64,000 bases of DNA, from NCBI GenBank assembly GCA_003149635.1, contig QCWI01000012.1, forward strand, positions 62,001 through 126,000, written 5' to 3'. The position numbers were made by a program, and so were the translations under genes. Below the pieces are notes generated by a model, which did no database searches, was not told where the DNA came from, and worked only from the letters and a program-made list of their open reading frames with translations. Positions 1 through 64,000 of the stretch are shown one piece after another. Each line of letters starts with the position of its first letter. Positions within the stretch are counted from its first letter, which is position 1. Source of the DNA: Fluviicola sp. XM-24bin1. Its GTDB lineage: Bacteria; Bacteroidota; Bacteroidia; Flavobacteriales_D; Crocinitomicaceae.

Positions 1-1095
1 ATCCACTCCGTCATCATCTTGATACGGGCCTTCGAAGAAATCGACTCCAACCGCAGGTGGATTGTCTCCGTAGCCCAACCATCCAGCGTTGTCACCATCG
101 AAGTTATCACCGTTGTAGTAATACGCCAATCCGCGATTCACGTCACATCCAACGTAATCATCTTGAGGATCTCCAAGGGCTCCATCGGTGAAACATCCAA
201 AGTACGTATCCTGCAAAGTTTGTGTACTACGGTTGATTAATTCATAATTGTAGAAGGTCATGTTGTTCACCTCATCGTTGCTGGCGAATGCAAAGGCTTG
301 CGCTCGAATCTCCATTCCGATGGGTTCTGCACCCGTTTCTGTATGGATGTTCCCCTTATCGTTCATGACCCACCAGAAATTCAAATCCCCGTACAAGGAT
401 ACACTTCTATCTACGCTACATTCTTTCGTTTTATTGATATCGTGCCAAGGATAATCTCCATCTTCCCATCGGTATTGACCATCGTCATTACGATCGTAGA
501 ACGGCGCCAAGTAATACCCTTGACCTTGGGTAATATCCCCGTGTGCTGGCCATTCACGTATAATTAATGGCACTTCGTAATTCGGAAAAAGTTGTTGTTG
601 CGTGTTGGTTCCGTTAATGGCATCTTGCTCTCCGGCTGTGAACCATGCATCGAACTCTCGAATTTCATCCTGAACGGTGATAAAATGTCTGTCGTAAGCC
701 AAACAATTGTCGTTATTCGTTTCCGCTGAACCTTGCGTAAGTGGGCCTGTCCAGTAATCAGCACCTTGTCGGTAACGCAACGCCGCGAGCTTCAATTGAC
801 CGTTAACATCCGTTCCTCCTAACCACAACGCGGAGGTAAACAAGGCCATTACTCCCGAATTTTTGGGCACTTCGTACAAAGCAAGATTTTGCCCGGGAAC
901 CTGCCATAAGTTCCCCGCAGTGTGGATCATTGCACGAACATTATTCAATTCCATGAACGATGTCGTACTTGGGGGTTTACAGTTTGCAGCCTTTGTTATT
1001 GGGGTAATTGGAGCGGGTTTTTCAGGCCCGTTATAGGGTTGTGCCCAGGCAGAAGCGGCAATAAAAGTTGTGATGAAAATCAGTAAGCCTTTCAT
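1..1095 (-). CDS. Secreted protein, 3' part cut by window edge
   Basis: This reading frame opens at an ATG (1095-1093) and stays open for 365 codons to the window edge, so the C-terminus is missing. The first 19 residues form a clear signal peptide ending in SAWAQ. The rest is rich in Trp, Tyr, Gly and Asn, with phrases such as FTSALWLGGTDVNGQLK and acidic Asp clusters near the cut (PYQDDDGVD). I recognise this style from large Bacteroidota proteins exported by the T9SS, where a C-terminal sorting domain would be expected, but that part lies outside the window. No catalytic motif is seen, so I assign no function. It is transcribed away from the M28 peptidase gene's 3' end with an 88-base gap. 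Confidence 0.8.
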   Translation of the reverse strand, partial: MKGLLIFITTFIAASAWAQPYNGPEKPAPITPITKAANCKPPSTTSFMELNNVRAMIHTAGNLWQVPGQNLALYEVPKNSGVMALFTSALWLGGTDVNGQLKLAALRYRQGADYWTGPLTQGSAETNNDNCLAYDRHFITVQDEIREFDAWFTAGEQDAINGTNTQQQLFPNYEVPLIIREWPAHGDITQGQGYYLAPFYDRNDDGQYRWEDGDYPWHDINKTKECSVDRSVSLYGDLNFWWVMNDKGNIHTETGAEPIGMEIRAQAFAFASNDEVNNMTFYNYELINRSTQTLQDTYFGCFTDGALGDPQDDYVGCDVNRGLAYYYNGDNFDGDNAGWLGYGDNPPAVGVDFFEGPYQDDDGVD

Positions 1096-1183
1096 AAGTA
1101 GTGCGTTGCTTGTTCGAATTTACAGAAATTTCGTGAGCCGGAAAACCCGTAATTGCACACCAATACAGGAATTCTATACATTT

Positions 1184-2458
1184 CTATTCCAGTCGATCGA
1201 CAAAAGTCACGAGTAATTTTGTGATGTCCTCGTATTCTGAAAATGTCAGGTTTTCGTACGTGTCATCCACGTCGTGGTAGTTCTTGTTTGTACCCATCGT
1301 GTAGATGAAAAACGAAGGAACTCCTTGTTCCGTAAACCAGTAATGATCCGAATTTTGCGTTGGCCCGCGGCTTTTGACTTTGGCTAACAAGTCCAATTCG
1401 CGGTTGATATCATTCATCAATTCGTATTCCTCTGGGAAAAGAGTCGCATTGACGGCAGTAATTCCTTCCTCTCCGGATCCCATGATATCTAAATTGAGCA
1501 AGAATCGAATGCTTTTGAGCTTAATCGGTGTGTTTTCAACGAAGTATTTCGAACCAAGCAATCCTGCTTCTTCTCCGGCAAATGCAATGAACAATATATT
1601 GTAATCGCTTGGATTCTCCTTGAAATATTTGGCCATTGTCAGTAACATGGCCGTACCACTAGCATTGTCATTTCCGCCTGGGAAATAAGCGTCTGATCCC
1701 ATGCGCCCAAGATGATCGTAATGCGCTGTGAATACAATCGTTTCCTTGCTTTTCTTTTCAGCCGGGATATACGCCATCACATTTTGCGATTCGTAGTTCT
1801 TGACCAATTCGGCGTTAATGTCAATGGTGTACTCTGCCTCTTCTTCACGAACATTTGATTCTTGTACTTGAATGCACACGTTATTCAATTGTCCGCGTCC
1901 AACAGACCACGTAAATTTCGTGTTGACCAATTCAATTACAGGAACATATTCAGCCAGAGCCTCACCAATTCCTCTCAAGTTCTTCAGTGAATCCTTATGA
2001 AAAGAAGAATAATGAATGGCGATTGCATTTCTTTTCGACTTCCCTCCCCTGATTTCTTTGATTGCATTCTCAAGAGCTCCTTCTTGATAGAAATTATCAC
2101 TGTCCAAAAGAATGGGAATCAACTTACCTTTGAAGGAAGGCGAAGATGGACTTGCTACGAATTCGATTCCGGGTAGTAACTCAACTCCATCCACCGCAAC
2201 TTTCACGGTATTTGGGAAAGTATTTACCTGATCGATGGTAAAATGTTGTAGGTATTCATCTTTGTAAGGCTCACATCCCAACTTCTTAAACTCTCGTACC
2301 AAATACGCGGCAGCAATGGAATCTCCTTTATTGACATACCCGCGACCGTGCAATTCAGGTGAACACAAGGTTTCTGTAATTCGGCGAATTTCTTCGATTT
2401 GAGCATTGGCTGAAAAACCAATAAAGATGGCGATAGAAAGCCCTACAACTTTAAGCAT
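1184..2458 (-). CDS. M28 family zinc peptidase, secreted
   Basis: A 424-residue exported metallopeptidase of the M28 (aminopeptidase Y/S) family. A signal peptide (residues 1-19, ending SANAQ) precedes an N-terminal region that may hold a protease-associated-like insert. The catalytic half has the family signatures in order: TAHYDHLG (first zinc His), GGNDNASG (bridging Asp), FAGEEAGLLGS (catalytic Glu and zinc Glu), NLDIMGS (zinc Asp) and NYHDVDDT (last zinc His). It should trim peptides or act as a carboxy/aminopeptidase in the periplasm or outside the cell; the exact substrate cannot be read. Its start overlaps the end of the upstream acidic-protein gene by 8 bases, so the two are probably co-transcribed. 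Confidence 0.9.
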   Translation of the reverse strand: MLKVVGLSIAIFIGFSANAQIEEIRRITETLCSPELHGRGYVNKGDSIAAAYLVREFKKLGCEPYKDEYLQHFTIDQVNTFPNTVKVAVDGVELLPGIEFVASPSSPSFKGKLIPILLDSDNFYQEGALENAIKEIRGGKSKRNAIAIHYSSFHKDSLKNLRGIGEALAEYVPVIELVNTKFTWSVGRGQLNNVCIQVQESNVREEEAEYTIDINAELVKNYESQNVMAYIPAEKKSKETIVFTAHYDHLGRMGSDAYFPGGNDNASGTAMLLTMAKYFKENPSDYNILFIAFAGEEAGLLGSKYFVENTPIKLKSIRFLLNLDIMGSGEEGITAVNATLFPEEYELMNDINRELDLLAKVKSRGPTQNSDHYWFTEQGVPSFFIYTMGTNKNYHDVDDTYENLTFSEYEDITKLLVTFVDRLE

Positions 2459-3332
2459 AACGACGATTCAAATAATTCATAAACTCTGCAACAACCTCCT
2501 CCTCAGGATCCCACTCGTATTCCTCTGCATATCCGGCTGCTTTCGCTTTAGCCGAATCCAAATCCGATTGAGCGTCCAAGGCCTTAATAGCATCCGAAAA
2601 TTTTTCGCTGGAACCATCAAATAAGTCATTGATAAATCGAAGGCGTTCGTTCAATCCGAAAGCTCCAATCAATGAATCAAGTGGCCCGGCAGAAAAACGT
2701 CCGGCCACGGAATTGTCCTGTTGCGCAAAACGATCCAAGAAAGAGTTTCCTGTGCTTGCTGCAGGAACTGGTGGTGGCACAGATGCCGGTTCTTCATCTT
2801 CTTCCACTTCAGGTTCCGCTTCCACTTCCGGGGTTTCAACTGTCGCTTCAACGGTTTCCACCACTGGCTCAGGTGCTTGCGTAGGTTCTGGAACAGGCTC
2901 GGGTTCAACAACCGGTTCAGGAGTTTCTGCGATTGGTTCTGGTTCCGGCTCGGATGTCTCCTCTTCCTCCGTAGGAGTTTCCTCTTGGTCGAAAATGGCG
3001 AAATCGAACGCTGGTTCTTCCTCTGGTTCTGGATCGCTTTCCGCTTCTGTTTCCTGACTACCGTCAGACACGGCGAGAGCCTCAGCAGGCGCATCGGATG
3101 TTGTCTCCTCCTCGGATTCAACATCCTCAGCCGGTACTTCCTCCGTATCCGTTGTTTCCTCCTTACCCAAAACAGAAGATTCGAACGCCTTGTAACGAAG
3201 AATAATGCTTCTTTCGTGAAGCGTACGTGTAACTGCTTCGAGTTCGTTTAATTCGTCCAGACTTAACTCTCCGTTTTCCAAAGAGTTTACCAATCCATTT
3301 AGTTTGTCTAAAAGTTCTTTATATCCTTCCAT
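2451..3332 (-). CDS. Acidic Pro/Glu-rich protein with XseB-like N-terminus
   Basis: A 293-residue protein of three parts. Residues 1-50 (LLDKLNGLVNSLENGELSL and following) resemble the helical segment of the exonuclease VII small subunit XseB. Residues about 60-185 are a low-complexity linker made of Glu, Pro, Val and Thr. Residues about 190-293 form a conserved-looking domain beginning SFLDRFAQQ and ending EFMNYLNRRYA. It has no signal peptide or membrane segment, so it should be cytoplasmic. The function is unknown to me. The last 8 bases overlap the M28 peptidase gene. The XseB resemblance could be convergent, since both are short amphipathic helices. Confidence 0.75.
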   Translation of the reverse strand: MEGYKELLDKLNGLVNSLENGELSLDELNELEAVTRTLHERSIILRYKAFESSVLGKEETTDTEEVPAEDVESEEETTSDAPAEALAVSDGSQETEAESDPEPEEEPAFDFAIFDQEETPTEEEETSEPEPEPIAETPEPVVEPEPVPEPTQAPEPVVETVEATVETPEVEAEPEVEEDEEPASVPPPVPAASTGNSFLDRFAQQDNSVAGRFSAGPLDSLIGAFGLNERLRFINDLFDGSSEKFSDAIKALDAQSDLDSAKAKAAGYAEEYEWDPEEEVVAEFMNYLNRRYA

Positions 3333-3514
3333 TGTTCCGTTTGCTGATACTAACTTATCAACATTTTTGCCAAGTTGCTAACCAAGTTTTCAAACGAGTC
3401 AAGAAAATGCCGACATTGATGATCCAAATTTAAAACATGATCGAAGCGGAGACTGCTACAATCCTGTCTTTTTCTCTTCGATGATTTGTTGATAACCTCA
3501 AAGCGAACGACACC

Positions 3515-4090
3515 ATGTTTTTGGAACATTTTCCAGAAGAAGGAAGCAAACACGGATGGATTGAAGTCATCTGCGGCTCTATGTTCTCCGGTAAAACGGA
3601 AGAACTGATCCGTAGATTGAAGCGCGCCGAATTTGCTAATCAGAAAATTTTACTGGTAAAACCCACCATCGACGATCGCTATCATGAGAAGAAAGTGGTA
3701 AGCCACCAAGGCCGAAGTTTCAAAGCCATTTGCGTGGATAGTTCAGCGGAAATTGTCGATCTCTGGAAGAAAGAAAAAGTGGTTGCAATCGATGAAGCAC
3801 AGTTTTTTGATGAAGGTGTGATTGAGGTAGCAAACAAACTTGCTGGCAAGGGAGTACGCGTTATCTGCGCCGGTTTGGACATGGATTTCAAAGGAACGCC
3901 CTTTGGTCCGATGCCTCAACTGATGGCAGTTGCCGAATATGTAACCAAAGTACATGCGATTTGCGTATCTTGTGGAGCTCCAGCGCAATTCTCGCATCGT
4001 ACGGTTGCCGACAAAGAACAAGTACTTGTTGGTGCTAAAGAAGAATACAAACCGCTTTGCAGAATGTGCTACAACAAAATAGCGCACTAA
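3515..4090 (+). CDS. tdk: Thymidine kinase
   Basis: A 191-residue type II thymidine kinase that phosphorylates thymidine (and deoxyuridine) with ATP in the nucleotide salvage pathway. The P-loop is GSMFSGKTEEL near residue 30, the DEAQFF motif (Walker B and catalytic Glu) follows at about 90, the lasso region is GLDMDFKGTPFGPMPQL, and the zinc site is formed by CVSCG and CRMCY close to the C-terminus. Length and motif order match the family. The ATG at 3515 leaves a short leader before the P-loop, as is usual. The next gene begins one base after the stop, which points to a tdk-murF/alr operon. Confidence 0.96.
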   Translation: MFLEHFPEEGSKHGWIEVICGSMFSGKTEELIRRLKRAEFANQKILLVKPTIDDRYHEKKVVSHQGRSFKAICVDSSAEIVDLWKKEKVVAIDEAQFFDEGVIEVANKLAGKGVRVICAGLDMDFKGTPFGPMPQLMAVAEYVTKVHAICVSCGAPAQFSHRTVADKEQVLVGAKEEYKPLCRMCYNKIAH

Positions 4091-4091
4091 A

Positions 4092-6368
4092 GTGAAACTG
4101 ACTTTTTCATATCAGGAACTTTCTAAACAACTTGATGTAACACTTCCTAACTCGAATCGGGTAATCCGATCTGTGGCTTTCGATACACGTCGAATTGTTG
4201 GTGGTGAAGATGTGTTGTTTTTTGCACTGAAAGGCGAGTTTCGAGATGGACACGAATTCATCCAAGCAGCGTATGAAAAAGGCGTTCGAACGTTCGTTGT
4301 TTCACAAAAAATGGATGCTTCTGCATTTGAAGACGCAACGTTTATACTTGTAGACGATACGCTCAAAGCGCTACAATCATTAGCAAAATCGCACCGAAAG
4401 AAATTTGATATCCCTGTGGTTGGAATCACTGGAAGCGCAGGAAAGACCATTGTGAAAGAATGGCTCGGACAATTGTTGGAGCAGCAATATCGGGTGGTAA
4501 GAAGTCCAAAAAGTTATAATTCTCAATTGGGCGTTGCGCTTTCGCTTTTGGAGATTCATGAGGATTGCGATTTAGCCTTGATTGAAGCTGGAATTTCCGG
4601 CCCGGGCGATATGGAAACGCTTGCAGACATGATCCAACCGACGCACGGAATATTTACTTCTTTAGGGTCAGCACACAAGCAAAATTTCGAATCGAAAGAT
4701 GCGCACATGGCCGAGAAGTTGCGTTTGTTCGATACCTGCGAAAAGGTATTTGTACATCATTCCATTCCTGTGGATACCAACGATCCAAAAATGAAAGTTG
4801 TTCACGAGAAATCGTATGCTTCACTTCTGGAATTGTTGCCGTTTGAAGACGAAATCAGTCGACACAATGCGGCAATGGCTATTGTTGCCAGTCGTCATTT
4901 TGAGCTAGACGATGCTGTGATTGAACGCGTCTTACCGAAATTGGATCGTATTGCCCTACGACTGGAAACCTTCGATGGCATCAACAATTGTTTGATCATT
5001 AACGATACGTATAACTTGGATCTTGATGCACTTCGATCTTCTTTGGAATACCAATTGTCGGTAGCTCAGGGCAGGAATCGTGCAGTTATTATCGGTACGA
5101 AAGATGATCAGGAGGAAATCAAACGTGTACTACAAGATTTTGAACCAATAGAATATCATTTCGTTTCCAGCGTCGATGACGAATTGCCTGAGTTTTCGAA
5201 TTCTGTCATCCTCATCAAAGGACGCCGGGAAATGCGCCTCGAACAATTGGCCTTGCGACTTCGTGAGCGCAAGCATCAAACGTATGTCGAAGTGAATCTG
5301 TCGGCCATTCGAAACAACCTAGCATATTGTAAATCCAAGTTGGATAAAGACACCAAAGTTCTGGCAATGGTCAAGGCCTCATCTTATGGATCTGGAATTG
5401 ACGAAATGGGTGTGTATCTTGAACGAATCGGGGTGAATTATCTCGGAGTAGCATATGCAGATGAAGGTGTTCAATTGCGAAAAGCCGGTGTTCAATTGCC
5501 GGTCTTGGTAATGAATACGGAAGAAGGTGCTTTTGAAGATTGCATTGCGTACGATTTAGAACCATGTATCTATTCGACAGAACAACTCAATGCGTTCATC
5601 CTTCAGCTGATTTACGTTGGAAAAACTTACTACCCTGTTCACATCACTTTGGAAACGGGCATGAATCGCTTGGGCTTCGAAACAGAATCCATTCCGGAAT
5701 TGCTTCGCATGTTGCAAACACAGCCAGAAGTCCGAGTGAAATCGATCTATTCGCACTTGGCCACGGCTGATGAAATTGGATCCGAATTCGTGAAAGAACA
5801 AGTGCAAAAATTCGAGCGTAACAGTGAAGAAATCCTGAAACATTTGCCGTACGACGTTGACCGACATATTGCAAATTCCGAAGGCGTTTTGCATTATCCG
5901 CAATATCAATTTGATATGGTGCGCATCGGGATTGCCATGTATGGATATGCCACTGAAAAAGAAGATCGCGAGCACTTGCAAGAAGCCATTCGTTGGTTCA
6001 GCGCCATTTCTCAGATCCGATCCGTCGAAGCGGGGAAATCCATCGGATATGGACGTGCTGGCGTTGCTGAAAAATCAACTCGAATCGCTGTAATCCCATT
6101 AGGTTATGGGGATGGATTCCGACGCTCATTAAGCGGAGGTAAAGGCCAAGTAATCATTCATGGACAGCCTTGTCCGGTCATTGGAAATGTCTGCATGGAC
6201 ATGACCATGATCGATATTGGTGATTTGCCAGCCGAAGTTGGTGATCCCGTGGAAATTATCGGAGATTCTCTCTCTTTAATGACGCTTGCAGAACAAATGG
6301 ACACTATTCCATACGAAGTGCTTACGGGAATTTCACGACGCGTTCAGCGTTTGTATGTGGAGGATTGA
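4092..6368 (+). CDS. murF-alr: Bifunctional MurF ligase / alanine racemase
   Basis: A 758-residue fusion of two peptidoglycan precursor enzymes. Residues 1 to about 395 are UDP-N-acetylmuramoyl-tripeptide:D-alanyl-D-alanine ligase: the ATP loop GITGSAGKT, then SYNSQLGVALSLLEI and EAGISGPGDMETLADMI. Residues about 398-758 are alanine racemase: the PLP lysine is K428 in AMVKASSYGSG (ADAYGHG-like in others), followed by TGMNRLGF, GYGDGF and NVCMDMTMIDIG. One chain therefore makes D-Ala and uses D-Ala-D-Ala in the cytoplasm. This fusion is known in Bacteroidota. Translation starts at a GTG one base after the tdk stop, so it is probably read from the tdk transcript. Confidence 0.95.
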   Translation: MKLTFSYQELSKQLDVTLPNSNRVIRSVAFDTRRIVGGEDVLFFALKGEFRDGHEFIQAAYEKGVRTFVVSQKMDASAFEDATFILVDDTLKALQSLAKSHRKKFDIPVVGITGSAGKTIVKEWLGQLLEQQYRVVRSPKSYNSQLGVALSLLEIHEDCDLALIEAGISGPGDMETLADMIQPTHGIFTSLGSAHKQNFESKDAHMAEKLRLFDTCEKVFVHHSIPVDTNDPKMKVVHEKSYASLLELLPFEDEISRHNAAMAIVASRHFELDDAVIERVLPKLDRIALRLETFDGINNCLIINDTYNLDLDALRSSLEYQLSVAQGRNRAVIIGTKDDQEEIKRVLQDFEPIEYHFVSSVDDELPEFSNSVILIKGRREMRLEQLALRLRERKHQTYVEVNLSAIRNNLAYCKSKLDKDTKVLAMVKASSYGSGIDEMGVYLERIGVNYLGVAYADEGVQLRKAGVQLPVLVMNTEEGAFEDCIAYDLEPCIYSTEQLNAFILQLIYVGKTYYPVHITLETGMNRLGFETESIPELLRMLQTQPEVRVKSIYSHLATADEIGSEFVKEQVQKFERNSEEILKHLPYDVDRHIANSEGVLHYPQYQFDMVRIGIAMYGYATEKEDREHLQEAIRWFSAISQIRSVEAGKSIGYGRAGVAEKSTRIAVIPLGYGDGFRRSLSGGKGQVIIHGQPCPVIGNVCMDMTMIDIGDLPAEVGDPVEIIGDSLSLMTLAEQMDTIPYEVLTGISRRVQRLYVED

Positions 6369-6379
6369 CGTCCATTCAC

Positions 6380-6482
6380 CGTCACCCCTGTAGTCCCCTC
6401 AAGGGGACAGGGAACTTGACCATATACTAAAATCTTCTGAATCTCTCCTCCCTTGAGGGAGGTGCCGCAGGCGGAGGGTGAT
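6380..6482. repeat. GC-rich palindromic intergenic repeat
   Basis: Between the convergent murF-alr and lipoprotein genes lie three hairpins: GTCCCC/GGGGAC at 6393-6408, CCTCCC/GGGAGG at 6447-6462, and CCGC/GCGG at 6465-6474. The outer ends are roughly inverted (caccc at 6383, gggtg at 6476). A similar block lies at 48160-48290. This is a REP-like dispersed element; a bidirectional terminator role is possible. Confidence 0.6.
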
Positions 6483-6495
6483 TAATCAGCTGAAT

Positions 6496-6972
6496 TTACC
6501 CGCCCATCTTCATTCCAGCGGTAGAAACTGTCTTGGTTTCGTCGATTTCAATCTTTTTGGAGAAGATAAATACGCCTCCTTTGGCCTTTCCTTTCAAACG
6601 AACTTCTACCTGACCTTTCGCGGCATATCCCATGAGCTTCATGAGCACGCCATCATCCAAAGTTGCTGTTAAGTCAGCATCCACTGCGGTTTCTTTGCGC
6701 TTTTTTAGCTTGACCTTTTTGTTCAATCGAACGGTTCCAATTTGGTCGCCTTCCACGTACAATTCTAAATCAGATGGTTTGATTTTAACGCTGAAACAAT
6801 TATCGTTGTATATGTTCGCCTTGACGTTCAAATCAATTTTATTTCCATCCACTTTATTGATGGAGAAGTCTTCACCACCACGCATTTCTGGTGTATTGAA
6901 GTCCAAACAACCACAAGATGAGAGGGAGATTAAGAGTGTGAGTGCGACAGTTAGGGAGAGGAATTTCTTCAT
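6496..6972 (-). CDS. LEA14/WHy-like lipoprotein
   Basis: A 158-residue lipoprotein. The signal ends in a lipobox (SLSSC, Cys about residue 20), after which a single domain of about 130 residues resembles the LEA type 2 / water-stress (WHy) fold: FSINKVDGNKIDLNVKANI, then NDNCFSVKIKPSDLELYV and a lysine-rich strand. Such domains are extracytoplasmic and of uncertain role, sometimes linked to desiccation tolerance. I chose the ATG at 6972; a longer frame begins only at a TTG. It starts two bases after the stop of the M20 dipeptidase gene, so the two form an operon. The family call is by pattern only. Confidence 0.7.
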   Translation of the reverse strand: MKKFLSLTVALTLLISLSSCGCLDFNTPEMRGGEDFSINKVDGNKIDLNVKANIYNDNCFSVKIKPSDLELYVEGDQIGTVRLNKKVKLKKRKETAVDADLTATLDDGVLMKLMGYAAKGQVEVRLKGKAKGGVFIFSKKIEIDETKTVSTAGMKMGG

Positions 6973-6974
6973 AA

Positions 6975-8366
6975 TCAATTATTAAGGAGTTCTTTAAAAT
7001 AACTGTAGAAATGAGGAATTGTTTCAATTCCCTTGTAATAATTGAACAATCCGTAGTGCTCGTTCGGCGAGTGAATGGCATCGCTATCCAATCCGAATCC
7101 CATCAAAATAGTCTTCAATCCGAGTTCTTTTTCGAACATCGCAACAATGGGAATGGAACCTCCGCTTCGTACCGGGATCGGTTTCTTTCCGAATGTTTTT
7201 TCGTAGGCCAAACTCGCTGCTTTGTACCCAATGGAATCGATTGGTGTTACGGCTGGTTCTCCGCCGTGATGCGGCGTCACCTTCACTGTTGTTCCTGCTG
7301 GAGCGATGGAAGTAAAGTGATCCATGAACAAGTTTGTGATCTCTTCTGGATCTTGATCTGGAACCAATCGCATGGAAATCTTCGCGTACGCTTTGGAAGG
7401 GATGACCGTTTTGGCACCTTCACCAATATATCCTCCCCACATTCCGTTTACGTCCAATGTTGGTCGAATTGATCCACGTTCCATGGTTGTGTATCCTTCT
7501 TCTCCATACACGTCAGCAATATCAATCGATTTGCAGTATGCTTCTTTACTGAATGGAGCGCGCGCCATTTCTGCACGTTCTTCATCCGTAAGCTCAATTA
7601 CTTTATCGTAGAATCCTGGAATTGTGATGTGATTGTTTTCATCGTGCAATGAAGCGACCATCTTCGCCAAAATATTCAACGGGTTCGCCACACATCCACC
7701 GTACAATCCAGAGTGCAAATCACGGTTGGGCCCAGTTACTTCCACCTCCACGTAGCTTAAACCGCGCAATCCAGTTGTGATGGAAGGAACATCGTTTGCC
7801 AGCATTCCGGTGTCAGAAACTAAAATAACATCGGCCTGTAATTTCTCTTTGTTGTTTTTGACGAAGGTTCCCAAATTGGCACTTCCTACCTCTTCCTCCC
7901 CTTCGATCATGAACTTCACATTACACGGCAACTCGCTCGTTTGCATCATCGCCTCGAATGCTTTCACGTGCATGTACATTTGCCCTTTGTCATCACAGGC
8001 ACCACGAGCAAAAATAGCTCCATCCGGGTGCAATTCCGTCTTCTTCACAACGGGTTCGAAAGCCGGACTGTCCCACAAATCAATTGGATCTGCAGGCTGT
8101 ACATCGTAATGTCCATAAACAAGAACCGTTGGCAAAGCAGCGTCTAAAATTTTATCTCCATAAACAATTGGATATCCGTCTGTTTCACAGATTTCCACGT
8201 TATCGGCTCCAGCTTCATTCAATCGATTTGCAATTACTTCAGCCGTTTTTCTTACATCTCCTGCATACGCCGGATCGGCGGAAATTGATGGAACCCGCAA
8301 TAGGTCTAATAATTCGTCCAAAAATCGTTGTTTGTTATCGCTGATAAAAGCCTGAGTATTTTCCAT
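6975..8366 (-). CDS. M20 family dipeptidase
   Basis: A 463-residue cytoplasmic metallopeptidase of the M20 family, closest in style to the CNDP-like dipeptidases. Motifs in order: VYGHYDVQPADPIDLW (first metal His and catalytic Asp), GACDDKGQMYMHVKAFEAM (bridging Asp), MIEGEEEVGSANL (general-base Glu and metal Glu), then the dimerisation (lid) domain with TGPNRDLHSGLYGG, and a C-terminal HSPNEHYGLFNY with the last metal His. It should hydrolyse dipeptides, contributing to amino-acid recycling. No signal peptide is seen. The LEA14-like lipoprotein gene starts right behind its stop. Confidence 0.93.
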   Translation of the reverse strand: MENTQAFISDNKQRFLDELLDLLRVPSISADPAYAGDVRKTAEVIANRLNEAGADNVEICETDGYPIVYGDKILDAALPTVLVYGHYDVQPADPIDLWDSPAFEPVVKKTELHPDGAIFARGACDDKGQMYMHVKAFEAMMQTSELPCNVKFMIEGEEEVGSANLGTFVKNNKEKLQADVILVSDTGMLANDVPSITTGLRGLSYVEVEVTGPNRDLHSGLYGGCVANPLNILAKMVASLHDENNHITIPGFYDKVIELTDEERAEMARAPFSKEAYCKSIDIADVYGEEGYTTMERGSIRPTLDVNGMWGGYIGEGAKTVIPSKAYAKISMRLVPDQDPEEITNLFMDHFTSIAPAGTTVKVTPHHGGEPAVTPIDSIGYKAASLAYEKTFGKKPIPVRSGGSIPIVAMFEKELGLKTILMGFGLDSDAIHSPNEHYGLFNYYKGIETIPHFYSYFKELLNN

Positions 8367-8518
8367 GGGAATTCAATTTTTTGCAGATCAAAAATCGCAA
8401 TTTTTCGAGGATATTCTGGGAAATGGTTGGAGAATGTTCGATTTTCGTGCTACCGAAGCGCTGAAGATTCAGTCTTGGTATTGTAACTAACAATTTAATA
8501 AACGCATAAATCTCTGCT

Positions 8519-10786
8519 ATGAAACAACTTCTAGCTGTAATTGCTCTTCTTACTACTGCGCAATTCTCAAATGCACAAATTACCGTTGACAACACGCAAT
8601 CACCTGCTGACCTCGTTCAGAACGTATTGCTTGGATTCGGTGTAACGGCGTCGAATATCACGGTAAACGGCTCTCCAGTAACGGCACAATCACCTCAAGG
8701 TAACTGTACTTTCTTTGACGAAAACGGAACAGGTTTCGCCATAGGTAGTGGGGTATTGCTTACCAGTGGAAATGGAGATGCGGCTGTTGGCCCGAATAAT
8801 GCGACGGGACTTTCGAACAATACACCACCAACTTCACAGGTAGGATCAGATCCACACTTAAGTGCCATTGCGAATGGCCCGGTTCAAAACGGAATCGTAT
8901 TGGAGTTCGATTTCATTCCATCTGGAGATACTTTGTCTTTTAACTATATGTTCGGATCGGAGGAATATCCAGAATTTGCTCCGCCTCAAAGTTCCACATT
9001 TAACGATGCCTTTGGATTCTTCTTGTGGGGGCCTGGAATTACTGGACCTTACGTATTGGGAGGATATCCAAATGGAGGTCAGAATATCGCAGTCGTTCCT
9101 GGTACAACAACACCAGTAACGATTAACAACGTAAACCCAATTACGAACGCTGCTTATTACTTGGACAATGCAGGTGGAGCGGCTCACGGAAATGCGATTC
9201 AGTACGACGGAACAACGACAACGCTTTCAGCGAATGCTTCCGTTCAGTGTGGACAAACATATCACATCAAATTGGCCATCTGTAACGTAACGGATACAGG
9301 ATGGGATTCTGGAGTATTTATTCAAGCGAACTCATTTGCTTCAGAGGCAGTTCAAGTTGCCGTGGCAACCGTTTCTGGAGATACAACAGTAATCGAAGGA
9401 TGTTCGACGGCAGAATTGCAGTTCATCCGTCCGCAATCTCAAACGGGTGATACATTGATCATCAACTATGACATTACAGGAACAGCAACCAACGGAACGG
9501 ATTTCCCATTGCTTCCGAATCCAGTAACATTCCTTCCGGGAGATGATACTTTGACTTTGACTATCGATCCAATTCAAGATGGAATTCCTGATAACATGGA
9601 GTTCATCACTATCACGACAACGACAATTACAGTCTGTGGTGACACCATTGTATCCAGCGGAACCTTGTGGATCATCGACTCCGTAGATATTGATGTTCAA
9701 GCACCGGATCCAACGGCTTATTGTGTCAATGATTCCGTGCAAGTCATCGCCCAAGTGCTGTCAGGAGGAGAACCACCATACACGTACAGTTGGGACGACC
9801 CGAATAACCAAACATCGGACACGGCGTATCTCGCCACCATACAAAATGGAACGCAAGGATCGATTGATTATATCGTTACGGCGACGGATGCCTGTGGATA
9901 TACCGGGCAAGATACCGTCACACTGACATTGGATCAAACCTTATCGATAGATTCCTTCTTTGTTCAAAATGCAAGTGCTTGTAATCCGACAGGAGCCGCC
10001 TCCGCATTCTATTCTGGGGACTCAACGAATTCTCAAACAGGACTAAACTGGTTCTTTGAAGGCCCAGGTCAGCCAGGTTCGAATCAAGTAGCGGCAAGTG
10101 TAATTACGGACGTTCCATCGGGTTGGTATTATGTAACGCTATCCGATGCCGTTTGTGAAGTAGACGATAGTGTATTCATTGATATTGAGAATCAGCCGGT
10201 GGCACAATTTACTCCACCGTCGGCAAGTGGATGTTCTCCGGTTCAGGTGAGCTTTGTAAATAGCAGTCAGAATACCGTGAATTACCTTTGGGATTTTGGT
10301 GATGGATCACCAACGCAAACGGCTCAGGATGTATCGCACACATTTACGCAATCGTCAACTGTAACATTGATTGCTTCAGACGCTACGGGATGTGCTGATA
10401 CGGCATATGCTCAAATTGCAGTGGTTCCATGTGGATGTACGGATCCAACAGCAACGAACTACGATCCAGGAGCTGTACAGGATGACGGAAGTTGTTTCTA
10501 TCCAATTCCTGAAGTAACTGCACCAAACGTAATTACACCGAACGGAGATAACATTAACGACTTCTTCTTCCTTGATGCTGTGAACACAACAAATATCCGT
10601 TTGAAGATCACGAATCGTTGGGGGAACCTTATCTATGAAGGATCAGGTGACAATCCAATGTGGGACGGAACAAATATTAGCGGTGACCCTGTGGAAGACG
10701 GAGTGTACTTCTACTATTACGAAGCAGAAGGAACATCGGATCAAATGATTTCAGGACACGGTTTTGTACACGTTGAAAAATTGTAA
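8519..10786 (+). CDS. Choice-of-anchor L adhesin-like protein, T9SS kind B
   Basis: A 755-residue secreted protein. Signal peptide 1-20; a choice-of-anchor L domain (about 20-270) containing ASNITVNGSPV and NDAFGFFLWGPG; a Calx-beta-like domain (about 280-390); an SprB/PKD-like region; a PKD repeat with YLWDFGDGSPTQ; a small cysteine-bounded motif CGCTDPTATNYDPGA; and a gliding-motility-type C-terminal domain (about 668-755) with PNVITPNGDNINDFF and NRWGNLIYEG. That tail is the T9SS kind-B sorting signal, so the protein should reach the cell surface or medium. A strong terminator follows at 10810. It shares its layout with the next gene but has one extra middle domain. Confidence 0.9.
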   Translation: MKQLLAVIALLTTAQFSNAQITVDNTQSPADLVQNVLLGFGVTASNITVNGSPVTAQSPQGNCTFFDENGTGFAIGSGVLLTSGNGDAAVGPNNATGLSNNTPPTSQVGSDPHLSAIANGPVQNGIVLEFDFIPSGDTLSFNYMFGSEEYPEFAPPQSSTFNDAFGFFLWGPGITGPYVLGGYPNGGQNIAVVPGTTTPVTINNVNPITNAAYYLDNAGGAAHGNAIQYDGTTTTLSANASVQCGQTYHIKLAICNVTDTGWDSGVFIQANSFASEAVQVAVATVSGDTTVIEGCSTAELQFIRPQSQTGDTLIINYDITGTATNGTDFPLLPNPVTFLPGDDTLTLTIDPIQDGIPDNMEFITITTTTITVCGDTIVSSGTLWIIDSVDIDVQAPDPTAYCVNDSVQVIAQVLSGGEPPYTYSWDDPNNQTSDTAYLATIQNGTQGSIDYIVTATDACGYTGQDTVTLTLDQTLSIDSFFVQNASACNPTGAASAFYSGDSTNSQTGLNWFFEGPGQPGSNQVAASVITDVPSGWYYVTLSDAVCEVDDSVFIDIENQPVAQFTPPSASGCSPVQVSFVNSSQNTVNYLWDFGDGSPTQTAQDVSHTFTQSSTVTLIASDATGCADTAYAQIAVVPCGCTDPTATNYDPGAVQDDGSCFYPIPEVTAPNVITPNGDNINDFFFLDAVNTTNIRLKITNRWGNLIYEGSGDNPMWDGTNISGDPVEDGVYFYYYEAEGTSDQMISGHGFVHVEKL

Positions 10787-10809
10787 CGACGCATAACTAG
10801 AAAAGAAAG

Positions 10810-10835
10810 GGCCGGTCATTTGACCGGCCTTTTTT
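10810..10835 (+). terminator. Rho-independent terminator
   Basis: A perfect 9-bp stem (GGCCGGTCA at 10810-10818, TGACCGGCC at 10821-10829) with a two-base gap in the loop region and a run of six T. It lies 24 bases after the stop of the 8519-10786 gene. Confidence 0.9.
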
Positions 10836-11013
10836 ATTGGTTTGAATCTTTAGCCTTATCAACAAATAGAACGTTGAATTTTAGATACTTTAGCTAGATT
10901 TTCAACTTTTGAATATTTAGGAAACACTTGATATTTAACCACAGTTACGGCAATTGAGTACAACTCTTTTGAATAACTTCCCGTCTTCCTATTGAGATGC
11001 AAACCCATTCCTT

Positions 11014-12999
11014 ATGTTAAGAACTGTAACACTCTTATTTCTTACGGTGCTGTCCTTTACTGGATACTCCCAAATTATTATTGACAACACCCCAACTCCA
11101 GCTCAGCTTGTAACAAATACACTTGTAGGGCCAGGAATTACTACCTCGAACATCACGTTTAACGGATCAGCGATTCAGATTGGTCGTTTTTACGAAAACA
11201 CTTCCAACATCGGCTTGGATTCAGGAATCGTGATTACCTCTGGTAACATCGCGGACATTCCGGGTGGTGCTTTGAGTACCGACTTGGGAGGCGCAGGTGA
11301 TCCCGACATTCTTGCTACGGCACAATCGGTTACTTCCAATCCAAATGCTGGATTGATCAATTCAACATTCGATGCTGGAGTATTGGAATTCGATTTCGTA
11401 CCAACCGGTGAAGTCGTGGTCTTCAACTTTGTCTTTGCTTCTAACGAGTACACAACGTATATCAATACGCAATTTAACGACGCTTTCGGTTTCTATATTG
11501 ACGGCCCAAATCCGAATGGTGGAAATTATGCCACGGAAAATTTAGCACTTGTACCGGGAACAACGGAGCCTATTACCATTTCAACGATCTATCCTCCGTT
11601 GAACGGAAACCCTGGATTGAACGAACAATATTATTTGGACAATGCCAATGGCCACGCATGGAATGGATTTACAATTCCGATCGAGATTCAGTTCGATGTG
11701 TATTGTGATTCTGTATACCACTTTAAGTTCGCAGTAGCGGATTGTCAGGATGGAATTTTGGATACCGGAGTATTCCTTGAAGGAGGAAGCTTTCAGGCAC
11801 TTCCGATCAACTTGTCTTTGGAAACGAATGTTGGTGGACAAGGTGGGCCTCCGGATTCGGTAATTATTGAAGGATGTGGAACTACCGCAGACTTGATTTT
11901 TACCCGTCCAGAATGTCAATCGTTGGATTCATTGACCTCAGCAGTGAGCATTGGTGGAACAGCCATAAACGGCGTGGATTACGACCTCCTGCCTGATACC
12001 ATTATCTTCTTACCCGGACAAACCGAAATCACGATTCCATTCAGTGCGTTTCAGGATGGAACATTTGAAGGATTGGAAAGCGTAATCATCTCAATCACTC
12101 AAGTATTGAACAACGGTGATACCATAGTCTCCACTGGAACACTTTATATCAATGACAATCAAAATGTAGAAGTCAATCTTAATGATATTAGTACCTGTGC
12201 CGTCGATTCGGTGGACATCATCGCTATGGGCTCCTTTGGGATTGAACCGTACAATTATGTCTGGAGTACCGCGCCGAATGATACCGTTCCAAACGATACG
12301 CTGACAGTTCTAGGAATGACGAATGGAACTACGGATTATATCGTAACGATTGTCGATGCGTGTGGATTTACCGATTCCGACACCATGACGCTTGATATTC
12401 AAATTCCAGAGGCAAGCTTCACTGTAGACGATCTTCAGGGATGTATTCCGCACGTGGCGACGTTTACCAATACGAGTCAATTTGCAACGACCTACGATTG
12501 GGATTTTGACAACAACAATTCGTACACGGTAACAACCACGACGCCAATTACGGAATCATTTATAGATACGGCCAATGTCGTGTTGATTGCGTCCACTTCG
12601 GAAGGATGTTCGGATACCGCTACAGCAACGATTATTGTGGAACCTTGTGGTTGTACCGATCCAACAGCGTTGAATTACAATCCAATTGCGACGATTGATG
12701 ATGGAAGTTGTTTGTACCCAACTCCTGTGATTGTTGCGCCGAACGTAATTACACCGAATGGTGACAACTTCAACGACTTATTCTTCTTGGATGCAACAAA
12801 TACTACGAGCATCACTCTTAAAATCACGAACCGTTGGGGGAATTTGATTTACGAGGGAACTGGTGACAATCCAGCTTGGGATGGAACCAACTTGTCTGGT
12901 GATCCTGTGGAAGAAGGCGTTTACTTCTATTCCTACGATGCGGCGGGTGTTGAAAATCAAGTGATTTCAGGGCACGGATTTGTGCACGTGGAACGATAG
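11014..12999 (+). CDS. Choice-of-anchor L adhesin-like protein, T9SS kind B (paralogue)
   Basis: A 661-residue secreted protein and clear paralogue of the preceding gene. Signal peptide 1-19 (SFTGYSQ); choice-of-anchor L domain with TSNITFNGSA and FNDAFGFYIDGPN; Calx-beta-like domain; PKD-like repeat with TYDWDFDNN; the same CGCTDPTALNYNPIA motif; and a kind-B sorting tail with PNVITPNGDNFNDLFFLD. The tail is nearly the same as that of the neighbour, while the N-terminal halves have diverged. It is shorter because it lacks the region around residues 475-560 of the other protein. A gap of 227 bases with a terminator separates them, so it probably has its own promoter. Role: surface adhesion or matrix, by inference. 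Confidence 0.9.
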   Translation: MLRTVTLLFLTVLSFTGYSQIIIDNTPTPAQLVTNTLVGPGITTSNITFNGSAIQIGRFYENTSNIGLDSGIVITSGNIADIPGGALSTDLGGAGDPDILATAQSVTSNPNAGLINSTFDAGVLEFDFVPTGEVVVFNFVFASNEYTTYINTQFNDAFGFYIDGPNPNGGNYATENLALVPGTTEPITISTIYPPLNGNPGLNEQYYLDNANGHAWNGFTIPIEIQFDVYCDSVYHFKFAVADCQDGILDTGVFLEGGSFQALPINLSLETNVGGQGGPPDSVIIEGCGTTADLIFTRPECQSLDSLTSAVSIGGTAINGVDYDLLPDTIIFLPGQTEITIPFSAFQDGTFEGLESVIISITQVLNNGDTIVSTGTLYINDNQNVEVNLNDISTCAVDSVDIIAMGSFGIEPYNYVWSTAPNDTVPNDTLTVLGMTNGTTDYIVTIVDACGFTDSDTMTLDIQIPEASFTVDDLQGCIPHVATFTNTSQFATTYDWDFDNNNSYTVTTTTPITESFIDTANVVLIASTSEGCSDTATATIIVEPCGCTDPTALNYNPIATIDDGSCLYPTPVIVAPNVITPNGDNFNDLFFLDATNTTSITLKITNRWGNLIYEGTGDNPAWDGTNLSGDPVEEGVYFYSYDAAGVENQVISGHGFVHVER

Positions 13000-13100
13000 T
13001 GTTGAAAGGGTTTTCTGTCCGCCACAGGCATGGCGAGAGCCTCAGCCTTCAGTTTGAGTGTCAGAATGGAGTATTGACTTGGAGGATCTCGGTCTATGTT

Positions 13101-13140
13101 GAAAGTAGAGCTGTCATTTTACTGTCAGCTTTTCACTTTC
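13101..13140. terminator. Hairpin between convergent genes
   Basis: GAAAGT (13101-13106) pairs with ACTTTC (13135-13140) and AGCTG (13109-13113) with CAGCT (13126-13130). It sits between the convergent 11014-12999 and hflX genes and could end transcription from both sides, although no long T-run is present. Confidence 0.35.
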
Positions 13141-13157
13141 TACCAACACAGCTCTTC

Positions 13158-14357
13158 CTAATACAAGAAGTTGTGGTACGGATAGCGCACTTGGAAAATT
13201 TCTTTCACTTCTTCATACACGACGCTTCGAAGTTCTTCGACATTCTCTTTTGTATGCGCAGAGATGAAAACGCATTTGGCATTTGGCAATTTAGCCATCC
13301 ACGTTTTCTTCAATTCGTCTAGTGGCATTACAGCAGTTTCGGAGTCCACTTCGTGATCTTCAACCGTTGGATCGTGTTGATACGCATCAATTTTATTGAA
13401 AACTACGATGGTCGGCTTTTCCGCATCGTCGATTTCAGCGAGCGTTTCATTTACCACTTCAAAATGATCCTCAAAATTGGGGTGCGAGATATCAAGGACG
13501 TGCATGAGTACATCTGCCTCTCTTACCTCATCCAATGTTGATTTGAAAGATTCTACCAATTGGTGCGGCAATTTTCGGATGAATCCAACGGTATCGGCGA
13601 GTAGGAACGGAAGGTTCTCAATTACTACTTTTCGAACGGTAGTATCTAAGGTTGCAAAGAGTTTGTTTTCGGCGAATACCTCCGACTTACTCATGAGATT
13701 CATTAAAGTACTCTTTCCAACGTTTGTATATCCTACCAACGCCACTCGAACCAATTGACCACGGTTCCCGCGCTGCACTGACATTTGTTTGTCTATTCTT
13801 TTCAATTTATCCTTGAGTAAGGAGATCTTCTTCTGAATGATTCGACGGTCAGTCTCAATCTGCGTCTCCCCAGGTCCACGCATTCCAATTCCCCCTTTCT
13901 GACGTTCAAGGTGTGTCCACATACGTGTCAATCGTGGAAGTAAGTATTGTAATTGCGCCAATTCAACCTGTGTTTTCGCATGAGATGTTCGGGCACGACT
14001 CGCGAAGATGTCCAGAATCAAGTTGTTTCGATCCAGAACCTTGATCTCCATGGCACGTTCGATGTTTCGCAATTGCGAAGGACTTAACTCATCATCAAAA
14101 ATTACGAGGTCGATCTTATTTTCATCGACGTATTCTTTGATTTCATTCAGCTTTCCAGTACCAACGTATGTCTTCGGATTGGGCAATGGTAATTTTTGCA
14201 AGAATTTTTCTTGTGTTACAGCTCCCGCTGTCAACGCTAAAAACTCAAGCTCATCAATGTATTCTTCTGCCTGTGCTTCTGTGATATCGCCGGAAATAAC
14301 TCCAACGAGTACACAGCTTTCTTCAACGGCATCAACTAAAACGTGTCCTTGACCCAT
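13158..14357 (-). CDS. hflX: GTPase HflX
   Basis: A 399-residue ribosome-associated GTPase that splits stalled or stressed ribosomes. The N-terminal HflX domain includes YVGTGKLNEIKEYV and VIFDDELSPSQLRNIE; the linker carries GMRGPGETQIETDRR; the G domain (from about residue 200) has GYTNVGKSTL (G1), DTTVRK (G2), DTVGFIRKLPHQLVESF (G3) and NKID (G4). Length and order are as expected. It begins directly after the stop of the cytochrome c gene, making it the last gene of a three-gene unit (15142 to 13158). Confidence 0.96.
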   Translation of the reverse strand: MGQGHVLVDAVEESCVLVGVISGDITEAQAEEYIDELEFLALTAGAVTQEKFLQKLPLPNPKTYVGTGKLNEIKEYVDENKIDLVIFDDELSPSQLRNIERAMEIKVLDRNNLILDIFASRARTSHAKTQVELAQLQYLLPRLTRMWTHLERQKGGIGMRGPGETQIETDRRIIQKKISLLKDKLKRIDKQMSVQRGNRGQLVRVALVGYTNVGKSTLMNLMSKSEVFAENKLFATLDTTVRKVVIENLPFLLADTVGFIRKLPHQLVESFKSTLDEVREADVLMHVLDISHPNFEDHFEVVNETLAEIDDAEKPTIVVFNKIDAYQHDPTVEDHEVDSETAVMPLDELKKTWMAKLPNAKCVFISAHTKENVEELRSVVYEEVKEIFQVRYPYHNFLY

Positions 14358-14684
14358 TTACTTACGCATCGAATTTAAGTAGTCGATAATATTTGTGACT
14401 TCTTCGTCTGATTCAAAATACTGAATTTGGCGCGGCATTCCATTTTTTCCCTTCTCCAGAATATTCACAATTCCCGTAGAATCCATTTTGGATGCGGTCA
14501 AATCCTTGGCTCCGGCAGCGCCTAACTTTCCATCATCGCCGTGACATGAAACACAATGTTTCTTATATATCAATTTTCCAGATCGCGCCTTGTATCCTTC
14601 CGGCGGATTGAACTCATGCTTTCCCTGATCTCCGCAAGAGAAAAGAAAAAACAATAGTGCTATCGGTAAAAAACGTAGTATCAT
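14358..14684 (-). CDS. Lipoprotein c-type cytochrome
   Basis: A 108-residue cytochrome c with one haem site, CVSCHGDDG, and a distal methionine likely in GKNGMPRQ, i.e. the small cytochrome c class (cbb3-type/CccA-like). The N-terminus is a lipoprotein signal with lipobox LFFLFSC, so it is anchored at a membrane facing the periplasm and should shuttle electrons there. I set the start at the ATG 14684, because this gives the lipoprotein signal and an ATGA overlap with the upstream membrane-protein gene; a longer frame beginning 42 bases earlier would put extra residues before the signal. Confidence 0.88.
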   Translation of the reverse strand: MILRFLPIALLFFLFSCGDQGKHEFNPPEGYKARSGKLIYKKHCVSCHGDDGKLGAAGAKDLTASKMDSTGIVNILEKGKNGMPRQIQYFESDEEVTNIIDYLNSMRK

Positions 14685-15142
14685 CCAAGTCCTGCTCCGA
14701 AAGACGCCCAACGCCAGAATGGCCATGGAATAGAGAGTAAAATTAAAATCAAACCAATAGTGTATGACATTAAAATTGCTCTGTGCTTGTTACGCGTTCC
14801 TTCCAATTTCTTTTCTGCTCTCGAACGTCCGATAGTAATAATCGCGATTGCAACAATCATTAAAGCGATATGCTCCAATCCGTAAAAACGACTCATCGCA
14901 TTAGACATCCATCCTTCGCTAAAATCAACGCGTCCACGTGCATTGATAAAGTAAAGTGCCAACCCAATGAGCAACTGAACGTGCAGTGAAATCATCGTAA
15001 ACAAGTTCACCATCTTGTCTTTCTTCAAATATTTTCCTGAAGAGATCGAACGTGCGGCGTTAATAATCGCGTAAATCAACAAAAGCAATATCACCCATCT
15101 CAAACCGGAGTGCATGTGCACTAACATTCCGTAAAAATCCAT
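14681..15142 (-). CDS. Four-helix membrane protein, cytochrome b-like
   Basis: A 153-residue integral membrane protein with four predicted helices: residues 5-28 (VHMHSGLRWVILLLLIYAI), about 50-68, about 85-105 and 125-145. Two conserved-looking His (in VHMHSGLRW) and one in the third helix (LEHIALMIV) could bind haem, but that is inference. I have seen similar proteins annotated as cytochrome B in Bacteroidota. Start set at the ATG 15142; the longer frame starts at a TTG. The stop overlaps the cytochrome c start by four bases, which strengthens a shared redox role. Confidence 0.75.
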   Translation of the reverse strand: MDFYGMLVHMHSGLRWVILLLLIYAIINAARSISSGKYLKKDKMVNLFTMISLHVQLLIGLALYFINARGRVDFSEGWMSNAMSRFYGLEHIALMIVAIAIITIGRSRAEKKLEGTRNKHRAILMSYTIGLILILLSIPWPFWRWASFGAGLG

Positions 15143-15243
15143 AATCACAACTTTGTTCGGCAAAAATACGAAATAGACGGCTACCCAAAGGCCTTACTGA
15201 TCGACTGATTTTTGCTAATTTCACCCTTCCAAGAATTTCTCTC

Positions 15244-18200
15244 ATGAAGCATTTATTGACGTTTATTTTTCTTGCCTTCATTTTTACGAATGTTTCCGCG
15301 CAAATCAGGCCCGAGAACGGTTTGGCGCCATCGGAAGCATCGTCGTACGCCTTGACAAATGCCACGGTGTATGTTGCTCCAGGCGAAGTGATGCAGCACG
15401 CAACTTTGATTATCAAGGACGGTCGAATCGTAGAAATTGGCAACAAACCATTGATGAAAATCCCGAAAGATGCGGTTGAAATTGATTGCAAGGGAAAGGT
15501 GATTTTACCCTCGTTCATCGATTTGAACTCAACGATCGGTATGCCAGAAGTGGAACGCCCAAAATCGAAAATTCGAGAAGGAGCGGTTCACTGGAATTAC
15601 TCCATACATCCTGAAATGGATGCGGCATCGATGTACTCGTTTGATGGAAAAGGAACCGATGCCCTGGTATCGAAAGGATTCGGATTTGCAGTTACTCGAA
15701 CCGACAATGGCGTAGCGCAGGGAATGGGAACATTGGTTGCTACCAGCGAATCTGAAGAAGCAAGATTGACGGCATCAAATACGCCTTCGTACTTCTCATT
15801 ATCAAGAGGAAAAACGCCTCAGGAATATCCATCATCGCAAATGGGATCGATTGCGTTGTTGCGTCAGGCTTTTTACGATGCCAAATGGTACGATGACAAC
15901 CGAGACGAACTGAATTTGTCCTACGAAGCTTTATTGGAGCAGCAAGAGGGACTGATGCTTTTCAAGATTAAAGATGATTTGGAATTGCTTCGAGCGGCGA
16001 AAATTGCCAAGGAGTTCAACTTCGAATTCGTGTACTTGGGCTCTGGAGAAGAATATCAATCCATTCCGGAAATTGCAGCCATCAACCCGACAATTGTACT
16101 TCCTTTGGATTACCCCGTTGCGTATGACGTGCAGAACCCATACGTTGCTCGACAGATTCCGTTAAGCGATTTGAAGCACTGGGAAATGGCACCATCCAAC
16201 GCACGAATCTTGCTAGAAAATGGTGTTATCATTTGTTTCACTGGAAAAGATATGAAAGCCAAAGACTTCTGGAGCAATCTGCGCAAAACTATTGCTCATG
16301 GTGTATCTGAGGAAGACATTTTAAAAGCATTGACGACGAATCCCGCTGAGATTTTAGGAATGTCCGAAGATCTCGGAACATTGGAAGCGGGTAAATGGGC
16401 CAGCTTCACGATTTACGATAACAATCCACTTGCAGGCCCTGCAAAAATTTTGGAAGCATGGTCGATGGGAGAGCGCGATGTGAAGCATGTGATTAACGAT
16501 GTCAGTCAAGTTACCGGAGAATACTCCATCTCTTTGGAAGGAAAAAGCTACGCCATTGAACTTAAAGAGCAAGAAGGAAAGCTCAAAGGAACTTTGACGT
16601 ATGAGATCGAAGAAGAAGATTTGACTCGAGACACGACAACGAAACTTTCGGCAGACTTTACTGAGAACAACATCACCTTCCAATTCAATATTCACAATCA
16701 GGACATGGACGGAAGTGTAAGCATGAGAGGAAAGTACAATTCGCGCTTGCATGTATTTGAAGGGGAGGCTTTAATACCTGATGGAAGTTGGGTCAAATGG
16801 TCGGCAATCCGAAGTAAAAAGGGCGAAAGTAAGAAAGAAGATAATCCATCCATAACCATGGCGGATACCGCAAATTATACTTGGTTCCCGAACATGGCCT
16901 ACGGATTTGATACGCTTCCGGAACAATTGCCAATCATTATTCGAAATGCGACGCTCTGGACGAACGAGGCCGAAGGAATTTTAGAAAATGCAACCATTGT
17001 AATTGAAGATGGAAAGATTACTTATGTTGGCACCGACAAAGGCCCTCAAATAAACAACGCAATTGTTATCGACGCTGAAGGCAAGCACGTTACTTCTGGA
17101 ATTATCGATGAGCATTCGCACATCGCCATCTCGAAGGGTGTAAACGAAGGAGGGCAATCGATAAGTGCTGAGGTGAGTATCGGACATGTTGTAAACCCAC
17201 AGGATATTAATATTTACCGTCAACTGGCAGGAGGAGTTACTGCCGCTCAATTGCTTCATGGATCGGCTAACCCAATTGGAGGGCAATCGGCATTGATCAA
17301 ATTAAAATGGGGCGGAACGGCTGAGGACATGTTAATCGATGACGCTCCAGGATTTATCAAATTTGCCTTGGGTGAGAACGTAAAACGATCGAACTGGGGA
17401 AGCGGCGATCGATTCCCACAAACACGAATGGGTGTTGAGCAGGTCTTCTATGATGGATTTCACCGAGCAAAAGCTTACGAAGCAGAATGGGAAGCCTATC
17501 GAAACAGCGGAAAAACAGAACCACGCCTTGATTTGGAACTGGAAGCATTGGTGCAGATTCTCAATGAAGAGCGCTTCATCTCGTGTCATTCATACGTACA
17601 ATCGGAAATCAACATGTTGATGCACGTTACGGATTCCATGGGCTTCCGTGTGAATACGTTTACCCACATTTTGGAAGGTTATAAAGTGGCTGACAAAATG
17701 GTGGAACACGGTGCGGGAGGATCTACTTTCTCGGATTGGTGGGCGTATAAGTACGAAGTCAACGATGCCATTCCATACAATGCGGCTCTTATGAACGAGC
17801 AAGGTGTTGTTGTGGCCATCAACTCTGATGACGCCGAGATGGGACGCCGATTGAATCAAGAAGCGGCAAAAGGTGTGAAATACGGAGGCATGAGCGAGGA
17901 AGAAGCCTGGAAAATGGTGACCTTGAATCCTGCAAAATTATTACACCTTGACGACCAAATGGGAAGCTTGAAAGTTGGTAAGGATGCTGACATTGTGATC
18001 TGGACGGCAAACCCTCTTTCTATCATGGCGAAGGTTGAAATAACTATGATTGATGGCGTGATTCTATATGACTCCAAAGAAGACGCCGAAAAACGCAAAG
18101 AAAATCAAGCCGAGAAGGCACGAATCATTTCCAAGATGCTGGCAGACAATCAGGCCGGAGGGAAAAAGCGTGCATTCATTAAACGTAAGAAAGGACATTA

Positions 18201-18252
18201 TCACTGTAATACTCTTGGAGAAGAGGCTACGAACGAAGAAAATCAGCATTAA
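15244..18252 (+). CDS. Secreted double amidohydrolase
   Basis: A 1002-residue exported protein with a signal peptide (residues 1-19) and two amidohydrolase modules. The N-terminal module keeps the beta-sandwich composite domain (ATLIIKDGRIVEIGNKPL) but at the metal site reads LPSFIDLNSTIG, with no HxH, so it is probably not catalytic. The C-terminal module, from about residue 570, has GIIDEHSHIAISKG (the HxH pair), further His in ISCHSYVQSEI and FTHILEGYK, and the Asp in INSDDAE, i.e. a complete binuclear metal site of the imidazolonepropionase/dipeptidase-like group. The substrate is unknown. The next gene starts one base after its stop, so they form an operon. Confidence 0.88.
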   Translation: MKHLLTFIFLAFIFTNVSAQIRPENGLAPSEASSYALTNATVYVAPGEVMQHATLIIKDGRIVEIGNKPLMKIPKDAVEIDCKGKVILPSFIDLNSTIGMPEVERPKSKIREGAVHWNYSIHPEMDAASMYSFDGKGTDALVSKGFGFAVTRTDNGVAQGMGTLVATSESEEARLTASNTPSYFSLSRGKTPQEYPSSQMGSIALLRQAFYDAKWYDDNRDELNLSYEALLEQQEGLMLFKIKDDLELLRAAKIAKEFNFEFVYLGSGEEYQSIPEIAAINPTIVLPLDYPVAYDVQNPYVARQIPLSDLKHWEMAPSNARILLENGVIICFTGKDMKAKDFWSNLRKTIAHGVSEEDILKALTTNPAEILGMSEDLGTLEAGKWASFTIYDNNPLAGPAKILEAWSMGERDVKHVINDVSQVTGEYSISLEGKSYAIELKEQEGKLKGTLTYEIEEEDLTRDTTTKLSADFTENNITFQFNIHNQDMDGSVSMRGKYNSRLHVFEGEALIPDGSWVKWSAIRSKKGESKKEDNPSITMADTANYTWFPNMAYGFDTLPEQLPIIIRNATLWTNEAEGILENATIVIEDGKITYVGTDKGPQINNAIVIDAEGKHVTSGIIDEHSHIAISKGVNEGGQSISAEVSIGHVVNPQDINIYRQLAGGVTAAQLLHGSANPIGGQSALIKLKWGGTAEDMLIDDAPGFIKFALGENVKRSNWGSGDRFPQTRMGVEQVFYDGFHRAKAYEAEWEAYRNSGKTEPRLDLELEALVQILNEERFISCHSYVQSEINMLMHVTDSMGFRVNTFTHILEGYKVADKMVEHGAGGSTFSDWWAYKYEVNDAIPYNAALMNEQGVVVAINSDDAEMGRRLNQEAAKGVKYGGMSEEEAWKMVTLNPAKLLHLDDQMGSLKVGKDADIVIWTANPLSIMAKVEITMIDGVILYDSKEDAEKRKENQAEKARIISKMLADNQAGGKKRAFIKRKKGHYHCNTLGEEATNEENQH

Positions 18253-18253
18253 G

Positions 18254-19540
18254 ATGAAGAACGTATTATTATTGATAGCACTTGTAGTTGCTTCCGGGGT
18301 TAAAGCTCAGGAACCTAAAAAAATCTTGTTGCAAAATGGTTTCTTGCACGTGGGTAATGGCGACACGCTTCAAAGTGCCTTGGTTGGAATTGAAGATGGA
18401 ACAATTACAATTGTCGGAAACTCCATGACCTATCGTTATAATCCTGAAGAATGGGATACGATTATCGACTTGAACGGCGGTCACATTTACCCGGGATTTG
18501 TAGCTCCAAACACTACATTGGGAATCACTGAAATCGACGCGGTAAAAGCAACACGCGATTACCGTGAAATTGGTTATTACAATCCCCATGTGCGCGCGCA
18601 AATTGCTTTCAATGTGGAATCCAAAGTGATTACAACGGTTCGCACGAATGGTGTTTTAATCAGCCAGGCGACTCCTCGTGGCGGCCGTATTTCAGGAAGC
18701 TCAGCTGTGATGAAACTGGATGGCTGGAACTGGGAAGATGCTACTATCAAGGCTGATGACGGCATCCACGTAAATTGGCCTGCGAGTCTTACCGGAGGTG
18801 GATGGTGGGCAGAACCTGCACCGAAAAAAGCGAATGAAAAATACCCTGAACAATTGGCTGAAATTCGCGCTTTCTTCGATAAGGCTAAGGCCTACGCTCA
18901 AGAAGACGAACACGAGGAAATCGACGGACGTTGGGAGGCCATGAAGGATTGTTTTAACGGAACCAAGCGTGTGTATTTCCATGCCGATGAAATTCAGCAA
19001 TTACAGGATATTATCGACTTTGTGAAAGCGTACGACATTGAATTCCCGGTAATCGTGGGAGGCTATGATGCACATCTAATCACGCGAAAATTGGCCGATG
19101 CTAACATCCCCGTAATGATAGTTCGTCCTCACAGTCTTCCCGAAAACGAAGAAGACGATGTCGACTTACCCTATAAGCTTGCTGCCTTACTTCAAGAAGG
19201 AGGCGTGAAGTTCTGCATTCAAAATCAGGGGGACATGGAGGCTATGAACGCTCGAAACATTCCATTCCTTGCAGGTACCGCTCAGGCTTACGGATTAGAA
19301 CGCGAAGAGGCGATTCAGGCTATTTCGTTAACGCCTTGTGAAATCATGGGCATCGACAAGCGCTACGGTAGCGTTGAAAAAGGGAAGTCGGGTACGTTAT
19401 TCGTTTCTACTGGTGATGCCCTAGACATGCGCACCAACAATGTGACGCTCGTTCTTATCGACGGAAAATTCGTTTCCTTGAACAACTCTCAGAAAGAGCT
19501 TTATGAAAAGTACAAGAAGAAATACGAGGCGAAAAAATAG
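18254..19540 (+). CDS. Secreted amidohydrolase-like protein without HxH
   Basis: A 428-residue protein with a signal peptide (MKNVLLLIALVVASGVKAQ). The start at ATG 18254 follows the previous stop by one base and puts the signal at the N-terminus; a longer open frame from 18068 overlaps the previous gene and is not credible. The fold signals of amidohydrolases are visible (ALVGIEDGTITIVGNSM at the start; GSVEKGKSGTLFVSTGDAL at the end), but the metal-binding position reads YPGFVAPNTTLGITEID, with no HxH. It therefore looks like a partner or pseudoenzyme of the preceding double amidohydrolase and resembles that protein's N-terminal half. Function unknown. Confidence 0.85.
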   Translation: MKNVLLLIALVVASGVKAQEPKKILLQNGFLHVGNGDTLQSALVGIEDGTITIVGNSMTYRYNPEEWDTIIDLNGGHIYPGFVAPNTTLGITEIDAVKATRDYREIGYYNPHVRAQIAFNVESKVITTVRTNGVLISQATPRGGRISGSSAVMKLDGWNWEDATIKADDGIHVNWPASLTGGGWWAEPAPKKANEKYPEQLAEIRAFFDKAKAYAQEDEHEEIDGRWEAMKDCFNGTKRVYFHADEIQQLQDIIDFVKAYDIEFPVIVGGYDAHLITRKLADANIPVMIVRPHSLPENEEDDVDLPYKLAALLQEGGVKFCIQNQGDMEAMNARNIPFLAGTAQAYGLEREEAIQAISLTPCEIMGIDKRYGSVEKGKSGTLFVSTGDALDMRTNNVTLVLIDGKFVSLNNSQKELYEKYKKKYEAKK

Positions 19541-19544
19541 CCCG

Positions 19545-19913
19545 TTAGTTCATTTCGTGCGGTAGTATTTTAAAGAAGGTTCTACGGTAATCGTGATTTT
19601 GAGAATTTGTGTCCGCTATAGTTGACTGAAGTAGCTCTTTTGCCCCTTCAAGCATGAGTGGGTTGATGACGTAGTAGGTAACATTTTCTACTTTTTCATA
19701 GCCGAGGATTCCTGATTCAAGAAGAATTTTTAGGTGGCCCGAGACAGAGGATCTCGACAAAGGAATTTCTAGTTCTATTTGCTTGCACATTACTTTTTTA
19801 TCGCGAATAAGCTCTTCTAAAATTGCTAATCTAGCCGGATGCGCAAGTGCTTTAAAAATTAGAGAAATACGATTTTGCTCTTCGGAAAACCCGAAGTGTT
19901 GGATAGATGCCAT
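19545..19913 (-). CDS. ArsR-type winged-helix regulator
   Basis: A 122-residue DNA-binding protein of the ArsR/SmtB fold. The core is ISLIFKALAHPARLAILEEL followed by the recognition helix SRSSVSGHLKILLESGIL and the beta wing YEKVENVTYYVINP. One cysteine is present (VMCKQIE) but not the classic CxC metal site, so metal sensing cannot be claimed. It faces the amidohydrolase gene tail to tail with four bases between stops. Its targets are unknown; the start region may regulate itself. Confidence 0.88.
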   Translation of the reverse strand: MASIQHFGFSEEQNRISLIFKALAHPARLAILEELIRDKKVMCKQIELEIPLSRSSVSGHLKILLESGILGYEKVENVTYYVINPLMLEGAKELLQSTIADTNSQNHDYRRTFFKILPHEMN

Positions 19914-20058
19914 AGTGGTAGGTTTTTGTGTTATTTTTACTTAAGAAAGATAGAAAATATTGGAATTCCAAGTTATCGGATTGAACTTTCGTCGGGATAT
20001 TCCGACATTCCAACATTGCGAAATTCGAATATCTTAACTTCCAAAAATCTCTTTACCA

Positions 20059-20436
20059 TCACCCCAACTTCCCATCCAACGCCGCAAACAACAAACTCGC
20101 CGTCGCTGGATTCGTAGCCAATGGCACATCATACACATCGCACATCCGCATCAACATGAAAATATCCGGCTCATGCGGATGCTTCTCTAACGGGTCTCGA
20201 AAAAACACCACCATTTCACACTTACCCTCAGCCACACGAGATGCAATCTGAGCATCTCCACCCAACGGCCCAGAGAAAAATTTAGTTACTTGAAATCTTG
20301 CTTTTTCTACTTTGGAACCCGTTGTTCCAGTAGAAACTAAGGTGATTTCATTGCGTTGTAAAATATCTCGCTGCTCATTCAGGAATTGTACCATTTCGGC
20401 CTTCTTTCCATCGTGAGCGATAATTGCTATTTCCAT
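20059..20436 (-). CDS. mgsA: Methylglyoxal synthase
   Basis: A 125-residue enzyme that converts dihydroxyacetone phosphate to methylglyoxal and phosphate, a bypass that relieves sugar-phosphate overload. Motifs: IIAHDGKKAEM at the N-terminus, VSTGTTGSKVEK (phosphate loop), SGPLGGDAQI with the catalytic Asp, FFRDPLEKHPHEPDI and PLATNPATASLL. Length is a little short of the E. coli enzyme but complete. Its start lies one base from the stop of the upstream isomerase gene, so it is the last gene of a unit with the symporter and PGI/PMI. That placement fits protection against fast sugar influx. Confidence 0.95.
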   Translation of the reverse strand: MEIAIIAHDGKKAEMVQFLNEQRDILQRNEITLVSTGTTGSKVEKARFQVTKFFSGPLGGDAQIASRVAEGKCEMVVFFRDPLEKHPHEPDIFMLMRMCDVYDVPLATNPATASLLFAALDGKLG

Positions 20437-20437
20437 A

Positions 20438-21421
20438 TTATTTCGCCAATTCTGCTTTTAAGTAATCGATCACATTCACTTCAACCACGTCTACTCCGTT
20501 TTCTTCAGAACGGAATAACGAAAGCCAATCAAACAAATGGATGGCGTACAAACTTTTTTGAATGATCCCAGTCCCTTTTGTGTGGACGCTTCTCACAGCA
20601 GCTTTTTCGCTAACTACTCCATGAGTTAAATCAAGGCGTTTTTTGTTCCGATCTAGTTCCTCCTCACTTCGCACGAAAACGGTCAATAGCTGATCAGACG
20701 GTTGTGCCCAGCCTACAATTTCGTTGTGATTCATTTCTGGAATTACGTTGAAAAAAGCAAGTTCTTTACTGTTCTCGTTGATTTGCTGACACGTACGGAG
20801 CAAAACAGGTCGGAAGGTATCCTCAGCATACAAAAGAAGTCTTTTACTACCCAACTCATTCAGTATTTGCTCGGCTTCCGCTATGATTTCTTCCTGATGT
20901 TCTTGCAGAAGGTGAACAGCACTCATTACTTCATTCTTCAAACTGGATCGTAACAATTCCAATTGCTCAAAAACTTCCAATACCTGAACGAGTGGATACG
21001 CCAACGCCGAGCGAGGTGGCAAACCACTAGGCACCTTTATTACCGAGAAGTTATGTGCTTCAAGCTTTTCACTCAAAGTTCCACCACTAGAAATTCCAAC
21101 AATTACAGCACCACTCTCCAGCGCCTCATCAACAGCAGAGAGCGTTTCTTCTGTGTTTCCTGAGTAGGAACAAGCAATGATTAACGTGGATTTTGAAACA
21201 TATCCAGGCAGCGTATAACTATGACATACTTCCACTGGAACTTTTACTTCGGATCGAATCCATTCTTTGATCAATTCTCCTCCAATTCCAGAACCGCCCA
21301 ATCCGCAGATTACAACATTGGAAATCGATCTGTCGACGGTGAGATTGCATTGTTTAGTAATGTTCAAGGATTCCTGCAATTGATGCGGAAAATCCTGAAT
21401 TAAGTCTTTCATTTTAATCAT
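20438..21421 (-). CDS. Bifunctional phosphoglucose/phosphomannose isomerase
   Basis: A 327-residue archaeal-type PGI/PMI of the SIS-domain superfamily, interconverting glucose-6-P or mannose-6-P with fructose-6-P. Motifs: ICGLGGSGIGGELIKEW (first SIS loop), IIACSYSGNTEETLSA (SxSGNTEET phosphate site), PSGLPPRSALAYPL and VIPEMNHNEIVGW with the catalytic Glu/His region. Two starts are possible, ATG 21421 or ATG 21412. It sits between the sugar symporter and mgsA in one transcription unit. A second copy lies at 53116-54102. Confidence 0.93.
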   Translation of the reverse strand: MIKMKDLIQDFPHQLQESLNITKQCNLTVDRSISNVVICGLGGSGIGGELIKEWIRSEVKVPVEVCHSYTLPGYVSKSTLIIACSYSGNTEETLSAVDEALESGAVIVGISSGGTLSEKLEAHNFSVIKVPSGLPPRSALAYPLVQVLEVFEQLELLRSSLKNEVMSAVHLLQEHQEEIIAEAEQILNELGSKRLLLYAEDTFRPVLLRTCQQINENSKELAFFNVIPEMNHNEIVGWAQPSDQLLTVFVRSEEELDRNKKRLDLTHGVVSEKAAVRSVHTKGTGIIQKSLYAIHLFDWLSLFRSEENGVDVVEVNVIDYLKAELAK

Positions 21422-21439
21422 ATCTGTTTATTTAGTTAG

Positions 21440-23092
21440 TTAGCTCCAGAACATGGCATAAAGAACCGTTATCACGATCATCACGGCAAACGATCCAATA
21501 TTAAACGCAGGGGAAGTTTTGAATGTTTGTCGGGAAATCGCAATCCCCTTTTCGTCGTCCGCTCCTTTCAATTGGCGCAAGCTGAAAATAACAATCGTCA
21601 AAGCAGTTAATAAAGTTGTGATTCCCATCTGATGCAAGAAAGGTAGATTGACAAACAACGGACTATCGATCCATTCATTCGGTGCCACTTTAAAGTACAT
21701 AGCAATTGGAATGGAAACCAAAACACCAATGATCGCTGCCTTGTTGGTCGATTTCTTCCAGAACAATCCCAAAATGAATACCGCTAAGATCCCCGGACTT
21801 ACTACCCCTGTATATTCCTGAATGAACTGGAATGCTTGATCAATCCCACCAAGTAATGGAGCCATAATCGCACCGATCAATAAGGCCGCTGCTGCCGACC
21901 AACGACCAGTGTTTACCATTTGCTTATCCGTAGCATTTTTGTTGATGTAAGGTTTGTAAATGTCCATGGTGAAGATCGTCGAAGTGGAATTCAACATAGA
22001 AGCCAGAGATGAAACAATGGCTGCGGACAATGCCGCAAATGCTAAACCTTTCAACCCTGCTGGAAGGAATTGCAACAACCAAGGATATGCTTTATCTGGA
22101 GTCTCCATGGTAGGAACTGAATTGGCGCTCATGGCACCGAGATTGTTCATCACTTCGGTATCTTGTGTCATCACGTATGCGGCAATTCCTGGGATTACCA
22201 CGATCAACGGAATGAAGATTTTCAATACCGCTGCCATCAGGATTCCTTTTTGCGATTCCTTTAACGATTTCGCAGCCAAAGTTCTTTGTATGATGTATTG
22301 ATTGAATCCCCAGTAATACAAATTGGCGACCCACATACCTCCCACAAGAACAGCAATTCCCGGTAGGTTGGAATATTCGGGATGGGACGAATCCAAAATC
22401 ATTGCGAAACGATCTGGCGCTTCGGTAAACACCTTCTGCATTCCTAACCAAGCTCCTTCTCCTCCCGATACAGTATCTAAAGCCAGATACGTCGTAACAA
22501 GTCCACCTAGAATGAGGAAAACAACCTGAATAACATCCGTCCAGGCTACGGCCGCTAATCCCCCATACAATGAATAGGCTGCGGCGAATAAGGATAAACC
22601 AATGACTCCATAAATCATGGGAATGCCAAGAATGGTTTCCAGGGCCAACGCTCCGAGATATAGTACTGATGCAATGTTGACGAATACATACAATCCAATC
22701 CAAAAGACCGCCAGAATGGTTTTAAGCTGGGTCGAATACCGTTTCTCAACGAACTCTGGAATGGTATAAATTCCTTTCTCAATAAAAATGGGGAGGAAGA
22801 ATTTACCGACGACAATCAAGGTAATGGCAGCCATCCATTCGTAGGAGGCAATTGCCAATCCGACTTTATAGCCAGAACCGGACATTCCAATAAATTGTTC
22901 TGCAGAGATATTCGCAGCAATCAGGGAAGCCCCAATTGCCCACCAAGGAAGTGATTTACTTGCCAGGAAATAATCTTCCGCGTTCTTTTGAACTCCTTTC
23001 TTAGATCTGGATACCCATAAACCAACGGATAAGATCAGAATGGCATAACCGATAAATATGGCGTAATCTATAGTTGAGAATTGATCATTCAT
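21440..23092 (-). CDS. Sodium/sugar symporter (SSS family)
   Basis: A 550-residue inner-membrane transporter of the solute:sodium symporter family with about 14 helices. Family hallmarks include NAEDYFLASKSLPWWAIG near residue 40, AANISAEQFIGMSGSG, and the sugar-porter-like SGGEGAWLG loop and GLKGLAFAALSAAIVSSLASMLNS region (SSS signature). The resemblance is to the vSGLT-type sodium/glucose or galactose carriers. In this locus it likely imports the glucose released by the GH16 and GH3 enzymes. It precedes the PGI/PMI gene by 18 bases, giving import followed by isomerisation in one operon. Confidence 0.92.
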   Translation of the reverse strand: MNDQFSTIDYAIFIGYAILILSVGLWVSRSKKGVQKNAEDYFLASKSLPWWAIGASLIAANISAEQFIGMSGSGYKVGLAIASYEWMAAITLIVVGKFFLPIFIEKGIYTIPEFVEKRYSTQLKTILAVFWIGLYVFVNIASVLYLGALALETILGIPMIYGVIGLSLFAAAYSLYGGLAAVAWTDVIQVVFLILGGLVTTYLALDTVSGGEGAWLGMQKVFTEAPDRFAMILDSSHPEYSNLPGIAVLVGGMWVANLYYWGFNQYIIQRTLAAKSLKESQKGILMAAVLKIFIPLIVVIPGIAAYVMTQDTEVMNNLGAMSANSVPTMETPDKAYPWLLQFLPAGLKGLAFAALSAAIVSSLASMLNSTSTIFTMDIYKPYINKNATDKQMVNTGRWSAAAALLIGAIMAPLLGGIDQAFQFIQEYTGVVSPGILAVFILGLFWKKSTNKAAIIGVLVSIPIAMYFKVAPNEWIDSPLFVNLPFLHQMGITTLLTALTIVIFSLRQLKGADDEKGIAISRQTFKTSPAFNIGSFAVMIVITVLYAMFWS

Positions 23093-23112
23093 ATCAACAA
23101 GCTAGTTTTATA

Positions 23113-23127
23113 AGTACCAGAAATTTA
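23113..23127. promoter_or_regulatory. Short motif shared with 24477-24490
   Basis: AGTACCAGAAATTTA lies 21 bases in front of the symporter gene; AGTACAGAAATTTA, the same but for one base, lies 86 bases in front of the secreted binding protein gene. Possibly a shared site, possibly chance in AT-rich DNA. Confidence 0.2.
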
Positions 23128-23177
23128 CAAAAAATAATTCAGTTATAGTTATATTTACAATAAGTAAAGATTAGATA

Positions 23178-23208
23178 CAAAAAAAGAGGAGCGCTTTCGC
23201 ACTCCTCT
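23178..23208 (-). terminator. Terminator of the secreted binding protein gene
   Basis: AGAGGAG (23185-23191) pairs with CTCCTCT (23202-23208); on the minus strand the hairpin is followed by a T-run (the A-run at 23178-23185 here). It lies about 40 bases after the stop of the 23249-24391 gene. Confidence 0.8.
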
Positions 23209-23248
23209 CCGTTCTTATGTGAGCTAAACTAAACTCTCGAACTAACTA

Positions 23249-24391
23249 CTACTCTTTGATCAATCGTGTTGTTTGCGTCAAACCTGAAACGGTAGTAACT
23301 TGTACCATGTACACTCCGTTTGGCAATCCTGCAACGTTGATTTCAACCTCGTCACTTGAAGCAGCAACTGTGTTCACAGCTTTACCGTTCACGTCGAGAA
23401 CAACGATTGTTTCAATATTTTCATCAGCAGTAACGATTGCGATATCGTTTACTGGGTTTGGATACAATCCGATAGTATTCAATGTTACTTCATTCACATT
23501 GTTTGTTGTACATGCTGTACATGCTGACCAACATACTGCTGGAAGTGTAGTATCTCCTGTGAATGTCAACTCACGGTTGAAGAATCCATCATCAACTCCA
23601 TCCACACAAGAAGAAAGACTGTCGATAGTTTCTTGATCTGTCCATCCGTCAACTGTGAATTTGTACTGAATCGTTCCGTTTGCCAATGGCAATGTAAGCT
23701 CCCAGATATTGTTTCCGATATCTGTCATTGGGTTACAGTTTCCACACCATCCGTTGAATCCTCCGTTAAGGAATACTCCGTTAGCAGTTGATCCAGTGTA
23801 TTCAGACATATCAACTTGGAATGTAATGTTCGCTGGTGCAGGAGGTGCAGCATTCGTTTTATTGTAAACGAAACGCCACCAACCAGTTCCCCAGTCGATA
23901 TCCAAAGTCATTGTGTTGTCGTTGTTAGAGAAAGCAACCAAGTAAGTTACTGAAGCTGGTGCTTGAGTTGGATCTGTCAACTCACCTCCATTGATAGCTT
24001 TGGGAAGTCCCATGTGCGCTCCTACTCCATTTACTGTCAAAGTCCCTGCTTGACTGTCGTAGTTGTACGTGTAAGGTGCATTCGTCTGTCCATCATGCGG
24101 AGCAACTGGCGCACCACATTCTTCTTGACCAACTCCTTGCCATGGCTCTAGCCACGTAGATCCATCCATCTGGTGAACCATTCCACCCGTGTTGTCGAAT
24201 GTAACGGAATCATCGAAAAGACATGCTCTTCCTGTTACATCTGCCACTGAATTGGACCACCAAGATCCATCGCCTTGTGTAGGCCCTACTGCCAATGCAC
24301 CAGCGATATCCGCCAACTTCCAAGTACCTTCAATTTGTCCGAAGGCAGTAGAAGAGATACATAGCATTGCTAAAACGTAAAATTTCTTCAT
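23249..24391 (-). CDS. Secreted glycan-binding-like protein, T9SS kind A
   Basis: A 380-residue exported protein with a signal peptide (residues 1-18). Residues 20-180 form a region with WKLADIAGALAVGP and WLEPWQGVGQEECG that I do not recognise well. Residues about 185-290 look like an immunoglobulin-type carbohydrate-binding or E-set domain (ITFQVDMSEY, NGVFLNGGFNGWCG, IQYKFTVDGW). The last 75 residues are a T9SS kind-A sorting domain (GLYPNPVNDIAIV ... VYMVQVTT). It probably binds the polysaccharide outside the cell for the neighbouring SusC/SusD system. It has its own promoter region, including the TTGTA-N5-TACAA repeat, and its own terminator. Confidence 0.85.
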   Translation of the reverse strand: MKKFYVLAMLCISSTAFGQIEGTWKLADIAGALAVGPTQGDGSWWSNSVADVTGRACLFDDSVTFDNTGGMVHQMDGSTWLEPWQGVGQEECGAPVAPHDGQTNAPYTYNYDSQAGTLTVNGVGAHMGLPKAINGGELTDPTQAPASVTYLVAFSNNDNTMTLDIDWGTGWWRFVYNKTNAAPPAPANITFQVDMSEYTGSTANGVFLNGGFNGWCGNCNPMTDIGNNIWELTLPLANGTIQYKFTVDGWTDQETIDSLSSCVDGVDDGFFNRELTFTGDTTLPAVCWSACTACTTNNVNEVTLNTIGLYPNPVNDIAIVTADENIETIVVLDVNGKAVNTVAASSDEVEINVAGLPNGVYMVQVTTVSGLTQTTRLIKE

Positions 24392-24442
24392 AGCTCTAAT
24401 TTTTGTTCGTGTATTTGTGTTTTGTGTTAGTAAACCTTTTAG

Positions 24443-24450
24443 CTAAGATA
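24443..24450 (-). promoter_or_regulatory. Likely -7 element of the secreted binding protein gene
   Basis: On the minus strand TATCTTAG, close to the Bacteroidota TAnnTTTG box, lies 52 bases in front of the ATG at 24391 and directly beside the inverted repeat at 24450-24466. No clear TTG -33 element was identified. Confidence 0.4.
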
Positions 24451-24466
24451 TTGTAATTTCTACAAT
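24450..24466. promoter_or_regulatory. Candidate operator ATTGTA-N5-TACAAT
   Basis: A 6-bp perfect inverted repeat with a 5-base spacer, in the spacer between the likely promoter boxes of the secreted binding protein gene. The same TTGTA-N5-TACAA layout occurs in the zwf promoter (35192-35206). The position suits a repressor; which protein binds it is unknown. Confidence 0.45.
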
Positions 24467-24516
24467 TACTAAAATGAGTACAGAAATTTAACCGAATTAC
24501 TGTGCTTTGTTAAATT

Positions 24517-25632
24517 TTATTGAAATACTCTTACATAGTCAACCGCCATTCGTTGCGGGAATTGCGTCGAAGCATCTGGACTTCCTGGCCAATTTCCACC
24601 TACAGCAATGTTGAAGATCATGAAGAAGTTCTGGTGGAACTCCGTCAATTCTGATCCTGTGATATTAATTACGTTGAACTCTACATCATCACGCAACCAA
24701 CGAATCTGTGTATCATCCCAAATGATTGAGAATACATGGAACTCATCTGCATAGATTCCGCTGCCCAATGTACTGGAATTTCCATATTCAGCATGAGATC
24801 CTTGATCGCTCCAGTGCACGGTTCCATAGATAGTTTGATCATTACCTGGGCCGCCAATCATCTCCATGATGTCGATCTCACCACAAGCTGGCCAACCAAC
24901 GGAAGAAATGTTATCACCCAACATCCAAAGCGCCGGCCAAATACCTTTTCCTTGCGGAAGTGCAGCGCGGATATCAATACGACCTTTTTGGAACGATTGC
25001 ATTCCTTGCGTTTTGATACGTGAAGATGTGTAATTGAATCCGGACTGACTTTCTTGCTTCGCTGTAATGATACAATAACCACCAACTACTTCTGTATTAT
25101 CATCCTGGTAGTACTGCAACTCGTTATTCCCCCATCCTGGGATTCCTTGCGCTTGCCCGTTACCAGTTTCGTGCACCCAATCGCTAGATAACGAAGTACC
25201 GTCAAATTCATCGTTCCAAACTAGCGTATAGCCCGGATGCGTCATTGGCGTTTCATAACCTGTAGTAGGAATTTGTCCTAAAACGGAGTTATCCACTACA
25301 ACCGTTACTTCATCAATTTTTTCGATGTAATCGTCGTGTGTTACGTGGGCACGTGATTTCACCTGATATGTTCCTGAATTTGAAAAGGTGTATGTCGCAG
25401 CTCCATCCGTAGATTCAACTGTCGTCTCTTGACCATTCTCATTGAAAGTAACTGTGTAAAAATTCGCATTCTGTGCCGTTACCTGAACATCTACTTGTCC
25501 CTCAGTAATGGTAATACTTGTAGCGATATTTGTTGGCAACTCAACATCACCTCCGCCTTCTCCTTCTTTATCACACGACGCAAACACTGTTACGACGGCA
25601 ATAATTGCTGCAAAAAAGGTTTCTTTTCTCAT
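24517..25632 (-). CDS. GH16 beta-glucanase (laminarinase-like) lipoprotein
   Basis: A 371-residue lipoprotein: the lipobox is VFASC with Cys20. Residues 30-118 form a PKD-like beta domain; residues 125-371 are a glycoside hydrolase family 16 domain with the active site GEIDIMEM (nucleophile E252, assisting D254, acid/base E257), WNDEFDG and IWPALWMLGD. The ExDxME form belongs to endo-beta-1,3-glucanase/laminarinase-like branches. It should cut beta-1,3-glucan at the cell surface, producing oligosaccharides for the SusC/SusD importer. It is the fourth gene after SusC, SusD and the PKD lipoprotein, with 12 bases from the previous stop. The exact glucan specificity is inferred. Confidence 0.93.
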   Translation of the reverse strand: MRKETFFAAIIAVVTVFASCDKEGEGGGDVELPTNIATSITITEGQVDVQVTAQNANFYTVTFNENGQETTVESTDGAATYTFSNSGTYQVKSRAHVTHDDYIEKIDEVTVVVDNSVLGQIPTTGYETPMTHPGYTLVWNDEFDGTSLSSDWVHETGNGQAQGIPGWGNNELQYYQDDNTEVVGGYCIITAKQESQSGFNYTSSRIKTQGMQSFQKGRIDIRAALPQGKGIWPALWMLGDNISSVGWPACGEIDIMEMIGGPGNDQTIYGTVHWSDQGSHAEYGNSSTLGSGIYADEFHVFSIIWDDTQIRWLRDDVEFNVINITGSELTEFHQNFFMIFNIAVGGNWPGSPDASTQFPQRMAVDYVRVFQ

Positions 25633-25644
25633 TCCTCCTCTGTT

Positions 25645-26487
25645 TTATTCTGCTCTCAACTTCGCATACCACAGCAACCCTCCTTCGTGGTGTCCGTACT
25701 GCAAAGACATTGTTGTATCTGAAATTTCCAAAATTCGGTACACGCGTGGCCCTGTAAAGAAACCAATGTGTGCGTTGTTGGAAATTGTAATCGTATTCTC
25801 TGATTCTGAGAACGACCAAGATTCACCCAATTGATCTGGGTACGGAGCTGTAAAGTCTCCCAAATTTTGGTAAGATCCCGGGAAAGAACCCGCCAAAGAG
25901 TTGTGGATGTAAACACTTCCATTCGTCACGTGATCAAATCCAAATCCGTTTAGGTAGAAGGTATAACGATCATTGTACAATCCACATCCTGGCTTCTCAC
26001 CTGCTCCAGCAGACCACCATTCTGGAATTGGACCCAATGCACTTTCCGGATCCGGACCTACACCCATATGTCCAGAAGCCAATGAATCAACGTACCAAGT
26101 ACGGTATCCTGGGCCGCTTGTTCCTCCTGTTAAATGACCATATACTGGATTACTTAACAAAGAAAGATCGTCTTGTGCAATCACGATGTCTTGTGTAGAG
26201 CTTGCGCTTCCTCCTTTTGCATACATCGTCAATGTCACGGTGTAAGTTCCTGCGTACGGATACATTGCCTGAACACTGGTTCCTTTCGCTGTTACTCCGT
26301 TTCCGAAATCCCAAAGGTATTGAGCCTCGTCAGAAGATGCCGTAAAGTTGATAATGTTCGGAGACTGCGAATCTTCCGAGTACGTAAACTGTGCGTCAGC
26401 TGCTGATGGTGGATCTCCCAAAGACGGGTCTTCCTTCTGACATCCTACAAATAACGCTAAGATTGCTACTATTCCTAATAATCTCAT
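25645..26487 (-). CDS. PKD-domain lipoprotein of the polysaccharide locus
   Basis: A 280-residue lipoprotein (lipobox ALFVGC, Cys16). A PKD domain (about residues 32-105) carries YLWDFGNGVTAKG and YPYAGTYTVTLTMYA. The C-terminal part (about 110-280) is rich in Trp, Tyr, Gly (WYVDSLASGHMGVG, NDRYTFYLNGFGFDHV), as in surface glycan-binding proteins that fill the SusE/SusF position. It most likely sits on the cell surface and holds the glucan chain next to SusD. Sits between the SusD and GH16 genes with 12-15 base gaps. The function is inferred from position and composition. Confidence 0.82.
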   Translation of the reverse strand: MRLLGIVAILALFVGCQKEDPSLGDPPSAADAQFTYSEDSQSPNIINFTASSDEAQYLWDFGNGVTAKGTSVQAMYPYAGTYTVTLTMYAKGGSASSTQDIVIAQDDLSLLSNPVYGHLTGGTSGPGYRTWYVDSLASGHMGVGPDPESALGPIPEWWSAGAGEKPGCGLYNDRYTFYLNGFGFDHVTNGSVYIHNSLAGSFPGSYQNLGDFTAPYPDQLGESWSFSESENTITISNNAHIGFFTGPRVYRILEISDTTMSLQYGHHEGGLLWYAKLRAE

Positions 26488-26502
26488 AATCGTTCTATTA
26501 AA

Positions 26503-27981
26503 TTAATATCCTGGGTTTTGTGCCCAACTTCCTCCTGCCAAATCAATCTCCACTTGTGGGATCGGGAACAACTCGTGTTTCCCTACAACGAATCCATCGA
26601 TGTATTGTGCGGCTTGTCCCGTTCTTACCAAATCAAAGAAACGGTGTCCTTCACAGGATAATTCTAATCTTCTTTCGTTCCAAATATCTTCTACTGAGTT
26701 CACTGGAATTCCCGGAACTCCTGCTCTCACTCGCACCTGATTCACATAGTTTGCCGCTAACGAGGTGTTCCCACTTTGGAAATGCGCTTCTGCTGCCATC
26801 AACAGAACATCTGCGTAGCGAATTACTCGGTAGTTAACAGGACTTGTCAAATCGTTGTCTGGCAGTCCGATTTCACCCTGACGTTTGATGTACTTGTTGT
26901 TGTAGTAACCCGTATGACCTCCACCTCCGATAGCGTAAGTGATGTCTCCAGGGTTGGCCTGCTGTGCAATAAACGCATCAATATCCAATACCGTTGCGTC
27001 ACGACGAGGATCAATCGGTGAGAAAGCATCATACAATTCTTGCGTTGGCAAGTTGTAGCTGTTTCCATCTCCATAAACTGGCCCATTGTACTGGCGAATT
27101 CCCTGGAATCCTGGCCCGGCATTTCCTTCCAAACATACCAGACATCCGTAGCTTCCTCCTTCCAATCCAGAGTATTCTACATCAAATACAGTTTCTGGGT
27201 TCCCTTCGTTTGCCGCTGTAAACAAGCTTGTATAGTCCGCTTCCAATGCGTACAGTCCGCTTGAAATGATTTGCTCGAAAGTAGACGCTGCCTGAGAGAA
27301 TTTGTTTTGGTACAAGTACACTTTTCCAAGAAGTCCAAGTGCGGCACCTTTATCAGCGCGACCTTTTGCTGGTGCACCAAAATTCAATACCGCAACGGCA
27401 TCCGTCAAGTCTGCTTCAATTTGCGCATACATTTCTTCTTTGGTTGCACGAGGCACTTGTAATGCTTCATCAACCCCCAATCGCTGGTCAATAATCAATG
27501 GCATTCCACCAAAGAATCTCACCAACTCAAAGTAATAATATGCACGAAGGAATTTTGCTTCTGCCATGATTTGATCTTTTCCATCAAACTCAAGGTTGTC
27601 TTTGTGCTCCAAAATGTAATTCGCACGACTCACGCCAGCATAGTTCCAACGCATAACACTTCGCAATTCATTGTTCACACCGCCATGATTCATGTTATCG
27701 ATCTGGTGCAACCCTTGCGTATCGAAAACGCTTTCTCCACCTGCAATGGTGTTGTCAGAAGCAATCTCACCAATCCAAACGGAAAGGAAAGAAGCCTGCA
27801 ACAAATCGTATGCGCCGATTAATGCGCGTTCGTAATCTTCTTCTGTCTTAAAGAAGTTATCGGCATCTTGTGTGTATGGTGGATCTACCGCCAAGAATTT
27901 CTTACATCCTGTCGTCGATAGCCCGATCACTGTCACCAAGATCAGCCCTAGTACTGTGTATGTATATCGTTTCGTTTTCAT
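26503..27981 (-). CDS. susD-like: SusD/RagB family glycan-binding lipoprotein
   Basis: A 492-residue SusD-family protein. The lipobox is STTGC followed by KKFLAVDPP, a start typical of the family. The N-terminal TPR-like helices include AKFLRAYYYFELVRFFGGMPLI, a strong SusD hallmark in the region around residue 145, and the C-terminal RagB part has RLELSCEGHRFFDLVRTG and the family end NPGY. It caps the SusC barrel on the cell surface and binds the incoming sugar chain. It lies three bases from the stop of the SusC gene. Specificity cannot be read, but GH16 and GH3 neighbours favour beta-glucan. Confidence 0.96.
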   Translation of the reverse strand: MKTKRYTYTVLGLILVTVIGLSTTGCKKFLAVDPPYTQDADNFFKTEEDYERALIGAYDLLQASFLSVWIGEIASDNTIAGGESVFDTQGLHQIDNMNHGGVNNELRSVMRWNYAGVSRANYILEHKDNLEFDGKDQIMAEAKFLRAYYYFELVRFFGGMPLIIDQRLGVDEALQVPRATKEEMYAQIEADLTDAVAVLNFGAPAKGRADKGAALGLLGKVYLYQNKFSQAASTFEQIISSGLYALEADYTSLFTAANEGNPETVFDVEYSGLEGGSYGCLVCLEGNAGPGFQGIRQYNGPVYGDGNSYNLPTQELYDAFSPIDPRRDATVLDIDAFIAQQANPGDITYAIGGGGHTGYYNNKYIKRQGEIGLPDNDLTSPVNYRVIRYADVLLMAAEAHFQSGNTSLAANYVNQVRVRAGVPGIPVNSVEDIWNERRLELSCEGHRFFDLVRTGQAAQYIDGFVVGKHELFPIPQVEIDLAGGSWAQNPGY

Positions 27982-27984
27982 GTC

Positions 27985-30900
27985 TTATAGTCCGATTTGA
28001 AGTCCTCCAATAAATGTTCTTGCTTGCGGGTAGATTCCGTAATCTACACCTGCTGATAAAACGCTTCCTGAACCTACGTCTGGATCATATCCTTGGTAGC
28101 GCGTGAATGTCCACAAGTTGTTTACCGAAACATAAATTCTTACTCTATCAATGTTCGCTTTATTGATCCACGCTGAAGGCAGACTATATCCAATTTGAAG
28201 ATTTCTTACGCGAAGGAAATCTCCATCTTCTACGTAGTAAGACGAAAATTCTGTGTTACGTGTTGGCCCTGTCGTCAATCGTGGGTGAACATTTGAAGTT
28301 CCTGGTCCCGTCCAACGATCAATTACGTAATCCAATTGGTTGGCGTATGGCTGCTGACGCTCGAAGTTTCGGATGATTTCCTGACCCAACGCAGCATACA
28401 ACGTTGCCGACAAGTCCCATCCTTTGTAACGGAAGTTCATTCCGAATCCCATTGTGAAATCTGGAATTGGCGATCCTAAGTTTGTTTTATCTGAATCGTC
28501 ACTAAAGTTGATGACTCCATCACCGTTTTGATCTACGAAGATCAAATCTCCCGGCTCAGCACCTTCCTGTATTACAGGGTGATTGTCAATTTCTTCTTGT
28601 GTTTGGAAGATTCCAGCAGTTTCAAATCCGTGGAAGTATCCAATTTCTTGACCTACTTCGAAGCGCGTTGCTGTAACACCACCTACACCGAAATTCGCTC
28701 CTGGGATGAAGTCAACTCCGTCGGGCACAGCAGTTACGCGGTTTCTTAGGTACGTGAAGTTGAAGTTCACATTTGCGAATAACTTACGTCCTTCTTTTTC
28801 TTTCAAACTGTAAGCAAGTTCCAATTCCACTCCGTTGTTGGATACGTTACCTGCGTTTACAATTGGCGGGAATCCACCTGGGCCATATGTTCCTAGAATT
28901 GCTGTTACATCCGGCTGGAATAAGAGATCGTTTGTGTTTTTGAAGAAGTAGTTTGCTGTTACATCCAACTGCTTCCACATCGTAACATCCACACCGAAGT
29001 TGAACTGACGTGTTGTCTCCCATTTCAAATCTGGGTTACCCGCTTTACCGATGGCAACACCCGGTGTAATTACGTCATCGATTACGTAAACTCCCTCTCC
29101 GTTCAACAAGGCACGGTACGCGAAGTTTTCGATTTGGTCGTTACCCATGATTCCATAACTCAAACGAACTTTCGCGAAATCCATCCATTTCACATCGAAG
29201 AATTCCTCATCAGATAACAACCATGCTGCTGATCCTGAAGGGAAGTATCCCCAACGATTGTTCGGCCCGAATTTGCTTGATCCATCTGCACGAATTACCG
29301 CCGAGAAGAAGTACTTTCTTTTCAATTGGTACTCTCCACGCAAGAAGGCAGAAAGCAAACGCTCTTTAAATTCCCATGAACCTACATTGTTCAAGAATCC
29401 ACCTTCAGCAGTGTTTGCTGAGATGTCTGCGAATTCCAATGAGTTGTTCGGAATTCCGAAAGCAGTACCGCTTAGTGATTCTCCTTTTCTCTGGAATACG
29501 GTAATACCGGCAGTTCCTTTGATTCTGTGACCTTCTTTAATCGTACGATCGTAGTTCATGAAACTTTCAAACGTTAGGTCAAGGAACGAAGCTCGCTCTT
29601 CCCAAACGGAAGCACCACGTTCAATAAATACGCTGTCTGCAATCTCTACTTGAGGAGATTCCAAATCGGCATTCAACGCAGTATTTGCGAACTTTCCATC
29701 CCCGTACCAAACAAGTGGCGAAAATGCTTTGTTATCTACAATTGCGTAATTGTAGTTGAATCGGTTGGTAAATGTTAAATGCTCATTGAAATCGTAGATG
29801 AATTCTTCCTTCCCTACGAATTTATCCGCCCAACTCCAATTGTACTGATTCTCAATTTGAGCGATTGGGTTGATGATATCACTTACTTCCTCAAGGTAGG
29901 AGTAGTTTCCATCTGCCGTACGAATTGGCTCATTCGGGAAGGCGTTGATTGTATTATATAGTACAGATCCGATTCCATTCTCCGGCAAAACATTTCTGTA
30001 ATCGTGCGAGAATAAGAAAACTGAGTTCAATCGGAAGTTTTTCGCGAGCTCTGTGCTTAGGTTTAAACGGGCGTTGTAACGCGAGAAATGCGCTTTGTCA
30101 CCTCCAACGATTCCGTCTTGAGTGAAGTATCCCAAACCGATGGAATAACGCGTATTTGCCGAACCTCCTGTCATACTAATGTTATGACTTTGAACCGGAG
30201 ATCGTGTGAATACAGAATCCTGCCAGTTTGTACCGCGTCCCAAATTGACATTATTAAATGGAACTGGCTGTCCTCCGAATGCAAATGCTTCATTCTTGAT
30301 TACCGCATATTCATTGGCTTCCAAAAGATCCAAACGTTTCGCTGTTTCTTGGATTCCGTAATAGCCGTTATATTCGATTTTTGGTGCTGCGTTCAAACGT
30401 CCGGTTTTCGTCTCAATCAAGATTACACCGTTCGCTGCTCGTACCCCGTAAATCCCGGCCGTTGCATCCTTCAATACGTTAATGGATTTGATATCCGATG
30501 GGTTCAAGGCGTTCAGTCCTTCTGCGTCGTACACTACTCCATCCACTAGAATGAGCGGATCGTTATCACCGAAGGTGGACAAGCCACGAATTCGAATGTT
30601 AGCAGAACCTCCTGGAGAACCTGAATTGGTACTAATGTTTACTCCAGCTACTTGACCCTGTAATGCTTGATCCACGCGGGCTTGATTCATCTTTTCAATG
30701 TCCTCTCCTCCGACTTTCGATGTAGCACCGGTGTACTCTTTAGTAGAGGATTCACCGTAACCAACCACAATCACCTGATCAATTTCATTGATTTCAGAGA
30801 ACATTTGTAAATCCACGGTGGATTGACCATTTACTGGAATCTCTTGAGAAAGATATCCGCTCAATCTGAAGATTAGGGTATCGGTCGCTGGATTTGGAAC

Positions 30901-31089
30901 AGGAATGGAAAATTTCCCATCTCCATCTGTAAATGTCCCTTTGTTCAAACCTTTGATTGATACAGACACAAAAACCAAAGGCTCACTTTTATCGTCGGTG
31001 ACGACCCCAGAAACGACTGATTCCTGAGCTTGAACGGTCAAAAAGGTCAATAAGAACAGACCGTTCAGAAGTATAGATTTCACAAGCAT
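27985..31089 (-). CDS. susC-like: SusC/RagA TonB-linked outer-membrane protein
   Basis: A 1034-residue TonB-dependent importer. Signal peptide (MLVKSILLNGLFLLTFLTVQ then AQ), a carboxypeptidase-like regulatory domain (VVSGVVTDDKSEPLVFVSVS), the TonB box region (DQVIVVGYGESSTKEYTGA), the plug with NIRIRGLSTFGDNDPLILVDG, and the beta barrel ending GLQIGL. It forms the pore for oligosaccharides with SusD. I chose the ATG 31089: the longer frame begins at a TTG at 31137 that overlaps the likely -7 box. Immediately followed by SusD. No DNA is missing inside the frame. Confidence 0.95.
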   Translation of the reverse strand: MLVKSILLNGLFLLTFLTVQAQESVVSGVVTDDKSEPLVFVSVSIKGLNKGTFTDGDGKFSIPVPNPATDTLIFRLSGYLSQEIPVNGQSTVDLQMFSEINEIDQVIVVGYGESSTKEYTGATSKVGGEDIEKMNQARVDQALQGQVAGVNISTNSGSPGGSANIRIRGLSTFGDNDPLILVDGVVYDAEGLNALNPSDIKSINVLKDATAGIYGVRAANGVILIETKTGRLNAAPKIEYNGYYGIQETAKRLDLLEANEYAVIKNEAFAFGGQPVPFNNVNLGRGTNWQDSVFTRSPVQSHNISMTGGSANTRYSIGLGYFTQDGIVGGDKAHFSRYNARLNLSTELAKNFRLNSVFLFSHDYRNVLPENGIGSVLYNTINAFPNEPIRTADGNYSYLEEVSDIINPIAQIENQYNWSWADKFVGKEEFIYDFNEHLTFTNRFNYNYAIVDNKAFSPLVWYGDGKFANTALNADLESPQVEIADSVFIERGASVWEERASFLDLTFESFMNYDRTIKEGHRIKGTAGITVFQRKGESLSGTAFGIPNNSLEFADISANTAEGGFLNNVGSWEFKERLLSAFLRGEYQLKRKYFFSAVIRADGSSKFGPNNRWGYFPSGSAAWLLSDEEFFDVKWMDFAKVRLSYGIMGNDQIENFAYRALLNGEGVYVIDDVITPGVAIGKAGNPDLKWETTRQFNFGVDVTMWKQLDVTANYFFKNTNDLLFQPDVTAILGTYGPGGFPPIVNAGNVSNNGVELELAYSLKEKEGRKLFANVNFNFTYLRNRVTAVPDGVDFIPGANFGVGGVTATRFEVGQEIGYFHGFETAGIFQTQEEIDNHPVIQEGAEPGDLIFVDQNGDGVINFSDDSDKTNLGSPIPDFTMGFGMNFRYKGWDLSATLYAALGQEIIRNFERQQPYANQLDYVIDRWTGPGTSNVHPRLTTGPTRNTEFSSYYVEDGDFLRVRNLQIGYSLPSAWINKANIDRVRIYVSVNNLWTFTRYQGYDPDVGSGSVLSAGVDYGIYPQARTFIGGLQIGL

Positions 31090-31134
31090 AAGTATAGACT
31101 TTCCGTAAATATACATAATTAAGGTAAAAAGTAC

Positions 31135-31142
31135 CAAAAGTA
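31135..31142 (-). promoter_or_regulatory. Likely -7 element of the susC operon
   Basis: On the minus strand TACTTTTG matches the Bacteroidota TAnnTTTG box, 45 bases in front of the ATG at 31089. The TTG -33 element is not clear. Its position argues against a start at 31137. Confidence 0.55.
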
Positions 31143-31210
31143 CTTTAATATTTAATTTCAGTTGATTGTAAACGGTTTAGCTTAAGATACGGTACTTGGG
31201 CGAATAAATC

Positions 31211-31239
31211 AAAAAAAGGAGGACTCCTCAGTCCTCCTT
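31211..31239 (-). terminator. Terminator of the Nudix regulator gene
   Basis: AAGGAGGACT (31216-31225) pairs with AGTCCTCCTT (31230-31239). On the minus strand the hairpin is followed by a T-run. It lies 22 bases after the stop of the 31261-31959 gene and insulates it from the susC promoter. Confidence 0.85.
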
Positions 31240-31260
31240 CTCTTTTCTAAAATATTGTTT

Positions 31261-31959
31261 TTACATGCGGAACATGTAATTCTCCGTCTCTACCATTTGT
31301 CTGTATCGCTCGGTGTCGAACTTGAACAATTTTGCTGGTCGGTGCTTTACATTTTGTTGCTTTTCATCCAAATGAATCAGTGGAATGGATTTGATCTTCT
31401 TACGGAAGTTCGCTTTGTCCATTTCTACATTGTATGCGTATTCGTATAGCTGCTGCATTTCGTTCAGCGCAAATTTCTCAGGAAGCAAATCGAAGCAAAT
31501 AGGTTCGCGTTGCAACATGCGTTTCAAATCTTCATACGTAGATTCTACAATTTCGCTGTGATCGAATGCCAAGTTTGGAACTTCGTTCATTGGCGCCCAC
31601 ATTACTTCTTCCGCCCATGAATCTGCTTCTGCTTGCAGGTCGTCGATTCGAACCAACGCGAAATAAGCACATGTAATTACACGCCCTTGCGGGTGACGAT
31701 TTGGATTACCGAAGGTTTGTCCTTGGTGCAATTCTACATTCTTGAGTTTTGTAAGCTCCGTCAAAATTCGATTCGCTGCAATTGGCAAATCTTCGTCCGG
31801 ATAAACGAGATCTCCCGGAATCGCCCATTCACCCGAGTAAGGTTCCATGGCACGTTTGATAAGAAGCACATGAATTTCTCCATCCTTGTACCCAAAAATG
31901 GCACAGTCAAGTGAGAAGGAATAGGAGAAAAAGCGATCGAATTTAATTTTGTAGGACAT
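31261..31959 (-). CDS. Nudix-type transcriptional regulator (NrtR/AraR-like)
   Basis: A 232-residue protein. Residues about 15-140 are a Nudix fold (SLDCAIFGYKDGEIHVLLI, GEWAIPGDLVYPDEDL). The Nudix box is degenerate: where catalytic members have REXXEE, this has NRILTEL, so two catalytic Glu are lost. Residues about 150-232 form a C-terminal winged-helix region (KKIKSIPLIHLDE then FDTERYRQMVETENYMF), as in Nudix-derived regulators of sugar genes in Bacteroidota. It is therefore probably a ligand-binding repressor or activator, not a hydrolase. It follows the GH3 gene by four bases and lies beside the susC promoter, so the local polysaccharide locus is its likely target. Confidence 0.85.
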   Translation of the reverse strand: MSYKIKFDRFFSYSFSLDCAIFGYKDGEIHVLLIKRAMEPYSGEWAIPGDLVYPDEDLPIAANRILTELTKLKNVELHQGQTFGNPNRHPQGRVITCAYFALVRIDDLQAEADSWAEEVMWAPMNEVPNLAFDHSEIVESTYEDLKRMLQREPICFDLLPEKFALNEMQQLYEYAYNVEMDKANFRKKIKSIPLIHLDEKQQNVKHRPAKLFKFDTERYRQMVETENYMFRM

Positions 31960-31963
31960 ACCG

Positions 31964-34270
31964 TTACTTTAATTCAAAGTCTGCAGTTAGCGTTTCAATT
32001 ATTGCACTGAACATCCCCGGTTCGCTAATCCACTCTCCGTCCTTCCCGAAAAACTGAAGATCTTCTGTTGCAATTACAAATTTAACAGACTTTTTGTCTT
32101 TTGCACCTAATGTTACTTTCTCGAAGGCTTTCAATGACTTAACGGCCGGTGTCATAGAAGCATAATGATCACGAATGTAGAGTTGCACCACTTCTTTTCC
32201 TTCGCGATCTCCTGTGTTGGTCACATCAAGGGTTACAATGATTGAATCGCCTTCTTCGATGGTAGATTTATCGATCTGTAAGTTGGAATATTCAAATGTC
32301 GTATAGCTCAATCCGTATCCAAATTCCCATTGTGGATCGAATGCATAAAAATGATTTGCCTTGTGTCGTGAGACGCTTCTTGGGTGATCGTAAAATTCAA
32401 TTTGACCGTCGTACTTCTGATACGTGTAAGGCAGCTTTCCTGAAAAGTTGGCATCTCCAAACAACAATTGCGTCAATGCTTCTCCTCCGAAATCTCCCGG
32501 TAGATAGGCTTGAACGATTGCAGATGCATCATCCACGATATCACGAATGATTCTCGGACGTCCTTCGATCATTACAAGCACCACTGGCTTACCCGTTGCA
32601 TAGGCCATTTTTGCCAATTCCAACTGAGCCGCATCCAAATTCAAGGATCGAATATCACCGGGTTTTTCCGTACATGGGAATTCTCCCAAACACAAAACGA
32701 TCACATCTGACTGCGCCGCTTTCGCTTTGAAATCTTCCGTATCTGATAATTTAGAAGCTTCGAATCCTTCGTCTAAGTACAATTCTGCTCCCTGACTAAA
32801 GAGGACATTTCCTTCTCCGAGATATACCTCCATCGCTTCGCGAACTGAGAGACGACCTTCAGTATTAAACAATGGATTGTCTCCTTGCCACGTGTGCGTC
32901 CAAGCTCCGTTCAGATAGATCAGATTGTCCGATGTCGGCCCTGTCACCAAAACTTTTTGATTCTTGTTCAATGGAAGAACACCATCGTTTTCCAGAAGTG
33001 TAATCGATTCCAAAGCGCTTTCCAATGCCAATTGATGCATTTGTTCTGATCCGAAATCATCGTATTTCTTCGCTTGGTTCATGCGCTTTTCGTACAATCC
33101 AACGATGTATTTTACACGAAGAATTCTTCGAACTGCATCATTCAAACGCTCTTCGGAAATACTTCCTTCTTCCACTGCTTCCAATGCCAATTTGCAGTAC
33201 TCTTGATATTGCGGAGCCAATGGCACCATACTCATATCTACTCCTGCGTTAATCGCATTAATAATTCCTTCTTTCAAATCAGCTGCAGTGCGATGTACGG
33301 TGTGCAACATGATGAAATCTTCCCAATCCGAAACGGCAAACCCTTCGAATCCCCATTCGTTTTTCAAAATCTCCGTGAGCAACTCGTAATTCTCATGACC
33401 TGGAATTCCATTTACAACACCACTATTGATCATGACGGTTAAAGCACCTTCTTCTACCGCCGCTTTGAATGGAGGCAAATACAATTCGTGCATGTATTTC
33501 TCAGGAATCCATGCTGGTGTTCGATCCCGTCCACTAGAAGGATTGCTGTATCCCACAAAATGCTTCATACAAGCGGCAACGTGCTCAGAATTGATCCCGC
33601 CATCTCCTTGGTATCCGCAAACAATCGCTTTTCCCATTTCGGAAACTAGGAACGGATCTTCTCCTAGGGTTTCAAACGTTCGCGACCATAATGGTTGACG
33701 TCCTAAATCCAATACTGGGGAAAAGTTCCAATGGACTCCGGAAGCTCTGGTTTCATATGCCGTAGCTTGTCCAAATTGCATCGCCAATCCTGGATTCCAA
33801 GTTGCGGCCAATCCAATTTCCTGCGGAAACAATGTTCCGCCAACCGTATAGTTTACCCCGTGAATGGCATCAATTCCGTACAGAATCGGAGCTTTGGTTT
33901 CTTTATCATTGAACGGAGCATGAACACCATCCATTACTCCTTCCCACTCTTCTAATGTGATTGTCTTCCAACCCACATTCAACACGGAACCTACTCCATA
34001 TTGAACGATGGCTTCCTGAACTTTCGCTGGATCAATTTCTACCGGTTCAATGAGTTTCCCTTCGGCATCCTTTTTCAAGAGTACATCTAGGGTGATCTGA
34101 CACGTTTGCCCCACCTTCTCTTGCAAACTCATATTCGCAAGATCCTCTTCAATTTGGGCTTCTATCTCAGGGGTTGAGAGCGACTTGTTCTGACCGAATG
34201 TCGCATTAGACAATAAAATAGCGCCTACAAAAGTTAGAACGCGCGCAATTAGCATCCATTGAAATTTCAT
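31964..34270 (-). CDS. bglX: GH3 beta-glucosidase
   Basis: A 768-residue secreted or periplasmic glycoside hydrolase family 3 enzyme. Signal peptide ends around residue 26 (SNATFGQ). N-terminal (alpha/beta)8 domain with WNFSPVLDLGRQPLWSRTFE, ACMKHFVGYS and the catalytic nucleophile D315 in GFAVSDWEDF; an alpha/beta sandwich domain with VLVTGPTSDNL; and a C-terminal fibronectin III-like domain (VTNTGDREGKEVVQLY). Length and domain order match BglX. It should release glucose from beta-1,3/1,4/1,6-oligoglucosides made by the GH16 enzyme. It is 17 bases after the kinase-like gene in one unit with the Nudix regulator. Confidence 0.95.
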   Translation of the reverse strand: MKFQWMLIARVLTFVGAILLSNATFGQNKSLSTPEIEAQIEEDLANMSLQEKVGQTCQITLDVLLKKDAEGKLIEPVEIDPAKVQEAIVQYGVGSVLNVGWKTITLEEWEGVMDGVHAPFNDKETKAPILYGIDAIHGVNYTVGGTLFPQEIGLAATWNPGLAMQFGQATAYETRASGVHWNFSPVLDLGRQPLWSRTFETLGEDPFLVSEMGKAIVCGYQGDGGINSEHVAACMKHFVGYSNPSSGRDRTPAWIPEKYMHELYLPPFKAAVEEGALTVMINSGVVNGIPGHENYELLTEILKNEWGFEGFAVSDWEDFIMLHTVHRTAADLKEGIINAINAGVDMSMVPLAPQYQEYCKLALEAVEEGSISEERLNDAVRRILRVKYIVGLYEKRMNQAKKYDDFGSEQMHQLALESALESITLLENDGVLPLNKNQKVLVTGPTSDNLIYLNGAWTHTWQGDNPLFNTEGRLSVREAMEVYLGEGNVLFSQGAELYLDEGFEASKLSDTEDFKAKAAQSDVIVLCLGEFPCTEKPGDIRSLNLDAAQLELAKMAYATGKPVVLVMIEGRPRIIRDIVDDASAIVQAYLPGDFGGEALTQLLFGDANFSGKLPYTYQKYDGQIEFYDHPRSVSRHKANHFYAFDPQWEFGYGLSYTTFEYSNLQIDKSTIEEGDSIIVTLDVTNTGDREGKEVVQLYIRDHYASMTPAVKSLKAFEKVTLGAKDKKSVKFVIATEDLQFFGKDGEWISEPGMFSAIIETLTADFELK

Positions 34271-34287
34271 ACGTAGCTCAAATATGG

Positions 34288-35136
34288 TTATGCTTTTTCA
34301 AGCAATTTAATGTGGTAACTCACAAGACTTTGCAACGGTCGACGGATAATACGACCCAAGCGAATATTGTTTTCTTTGCAGACAGCTCGCAGCTCATCTT
34401 GCAACAAATCAGAGATGGAACCCACGAAATTTACTTCACACGTCTCGTGCTCCTCAAAACACTTTACATGAATATCGATAAATTCCTGAAATCCTTTGCG
34501 AATCAAATTCTGCGAGTAGGGTAAACCTTTATTGTCGATAAGAACGGGCATCAACGAAGCGATAAACACATTCGCTCCTGGCTTTTGATATACGCGTTCA
34601 ACAATCGAAGCTTTTGTCAATCCCATGTCTACGAATGTATCGTGCATAGGCTGAGGCAATTTATTGTAAAGAAAATCCGCCAACAAGCGTTTTCCGAAGT
34701 AGTTTCCACTTCCTTCATCCCCCAACAAGTGACCCAATGCTGGCACTTCCTCACGAATATTTTCTCCATCGAAGAAACAGCTGTTAGATCCTGTCCCCAG
34801 AATACAAGCAATTTCCGGCTCGCCATTGTAACAAGCAAATGCACTTGCATTCAAATCGTGATCGACACTAATAGAAGCGTTCGAAAAGAAAGGAGCAAGA
34901 CCTCCTTCAATCACTTGATTCAATTCTGGACTGGAACAGCCAGCACCGTAGAAGAACACTTGTTCTACTTCGTCCTTGATTGAATTCAATACATCATTAG
35001 CACCTAAGGCTTCAAGTATGTCAGTCTTGGAATGAAAATATGGATTGAATCCTTGCGTATTGGTAATTGTTTCCTTACCATTACGTAGTACCATCCAATC
35101 TGCTTTCGTTGATCCGCTTTCTACGACTATCAGCAT
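34288..35136 (-). CDS. BadF/NagK-type sugar kinase-like ATPase
   Basis: A 282-residue protein of the BadF/BadG/BcrA/BcrD ATPase superfamily, the fold of the N-acetylglucosamine kinases. N-terminal phosphate-1 motif VVESGSTKADWMV, FYGAGCSSPEL, phosphate-2 region CILGTGSNSCFF, and GHLLGDEGSGNYFGKRLL. It is cytoplasmic and in this locus probably phosphorylates the imported sugar (glucose or an amino sugar); the true substrate is not proven by sequence. First gene of the unit with GH3 and the Nudix regulator. It reads divergently from zwf with a 102-base intergenic region holding both promoters. Confidence 0.87.
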   Translation of the reverse strand: MLIVVESGSTKADWMVLRNGKETITNTQGFNPYFHSKTDILEALGANDVLNSIKDEVEQVFFYGAGCSSPELNQVIEGGLAPFFSNASISVDHDLNASAFACYNGEPEIACILGTGSNSCFFDGENIREEVPALGHLLGDEGSGNYFGKRLLADFLYNKLPQPMHDTFVDMGLTKASIVERVYQKPGANVFIASLMPVLIDNKGLPYSQNLIRKGFQEFIDIHVKCFEEHETCEVNFVGSISDLLQDELRAVCKENNIRLGRIIRRPLQSLVSYHIKLLEKA

Positions 35137-35167
35137 TTTAATGTTCGTGTTTTTGAGGTTCGTCCTT

Positions 35168-35175
35168 CAAATGTA
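35168..35175 (-). promoter_or_regulatory. Likely -7 element of the kinase-GH3-regulator unit
   Basis: On the minus strand TACATTTG matches TAnnTTTG, 31 bases in front of the ATG at 35136. No TTG lies at the expected distance upstream. Confidence 0.5.
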
Positions 35176-35191
35176 CAAAAAATTTTCCTTA

Positions 35192-35206
35192 TTGTATATT
35201 TTACAA
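35192..35206. promoter_or_regulatory. Candidate operator TTGTA-N5-TACAA
   Basis: A 5-bp perfect inverted repeat with a 5-base spacer. Its first three bases are the -33 TTG of the zwf promoter, so a bound protein would block transcription. The same layout recurs at 24450-24466 in the same sugar region. Confidence 0.45.
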
Positions 35207-35222
35207 AAAGTATTTATCTTTG
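35192..35222 (+). promoter_or_regulatory. Promoter of the zwf-pgl-edd-eda operon
   Basis: TTG at 35192-35194 and TATCTTTG at 35215-35222 are separated by 20 bases, matching the Bacteroidota TTG-N19-21-TAnnTTTG pattern. It ends 16 bases in front of the zwf ATG. Confidence 0.75.
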
Positions 35223-35238
35223 ACAAAAGTCATTTTAC

Positions 35239-36690
35239 ATGAAAACCAGAACAAACACTTCACAAATAAAGGATTTCAATTTGGTCATCTTCGGGGGAAA
35301 TGGCGATTTATCAAAAAGAAAGATCATCCCAGCATTGTTCCATCGATTTGCAGCGGAACAACTCAATGTGGAATTTGATATATACTGCGTGAGTCGGTCT
35401 CCACAGGATCGAGACGCCTTCTTAAAAGAGATTGAAGGATTTTTAGGAAACGTTGACTCGAAATTGGTTAAAACGTTTTTCAAACGCCTCAAAATTTTAG
35501 TAGTTCCGAAAAACAATGCGGAAAACTACGCAGAGATGAAGGAGTGTCTGGAAGCCAATTCCAACCGGCAAGCTATCTTCTATTTCTCGGTTCCTTCAGG
35601 AGCTTTTTCTGAGATCTGCACGGCATTGAAAGAGACTGGACTTAGCAAGGAAAACAGCAAGGTAGTATTGGAAAAACCATTGGGTCACAGTTTGAAATCC
35701 AGTGAGGAAATCAACAACATTATCATGTCTGCTTTTGAAGAGCGACAGGTGTTCCGAATTGATCATTACCTCGGGAAAGAGACAGTTCAGAACCTCATGG
35801 TATTGCGTTTCGCTAATCACCTTTTCGAGCGTGCATGGAATGCTGAAAACATTGAAAATATTCAGATTACAGTCGCAGAAAGTTTGGGTGTTGAGAAACG
35901 AGCTGGATACTACGATAAGACGGGAGCATTATTGGACATGATACAAAACCACCTCTTGCAGTTGCTTTGTTTGATTGCCATGGAACCACCTTCCAGTTTA
36001 AACCCGGATACAGTGCGAAATGAAAAGCAAAAAGTGCTCGAATCATTACGACCTTTCACGAAAGAAACGTTGGCTACAGATATCGTTCGCGGACAGTACA
36101 CACGCGGGGCTTCTAATGGGGACAAACTGAATTCCTACCTAGAAGACATTGACGCGTATGACTCAGAAACCGAGACTTTTGTCGCGTTGAAAACGTACAT
36201 CGATAACTGGCGCTGGAAAAACACCCCGGTTTACCTACGAACAGGTAAGAGAATGAAGAAGCGTTACTCTGATATTGTGATCAATTTTAAAGAGTTACCG
36301 CACAACATTTTTCAGGATTCTCAGCATGCTTTGCGCAACAAACTCATCATTCGATTGCAACCGGAAGAACGTATCGAATTGGTTCAGCTGAGTAAAATTC
36401 CTGGGCCGGGAGGATATCGATTCAAGCCGATTTCTTTGAAACTAGACTTCATCGATTCGTTTCAAGATCGCATGCCAGATGCTTACGAACGTTTGATCAT
36501 GGATGTGATTCGAGGGAATCAAACTTTGTTCATGAGATACGATGAACTTGCTTCTGCATGGCGCTGGATTGAATCGATCACGGATAATTGGAAAAAACAC
36601 ACGCCGCTCAAGCTTTACGAATCTGGAACTTGGGGGCCGGGAGATGACGTAATGGATGATAACACACAATGGAAAACATCACCAAAATGA
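35239..36690 (+). CDS. zwf: Glucose-6-phosphate dehydrogenase
   Basis: A 483-residue enzyme that oxidises glucose-6-phosphate to 6-phosphogluconolactone with NAD(P)+. The N-terminal nucleotide loop is FGGNGDLSKRKIIPALF (usual GxxGDLA/SKRK), followed by EKPLGHSLKSSEEIN, the active-site RIDHYLGKETVQN and the C-terminal domain with NWRWKNTPVYLRTGKRM. Length is typical. First gene of a four-gene Entner-Doudoroff operon; its stop overlaps the ATG of pgl (ATGA at 36687-36690). Confidence 0.97.
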   Translation: MKTRTNTSQIKDFNLVIFGGNGDLSKRKIIPALFHRFAAEQLNVEFDIYCVSRSPQDRDAFLKEIEGFLGNVDSKLVKTFFKRLKILVVPKNNAENYAEMKECLEANSNRQAIFYFSVPSGAFSEICTALKETGLSKENSKVVLEKPLGHSLKSSEEINNIIMSAFEERQVFRIDHYLGKETVQNLMVLRFANHLFERAWNAENIENIQITVAESLGVEKRAGYYDKTGALLDMIQNHLLQLLCLIAMEPPSSLNPDTVRNEKQKVLESLRPFTKETLATDIVRGQYTRGASNGDKLNSYLEDIDAYDSETETFVALKTYIDNWRWKNTPVYLRTGKRMKKRYSDIVINFKELPHNIFQDSQHALRNKLIIRLQPEERIELVQLSKIPGPGGYRFKPISLKLDFIDSFQDRMPDAYERLIMDVIRGNQTLFMRYDELASAWRWIESITDNWKKHTPLKLYESGTWGPGDDVMDDNTQWKTSPK

Positions 36691-37346
36691 TACAAGAATT
36701 CGCTTCAAAAGACGCATTAGTTGAGGAATTTGTCTCGTGGTGCCTTGCTGCATTAAAAGCTTCAGTCGACACAAACGGAAGCGCCCGCATCTTACTTTCG
36801 GGTGGAGGAACGCCGGGCCCATCTTACCTCAGAATGAATCTGGATTGTGATTTCCTCGATCGGCTAGAAATTGGTTTGGTGGATGAGCGCTACATTGGAC
36901 AGGAAAGCGAATTCAGTAACGAGCGTTTGTTACGCTCTTGCTTTTCCAATGCTCCTGAATCTGCCATCAAAGGGATGGTGTACGATTTGGATGATTACGA
37001 GAACAATTTGGAACTGTTGAATTCAGAATACAATCATTTCGTAGATCGCACGGACATGGTCATACTTGGAATGGGGCCGGACGGACACACGGCGTCCATT
37101 TTCCCGAACGACGCTCCTTCTGATGAAGCTTTGTTTACCGATAAAAACTTTTTAAATACAAACGCTCCGGCGCACCCTACACAACGAATAACGTGTTCGT
37201 TGGAGCTCCTTCGAAATGCACGAAATATTGCATTGATTATTACAGGCACTCAAAAATTGGAAGTGCTGCAAAGCAATACGCTACAGTTACCTATTCATAC
37301 GGCACTTGAAAAATGCCCAAACATTAACATTTTTTACTCTGAATGA
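36687..37346 (+). CDS. pgl: 6-phosphogluconolactonase
   Basis: A 219-residue enzyme of the SIS-like DevB/NagB family that hydrolyses 6-phosphogluconolactone to 6-phosphogluconate. Motifs: LLSGGGTPGPSYLRM, GLVDERYIGQESEFSNERLL and LGMGPDGHTASIFPN. I chose the ATG at 36687, which overlaps the zwf stop as ATGA, as is the pattern in this operon; an ATG at 36669 adds six residues. Its own stop overlaps the edd start by four bases. Confidence 0.94.
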   Translation: MIQEFASKDALVEEFVSWCLAALKASVDTNGSARILLSGGGTPGPSYLRMNLDCDFLDRLEIGLVDERYIGQESEFSNERLLRSCFSNAPESAIKGMVYDLDDYENNLELLNSEYNHFVDRTDMVILGMGPDGHTASIFPNDAPSDEALFTDKNFLNTNAPAHPTQRITCSLELLRNARNIALIITGTQKLEVLQSNTLQLPIHTALEKCPNINIFYSE

Positions 37347-39220
37347 TGGTACACAAGAAAATTGAAGAAATAACAGAACGAATCCGAAAGCGTAGCGAAA
37401 AAACGCGATCGGAATACGTTGCAGTGAACGAATACAACTTTAAAAATCGCAGGACGCGCGGACAATTGAGCTGTGGAAACTTGGCTCATGGTTTTGCCGG
37501 TTGTGACGCACACGAAAAGCCTTTGATCGCAGAAGGCGTCGAACCCAACTTGGGAATAATTACCGCGTACAATGACATGTTGTCGGCACACAAACCTTAC
37601 GAGCGTTATCCAGACGAATTAAGAGGATATGCGCGTGAAATGAATGCAACCATTCAAGTGGCCGGAGCAACGCCAGCGATGTGCGATGGAGTGACGCAAG
37701 GACAAGCAGGAATGGATCTGTCTTTATTGAGTCGAGACGTGATTGCTTTATCCGCAGCCGTTGGTTTGTCGCACGACATGTACGATGGCGTTGTGAACCT
37801 CGGAATTTGCGATAAAATTGTTCCAGGACTGATGATCGGGAATTTAAGTTTCGGTCATTTTCACGCATTGTTCCTCCCAGGAGGCCCAATGCCGAGCGGA
37901 ATATCAAACGAGGAGAAAGCGCGTATCCGACAAGATTTTGCAGAAGGAAAGATCACACGAGAGGAACTTTTAAAAGGAGAATCCGACTCGTATCATTCAC
38001 CGGGAACATGTACTTTCTACGGAACGGCAAACAGTAATCAAATGCTCATGGAAATCATGGGGATGCAATTGCCAGGATCTAGTTTTGTGAATCCGGGAAC
38101 ACCGATGCGAAATGCCTTGAATCGACATGCGATGAAGGTCTTGTTGGAGAATATCCGCAAGAAGGATTTCGACACTACGATTGGTCAAATTATCGATGAG
38201 AAAAGCATCGTTAACGGGATCATTGGGTTGCTCGCAACGGGAGGATCTACCAATCATACCATCCACTTGATTGCGATTGCGCAGACCGCAGGAATCATCA
38301 TTAACTGGGATGATTTCTCAGAACTTTCGCAGATTGTTCCGTCGCTTTGTAAAGTCTATCCAAACGGAGCGGCAGATGTCAATCACTTCCACGCAGCTGG
38401 CGGTATGGCATTCGTAATGCACACTTTGTTGGATAACGGATTGTTGCATGAGGATGTGAATACCATCATCGGAAAGGGATTGAAACAATACACGCAAGAT
38501 CCGAAGTTGGAAGATGGTGAAATTATTTACCGCGAAGGGCCGACAAAATCCCTTAATGAAAGCATCGTTCGTCCAGTGGAGAATCCATTCCAAGAGACTG
38601 GAGGATTAAAAGTCTTGAAAGGAAATCTCGGAAATGCAGTGATCAAAACATCTGCCGTTTTGCCTAAGAATCATGTAGTAGAAGCAGAAGCCATTGTTTT
38701 TGACGATCAAGATGATCTTTTGAAAGCATTTAAAGCAGGGGAACTGGATCGAGATTTCATTGCCGTAATTCCTTTCCAAGGGCCTCAACAGAAAGGAATG
38801 CCAGAGTTGCACAAACTAACGCCGTCTTTGACCGTACTTCTAAAACGCGGATTCAACGTAGGCTTGGTAACCGATGGACGTATGTCTGGAGCATCTGGAA
38901 AAGTACCTGCAGCAATTCACGTAGTGCCAGAAGCAGCTTGCGGCGGATTGATCGGGAAAATAAAAACAGGAGACAAACTTACTTTGGACGCCGTAAATGG
39001 CGTTTTGCAATGCCATGCTAAAGATCTTGAGAGTCGACCATCACGATCGGTTCCTTACGAGAACATGACGCACGGAAGACCGCTATTCAATCGAATGCGC
39101 GGACTATTATCTAACAGCGAATCTGGAGCCAGTTTCCTACAAAACGAAAGTTATGATACAAAACGATATAGAGAGCGTACTCAAGCAAAACAACAGGATT
39201 CCTGTTGCTACGATTTCTGA
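37343..39220 (+). CDS. edd: Phosphogluconate dehydratase
   Basis: A 625-residue 4Fe-4S dehydratase that turns 6-phosphogluconate into 2-keto-3-deoxy-6-phosphogluconate (KDPG). Features: the [17 protein letters not shown] region and [19 protein letters not shown] near the N-terminus, [20 protein letters not shown], cluster-type Cys in NLGICDKIV, and [20 protein letters not shown] in the C-terminal part. After SESGASFL, where I expect the family to end, about 26 further residues overlap eda in another frame. Whether this tail is real is discussed in the findings. Joined to pgl by an ATGA overlap. Confidence 0.95.
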
Positions 39221-39716
39221 ATTGAAGCAAGTAGATGAATACTACGAGAAGTTGAAATCGCAAGGAATCTCGTGCATTGAAATTACATTGAGAAGTGATG
39301 TTGCTTGGGATGCGATCGCCTTGTTCAAAGAAAAATACGGACATGAATTCCAAGTGGGAGTAGGAACTATTGTTTCGCCTGATGACATTCTGAACTGCGT
39401 AAAGTTGAAAGTAGATTTTATGGTAAGTCCGGGACTCACGAGTTCTATGATCCAGCAATTCGATTTTAGCGGAATTCCTTTCTTACCGGGAGTTTCTACT
39501 CCGAGTGAAATCATCCGTGGTATTGATATGGGATGGCAATATTTTAAATTCTTCCCTGCGCATCTTTTTGGTGGTGCCAAAGCTCTTGAAACGTACAGCG
39601 GCATTTTTAAGGATGTTCGCTTCTGCCCAACCGGAGGAATCAATGCCGACAACTATGAGGATTACCTCGCCTTGAATAATGTGATGTCAGTAGGTGGAAG
39701 CTGGCTCTTGAAATAA
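39153..39716 (+). CDS. eda: KDPG aldolase
   Basis: A 187-residue 2-keto-3-deoxy-6-phosphogluconate aldolase, which splits KDPG into pyruvate and glyceraldehyde-3-phosphate. Motifs: [25 protein letters not shown] with the catalytic Glu, VGVGTIVSPDD, FLPGVSTPSEI and the Schiff-base lysine in YFKFFPAHLFGG; it ends at GGSWLLK, some 20 residues shorter than most family members, which continue past GGSW. Its ATG lies 68 bases before the edd stop. It closes the Entner-Doudoroff operon. Confidence 0.93.
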   Translation: MIQNDIESVLKQNNRIPVATISELKQVDEYYEKLKSQGISCIEITLRSDVAWDAIALFKEKYGHEFQVGVGTIVSPDDILNCVKLKVDFMVSPGLTSSMIQQFDFSGIPFLPGVSTPSEIIRGIDMGWQYFKFFPAHLFGGAKALETYSGIFKDVRFCPTGGINADNYEDYLALNNVMSVGGSWLLK

Positions 39717-40193
39717 TTTTTAGACAAAGAAGATTACCGGGCAACCAATTAGTAGGTTCCAAATACGTCCATTTGACCTTACCTTGAAATGTTTTAGTTG
39801 ATGGTTGTTCGGTAGTTTTTGTCTGTCAGTCCGTCAATCCATTAGTATTTCCTGAATTAAAAAAAGGGACTTCAGACCTTCCAATGAATTCCGAAGTCCT
39901 TTTCGGCATGCGTCTAAAACTATCTGACTAACTAACAATCATAACATGTGACTTCATTTACAAAGCGTGAAATGAAGAATCTCCCTAACTATGAATAACT
40001 GTTGGTACAAAGCTAAATCAGGATGATTGAATATTGCGTCTTTTGGGTGTGACAAAGCGTGAACAAGTCCTAAAAATCATTGTCTTACGTTTTTCCATGG
40101 TAGCTATTTGGCAATAACGCATAATTGCAAACGAAATCTAACCATCCCGAATCTCTCATTTTCACTATCTTCACACCAATCAACGCCCTCAAA
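39717..40193. other. Intergenic region after the Entner-Doudoroff operon
   Basis: 477 bases without a convincing gene. Apart from the hairpin at 39867-39903 I see no RNA gene, repeat or strong promoter box. The bases 40125-40193 are in frame with the WG-repeat gene but would start at a TTG and lack a signal peptide. Confidence 0.5.
39867..39903 (+). terminator. Likely terminator of the zwf-eda operon
   Basis: GGACTTC (39867-39873) pairs with GAAGTCC (39893-39899), followed by four T; an A-run precedes it. The 19-base loop makes it weaker than a standard terminator. It lies 150 bases after eda. Confidence 0.5.
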
Positions 40194-41378
40194 ATGAAAC
40201 TACTACTTACTACCCTTACCCTACTTTCTTCGATGCTGACTTTCGCAGCCAACAAACCATATCAAGCCATTGATACCAGCGGCAAAGTAATTTTCGAAAT
40301 TGAAGCGGAGCGTGTATATGCTTTTAGCAATGGCATGGCGAGAATTCAGCAAGTGAACCTAGTCAATAACGAATGGGTTCGCGGCAAAGGATACATCAAT
40401 AAGAAAGGTGAAGTGGTCATTCCGTGCATCTATGACAAAGTGCAGGATTTTGTCGACGGGAGAGCATGGGCACGAAAGAAGGATACAAAGAATTGGACGC
40501 TCCTTGACCAGCAAGGAAATGAAATCCCAACGAATGGATACGAGAAGGTTGGATACATCATGGAAGGATATTCCGATCGCATCGCCGTGTACAAAGACGG
40601 ATTAATGGGTTGGATTGATCGAGATGGGAAGGAGGTAATTCCTTGCCAATATTTGGGAAGTTCCACCTTCGATAAAGAATTTGGATTGGCCTGCGTAACG
40701 AAATCTGGCGGGAATGAGGTATATGGATTTATTGATAAACAAGGGGAAACGGTGATCCCATTTCGGTACAAGCAAGCCGGACATTCATCCTTTCACAATG
40801 GACATTGCCGCGTCACCGTGAATGGAAAAACAGTACTGATTAATGAAAAGGGGGAAGTGCAATTCACACCGAAATACAATTCTCTTCAGAATTTCAGTCA
40901 CGGACTCATGGCCGTTGCCACCAAACCGAATCGTAAAGGATGGGGATATTGCAACTTGAAAAACGAAATGGTGGTGCCAGGGGTTTACGATTACGCCACT
41001 ACATTTAACGAAGATGGTTATGCAGTGATTGAACAAGCCAATAACAAAGGAATGATCAACAACGAAGGAACCCTTTTACTGAAGATGAACTACGAAACCA
41101 TCTATGCTGATGTTACGGAAGATGGCTATATCTGTGGTGTGCATCATACCAAGGAAGCCGCCTCTTTGGCAAATACTCCGAAAGATTACTTCGATGCCAA
41201 TCTGAATCCTGTAGATGTTGGAGATGCTACACTTATGTCGGCAAATGGAGGAAATCGCATTCCATTTACGCTCAACGGAAAACGCGGATTCATGAATCGA
41301 AATTTCGAAATCGTAATCCCAGCCAATTACAAAAAAGCGACAGCTTTTAATGATGGAATCGCCTTGGTGTTGATGTAA
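40194..41378 (+). CDS. WG-repeat protein, exported
   Basis: A 394-residue protein with a signal peptide (MKLLLTTLTLLSSMLTFAAN). The rest is a chain of WG-type repeats of about 25-50 residues, e.g. YKDGLMGWIDRDGKEVIPC, VYGFIDKQGETVIPFRY and KGWGYCNLKNEMVVPGVYD, each with Gly-Trp/Tyr/Phe turns and an IP step. The repeats form a beta-rich scaffold of unclear role. I set the start at ATG 40194 where the signal begins. It meets the S8 peptidase gene tail to tail with one base between the stops. Confidence 0.9.
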   Translation: MKLLLTTLTLLSSMLTFAANKPYQAIDTSGKVIFEIEAERVYAFSNGMARIQQVNLVNNEWVRGKGYINKKGEVVIPCIYDKVQDFVDGRAWARKKDTKNWTLLDQQGNEIPTNGYEKVGYIMEGYSDRIAVYKDGLMGWIDRDGKEVIPCQYLGSSTFDKEFGLACVTKSGGNEVYGFIDKQGETVIPFRYKQAGHSSFHNGHCRVTVNGKTVLINEKGEVQFTPKYNSLQNFSHGLMAVATKPNRKGWGYCNLKNEMVVPGVYDYATTFNEDGYAVIEQANNKGMINNEGTLLLKMNYETIYADVTEDGYICGVHHTKEAASLANTPKDYFDANLNPVDVGDATLMSANGGNRIPFTLNGKRGFMNRNFEIVIPANYKKATAFNDGIALVLM

Positions 41379-41379
41379 T

Positions 41380-44300
41380 TTACTTCTTCACAACGCGCAG
41401 CACGCTTGTACCCACATCCGAACGAACCTTCAGGACATATACCGCTGGTTCCTTTGGAAGCTCCAAAGTCTCTATTGATGTATTTACGAAATGTTTCGAA
41501 TACAAATGCTGCCCCAATGCAGAGTACACCTCAACATCGATTTCGGATTTCACCTGATCGAATTGCAGGGTTACCTCATCCTTTGTTGGATTCGGATAGC
41601 AGGCAATATTCTCCACGAGGAGTTCATTCAGAGAAGAAGTATTGAAGACCAAACATGCGGAGGTATCCGTACATCCGTTTTCAGTCACCTGCACTGCGTA
41701 TTCTCCATCCATCGAAGGCACAAAAGTTTGATTCGTCTCACCAGCAATTGGAGCGTATCCATTCAAGCAATCTAGCCATTGATATTGTGCGTTCGTCACC
41801 ACAGCATCTATTTGAAGCCCGTTTTGCACAATTCCCGTTTCCACCTGTACCTCGTTTACGATAATCGTATCCGATATCAATGTACACTGACTACTAATCG
41901 CATACATGAAGTAGATTTCATCACCCGCCGATGCCGTTGGGAAATAGTACGATGAATCCAATCCAAAGACAACCAAATTTCCATTCAAATAACCATCTAC
42001 AGGAACACCATTGTTGTTAGCATTAACGATAACAGAATCGCCCTCACAGATCTCAATTGGCGCCAAAGAAGGTTGATCTTCCCAAACATAGATGTAGTCG
42101 GTGTAAATCAACGTATCGCTCCCCACACTATTGAATGCGATTAACTGGGCTGAGTACCATCCTGGAGCATTGAACATTACTTCTGGATTGTTAGAAGAAC
42201 TAGAAGTTCCGTTTACATAAGTAACTGTATTCGGTTGGAAGCTCCAATTGTAAGCCGTAGCATTTTGTGAAGTGTTGTTCATATTCGCTGTCGCATTCGG
42301 ACATACCTGATTGGTACTTGCAAAGTAATCCGCAGTTGGCCCGATAGCAATATTTACATCGTCAATGGCCCAGTCCGACGTCCACGTGCCACCCATAATT
42401 CCTCTTATCACCACAACAACCTGTTGACCGCTAAACGGCGATAAATCAACCGACGCCTGAATCCACAAGTCTCCTTGCTCACCAATCACGGGAGTCATTG
42501 CATCTTCAATCAACACCCCATCAGCGATTACATCAACGTGCAATTCTCCAATCGCTGCTCCATAGGCATGATACCAGAAGGTCATTTCCGCTTGATTGAC
42601 ACCTGTTAGATCAATACACGGCGAATGCAAGTTTGCAGCAACGTTTACACACGGGCCCGACCCTTCTAAATACAAATACTTGCCATTTCCTGTGGTATGA
42701 TCCCCGGAAGGCCCCGTATTCGCTGATCCTGTTGCTCCGCTGTGCGTTCGCCAATCGATTTCATCGCCCGTACCGTTTGGAACATTGTACCAGCCATTTT
42801 GCATGTTACAGTTCACAAGTTCACAATCCCAAGAAGTGCTACAGTTGGTAAAACTATCGAAGACTTCGAAGATGTTTGGCCCGGAAGATGTACTAGCATA
42901 CACCCAAACAGAATCGGTAATCGTGTCATTCATGAGAATCGCATCTCCTGCAAATTCAGTCCAAGCTTCAATGTTATTTCCGCCCAGATTAAAGCTGGTC
43001 GTATTTGAAAAAGTAACGTCGTATTCACCACCACTTGGAATAGTAGCGTAGAAGACTTCTTGCGTAATCGGGCCTCCGTTAATTCGATAGGCCACTGGAA
43101 TGGAATCGACAGCGTTAACACCCCAATTACGCACCTTGATACTCACGTTCAAAGCACCCGCCATACAGTCGGGAACGTTATCCACCCCAGGACTTACAAC
43201 GTCCAGTGATCCCAAATCGTTCATGTTACAATTAAAGTCTACAGGGTCTCGTTCAATGGCGATCACACGGCGGCTCGTTACTCCGTTTTGAACTACTGCA
43301 ATTGAAATGTATTCTGTATCCGTCAATGACAGTCCGTTCAAAACGATTGTGGTATTTGTTGTGTATGCCACGGAATCCATGTAATCACCAACAATGCGAT
43401 AAACAACATACCCATCCGCATTCGGGAAGGCGTCCCACGAAAACAGTGAAGAATCTGCACACGACCAAATCAATTCAAGGTTTTGGGGTAATTCGGAAAT
43501 ACTAAACGGGGCATCGCTTTCACCCACAGTCGTTCCTCTTTCGACACGGATCAATGCTTGATCGGTCAAATCTTGCGGCACTGTCCAATCGTAAAAACGG
43601 CTGTCCTGCCCTACTCCAGTTGCAACAGAGCTCCATGATGTTCCGCCGTCGTTGCTATATGAGATATCGAAAGTCAAAGTGCTGTCACAAGCATCCCAAC
43701 GCAATCGTTCCGTCTCACCCGGCACTAATTTTTCGCCTCCGTGTGGGTGCGTCAAGACGATTTCATCCATTACAAATTCATACGTCATGAAATACAATTG
43801 TGGCCCCTGTGGCACCATCGTTCCCGTTACGGTCAACGCATAATTTCCAGCCACGGGATCAGTGATTGTCACCTGTTCGTGATTGTTCAGTGTATCCGTC
43901 GCTCGTAATGCATTCATGTCTAAAAGCACCGGATCGAACGTAGGATTCAATACCCAAGGCTGATAGGCCGTCGCAGTTGGATCTTCCAGAACAATATCCA
44001 AATCGTTCACCAAAGATCTTGAGGTAATCCCTGCGGTTGCTTCCCAATCTACCCAGTACACCATCACTTTCAACTCACGAACATTTGCCGGAACGGTGAT
44101 CGTATGTTGTTGCGATGAACCTTGAGATACAAAATTGTTCTCGTGCTGCCCAAAACGAATGACTTCAAAAGCACGACGCGCGTTGACATGACCAAAACCT
44201 GTTTGGAAATCAGGCCCAGGATTTTGCATGTCGTCGGCAGTATTCATGATGACCGCTTTGAGCAATCCGGCCTGCGGTGTGATATTGCTGTTGTATGTTC

Positions 44301-45621
44301 GATACGCCTGATTAAGCTGCGCGAAAACCCCTGCGAGATTCGGTGAGGCATGTGAGGTTCCACCTGGCCCGGGAGCAACAATGTGTGGCAAAATTCGACC
44401 ATCTTTCGCCGGTCCACGACTGCTGAATCCGGTTAAATCTCCGTCATTATTGGAAGACCCGACAGCAAAAATGTTCTTCGCCATTTTTGGCATTCCGGTG
44501 ATATTCCCCCATCCTGCGGTTCCGACATAACAATTGCTGCTTCCTGCATTTCCCGCCGAATGTGTAATGATCCATTCAGGGTTGTTTCGAACATCAAAAT
44601 CATAGTTGTATGATCCAGAATTGTAGGTTTCCGAACTTGATGGACAACCCCAACCGTACGAACGATTCGTAATGACGATGTTGCTATTTACTGCTTCTGT
44701 GGTTCCTACTCCTCCAGAAAATAATGTCGCCCCGAATGCCGTTCCTTGTTCCTTTGGATCGATATTTCCGGCCTTCGCAATTCGCGCCGAAACACTGGTT
44801 TTATGACTTCCAACCGAAGTTCCGTTTTCATACATACGATCGATTCTTGAGCGATAATTCGGATTTTCAATAGTATCTAGAATTCCACCTTCATCCACAG
44901 CGATATTCACTCCTGAACCGTCGAAATAATAGTTCTTCCCTGGATTATTGGATACATACGTACTGATAATTCGCTCGGATTCTTCCTTAATCCCCTCGTC
45001 CTCAATTGGCGCTTCGATGAACTCAATGTATTGCACCAAGGGATGCTCCGCCAAGAGGATTAATGTTTCGAGGTTCGACGAAAGGGTCACGATGGATCGC
45101 TCGTTATTGACTTCTGATATCTCTACTTGAAAATCGGAGAGTAAAGCTTCGAAACTTATTTGATCAGACGATTCCCAGAATAACACGTTTACTTGCGCTG
45201 CACTTTGATTGCCTGCATATTCCGGCACAATGCCATTCATCAAATCATCCGATAGCTTCCAATCGATTGGGACGCGTTTGATGTGGCGCACATTCAATGC
45301 AGAAAGAACATTCTGCGTAATGTTTGGATCTACTTTGGCAATCCATGCATAATTGGGAATGTATTTGATGAGCTCACACCCATGTTGAGCGCATGCATCT
45401 TTTTGATCGTTCGTAGGAATTCCGTTGAATTGAACTAGCACATAGGCCTTTCCCTCAAAATGCGCGGAAATATCAGACGCGAATTCTTCAAAATTACTTC
45501 GTAAATCTCCTGAAATCATAGAAGCTTCGCTCCCAGCATGAATGAGATAATTTCTGGAATAGTCTTGAGCAAATAACGACGCCGAAGCAAACAGTGTCAT
45601 TATGAATACAGAGAGTTTCAT
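41380..45621 (-). CDS. S8 family serine peptidase, T9SS kind A
   Basis: A 1413-residue secreted protein. A signal peptide (residues 1-18) precedes a pro-region (to about 230). The subtilase domain has catalytic Asp243 (VNIAVDEGGILD), His273 (VGSHKTSVSARIA) and Ser423 (GGTSHASPNLAG), plus the oxyanion-hole Asn region HSAGNAGSSN. Further domains: a P-domain/jelly-roll region, fibronectin-like (FISYSND-type: TFDISYSNDGGTSW) and CARDB-like segments, a MAM-like region (WYHAYGAAIGELHVDVIADG), a PKD region and a kind-A sorting tail (ACYPNPTKDEVTLQF). It should be a surface or free protease. The ATG 45621 is used; a TTG precedes it. Confidence 0.93.
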   Translation of the reverse strand: MKLSVFIMTLFASASLFAQDYSRNYLIHAGSEASMISGDLRSNFEEFASDISAHFEGKAYVLVQFNGIPTNDQKDACAQHGCELIKYIPNYAWIAKVDPNITQNVLSALNVRHIKRVPIDWKLSDDLMNGIVPEYAGNQSAAQVNVLFWESSDQISFEALLSDFQVEISEVNNERSIVTLSSNLETLILLAEHPLVQYIEFIEAPIEDEGIKEESERIISTYVSNNPGKNYYFDGSGVNIAVDEGGILDTIENPNYRSRIDRMYENGTSVGSHKTSVSARIAKAGNIDPKEQGTAFGATLFSGGVGTTEAVNSNIVITNRSYGWGCPSSSETYNSGSYNYDFDVRNNPEWIITHSAGNAGSSNCYVGTAGWGNITGMPKMAKNIFAVGSSNNDGDLTGFSSRGPAKDGRILPHIVAPGPGGTSHASPNLAGVFAQLNQAYRTYNSNITPQAGLLKAVIMNTADDMQNPGPDFQTGFGHVNARRAFEVIRFGQHENNFVSQGSSQQHTITVPANVRELKVMVYWVDWEATAGITSRSLVNDLDIVLEDPTATAYQPWVLNPTFDPVLLDMNALRATDTLNNHEQVTITDPVAGNYALTVTGTMVPQGPQLYFMTYEFVMDEIVLTHPHGGEKLVPGETERLRWDACDSTLTFDISYSNDGGTSWSSVATGVGQDSRFYDWTVPQDLTDQALIRVERGTTVGESDAPFSISELPQNLELIWSCADSSLFSWDAFPNADGYVVYRIVGDYMDSVAYTTNTTIVLNGLSLTDTEYISIAVVQNGVTSRRVIAIERDPVDFNCNMNDLGSLDVVSPGVDNVPDCMAGALNVSIKVRNWGVNAVDSIPVAYRINGGPITQEVFYATIPSGGEYDVTFSNTTSFNLGGNNIEAWTEFAGDAILMNDTITDSVWVYASTSSGPNIFEVFDSFTNCSTSWDCELVNCNMQNGWYNVPNGTGDEIDWRTHSGATGSANTGPSGDHTTGNGKYLYLEGSGPCVNVAANLHSPCIDLTGVNQAEMTFWYHAYGAAIGELHVDVIADGVLIEDAMTPVIGEQGDLWIQASVDLSPFSGQQVVVVIRGIMGGTWTSDWAIDDVNIAIGPTADYFASTNQVCPNATANMNNTSQNATAYNWSFQPNTVTYVNGTSSSSNNPEVMFNAPGWYSAQLIAFNSVGSDTLIYTDYIYVWEDQPSLAPIEICEGDSVIVNANNNGVPVDGYLNGNLVVFGLDSSYYFPTASAGDEIYFMYAISSQCTLISDTIIVNEVQVETGIVQNGLQIDAVVTNAQYQWLDCLNGYAPIAGETNQTFVPSMDGEYAVQVTENGCTDTSACLVFNTSSLNELLVENIACYPNPTKDEVTLQFDQVKSEIDVEVYSALGQHLYSKHFVNTSIETLELPKEPAVYVLKVRSDVGTSVLRVVKK

Positions 45622-45770
45622 CAATTAACCGGTTTAGGGATGCATGAAGATACGGATAAATTCAACTGAAAAGAAGCAATTAACCCACTGGTAAACTTGT
45701 GTTAACGTCTTATAAGGCATTCACTACTTTGTTTAAACCTAAATGTATAATCTGATGCGACAATTAAATT

Positions 45771-45911
45771 TTAACCGTTAAGGCGCAAGAGACGCTAAGC
45801 TGTGTATTATGGTTTGATGAAAGTTCGCAAGGATTATGACAGTGTCATAATTTAGCGCCCTTTCAGTTACTTTTAAATATTATTTGTGCTCCTGGCGTCT
45901 TTGCGGTTTAA
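45771..45911. repeat. Dispersed intergenic repeat, copy A
   Basis: Within the 330-base gap between the S8 peptidase and NADH dehydrogenase genes. AAGGCGCAAG (45780-45789) is followed 43 bases later by an 8-bp palindrome, ATTATGAC-AGT-GTCATAAT (45833-45851). The right end (45891-45911) carries GGCGTCTTTGCGG, roughly inverted to the left end. Copy B is at 60549-60630. The rest of the gap holds no gene I can support. Confidence 0.6.
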
Positions 45912-45951
45912 CATAAACCATGGGCTTCCAACTACTTTTCGAAAGGAGACT

Positions 45952-47241
45952 TTAAACTGGCACTTCCTCCTTCTTTCCCTTCCGTTTGTACTCACGAATG
46001 ATCAATCGTGAACCGCGATCGTATCTAATATAGCGCCATGCCCAGTTCATAAAAACAATCAGTCGATTACGGTAATCCACCAAGAGCATCAAATGGACGA
46101 ACATCCAAGTCAACCATGCAAAATATCCGGAAAAACTGAATTTCTTTAAATCCACAACGGCCTTGTTACGACCGATCGTTGCCATGGTTCCTTTATCCTT
46201 GTATGTAAACGGCTTTGTTGGTTTTCCTTTTGCCAGCGCATTGAAATTCTTCGCCAACCAATGTCCTTGCTGACCAGCAACCGAAGCCATCATGGCATGT
46301 CCACGAGGGTTCTCCTCCGATCGCATTTCCGCCATATCTCCTATTACGTAGACATCGTCGTGGGCAATCGCTTTTGCATGATCATCGATTAAAATGCGCC
46401 CGTTTTGCGACCCGCCTGTTTCCAATCCAGGAAGAGCTCGGGCCTTTACCCCAGCTGTCCAGATGACCGCTTTCGATTCGAAGTTTTCCTTGTTGGTCAC
46501 CACAGTATCCCCATCGTAACTTTCAACACGTGTACTTAGCCAGATGTTGACACCCGATTTCTTCAGAAATGCATAGGATTTCTTTGAGGAATTATCGCTC
46601 ATAGCACCCAAAACGGCGTCCGAACCTTCCACTAGGTGAATTTCCATACGACGGATGTCCAAATCCGGATAGTCATTTGGAAGTACGTGCGCTTTCAACT
46701 CCGCTAATGCACCCGCTAATTCAACTCCGGTAGCTCCTCCTCCGACGATGACAAAATTCATCAATCTATTTTGTTCTTCGATATCGCTCGTATTTAACGC
46801 TTCCTCAAAATTCTGCAAAATCATGCTTCGCAATTGCAGCGATTCCACCAAGGATTTCATAGGAACCGCAAATCGCTCTACATCTTTATTTCCGAAAAAG
46901 TTATTCGTTGCTCCCAGCGCTACTACCAAATGATCGTATTCAATGGAACCGATGGTTGTGTGCACTTCCTTTTTCTCGGTATCGATACTTTCTACAGTGG
47001 TTTTGCGAAAGTGAAAGCGTGTCTTTCCTTTGAAAATCTTGCGAATTGGGTAAGTAATGGAATCAGGCTCCAATCCAGACGTTGCCACCTGGTACATCAA
47101 AGGCTGAAACGTGTGATAATTATTCTTATCCAACAGGACAATCTGATACTGTTTGGAGTTGATCGTCTGTACGAATTTTAGCCCTGCAAAACCGCATCCT
47201 ACGACGACAATTCTTGGGAGGTCAACGCGAGGAATATTCAT
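45952..47241 (-). CDS. ndh: Type II NADH dehydrogenase
   Basis: A 429-residue FAD-dependent NADH:quinone oxidoreductase that feeds electrons to the quinone pool without pumping protons. N-terminal FAD loop IVVVGCGFAGLKFV, then NNYHTFQPLMYQVATSGLEP typical of NDH-2, a second nucleotide loop FVIVGGGATGVELAGAL for NADH, and VYVIGDMAEM close to the flavin. The C-terminus (FAWLTWMFVHLMLLVDYRNR) is an amphipathic to hydrophobic membrane anchor. Reads divergently from the superoxide dismutase gene with a 232-base gap. Confidence 0.94.
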   Translation of the reverse strand: MNIPRVDLPRIVVVGCGFAGLKFVQTINSKQYQIVLLDKNNYHTFQPLMYQVATSGLEPDSITYPIRKIFKGKTRFHFRKTTVESIDTEKKEVHTTIGSIEYDHLVVALGATNNFFGNKDVERFAVPMKSLVESLQLRSMILQNFEEALNTSDIEEQNRLMNFVIVGGGATGVELAGALAELKAHVLPNDYPDLDIRRMEIHLVEGSDAVLGAMSDNSSKKSYAFLKKSGVNIWLSTRVESYDGDTVVTNKENFESKAVIWTAGVKARALPGLETGGSQNGRILIDDHAKAIAHDDVYVIGDMAEMRSEENPRGHAMMASVAGQQGHWLAKNFNALAKGKPTKPFTYKDKGTMATIGRNKAVVDLKKFSFSGYFAWLTWMFVHLMLLVDYRNRLIVFMNWAWRYIRYDRGSRLIIREYKRKGKKEEVPV

Positions 47242-47473
47242 ACTTTAAAGGTCTTCATTATTCGAATAGAAAACAATCTTTTCCGGTAAAATTTACATCG
47301 ACAAAATCAACCATGGTAAATAGCTACAAATCAATATTAATGGGCCTTACGGCGGGTTGATAGATTCTTGTTTATAGTTTCTATAGATTGAATTGATGAA
47401 AATATAAAGAACGCCAATACTTCAATCTTAGGTCTTTTGTTACATTTACACCGTAAATAATTAAACAAAAATT

Positions 47474-48073
47474 ATGGCTTTTGAATTACCACAGCTTCCA
47501 TATGCTTACGATGCATTGGAACCACATATTGATGCAAGAACGATGGAAATCCACCACTCAAAGCATCACAACGGATATACAACAAAATTAAACGGAGCAA
47601 TTGAAGGAACTGACTTTGCTGGAATGAGCATCGAAGACATCCTTGCCAACTGCGCAGACAACGGTGCTGTTCGCAACAACGGCGGAGGTTACTACAATCA
47701 CAACTTGTTCTGGGAAGTAATGTCTCCGAACGGAGGTGGTGCACCTTCAGGAGATTTAGCTGCTGCAATTGACTCAGCTTTCGGATCTTTCGATGCGTTC
47801 AAAGAAGCCTTTTCAAACGCTGCGGCAACCCGATTCGGTTCAGGATGGGCTTGGTTGTGTGTTACTGACGGAAAATTGGAAGTATGCTCTACAGCGAACC
47901 AAGACAACCCGCTAATGGGACTTGGATGTGGAGGAACTCCTATCCTTGGATTGGATGTTTGGGAGCACGCGTACTACCTAAACTACCAAAACCGTCGTCC
48001 GGATTACATCAACGCGTTCTTCAACGTTGTAAACTGGGACAAAGTAGCTGAGAACTTTGCTGCTGCAAAATAA
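47474..48073 (+). CDS. sodA: Superoxide dismutase, Mn/Fe type
   Basis: A 199-residue superoxide dismutase. Metal ligands by family alignment: H27 ([12 protein letters not shown]), H76 (YYNHNLFW), D161 and H165 ([12 protein letters not shown]). The residues that separate metal types, Gly-Gly before YYNH and Gln in STANQDNP, favour manganese, though cambialistic use is possible. The missing signal peptide puts it in the cytoplasm. A good terminator follows at 48104-48135. It protects the respiratory chain whose NDH-2 is encoded next door in the opposite direction. Confidence 0.95.
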
Positions 48074-48103
48074 GCACTTCAGTTAGTTAAAGAATAAAAC
48101 AGG

Positions 48104-48135
48104 AAAGCTGCTCTACCATGTGGAGCAGCTTTTTT
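48104..48135 (+). terminator. Terminator of superoxide dismutase gene
   Basis: AAAGCTGCTC (48104-48113) pairs perfectly with GAGCAGCTTT (48123-48132) across a 9-base loop, followed by a T-run. It lies 31 bases after the sod stop. Confidence 0.9.
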
Positions 48136-48159
48136 CGTGGGATAAACTATTGTTGATGT

Positions 48160-48290
48160 AGAACCCTCCCCCTTACTGCGCAGCAGCTACAAAGAGAATC
48201 CCCCTCTAAAGGGGGAAACTACTTTTTCCTAAAGAATAAAATTGAACCTGAATCTACTCCCCTTTGGAGGCGGCTGTGGGGAGGATACAA
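48160..48290. repeat. GC-rich palindromic intergenic repeat, second copy
   Basis: Hairpins CCCCC/GGGGG at 48200-48215 and CTCCCC/GGGGAG at 48257-48283, with GGAGGCGGC between. Same style as 6380-6482 (CTCCC palindrome, then GGCGG). No coding frame is apparent. Confidence 0.5.
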
Positions 48291-48345
48291 AAGGGACTCT
48301 TTCATCTCGCAAAAAAGTGTTTTGTGAATAACCTTGAAATTTGTT

Positions 48346-48363
48346 GGTAACTAAGCAGTTACC
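48346..48363. promoter_or_regulatory. Perfect hairpin GGTAACT-AAGC-AGTTACC
   Basis: A 7-bp perfect inverted repeat with a 4-base loop, ending 38 bases in front of the small ORF at 48401. It could be an operator or a leader hairpin; no partner is known. Confidence 0.3.
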
Positions 48364-48400
48364 CAGGCAAACGAAACGAACATTAATTCCGTTATTGTAG

Positions 48401-48535
48401 ATGAACGAACGTAACCAAAATCGGTTATTAGGTTATACAGCTAACCACATGGATAATTCATTGCACATAAAACGCCTTTTGATTCTGACTGTTTGTCTTT
48501 TTGCAGCGGTAATTACCGTATTTGCAATTGCCTAA
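48401..48535 (+). CDS. Possible small membrane protein, 44 residues
   Basis: An ATG-started frame of 44 codons ending in TAA. A polar N-terminus (MNERNQNRLLGYTANH) is followed by a second possible start (M17) and then IKRLLILTVCLFAAVITVFA, a single hydrophobic helix reaching the C-terminus with positive residues before it. That is the layout of single-pass small proteins. It sits in an otherwise empty 618-base region between sod and the NifU-like gene. I do not recognise it, and chance open frames of this size are common, so support is modest. Confidence 0.35.
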   Translation: MNERNQNRLLGYTANHMDNSLHIKRLLILTVCLFAAVITVFAIA

Positions 48536-48691
48536 GAATTCAGTTTAGAATGCTTGAATTTGAGTGACTCGTAAGGTCTTTTGGATGCCTTATGAAGCGC
48601 TTTATATTTGACATATCACCTAGCGCAAGAACCTACGGGAAACTCGGTTTCAACGAGATACTTTCGAGAAAGAATTCAGAATTGTAACCAC

Positions 48692-48952
48692 TTAGGCGAT
48701 CTCAGGCATGTTAATTGCCTCCACCTTCGGTACTTCAGGAACCGCCTTTTTCACTTGTTCCTCCAAGCCTGCTTTTAGCGTCATCATTGACATTGAACAA
48801 TCGCTACATGCGCCCAATAAACGCACTACCACTGTTGCATCGTCTTTGATTTCCACCAATTCCATATCGCCACCATCAGCATTCAAAAACGGACGAAGCT
48901 GGTCCAACGCCACCATTACCTTCTCTTCGATATGTTTCTTGTCAACTGCCAT
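48692..48952 (-). CDS. NifU-like iron-sulfur scaffold protein
   Basis: An 86-residue NifU C-terminal-type (Nfu) protein: the core is ADGGDMELVEIKD and the cluster-binding CSDCSMSMMTLKAGLEEQ with the CxxC pair. Nfu proteins assemble or deliver 4Fe-4S clusters. It starts one base after the stop of the Mrp gene and is the last of a three-gene unit (lipoprotein, Mrp, Nfu). Candidate clients in this window include Edd and LipA-type enzymes, by inference. Confidence 0.94.
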   Translation of the reverse strand: MAVDKKHIEEKVMVALDQLRPFLNADGGDMELVEIKDDATVVVRLLGACSDCSMSMMTLKAGLEEQVKKAVPEVPKVEAINMPEIA

Positions 48953-48953
48953 A

Positions 48954-50027
48954 TTATTTGGACTTTAGAAGATCTACTTCTTTTACAAAAGTACGAACTA
49001 ATTCATCAAGTGCATCGGCAATCGGGCTGTTTTCCTGAAATACTGCGGGTCTACCAACATCTCCTGCCTCACGGATTCCTTGAATTAAAGGAAGCTGTCC
49101 GATGAAAGGAACGTTCATTCCAGCAGCGAGGTTTTTCGCACCATCACGACCGAAAATGTAGTATTTGTTGTCTGGCAATTCTTCCGGTGTAAACCACGCC
49201 ATATTCTCAATGATTCCAATTACTGGAACGTTGATGGATTCCAATCGGAACATGTTGACTCCTTTACGCGCATCCGCCAAAGCCACTTCTTGCGGCGTAC
49301 TTACTACAACGGCTCCATCCAATGGAACGTCTTGTACCAATGACAAGTGAATATCTCCTGTTCCCGGAGGAAGATCGATGAGTAGGTAGTCCAATTTTCC
49401 CCAGTAGGCATCCGTAAACATCTGCGTGAGTGCTTTCGAAGCCATAGGCCCGCGCCAAACCACCGCATTGTCTTGCTCCGTAAAGAAACCAATGGATAAA
49501 ATCTTGATTCCGTAGCTCACTACAGGATTGATTTTCGGAGTTCCTTCGACATCCAGCATGGTTGGTTTTTCATCTACCACATCAAACATCGTTGGCATCG
49601 ATGGGCCGTAAATGTCCGCATCTACCACTCCTACGCGATATCCTGCTTTTGCCAATCCGCCGGCGAGGTTTGCGGTAACCGTAGATTTACCAACGCCTCC
49701 CTTTCCGGATGCAACCGCTACTACGTGTTTCACCTCTGGCAACACTTTACGCTGTACGTGCGCTTCTTTCGCCTCTGCAGGCATAGCAGCAACTTCGCAA
49801 TTGATTGAAATTTCCTTTCCGAATTTATTCTTGAGGTTGAACTCGATCGCCTCCTGCATACGACGGCGGGCGTGCATCGCAGGATTCGAAACCATAACTC
49901 TCAGCGAGATGGCATTCTCTTCGATTTTCAGTTCTTCTACCAGATTGGCAGATACAATGTCTTTTTTAAGGTCTGGTTCCATGACGGCTCCAAGCACGTC
50001 AAGGACATTTTCGCGAACTAATTCCAT
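48954..50027 (-). CDS. mrp: Mrp/ApbC iron-sulfur carrier ATPase
   Basis: A 357-residue P-loop ATPase of the Mrp/NBP35 family that carries iron-sulfur clusters. An N-terminal MIP18-like domain (residues 1-90) precedes VASGKGGVGKSTVTANLAGG (deviant Walker A), VDADIYGPSMPTMFD, LLIDLPPGTGDIHLSL and the region VVWRGPMASKALTQM. It lacks the CxxC of some members (not seen near the C-terminus). Sits between a small lipoprotein gene and the Nfu gene, which makes cluster transfer its likely job. Confidence 0.94.
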   Translation of the reverse strand: MELVRENVLDVLGAVMEPDLKKDIVSANLVEELKIEENAISLRVMVSNPAMHARRRMQEAIEFNLKNKFGKEISINCEVAAMPAEAKEAHVQRKVLPEVKHVVAVASGKGGVGKSTVTANLAGGLAKAGYRVGVVDADIYGPSMPTMFDVVDEKPTMLDVEGTPKINPVVSYGIKILSIGFFTEQDNAVVWRGPMASKALTQMFTDAYWGKLDYLLIDLPPGTGDIHLSLVQDVPLDGAVVVSTPQEVALADARKGVNMFRLESINVPVIGIIENMAWFTPEELPDNKYYIFGRDGAKNLAAGMNVPFIGQLPLIQGIREAGDVGRPAVFQENSPIADALDELVRTFVKEVDLLKSK

Positions 50028-50041
50028 GAACTTGTGGGAAT

Positions 50042-50644
50042 CTATTTCCCTGATTTCGGCTTAAATGATTTGATGGATTTAGCCATCATCTCAATAATAT
50101 TCTTCTCGTATCCTTCTTCTCTACTCTCCAACACGTACGTGATTCCGTCAACCGTTTTTTGTCCGAAAACGTGGTAAGATTTGTGTTCGACTCCAACCGT
50201 CGAAGCCGCGCGATCTGATCCTTTTACGACCAATTCTCGCTGGTACAAAATCATGTCTTCATCGTCGATCAAGTACTTGATTTTGAAAAACTCTTTACGT
50301 TTTAATTCTTTCTTTTCCTCCTTGATATTGTCTTTGATATTGGCCATATCCTCAATGTGCAAGGTAAAGTTCTGACCGATATCAATTTGCCAGATGTGAT
50401 CTTCTGGATGAGAAACTTCTGGTTTTGTCGAAGCCCCGATATTGGCAGTTTCGTCTGGCAGATGAATGTAGGCGTCGATACCATACTTAGACATGTCCAT
50501 TACTTGAAATTCGTAGTAGTCTTCGAGATCGATATCCTCTTTTTTCTTCTTATCCTCTTCCTCATTGGAACAAGATGAAAGAAAGAATCCTGGCACTACT
50601 AAAAGTAAGAGCATCAGCGATTTAAAGGCAAATTTTCCTGACAT
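50042..50644 (-). CDS. Lipoprotein of unknown function
   Basis: A 200-residue protein starting at ATG 50644. The signal ends at the lipobox FFLSSC, followed by a charged linker of Glu and Lys (SNEEEDKKKKED) and a compact domain with YYEFQVMDMSKYGIDAYIHLP and HIWQIDIGQNFTLHIEDM, ending with KSIKSFKPK. I do not recognise the family. A longer frame starts 33 bases earlier but puts the signal out of place. It is the first gene of the unit with Mrp and Nfu, 14 bases before Mrp. Confidence 0.75.
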   Translation of the reverse strand: MSGKFAFKSLMLLLLVVPGFFLSSCSNEEEDKKKKEDIDLEDYYEFQVMDMSKYGIDAYIHLPDETANIGASTKPEVSHPEDHIWQIDIGQNFTLHIEDMANIKDNIKEEKKELKRKEFFKIKYLIDDEDMILYQRELVVKGSDRAASTVGVEHKSYHVFGQKTVDGITYVLESREEGYEKNIIEMMAKSIKSFKPKSGK

Positions 50645-50716
50645 AGGTAATGTTTTATAGCAACTGGCTTTCACCATTTTGCAAATATAAGAAAATGCCT
50701 GTGATGGAGGTCGTTG

Positions 50717-51127
50717 TTAGAGGATGATCACACCTTTTGCGCCAAGAGCTGGAATAGTTTTCATGTTCGCTTCAGAAATGGTTTCGGGTAGAAACACGAA
50801 TTTCTTGTCGTACATCGTACTGTCTACGTAGAAACTTACCCAGTATTCGTTCGCCAAACCGAACACTTCTTCCATGATCGGTTCGATTTTCGCCGCTTCT
50901 TGAGGTAGAAGAACTTCCAGCGAATGGCGCAACATAGAAGTCTTCACTTTTTCACCCGTATTGGCATTCGTACCGTATCCTTTGCTAGAGATGATAATTC
51001 CTTCCATGATGTCCTCACGTAGGTTCAAGAGATATACGTTATAGATTTTCTCGCCGATTTCATTCGTTTCCTGAACGACTGCAACTCCGACATTCTCTAC
51101 CTTAGGCCCCATTAATTCCTCACGCAT
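50717..51127 (-). CDS. Conserved hypothetical protein, 136 residues
   Basis: A soluble protein without signal or membrane segment. Phrases such as NVGVAVVQETNEIGEKIYNV, GIIISSKGYGTNANTGEKV, MLRHSLEVLLPQEAAKIEP and YDKKFVFLPETISE suggest a mixed alpha/beta fold. I have no family name. It is 40 bases after the serine hydrolase gene and may be the last gene of the PGI2-lipB-hydrolase operon, with a possible role in the cytoplasm. Confidence 0.65.
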   Translation of the reverse strand: MREELMGPKVENVGVAVVQETNEIGEKIYNVYLLNLREDIMEGIIISSKGYGTNANTGEKVKTSMLRHSLEVLLPQEAAKIEPIMEEVFGLANEYWVSFYVDSTMYDKKFVFLPETISEANMKTIPALGAKGVIIL

Positions 51128-51167
51128 ATCCCTTCAATTTGGACGGCAAAAATAAGAACTTCTCGCT

Positions 51168-52415
51168 TTATTTCGCGGCAGTCTCGGAAGCCAATATTTT
51201 ACCCAATGTTATGTATTGAAAGAGTCCGAGGCAATGACCTACCTGATACTTCACACCATTTACGTACTCTTCATCGTCTTTTAGATGTTCTGGAATTACG
51301 AAATCGTCTTTACGTTTCATTCCCAAACGAATGATCATTAAATCTCGGCTCGGGATACAAATGATGTATTGCCCTAAAATTCCGCGGCAATAAATTACCT
51401 CATCGGCATTGCCGCGATATGTCCAGACGTGGTATCCGTATCGATAATTTGGAATCCCTTCTTCCGTCATTAAGTCGTTTTGCTTCGTCATTTGAAGGAA
51501 GAACCAACGCGGAATGATTTGTTCATCGTTGTATTTTCCTCCGTCCATGATCATGCGACCAATCTTTGCGAAGTCCGTCGCTTTAGCATACAAACAACAG
51601 AATGCTTTTTCTTGACCGTTTTCAGAATCAAGACTCCAATGCGCATCTTCTTCCATTCCCAGCTTCGACCAAATCTTCTCAGACGCATATTTGCTAATCG
51701 TCTTTCCTGTGGATTTCTCCACGATCATAGCAAGCAATTGCGAATTCCCACCTTGATATTTGAAGACTTTCCCTGGCTCGGAAACTTTGCGCTGACGCAA
51801 AATCAACCCGTCCAAATCGGTTCCGTAGTAAGATTCCGCGTTATCTGAAAACGGATTGACACCACTTTCCGTCCAACTCAATCCAGAAGCCATTTGCAAA
51901 AGGTGCTCAATGGTGATTTTATCTCGGGAACCGTTTTTGAATTCCGGAATGTACTTGCTCACCGGATCGTGAATATCGTCGATATGTCCTTCGTCAATAG
52001 CAATCCCAACAAGAATCGCGACAACGGTTTTCGCGACAGAAAATGAATTCGAAAGTGTTTCCTGATTGTGTTCATCCCAATACTCCTCGTAAATTAAGGT
52101 ATCATTCTTAACTACGAGCAAAGCCTTGGTTTCTAGCTCTTCAATGTATTGGCGTAAGTCGTCGGGAATTTTCTGGGTGTTGTATTTCGGATGTTTAGGA
52201 AACTCAAAAACTTTTCCATCTCCTTTGCTGATTTTTCGCGTATGGAAAGTCTCCAAATCATAAATAGTGGGGCCAGTACGACCTTTGAGGTACGTTTCTT
52301 TGATGCCTTTGTAGATGTAAAATCGTCCCGTAAGGATGATAATGGCATTTACAACCAGCACAATACCGACAACAAACAATACTATCACGCGCACTATTTT
52401 TTTGAGATGCTTCAT
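51168..52415 (-). CDS. Serine beta-lactamase-like hydrolase, membrane-anchored
   Basis: A 415-residue serine hydrolase of the class C beta-lactamase/esterase fold. An N-terminal helix (about residues 9-30) anchors it, with the domain outside. The nucleophile motif SxxK is in SNSFSVAKTVVAIL; a Tyr motif is in KYQGGNSQLLA; HLLQMASGLSW is typical for the family. Substrate unknown: ester, amide or D-peptide. Starts inside the end of lipB (4-base overlap), so it is cotranscribed with lipB and PGI/PMI copy 2. Confidence 0.88.
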   Translation of the reverse strand: MKHLKKIVRVIVLFVVGIVLVVNAIIILTGRFYIYKGIKETYLKGRTGPTIYDLETFHTRKISKGDGKVFEFPKHPKYNTQKIPDDLRQYIEELETKALLVVKNDTLIYEEYWDEHNQETLSNSFSVAKTVVAILVGIAIDEGHIDDIHDPVSKYIPEFKNGSRDKITIEHLLQMASGLSWTESGVNPFSDNAESYYGTDLDGLILRQRKVSEPGKVFKYQGGNSQLLAMIVEKSTGKTISKYASEKIWSKLGMEEDAHWSLDSENGQEKAFCCLYAKATDFAKIGRMIMDGGKYNDEQIIPRWFFLQMTKQNDLMTEEGIPNYRYGYHVWTYRGNADEVIYCRGILGQYIICIPSRDLMIIRLGMKRKDDFVIPEHLKDDEEYVNGVKYQVGHCLGLFQYITLGKILASETAAK

Positions 52416-53116
52416 TCGAGGTGGTAGGAAAATCCGAATTGGGCAGCCAGCTTTTCTTTTAAAACGTTAGAAACCTCAACAAGGTCAAGTGGTTTGCCTA
52501 ATTCTTGTTCCATGGACGTTACTGCTTTATCGTCGATTCCACATGGAATAATATGCGAAAAATACGACAAATCAGAGTTCACATTGAATCCAATACCGTG
52601 CATGGTTACCCAACGAGAGCTTTTTACGCCCATAGCACAGATTTTCCGAGCACGTTCCGTTTCACCTTCGATCCAAACACCTGTTAACCCACCTACTCTT
52701 CCACTTTCTATGCCATACTCGGCCAACGTTTGAATCACCGCCTCTTCCAAATACCGCATGTACTTATGAATATCGGTAAAAAAGTGATCCAAGTCCAAGA
52801 TAGGATACACCACCAATTGTCCCGGGCCGTGATAGGTAATATCGCCTCCACGATTGATTTCGTAGTACGTAGCATGATGCTCTCTTAGACCGGCGTCATC
52901 CAAAAGCAAGTTTTCTTTATCGCCACTTTTTCCGAGTGTGTAGACATGTGGATGCTGACAGAAAAGCATGTAATGTTCTGTAGGAGTATCCGATTCTCCG
53001 TTCCGAATGCGAATCTTTTGATCGATCGTTCCTTTGAACAGTTTTTCCTGATAATCCCAGGCTTCTTTGTAGTCAATCAGCCCCAAATCCCGGTAGTGCA
53101 CCTTGGGTGTTTCCAT
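52412..53116 (-). CDS. lipB: Octanoyltransferase LipB
   Basis: A 234-residue enzyme that transfers octanoyl groups from acyl carrier protein to lipoyl domains. Signatures: YEINRGGDITYHGPGQL, GLTGVWIEG, catalytic Lys165 (MGVKSSRWV) and Cys192 (IIPCGIDDK). Cytoplasmic. Its start overlaps the stop of PGI/PMI copy 2 by one base (TAATG), and its stop overlaps the next gene start by four bases. Length is normal. Confidence 0.95.
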   Translation of the reverse strand: METPKVHYRDLGLIDYKEAWDYQEKLFKGTIDQKIRIRNGESDTPTEHYMLFCQHPHVYTLGKSGDKENLLLDDAGLREHHATYYEINRGGDITYHGPGQLVVYPILDLDHFFTDIHKYMRYLEEAVIQTLAEYGIESGRVGGLTGVWIEGETERARKICAMGVKSSRWVTMHGIGFNVNSDLSYFSHIIPCGIDDKAVTSMEQELGKPLDLVEVSNVLKEKLAAQFGFSYHLE

Positions 53117-54102
53117 TAGAACTTTGCGAGCTCTCCTTTCAAGTAATCAATAACGGCAATATCAATCGTATCGATGTCATCCAACTCAGCCAAATAGAAC
53201 GAAGCCCAATCAACGATGTTGATCAAATAAATAGACTGCTCAATAACTGAATCTCCTTTCGAGTGGACATCGAATACGGATGTCTTCTGTGAGATTTTAT
53301 CTCGCGTGATTTCGATGCGCTTGTCGTTTCTTGGGTGATTTCCTTTTGTCATGAAGAACACCGGTGCAAAACGACGATCTCCTCCACCCCATCCAACAAG
53401 CTCGTTGTGATTCATTTCTGGAATTGGATTCGTCCAGCTAAGGTACTTACTGTTCTCATTGAATTGCTGACGGGCACGCACCAAAACAGGCTCGTATCCA
53501 GTCGTTCCGTACATGATTCCTACTTTTTGGTGTAGGTGCTCTGCCAAACCTTTGGCTTTCATGTGGATGGTCTCAGATTCGGTAACGATCAAATCACGTC
53601 CAGCTTCCATTTCTTTCAAACGATCTGCTGAAGACATTCCGATTGTAGCGAAAATGTGTAGCAATTGAACCAACGAGTAGGCCAACGCCGTTCTCGGCGG
53701 GTTTCCACCAGGAACTTTAATGAAATCGTAACCGTTCGAGTTGCACAATTCTTCTAGTTTTCCTCCAGAACAAATCCCGATGATTTTCGCTCCCTTCTTC
53801 TGAGCAGCTTCGATGGCTCCCAAGGTCTCCTCCGTATTTCCAGAATACGATGATCCGATCACCAAGGTGTTTTCGTTGACGAAGTTGGGAATTGTATAAT
53901 CTTTGGCGATAGAAACGGGCACATCCAATTCATCAGACAACCACGTTTGTAACATACTTCCTCCAATTCCTGATCCGCCCATTCCGCAAATCAAAATGTT
54001 GGAAACACCTTTGTAATCTCCTGAAATATTTGAGTTCTGTGCAATTTCGAGCGCTTCGGTAATATTCGCCGGAAACGCTTCAATCAGTTGTTTCATCTCC
54101 AT
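53116..54102 (-). CDS. Bifunctional phosphoglucose/phosphomannose isomerase, copy 2
   Basis: A 328-residue SIS-domain isomerase with the same motif order as the copy at 20438-21421: ICGMGGSGIGGSMLQTW, IGSSYSGNTEETLGAI, PGGNPPRTALAYSL and NPIPEMNHNELVGW. Both copies should handle glucose-6-P and/or mannose-6-P. This one is not beside sugar genes but heads an operon with lipB, so it is likely the housekeeping isomerase and the other the sugar-locus copy. That division is inference. The ATG is clean and the length is typical. Confidence 0.93.
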   Translation of the reverse strand: MEMKQLIEAFPANITEALEIAQNSNISGDYKGVSNILICGMGGSGIGGSMLQTWLSDELDVPVSIAKDYTIPNFVNENTLVIGSSYSGNTEETLGAIEAAQKKGAKIIGICSGGKLEELCNSNGYDFIKVPGGNPPRTALAYSLVQLLHIFATIGMSSADRLKEMEAGRDLIVTESETIHMKAKGLAEHLHQKVGIMYGTTGYEPVLVRARQQFNENSKYLSWTNPIPEMNHNELVGWGGGDRRFAPVFFMTKGNHPRNDKRIEITRDKISQKTSVFDVHSKGDSVIEQSIYLINIVDWASFYLAELDDIDTIDIAVIDYLKGELAKF

Positions 54103-54135
54103 AGTTCTTCTTTTTTAAATGTGTACTGAATTCAA

Positions 54136-55020
54136 TCAGTTTTGTTTCACTTTAATTATTCTATAATTAGCATAACTCGCTTCAATGCCAAAGCGCTTTA
54201 ATACCTTTTTCAATTTGTCCTTTGTGCTTAGTCGATGTTTCTCGGGATTGTAACGGAAATTCCAGTTCAATCGCTCTACCCGATCGTGCATTACTTTTGG
54301 ATGGGTTCCTTTAAACGGTTCCAATGCTTTGGGCTGCTCGTCGTAATCGTACGTTTCGCTTTTTTCCACGTTGTCTTCCACCCAAGCGTCGTCGTGCCAA
54401 TACTTGTTGAATGTTTCCTGCTTCTTCTGCATGGCTTCAGGCTTTTTCACCCAGCCGTAGTGATAGATCCAAGCTTCTATCGGAACGACATTCAGTTTCT
54501 CATTATTGCCCTTACGAAATCCTTGCGCGTCTTTGTACGAATAGATCTTCTTGTCATTCCGAACGATTCGAATTTCATGTGGATACCAACTGGTCGGCGC
54601 CCCAACGAATCCGTAAGAACCATAAAAATGCTTGTAATTGAAGAGCAATCCGTCCACTTGATCTTCTTTCAGATAACGCTCCATTGCAGCACGGATGGTC
54701 GGGTAATCTTCTTCATGAATGACCTCATCCCCTTGAATGTAAAATGCCCAATCAGTATCCTCTGAAATAGCCTCAAAGGCTTTGTCCGTTTCTACAGCAA
54801 GTACCTGTCCTCCTTCTCGCATGGAATCGTCCCAAACCGTCTCAATGATCCGCACCTTCTCGGGATCAATGGACTGAATGAGTTCAAGGGTTCCATCATC
54901 GGAATTACCCACGGCCACAACCACTTCATCACACAGCGGAAAAATCGATCGAATCGACTCTACAACCGGGTAATCGTAGACGATGGCATTGCGAACAAAT
55001 GTAAATCCTGTAACCTTCAT
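54136..55020 (-). CDS. Family 2 glycosyltransferase
   Basis: A 294-residue soluble glycosyltransferase with the GT-A fold: VTGFTFVRNAIVYDYPV at the start, SIFPLCDEVVVAVGNSDDGT, and WAFYIQGDEVIHEED as the DxD-type site (GDE). The C-terminal part has WIYHYGWVKKPEAMQ and LNWNFRYNP. It should add a sugar to an envelope glycan; donor and acceptor unknown. I set the start at ATG 55020; the longer frame adds a leader of pure hydrophobic residues that is antisense to a purine-rich repeat and does not look like protein. Confidence 0.88.
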   Translation of the reverse strand: MKVTGFTFVRNAIVYDYPVVESIRSIFPLCDEVVVAVGNSDDGTLELIQSIDPEKVRIIETVWDDSMREGGQVLAVETDKAFEAISEDTDWAFYIQGDEVIHEEDYPTIRAAMERYLKEDQVDGLLFNYKHFYGSYGFVGAPTSWYPHEIRIVRNDKKIYSYKDAQGFRKGNNEKLNVVPIEAWIYHYGWVKKPEAMQKKQETFNKYWHDDAWVEDNVEKSETYDYDEQPKALEPFKGTHPKVMHDRVERLNWNFRYNPEKHRLSTKDKLKKVLKRFGIEASYANYRIIKVKQN

Positions 55021-55029
55021 TTTACTAAG

Positions 55030-55135
55030 CAAAATCAAAAGTAGCAAAAGGTGGAGGATAGAGGAAAGATGAGAGAAAAGAAAAAAGAGCAAAGACGAAA
55101 GATGCCAGACACAAGACTCGAATCATAACTCATAA
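55030..55135. repeat. Purine-rich and AT intergenic tract
   Basis: A strongly strand-biased stretch of A and G (runs such as gaggaaagatgagagaaaag) followed by short tandem-like AT units (cataactcataattcataatt). It lies between the glycosyltransferase and thioesterase genes. A similar purine tract follows the thioesterase at about 55730-55780. Origin unknown; no gene within. Confidence 0.4.
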
Positions 55136-55191
55136 TTCATAATTAACATTCTTTATTTCTTATTCTTTATTCTGTATTCATCATTCCTAGG

Positions 55192-55199
55192 TATCTTTG
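55192..55199 (+). promoter_or_regulatory. Likely -7 element of the thioesterase gene
   Basis: TATCTTTG matches TAnnTTTG and lies 15 bases in front of the ATG at 55214. The -33 position reads ATT, not TTG. Confidence 0.4.
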
Positions 55200-55213
55200 C
55201 CAAAACTTCTGAC

Positions 55214-55729
55214 ATGAAAGCAGTAAAAGCGAAAGACACCTTATCCATCACTACGAAAGTGGTACTCCCTAACGACACGAACACTCTTGGAAATCTTTTC
55301 GGTGGTGAGTTATTGGCTTGGATGGATGTGATTGCAAGTGTTGCTGCGCACCGTCATTGTAAGCGTGTGGTTGTAACTGCGGCTGTGAACAATGTTTCAT
55401 TTCAGTCATCTATTGCACAAGCATCTATTGTGACGCTTGAAGCGAAAGTTTCCCGAGCTTTCACATCTTCGATGGAGATTTTCGTGGATGTTTTCGTGGA
55501 AGACCACTTAACTGGACAACGCATTAAATCGAATGAGGCTATCTACACTTTTGTAGCAGTGGATCAAAACGGTGGGCCGATTGCTGTTCCAGAATTGATT
55601 CCAGAAACGGAGGAAGAAATTGAGCGTTTCAACGGGGCATTGCGTCGTAAGCAGCTAAGTTTGATTTTGGCTGGAAAGATGAAACCTACCGAAGCAACAG
55701 AATTGCGTAAACTGTTTATGGGGGAGTAG
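55214..55729 (+). CDS. Acyl-CoA thioesterase, hotdog fold
   Basis: A 171-residue protein of the YciA/BACH-like acyl-CoA thioesterase family. The core is NTLGNLFGGELLAWMDVIASVAAHRHCKR with the catalytic-region Asp, then VTAAVNNVSFQSSI and KVSRAFTSSMEIFVDVFV; the second half (IKSNEAIYTFVAVDQNGGP) matches the single-hotdog type. It should release fatty acids from CoA in the cytoplasm, adjusting CoA pools. Flanked by purine-rich repeats on both sides. Confidence 0.9.
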   Translation: MKAVKAKDTLSITTKVVLPNDTNTLGNLFGGELLAWMDVIASVAAHRHCKRVVVTAAVNNVSFQSSIAQASIVTLEAKVSRAFTSSMEIFVDVFVEDHLTGQRIKSNEAIYTFVAVDQNGGPIAVPELIPETEEEIERFNGALRRKQLSLILAGKMKPTEATELRKLFMGE

Positions 55730-55841
55730 GAAGAATGTAGTTGGTGAAAAGAAGAAGGTAGAAGGCTGAAGGATAACTTTCTTCTTTCTAAATCTACAGC
55801 GTTGTTTCTCCGCGAATTACCGATCGCACCAACTGCGGATC

Positions 55842-56330
55842 TTAGTCGAAGTATTTCAAATTCAATCGACCGGCTAGTTTTTGAGCCACTTCGCTCGCTT
55901 CAGCTTTCGTATCGTACTTCTTTAAAATGCGCTTTCCTCGCAATCGATTACCGAACATGGTGACCGAATGATAATTATTCGAAATGATGGTGGAGTTCGA
56001 AGAGCGTCCGTACACTTGAGCAGATTCCAGTAATGGCATCGCGGTTACGCACATGTATTTATCCAAAGGATACTTCTTTCCTATTTTGATAAAACCAAAG
56101 TGCATGCTGTAATCATGAACGGTGTTCTGCTCCTCATTGATTTCTACAATCTGTTGCTGGGTCAAGACAAATATATTCAACAACAAAAGTGCCGCTCCAA
56201 TGTAAATGATGTCGGAAAAAATCATGAACGCCGACGCTGCGCTCACCACAATCGCGATGACTTTAATATTGGGTGGTAAGGTATTTCCGCTTTTAAAGGC
56301 AAGACTGATAGGATTGTCAAGTGATTCCAT
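55842..56330 (-). CDS. Small membrane protein with two helices
   Basis: A 162-residue protein. Two hydrophobic helices (VIAIVVSAASAFMIFSDIIY and the next GAALLLLNIFVL) close to the N-terminus form a hairpin; after them comes a soluble part of about 100 residues (QIVEINEEQNTVHDYSMHFG, KYPLDKYMCVTAMPLLES). I know similar proteins only as uncharacterised. It lies 12 bases downstream of the glycosyltransferase 9 gene and is probably in the same unit. Confidence 0.68.
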   Translation of the reverse strand: MESLDNPISLAFKSGNTLPPNIKVIAIVVSAASAFMIFSDIIYIGAALLLLNIFVLTQQQIVEINEEQNTVHDYSMHFGFIKIGKKYPLDKYMCVTAMPLLESAQVYGRSSNSTIISNNYHSVTMFGNRLRGKRILKKYDTKAEASEVAQKLAGRLNLKYFD

Positions 56331-56342
56331 GGTTTGATTTAC

Positions 56343-57314
56343 TTATTCTGTAATACTCTCTGCAATGGCTGAAATGTCTTGTTTTAACATGCAATCGAAA
56401 TGTTTCTTCGGACACGATTCCGAACCAATCTTTGAGCACGGTCGACATTTCAATCCGTCTACCTGATGCATCGAATAGGTTTTATTCTCTGGCTGATACG
56501 GATACATTCCGAAATCGGGAACGGTATTTCCCCAAACGGTCGACATTGGAACCGCGAAACAACTCGCAATGTGCATCATTCCGGTATCGTGCGTGATGAG
56601 ATGTTTTGATTGCTTCACCAAGCTTGCCGATTGTTGTAAGTTCAACTCCCCAACGGTATTTACGATTTCCTTTTTCGATTTCGATAGGATGTCTTGCGCC
56701 TTTGCTTCATCTGTCGGCCCACCAACCAACACCACCGGATCGTTGATTAGATCAATTAGTTCCACCAGTTTCTCCACCGGCAAACATTTCGTTTCATGCT
56801 GTGCGCCAATTGCAATGGTTACAAACGCTTTTGGTTGCAGTTTCCAATCCATTAAATCGACTTCATCCTCTAACTGAATGATAAAATCACCCGATTTGCC
56901 ATCCGGCTTAACGCCCAAATGTTTTACTGCTTCGAAATAACGATCCACGACGTGCAAATCCGGCATTCGATTAATCTTTGCGTTTACCAAAAGCCATTTC
57001 TCCACATTCAATTTTCGGAATGTTCTGGACGGAAACCTCAGTTTCGACTTCAATCCTTTCGTGCGGATGTTGTTGTGCAAGTCGATGATCCAATCGTAGC
57101 GTTCATCCTTCAATTGACCAATGACTTCATCCACAGATTTTTCAATCGTGTAAACTTTCGAAACATTCGGGTTCGGTTCAACGATAGATAGAAAAGGCTT
57201 TTTGGTGAGATAGTGAATCTCAACATTGTCGATTTGCTCTTTTGTAGCATGAATGACGGGGGTTGTCAATACGACATCGCCAATAGAACTGAAACGTACA
57301 AAAAGGATTTTCAC
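56343..57314 (-). CDS. Family 9 glycosyltransferase (heptosyltransferase-like)
   Basis: A 323-residue glycosyltransferase of the ADP-heptose:LPS family. The N-terminus VKILFVRFSSIGDVVLTTPV is the typical start, so I use the GTG at 57314; a longer frame adds 15 residues from a TTG. Later regions: ITHDTGMMHIASCFAVPM and TVWGNTVPDFGMYPY. C-terminal GLKCRPCSKIGSESCPKKHF with a cysteine cluster is common in Bacteroidota members. Acts on a lipopolysaccharide or other envelope glycan core. Confidence 0.9.
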   Translation of the reverse strand: MKILFVRFSSIGDVVLTTPVIHATKEQIDNVEIHYLTKKPFLSIVEPNPNVSKVYTIEKSVDEVIGQLKDERYDWIIDLHNNIRTKGLKSKLRFPSRTFRKLNVEKWLLVNAKINRMPDLHVVDRYFEAVKHLGVKPDGKSGDFIIQLEDEVDLMDWKLQPKAFVTIAIGAQHETKCLPVEKLVELIDLINDPVVLVGGPTDEAKAQDILSKSKKEIVNTVGELNLQQSASLVKQSKHLITHDTGMMHIASCFAVPMSTVWGNTVPDFGMYPYQPENKTYSMHQVDGLKCRPCSKIGSESCPKKHFDCMLKQDISAIAESITE

Positions 57315-57400
57315 ACTGTAAAAGTAGCCGTTTTTTGCGCAATTAAAGGGTTGTAACAAATGCTACATTCAATCTGGGGAAAGATTCGGATCTTTGAAGT

Positions 57401-57694
57401 ATGGCATCGTTCAAAGAAATATTGCAATCAGACACACCCACGTTAATTGACTTTCACGCTACATGGTGCGGCCCGTGTAAAGCAATGGCGCCCGTTTTGG
57501 ATCAGGTGAAGGAAGAATTGGGAGACCAAGTCCGGATTCTGAAAATTGACGTGGACAAAAATCCTCAGGCCGCCCAGGCCTATAAAGTTCGGGGTGTTCC
57601 TACCTTCGTTTTGTATAAATCTGGCGAGATGAAATGGCGACAAAGTGGCGGAGTGGATCGTAATTCTTTGATCTCCGTCATTCGTAACGCTTAA
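57401..57694 (+). CDS. trxA: Thioredoxin
   Basis: A 97-residue thioredoxin with active site WCGPCK (Cys23, Cys26), the cis-Pro segment [10 protein letters not shown] and a compact TRX fold. No signal peptide, so cytoplasmic. It reduces protein disulfides. Reads divergently from the family 9 glycosyltransferase gene. A second, longer thioredoxin is at 60833-61195. Confidence 0.94.
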
Positions 57695-57858
57695 CACTGT
57701 GTTTTAAGGTAGTTCGAATAATCTGCACCTTGCCTTACTCGAAATTTTCGTTCCTCAACCTACCCGCTTAATCGTTTTTCACGTTTAACCGAGCTCATTA
57801 ATGGTACAATTAAATTAAAACCTGAATCGAATCCTTTACTATTTATTAATACGGAAAC

Positions 57859-57889
57859 TTGCCAAGTACACTAGAAAAATCTACTTTTG
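57859..57889 (+). promoter_or_regulatory. Promoter of the membrane pyrophosphatase gene
   Basis: TTG (57859-57861) and TACTTTTG (57882-57889) are 20 bases apart, matching the Bacteroidota promoter pattern. Because a TTG codon at 57887 lies inside the -7 box, the start of the protein must be the ATG at 57920. Confidence 0.75.
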
Positions 57890-57919
57890 CCCCCTGTTTT
57901 AACAAACCTTTATTACAAA

Positions 57920-60460
57920 ATGGGAGCTAATTTAATTTATGTGCCAATCGGATTGGCGGTTATCGGATTGATTTTCATGTTGATCAAAATGTCTTGGGTG
58001 AAGAAACAAAACCCAGGAAATGAGCGCATGCAAGAAATCTCGAAGAGCATTAAACAAGGTGCAATGGCATTCTTGAGTGCTGAGTATCGCTTGTTGGCGA
58101 TCTTCGTAGTAATCGCATCGGGAGCATTATTTGGAATTTCAGCAGTTGTAGAAACAACAGAGTGGGTAATTGTACCGGCATTTATCATCGGTGCCATCTT
58201 CTCAGCAATTGCAGGTAATATTGGTATGCGCGTTGCCACTGAAGCTAACGCTCGTACTACAGAAGCAGCCCGAACAAGCTTGCCAAAAGCACTTCAGGTT
58301 TCTTTTGGAGGTGGAACAGTAATGGGATTGGGAGTTGCCGGATTGGCAGTTTTGGGTCTTGCATTGTTCTTCTTAGTGTTCATGAAAATGTTCCTTACTG
58401 ACGGTGGAAACTTCTACAACGAAATGACGGTTGTATTGGAAGCATTGGCAGGGTTCTCATTGGGAGCTGAGTCTATTGCCTTGTTCGCACGTGTTGGTGG
58501 AGGTATTTACACAAAAGCTGCCGACGTTGGAGCTGACCTTGTAGGTAAAGTAGAAGCAGGAATTCCTGAAGATGATCCACGTAACCCGGCAACTATCGCC
58601 GATAACGTAGGTGATAACGTAGGTGACGTTGCAGGTATGGGAGCCGATTTATTTGGTTCTTATGTAGCGACAGTATTGGCATCTATGGTATTGGGTAACT
58701 ACATTATCCGCGATATGATCATGGCGAACGGTGAGTTCACAGATGATTTCGGCGGAATGGGACCAATCTTGCTTCCTGTAATGATTGCAGGTGTTGGTAT
58801 CGTTGCTTCCATCATTGGTACGTTCTTGATTCGTATCAAAGACAACAACGCAAAAGAAAAAGAAGTACAGCGTGCTTTGAACGTTGGTAATATTACTTCT
58901 ATCGTATTGACAGTAATTGCATGTTTCTTCCTTGTACAGTGGATGCTTCCTGAAACAATTAAAATGAAATTGTTCGGAGTTGACGAAGCAGTAAGTATCT
59001 CCTCGATGAATGTATTCTACGCAACTTTGGTAGGATTGGGAGTTGGATACTTGATCTCGGCATTTACTGAGTACTACACAGCACTTGGAAAGAAACCAGT
59101 ATTGGATATTGTACAGAACTCATCAACTGGTGCTGCTACCAACATTATTGCTGGATTGGCAACAGGGATGATTTCAACGTTCTCTTCAGTAATCTTGTTC
59201 GCAGCAGCAATCTGGGGATCTTACGCATTGGCTGGATTCTACGGAGTAGCGATCGCAGCATCAGCAATGATGGCAACTACAGCAATGCAGTTGGCTATTG
59301 ACGCCTTCGGACCAATTGCAGATAACGCAGGAGGTGTTGCTGAGATGTCTGAACTTCCTGAAGAAGTACGTCAGCGTACGGACATCTTGGATTCGGTTGG
59401 TAACACAACTGCAGCAGTAGGTAAAGGATTCGCGATTGCATCAGCAGCATTGACAGCATTGGCATTGTTCGCAGCGTACGTAACGTTTACGGGAATTGAA
59501 GGAATTAACATCTTTAAAGCGCCAGTATTGGCTGCCTTGTTCATCGGAGGTATGATTCCGGTTGTATTCTCTGCATTGGCTATGAAATCTGTTGGTAAAG
59601 CAGCGATGGCCATGGTAAAAGAAGTACGTCGCCAGTTCAAAGAGATTCCAGGGATTATGGAAGGAACTGGAAAACCAGAGTACGATAAATGTGTTGAGAT
59701 CTCTACACAAGCTTCATTGAAAGAAATGATGTTGCCAGGAGCCTTGACTATCGTTACTCCTTTGTTGATTGGTTTGGGAACTGGATTGATTTCAGGAGAC
59801 TGGCCATTAGCAGCTGAGGTACTTGGAGGTTACATGGCAGGTGTAGCTGTTTCCGGTGTACTTTGGGCAATCTTCCAGAATAACGCGGGAGGTGCTTGGG
59901 ACAACGCTAAGAAATCTTTCGAGGCTGGAGTTATGATTGACGGAGAAATGACTTACAAAGGTTCTGAGGCGCACAAAGCAGCAGTAACTGGAGATACAGT
60001 TGGAGATCCATTCAAAGATACTTCTGGTCCATCAATGAACATCTTGATCAAATTGACATGTTTGGTAGGATTGGTAATCGCTCCGATTTTGGGAGACGGT
60101 CACGGATCTGATGCAGCAGTAGCAGGACACGGCGTGAAAAAAGAATGCTGCGTTGAGAAAAAAGGAGATCACTGCAAGAAAGATGCTCACTGTGACAAAA
60201 AAGATGGTACATGTGCAATGGATCCTGCTTGTGAAGCAAAATGCGACATGAGCAAAATGAAGAACATGACCAAAGAAGAATGCAAAGCATACTGTGAAGA
60301 GCAAGGATGTTCTAAAAAGTGTACCGAAGCATGTTTGGCGCATTACGATGAAGATGGAAACTTCAAATGTGGTGAAGAAAAGTGTCATGAAGGCAAATGT
60401 GAAGAAGGCAAGTGCGCCGAGGGTAAATGTGCCGGAGGTGACTCTAAAGAAGAGAAATAA
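57920..60460 (+). CDS. hppA: Membrane ion-pumping pyrophosphatase with Cys-rich tail
   Basis: An 846-residue, about 16-helix pump that uses pyrophosphate to move H+ or Na+ out of the cytoplasm. Family signatures: [19 protein letters not shown], the acidic loop [18 protein letters not shown] and [18 protein letters not shown]; the Ala at the GNTTA position marks the K+-dependent branch, which includes both H+ and Na+ pumps. After the last helix ([13 protein letters not shown]) a 110-residue hydrophilic tail (about 737-846) carries 17 Cys and several His. Other members lack this, so the tail is odd. ATG 57920 is supported by the promoter at 57859-57889. Confidence 0.95.
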
Positions 60461-60487
60461 ATCAGAGATAATCTGATAAGAAATATG

Positions 60488-60520
60488 AACCCTGACATCG
60501 AAAGATGATCAGGGTTTTTT
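60488..60520 (+). terminator. Terminator of hppA
   Basis: AACCCTGA (60488-60495) pairs with TCAGGGTT (60509-60516), with an inner stem CATC/GATG closed by a GAAA tetraloop, followed by a T-run. It begins 27 bases after the stop. Confidence 0.9.
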
Positions 60521-60548
60521 ATGCGAATCTATTACAATAGCGCTAAAA

Positions 60549-60630
60549 ATCACCACAAAGGCACAAGGGCACCGTGCTAGGTGCGGGATAATGATATAAA
60601 GCGGACACTAGATTCTGACGTTGTCATAAT
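60549..60630. repeat. Dispersed intergenic repeat, copy B
   Basis: AAGGCACAAG (60558-60567) is followed 44 bases later by ATTCTGACGTTGTCATAAT (60612-60630), matching 16 of 19 bases of the palindrome in copy A (45833-45851), with the same order and nearly the same spacing. The remainder of 60461-60832 has no gene; a 8-bp inverted repeat GGAATATC-GG-GATATTCC lies at 60683-60700. Confidence 0.6.
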
Positions 60631-60780
60631 CTCAATTGCTCGAATACCTCTCGGAAATGATGTTATGATTTTCTGTTTTAATGGAATATCGGGATATTCC
60701 GATTTAGATATTTAGTTATTTCTAGGAATTCTCGTCTATTCTCCCGAACTTATTAGATAACCCCCGATTTTCACTCACAA

Positions 60781-60811
60781 AAAAAAGGAGCCATCATTAA
60801 TAGCCCCTTTC
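60781..60811 (-). terminator. Probable terminator of the second thioredoxin gene
   Basis: AAAGGAGC and GCCCCTTT (with one mismatch) form a stem; on the minus strand a T-run follows. It lies just beyond the stop of the 60833-61195 gene. Confidence 0.55.
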
Positions 60812-60832
60812 CTTTTGATTGCTTACCAAACC

Positions 60833-61195
60833 TTACTCACTCAACAGCTCCTTGCTGATGATTTCCTTAAACGCCCCTTTTGGCAATGCCCCTGCTTGCA
60901 TCATCGGTTGTTTTCCTCCCGTTGGGATAAATAACAAACTCGGAATGCTGCGAATCCCAAATACTGCTGAAAGCTCTCGTTCGACTTCCGTATCTACCTT
61001 GTAGATTTTCAATTTGCCGTCGTACTCTTCTGAAAGTTCCTCCAAAATCGGAGCAACCGCTTTACACGGCCCACACCAATCTGCATAGAAATCAATGATC
61101 GCTGGAACAGAATCTTGATACTCCCATTCCTCATTTTTCTCATAATTGAAAATCTCTTCTTTGAATTTATCTGTTGTTAATTTTATCGTTGCCAT
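60833..61195 (-). CDS. Thioredoxin, second copy
   Basis: A 120-residue thioredoxin with WCGPCK (Cys41, Cys44) and cis-Pro in IRSIPSLLFIP. Compared with the copy at 57401-57694 it carries about 20 extra N-terminal residues (a lysine- and glutamate-rich helix) and none at the C-terminus. No signal peptide. It may serve different clients from the shorter one, which cannot be read here. Its stop is followed by a weak terminator. Confidence 0.92.
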   Translation of the reverse strand: MATIKLTTDKFKEEIFNYEKNEEWEYQDSVPAIIDFYADWCGPCKAVAPILEELSEEYDGKLKIYKVDTEVERELSAVFGIRSIPSLLFIPTGGKQPMMQAGALPKGAFKEIISKELLSE

Positions 61196-61408
61196 AACTT
61201 ACTATTTCTGCAAAGGTCAGAAAACAGAATCGAATCCAGCGTAACAATTATTACCTTGGAACCCTTAATCGCCCTTCGCTTGTTTTTGACTAATAATTAG
61301 ACGGAGCATGTAACATTTCCTTACGGATTATTGTTTCTCTACACGACGGACATCCTAACCGCTTTCAACAGATAAAGCCTAACTTTTTTAACGCTTATTC
61401 ATTACTTC

Positions 61409-62308
61409 ATGAAATTCATTTGTACGTCTGTATTCATTCTTTCCGCTTACTTTCTCTTCGGGCAGCAAGAAACGATCTTCAATCACTTCTGGAACAATCA
61501 AACGCATTTTAATCCAGCGTTTGCAGGTTTGGAATACCGCCATCAAGCTGGAGCATTATACAGAAGTCAATGGCAAAACGTGAACGGTGCTCCGGAAGAC
61601 ATTTACGGGTTTTACAATGCACGTTTGATAGATCATCTGGGTGTAGGGATTAACTTCAATTACGGTACCATAGGATTTCGTACTTCCTATAACATCGCGA
61701 TTCCAATAGCATACCATCTTCAGTTGAATGACAACGCTGAACTTTCTCTTGGAGCAGCAATCGCGTTCAACAATGAAGGTTTTGACCCAAATTTTATTCC
61801 ACCAGAGACATTCAACGACCCAAACCTCCAGGTATCCGACGAACAGCACTTATTGACCAACCTCGGAATTGCCTTTAAAAATGAAAACATTCGAACAGGT
61901 GTCAGTATTCGCAACCTCACGTTGAATCAAATTAACGGAAACGACGACTTTCAACTCGCTCGTCACATGTACGGAATGTTTCAATACAGGTTCGATATTC
62001 CCGGTTGGTTACCAGCACCCATAGCGATTTACGCGGAAGCGAATTTCGGTACAGATTTTGTGTTTTCGACGTATCAAACCAATGCACGCGTGCAATACAA
62101 CAATCAATATTCCTTAATTGCTGGCTACGATTTTCACAATGGGCCCTTGTTCGGGTTAGGATATGATCTTCTTGAAAAATTCCGACTGATGTATTCAGCC
62201 ACTTTGGTTATCAACCAGCTTTCTCCAATAACCGATTTTACGCACGAGTTCTCATTGGTGTATCAATTACCGTTCGATCATCAAAAACCGATCCCACTGA
62301 ATCCATAA
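61409..62308 (+). CDS. PorP/SprF family outer-membrane protein
   Basis: A 299-residue outer-membrane barrel protein of the PorP/SprF family, linked to the T9SS and gliding. Signal peptide MKFICTSVFILSAYFLFGQ, then the hallmark FNHFWNNQTHFNPAFAGLE and, in the middle, LGVGINFNYGTIGFRTSYN; it ends with LVYQLPFDHQ. The canonical members sit beside the secreted protein they assist. Here a second PorP/SprF follows after 24 bases and then a GldM-like lipoprotein gene. Confidence 0.9.
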   Translation: MKFICTSVFILSAYFLFGQQETIFNHFWNNQTHFNPAFAGLEYRHQAGALYRSQWQNVNGAPEDIYGFYNARLIDHLGVGINFNYGTIGFRTSYNIAIPIAYHLQLNDNAELSLGAAIAFNNEGFDPNFIPPETFNDPNLQVSDEQHLLTNLGIAFKNENIRTGVSIRNLTLNQINGNDDFQLARHMYGMFQYRFDIPGWLPAPIAIYAEANFGTDFVFSTYQTNARVQYNNQYSLIAGYDFHNGPLFGLGYDLLEKFRLMYSATLVINQLSPITDFTHEFSLVYQLPFDHQKPIPLNP

Positions 62309-62332
62309 GATTCAACCAATACAACCCGACCT

Positions 62333-63193
62333 ATGAGAACTTTCGTCGCATTATTATCCCTTTTGTTCGTAATCTCATCTTACGCACAGATCGAAACTGT
62401 TCCACATCAATTCTGGAACAATCTTTCGCACTTCAACCCATCGTATGCAGGTTTACAGCATGAAAAACAAGCTGGAATCATGTACGAGGGGTTCCGAAAA
62501 GAGACCTTTCAACATGACTATCAAATCTTCTATAACCAGAAATTGAAGAAGAACTTTGGAATTGGGATCAATGCCAACCATCGGGCGAGCTGGGATCAAA
62601 CATCAGAAATATCAATTCCTGTGAGTTACAATTGGAATATTTCCGGGCAAAACCATCTTGCCATCGGATTGGCGCCGTCCTTTCGTAATTACAATCCGGC
62701 TGAGTTTTATCTCGATTCCGCTGGAAACATACAAAGTCCATCCCGCAACTATTTCCAAACGCATGCTGGCGTTACCTACCATTTCAAAAATGTGTATGCC
62801 GGATTCGGTGTTCGTAATTTGCACTTGAGAAGCTGGGGAGATTTAGAAGCAGGTACATGGGAGCCTCACCTTTATGGGAATTTTTCGTTTGAAACACCCG
62901 TGGGGTCGCGCTCTGTGGAGAACCATCCGCATACCCTGATTTTGTCCGCTTTATACACCTATGTCAATGGATTCAACCGAGTGGATTTAAACGCACGAAT
63001 GCAATTCAAAAATGGCTTAAACGCCTTTATTGGTGGACGTGTTGGCAGTGGATTTACCATGGGCACCGGTTGGGATTTTTTCCAGAAATTGCGTTGCTTG
63101 TATTCGATCTCGTGGCAGCGAAATAATTTGAACAACGGCAACAATGTATCCCATGAATTCTCGGTTGTTTATCATGTGACACAAGACGATTGA
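62333..63193 (+). CDS. PorP/SprF family outer-membrane protein, copy 2
   Basis: A 286-residue paralogue of the preceding protein. Signal peptide MRTFVALLSLLFVISSYAQ, then the matching hallmark HQFWNNLSHFNPSYAGLQ, FGIGINANHRASWDQTSEI and GTGWDFFQKLRCLYS near the end. The two are clearly homologous but diverged in the middle. Both are in one orientation with the next gene, so they probably form a unit; the small distances fit this. Confidence 0.9.
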   Translation: MRTFVALLSLLFVISSYAQIETVPHQFWNNLSHFNPSYAGLQHEKQAGIMYEGFRKETFQHDYQIFYNQKLKKNFGIGINANHRASWDQTSEISIPVSYNWNISGQNHLAIGLAPSFRNYNPAEFYLDSAGNIQSPSRNYFQTHAGVTYHFKNVYAGFGVRNLHLRSWGDLEAGTWEPHLYGNFSFETPVGSRSVENHPHTLILSALYTYVNGFNRVDLNARMQFKNGLNAFIGGRVGSGFTMGTGWDFFQKLRCLYSISWQRNNLNNGNNVSHEFSVVYHVTQDD

Positions 63194-63240
63194 CGTTACC
63201 AATTCGTTTTGACGTATTTTCATGGTAAACTACATCACTT

Positions 63241-64000
63241 ATGAAACGAATCTGGCCCCAACTTTTATTCTTAGGAATCTTTCTTTTCTCATGCACCTGA
63301 AGAGGAATCAGCAGCCAACGATGTATTGGACGCAATGCAATTCGAGAATTACTACCAAAATTCACGAAGTCTCTACAATGACGGTAACGGCTATTTACTC
63401 ACGTTGAAGGGAGAAAAGGGAGCTGAGCTTGCCACGCATGGTATGAATGGACGCACCAAAAAAATCAGCATGCTGGACAGGCAAATCTCCTGTATGGAGG
63501 ATATTGACGCCAGCTACAAAAAAATCATCTCAGAAATTCACAAAGAGAAAAGTAAGATCTTGGAGAAAATTGGTTCTCAATCTGCTCTAGGAGACCTTGA
63601 TCCCCAATGGATCTACCCAGCTCGGATCGATGCAACTAAAATCAAAGAAGATAGTGACGATGCTTTCGATTCAAAGAAGATTTTGAGCAGTATAATTAAA
63701 TACAGAGATGAGGTGGTCAAGCTATGCACGAATTCACATTACCGATTTGTTGATGGCTCTTTAAAACAGGATAAAGATCATGCCGTTGGAACCATAAAAA
63801 AAGACGTAATTTCTGATCCAGCCAGCGACTCAAAATATTTCTATCAAGTGCTGGAAGATGTATTTATCGATGACAAGGAAACGTTATTTGAAATCTTAGT
63901 GACTTTAACCCCGAGAAAAGGAGAAGACCAAAAATTATCAGCCCATCAAGCCTTGCATTTCTTATCAGTGCTAGAATCCCGAATATTGATGGCAAGAAAA
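63241..64000 (+). CDS. GldM-like lipoprotein, frameshifted and cut by window end
   Basis: The ATG at 63241 opens a lipoprotein signal (MKRIWPQLLFLGIFLFSC) but meets TGA after 19 codons. One base further the frame is open to the window end: removing the T at 63298 joins FSCT to EEESAANDVLDAMQ. The continued protein (at least 240 residues) has a helix-rich layout like the first domain of GldM/PorM: IDASYKKIISEIHKEKSKI, then KILSSIIKYRDEVVKLC and SAHQALHFLSVLESRILM. GldM proper begins with a membrane helix, so a lipobox is unusual. Either the frame was broken by mutation or one base was mis-called. Without correction translation could begin only at ATG 63335, with no signal. Confidence 0.6.

Follow-up and report, generated by a model that had tools for sequence, protein, structure and literature searches.

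The shaft of the T9SS rotary motor is GldM/PorM (TIGR03517; Pfam GldM_1st, GldM_2nd, GldM_3rd and GldM_4th), which has been described as a single chain through which the torque of the motor is passed across from the inner membrane to the ring in the outer membrane. In the available portion of the structural report, the GldM dimer is made by D1 (helix 1) and swapped D2 strands, the D2-D3 junction is the looser joint of the structure, and D4 meets the PorN-PorK complex in the authors' model (PMC5790014). PorE, as presented in the available part of its source, is an outer-membrane lipoprotein that binds PorP and is built from TPR, beta-propeller, carboxypeptidase-regulatory and OmpA-like domains; in F. 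johnsoniae, six porP-like genes adjoin porE-like genes (PMC9143113). Excerpts of two further papers report an interaction between PorP and PorM (PMC9127263) and the joining of SprF to GldK through a Cys-X-Cys in the C-terminal tail (PMC12635249). Our search of the literature, with most subscription journals outside its scope, returned, among the titles listed, a paper on the normal motor but none devoted to short GldM-like proteins, which is weak evidence of novelty.

The DNA analysed here (the window) is a 64,000-nucleotide stretch of the Fluviicola sp. XM-24bin1 genome, at the 3' end of which two genes of the PorP/SprF family are followed by a short GldM-like gene. The encoded short protein resembles GldM/PorM in its D1 and D2 homology and differs from it in having, in the intact relatives, a predicted lipoprotein signal instead of the N-terminal membrane helix and in lacking D3-D4. 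The arrangement resembles that of PorE in that a lipoprotein gene lies beside a porP-like gene, but the TPR, beta-propeller, carboxypeptidase-regulatory and OmpA-like domains of PorE were not found in the GldM-like protein of the window, for which GldM_2nd was the only Pfam match. The two barrels share membership in the PorP/SprF family with the SprF/PorP-like carriers of type B cargo, from which they differ in having neither an adjoining type B tail gene nor a Cys-X-Cys.

The PorP pair and the GldM-like gene

The first barrel gene, PorP1 (61409-62308, + strand, 299 aa), matches PF11751 with E = 1.7e-39 (136.5 bits, cut-off 22.3) and TIGR03519 with 146 bits (cut-off 90.55). PorP2 (62333-63193, + strand, 286 aa) follows on the same strand after a gap of 24 nt and matches PF11751 with E = 7.3e-24 (85.2 bits, cut-off 22.3), whereas its TIGR03519 score of 82.9 bits is below the cut-off of 90.55. 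The adjacent PorP/SprF pair proposed in an earlier note on this DNA was therefore confirmed, both proteins scoring above the PF11751 cut-off. No Cys-X-Cys occurs in the last 60 residues of PorP1, PorP2 or the three PorPs of two related genomes (G025 and G018), so that a tie of the window PorPs to GldK through such a tail was rejected. A type B tail gene lies within 1 kb of 7 of the 15 PorP matches of the window genome, and none lies beside PorP1 or PorP2. Another PorP/SprF match of the same genome (L013, C5:115865-116791) contains one internal TGA; the 140-aa open frame next to it carries a type B tail, and the two are possibly another broken pair.

The third gene starts on the same strand 47 nt past PorP2, at ATG 63241. 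From this ATG, 19 codons (MKRIWPQLLFLGIFLFSCT) encode a signal peptide with a lipobox (FLFSC) that satisfies the lipobox rule, and the frame is closed by TGA 63298-63300 (feature 63241-63300, + strand). The GldM-like body (63287-64000 in the window, + strand) is in a different frame, which is open from about 63275 and has no lipobox. Contig C12 continues for 6579 bases past the window end, and when the sequence was extended (stretch L016; window position = L016 position + 60999), the body was found to run on to a stop at 64321 (L016:3322), with D1 in the window part and D2 at about 64043-64291, so that some of the GldM evidence sits past base 64000. The gene as assembled is thus broken directly past the lipobox cysteine. 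Just past the window, the gene of a tricorn-like protease (L016:3433-6639) has an in-frame TAG, and a T9SS-tailed gene after it lacks about 350 codons, with a type A tail present in the G025 version.

Comparison of the body with PF21601 (GldM_2nd) gave 24.8 bits, just above the curated cut-off of 24.4, and comparison with TIGR03517 gave E = 3.1e-8 and 32.9 bits, far under the equivalog cut-off of 180, while Pfam GldM_1st did not match the window protein. Against the GldM of the same genome (contig C6), residues 12-98 aligned with 35% identity (E = 7e-6) and residues 130-343 with 38% identity (E = 3e-23). On these profile and pairwise matches the third gene is a true GldM relative and not a mere look-alike, and the resemblance of its N-terminal part to the first GldM domain, which the earlier note had drawn from the helical layout, holds. 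Of the elements expected of a working motor protein, the D1-D2 periplasmic domains are present; the N-terminal transmembrane helix (GldL pentamer), D3-D4 and a score above the TIGR03517 cut-off are not, and in place of the helix the window frame and most relatives have a signal with lipobox.

The frame break of the window copy

Unbroken orthologs lie directly 3' of PorP2 in G025 (L053/L068, contig JANSYQ010000008.1) and in G018 (L054/L069, contig JADFAL010000085.1), and both begin with a signal peptide that ends in a lipobox, that of G018 (LLSC) having been missed by the lipobox rule and called by eye. The earlier note had placed a lipobox where GldM has its membrane helix. This part of the claim applies to most intact relatives (see below), whereas in the window copy lipobox and body lie in separate frames with a TGA between them, and appeared as one gene because the break had been bridged by eye. 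As assembled, the window copy cannot be read as a lipoprotein and, being frame-broken, is probably not made as one.

We consider it fairly probable that the break is real and reflects decay of the gene in this strain, which would be compatible with all the functional readings discussed below; otherwise, the assembly would contain a base error. Three consecutive genes that are intact in G025 are damaged in the window genome (the GldM-like gene, the tricorn-like protease and the T9SS-tailed gene), and in an audit of frame breaks between the window contig and G025:C48, 25 of 29 orthologs were scored as unbroken by script. Two of the four flagged were the T9SS-tailed and tricorn-like genes already mentioned; the other two are small (55842-56330 and 55214-55729), and their stops were taken for end or start differences; one further row of the audit arose only because the G025 gene extends past the end of the window contig, and the script scores the GldM-like gene itself as unbroken because its break falls in the signal peptide. 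Three neighbouring damaged genes among otherwise unbroken orthologs favour real local decay over an assembly error. Conversely, the body is still open for >330 codons and aligns with its orthologs at 57-58%, with dN of 0.31-0.32 and saturated dS, so that the break would be either recent or an error, and no second sequence of the window species was seen among the records, which may omit the species' own. Programmed frameshifting, judged from the sequence alone, is unlikely because neither the G025 nor the G018 ortholog has a break.

Short GldM-like genes in other genomes

Among 34 genomes of the genus, we identified 13 short GldM-like genes in 9 genomes, counting open frames <420 aa and excluding two fragments (G031:C180, at a contig end, and G002:C75, with a start like that of canonical GldM). 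Two of the 13 contain D1 only, one of them in the window genome itself (C2, L062:7810-8610), which matches the family profile with E = 1e-19 and has no Pfam match. This D1-only GldM-like lipoprotein gene lies just upstream of a large gene, which we take to be SrfB-like, presumably with RadC-like and integrase-like genes nearby. When 299 genomes were sampled from the order, at least eight further short genes were found in seven genomes of the same taxonomic family, a lower bound since at most six candidates were scored per genome; two of the eight (G127 and G192) are broken or have no proper start. The gene is thus both related to GldM and present in other genomes.

The lipobox rule was satisfied by 16 of the 19 starts examined, the G018 start being the 17th, by eye, and the remaining two (G027 C14 and G004) look like ordinary signal peptides. 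In an alignment of ten members to the pair of full-length GldM proteins from the window genome, every short protein stopped where D2 ends and lacked the canonical GldM start (MAGGKETPRQKMIGMMYLVLTALLALNVS), motor helix included. At E <= 0.01, Pfam GldM_2nd was matched by 9 of these ten and GldM_1st by 4. A profile of the ten matched PorM (7cmg, E = 5.6e-7) and GldM (7sau, E = 8.7e-4) in the PDB, whereas a single-sequence search returned three matches, none of them GldM (E = 0.49-0.79). In a structure prediction for the intact G025 protein from three sequences, mean pLDDT was 44, and ten-residue blocks across residues 281-365, mostly beta strands, reached 51-85. The sequences show that in the intact relatives a predicted lipoprotein signal replaces the motor helix and the protein ends after D2, leaving a putative lipid-anchored D1-D2.

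Identity of the short proteins to GldM is 18-44%. In a tree of 54 rows, from which three fragments (L106, L107 and L032) and a 663-codon frame (L097) were excluded, 18 of 19 short genes fell outside the canonical GldM clade (support 88/99). This tree neither establishes a single origin for them nor speaks against one, as the branches are long and long branches meet.

The PorP2-lipoprotein arrangement and candidate roles

The gap between PorP2 and the lipoprotein gene is 47 nt in the window genome, 52 nt in G025 and 47 nt in G018, on the same strand in each. PorP1 is present in two of these three genomes, the window genome and G025 (49% identity), with an opposite-strand thioredoxin-like gene between PorP1 and PorP2 in G025; no PorP1 was seen at the G018 locus. 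Among the 34 genus genomes, PorP2 orthologs with 55-60% identity are confined to the window genome, G025 and G018, and the matches in G003 and G008 have 29% identity only. The flanks are syntenic across the three genomes, and PorP1, PorP2 and the lipoprotein are 49-57% identical to the window proteins vs. 70-94% for the flanking genes, excluding the degraded T9SS-tailed gene. By GldM identity to the window genome, the G025/G018 pair (87% and 81%) are its closest kin in the genus, the next genome being at 71%, and the gene order is therefore one lineage-specific arrangement.

A PorP gene adjoins 3 of the 21 short GldM-like genes, all within this one sister clade. Around the other 18, a search with a profile of eight window-genome PorPs (PorP1 and PorP2 included) detected no PorP in the surrounding DNA examined, some stretches of which are short (e.g., L057 and L110). 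In 15 of the genomes with short genes, none of the Pfam PorP matches listed was as near as 20 kb to any short gene of genomes other than these three; the matches listed extend down to ~133 bits and also miss the known PorP2 of G025 and G018. Thus, the survey of PorP/SprF neighbourhoods recovered the lipoprotein gene after PorP2 in both close relatives, whereas the accessory PorP/SprF and GldM-lipoprotein module suggested in the earlier note does not hold as a general one: with 18 of 21 genes lacking a detected PorP, the family overall needs no neighbouring PorP.

The reading that we favour, tentatively, is that the lipoprotein is a motor-free, outer-membrane-anchored derivative of GldM that serves as a periplasmic partner of PorP, placed like the PorE lipoproteins. 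The gene descends from gldM, and the D1-D2 lipoprotein would have lost both the helix turned by GldL and the D4 that meets the PorK/N ring, as read from the anatomy of the published PorM model. Because the contacts of the GldM dimer are carried by D1 and D2, the lipoprotein is probably a dimer; it would thus still dimerise, with the drive gone at both ends. In the window clade its gene is probably co-transcribed with PorP2. As PorE is a partner of PorP, and PorP has been reported to interact with PorM, we propose a PorE-like PorP2 partner that would be periplasmic, tethered to the outer membrane and located where PorE is found by other PorPs. Such a partner might hold or stabilise the barrel, or might link PorP2 to the GldK/N track or to GldM. 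In favour of a PorP partner we count the GldM D1-D2 homology with nothing beyond it and the lipobox in 16 of 19 starts, the position of PorP2 directly upstream in three genomes together with the restriction of strong PorP2 orthologs to the same three of 34, and the joint divergence of PorP1, PorP2 and the lipoprotein. Against it, no PorP was found near the other 18 of 21 short genes and the window copy is frame-broken; moreover, the adjacency may be one inherited accident, given the synteny of the flanks and the close kinship of the three genomes, each other's nearest in the genus by GldM identity. If the lipoprotein does bind PorP, PorP barrels would have a second kind of lipoprotein partner besides PorE.

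A doubtful alternative is an envelope lipoprotein, perhaps surface exposed, that has no present link to the T9SS and merely reuses the GldM D1-D2 fold. The neighbourhood is not constant across the short-gene family, as such a protein would allow, whereas the PorP adjacency in the window clade argues against it. Genes of T9SS cargo are not enriched nearby: with mechanical gene calls (longest non-overlapping ORFs of at least 80 aa, locus L102 counted twice, and the match near the window gene being an 80-aa remnant of the degraded gene), a tail gene was found within three genes of 11 of the 21 short genes vs. 39% of 215 background genes, and adjacent to 4 of 21 vs. 16%. A link to cargo genes was accordingly rejected; in an earlier set of large neighbours picked by hand, 8 of 10 had a T9SS tail, an apparent link from an unfair sample. 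Some members are acidic after the lipid cysteine (CASDED, CSSNED) and resemble Bacteroidetes export signals as given in the available part of PMC5080379, but at positions +2 to +7, at least two acidic residues are found in 8 of 16 short genes vs. 18 of 36 for the remaining lipoproteins encoded on the same DNA. No excess is seen, and these residues lend no separate support to surface export.

An unlikely possibility is that the D1-D2 lipoprotein is a decoy or regulator of the motor, pairing with full-length GldM through the dimer surfaces and so lowering or tuning the number of working motors, the PorP adjacency being incidental. Both elements of the GldM dimer in the available portion of PMC5790014, D1 (helix 1) and the swapped D2 strands, are kept. 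A GldM match occurs in all 34 genus genomes, and two full-length GldM genes of the window genome lie on contig C6 (L063:8968-10734 and 15643-17400), in a single cluster with a gldK-like, a gldL-like and two gldN-like genes, named by reading and position. However, identities of 18-44% make mixed strand-swapped dimers doubtful, and the outer membrane, where a lipoprotein would be expected to reside, is distant from the motor.

The remaining reading draws on separate D3-D4 genes. In the window genome, C5 encodes a 207-aa protein (L064:7333-7956, C5:213333-213956) with a signal peptide, judged by eye, and D3-D4 only (GldM_3rd, E = 2e-10; local D3-D4 profile, E = 4e-43). Short D3-D4 genes were counted in about 18 of the 34 genus genomes, the window genome included, as open frames <350 aa; few starts were inspected, and the count includes a possible contig-end piece (G002) and a weak, stop-bearing match (G030). 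They occur in 7 of the 9 genomes with short D1(-D2) genes vs. 11 of the 25 others, an association that is not strong. GldM_4th (PF12080) proved too weak a probe, with matches in 11 of the 34 genomes but none in the window genome despite its full-length GldM. In G148, two D3-D4-only proteins (local profile E = 5e-22 and 3e-24, Pfam silent) are encoded one gene downstream of a GldL_N-GldM_1st fusion.

With genes for D1-D2 alone and for D3-D4 alone, GldM is reused in two parts, split at the D2-D3 hinge, and together with the G148 fusion the D3-D4 genes show piecemeal use of its parts across the family. It is conceivable, though improbable in our view, that the two halves of the shaft, exported as lipid-anchored D1-D2 and secreted D3-D4, form alone or together a motor-free, GldM-like outer-membrane scaffold for particular PorP-type carriers, a static adaptor assembled from rotary-motor components. 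That the halves can exist apart, divided at the hinge of the crystal structure, is shown by the separate D1-D2 lipoproteins and D3-D4 proteins, which offer natural constructs with which to ask what each half does.

A GldL-like membrane part is fused to a GldM D1-like part in L108:5878-7332 (484 aa) and L109:6954-8423 (489 aa); Pfam detects GldL_N in both and GldM_1st in L108 alone, the D1 of L109 coming from the local profile. Upstream of the PorP pair, the protein encoded at 57887-60460, which we take to be proton-pumping-pyrophosphatase-like, has a long Cys-rich, charged C-terminal tail, and a similar tail is present in G025.
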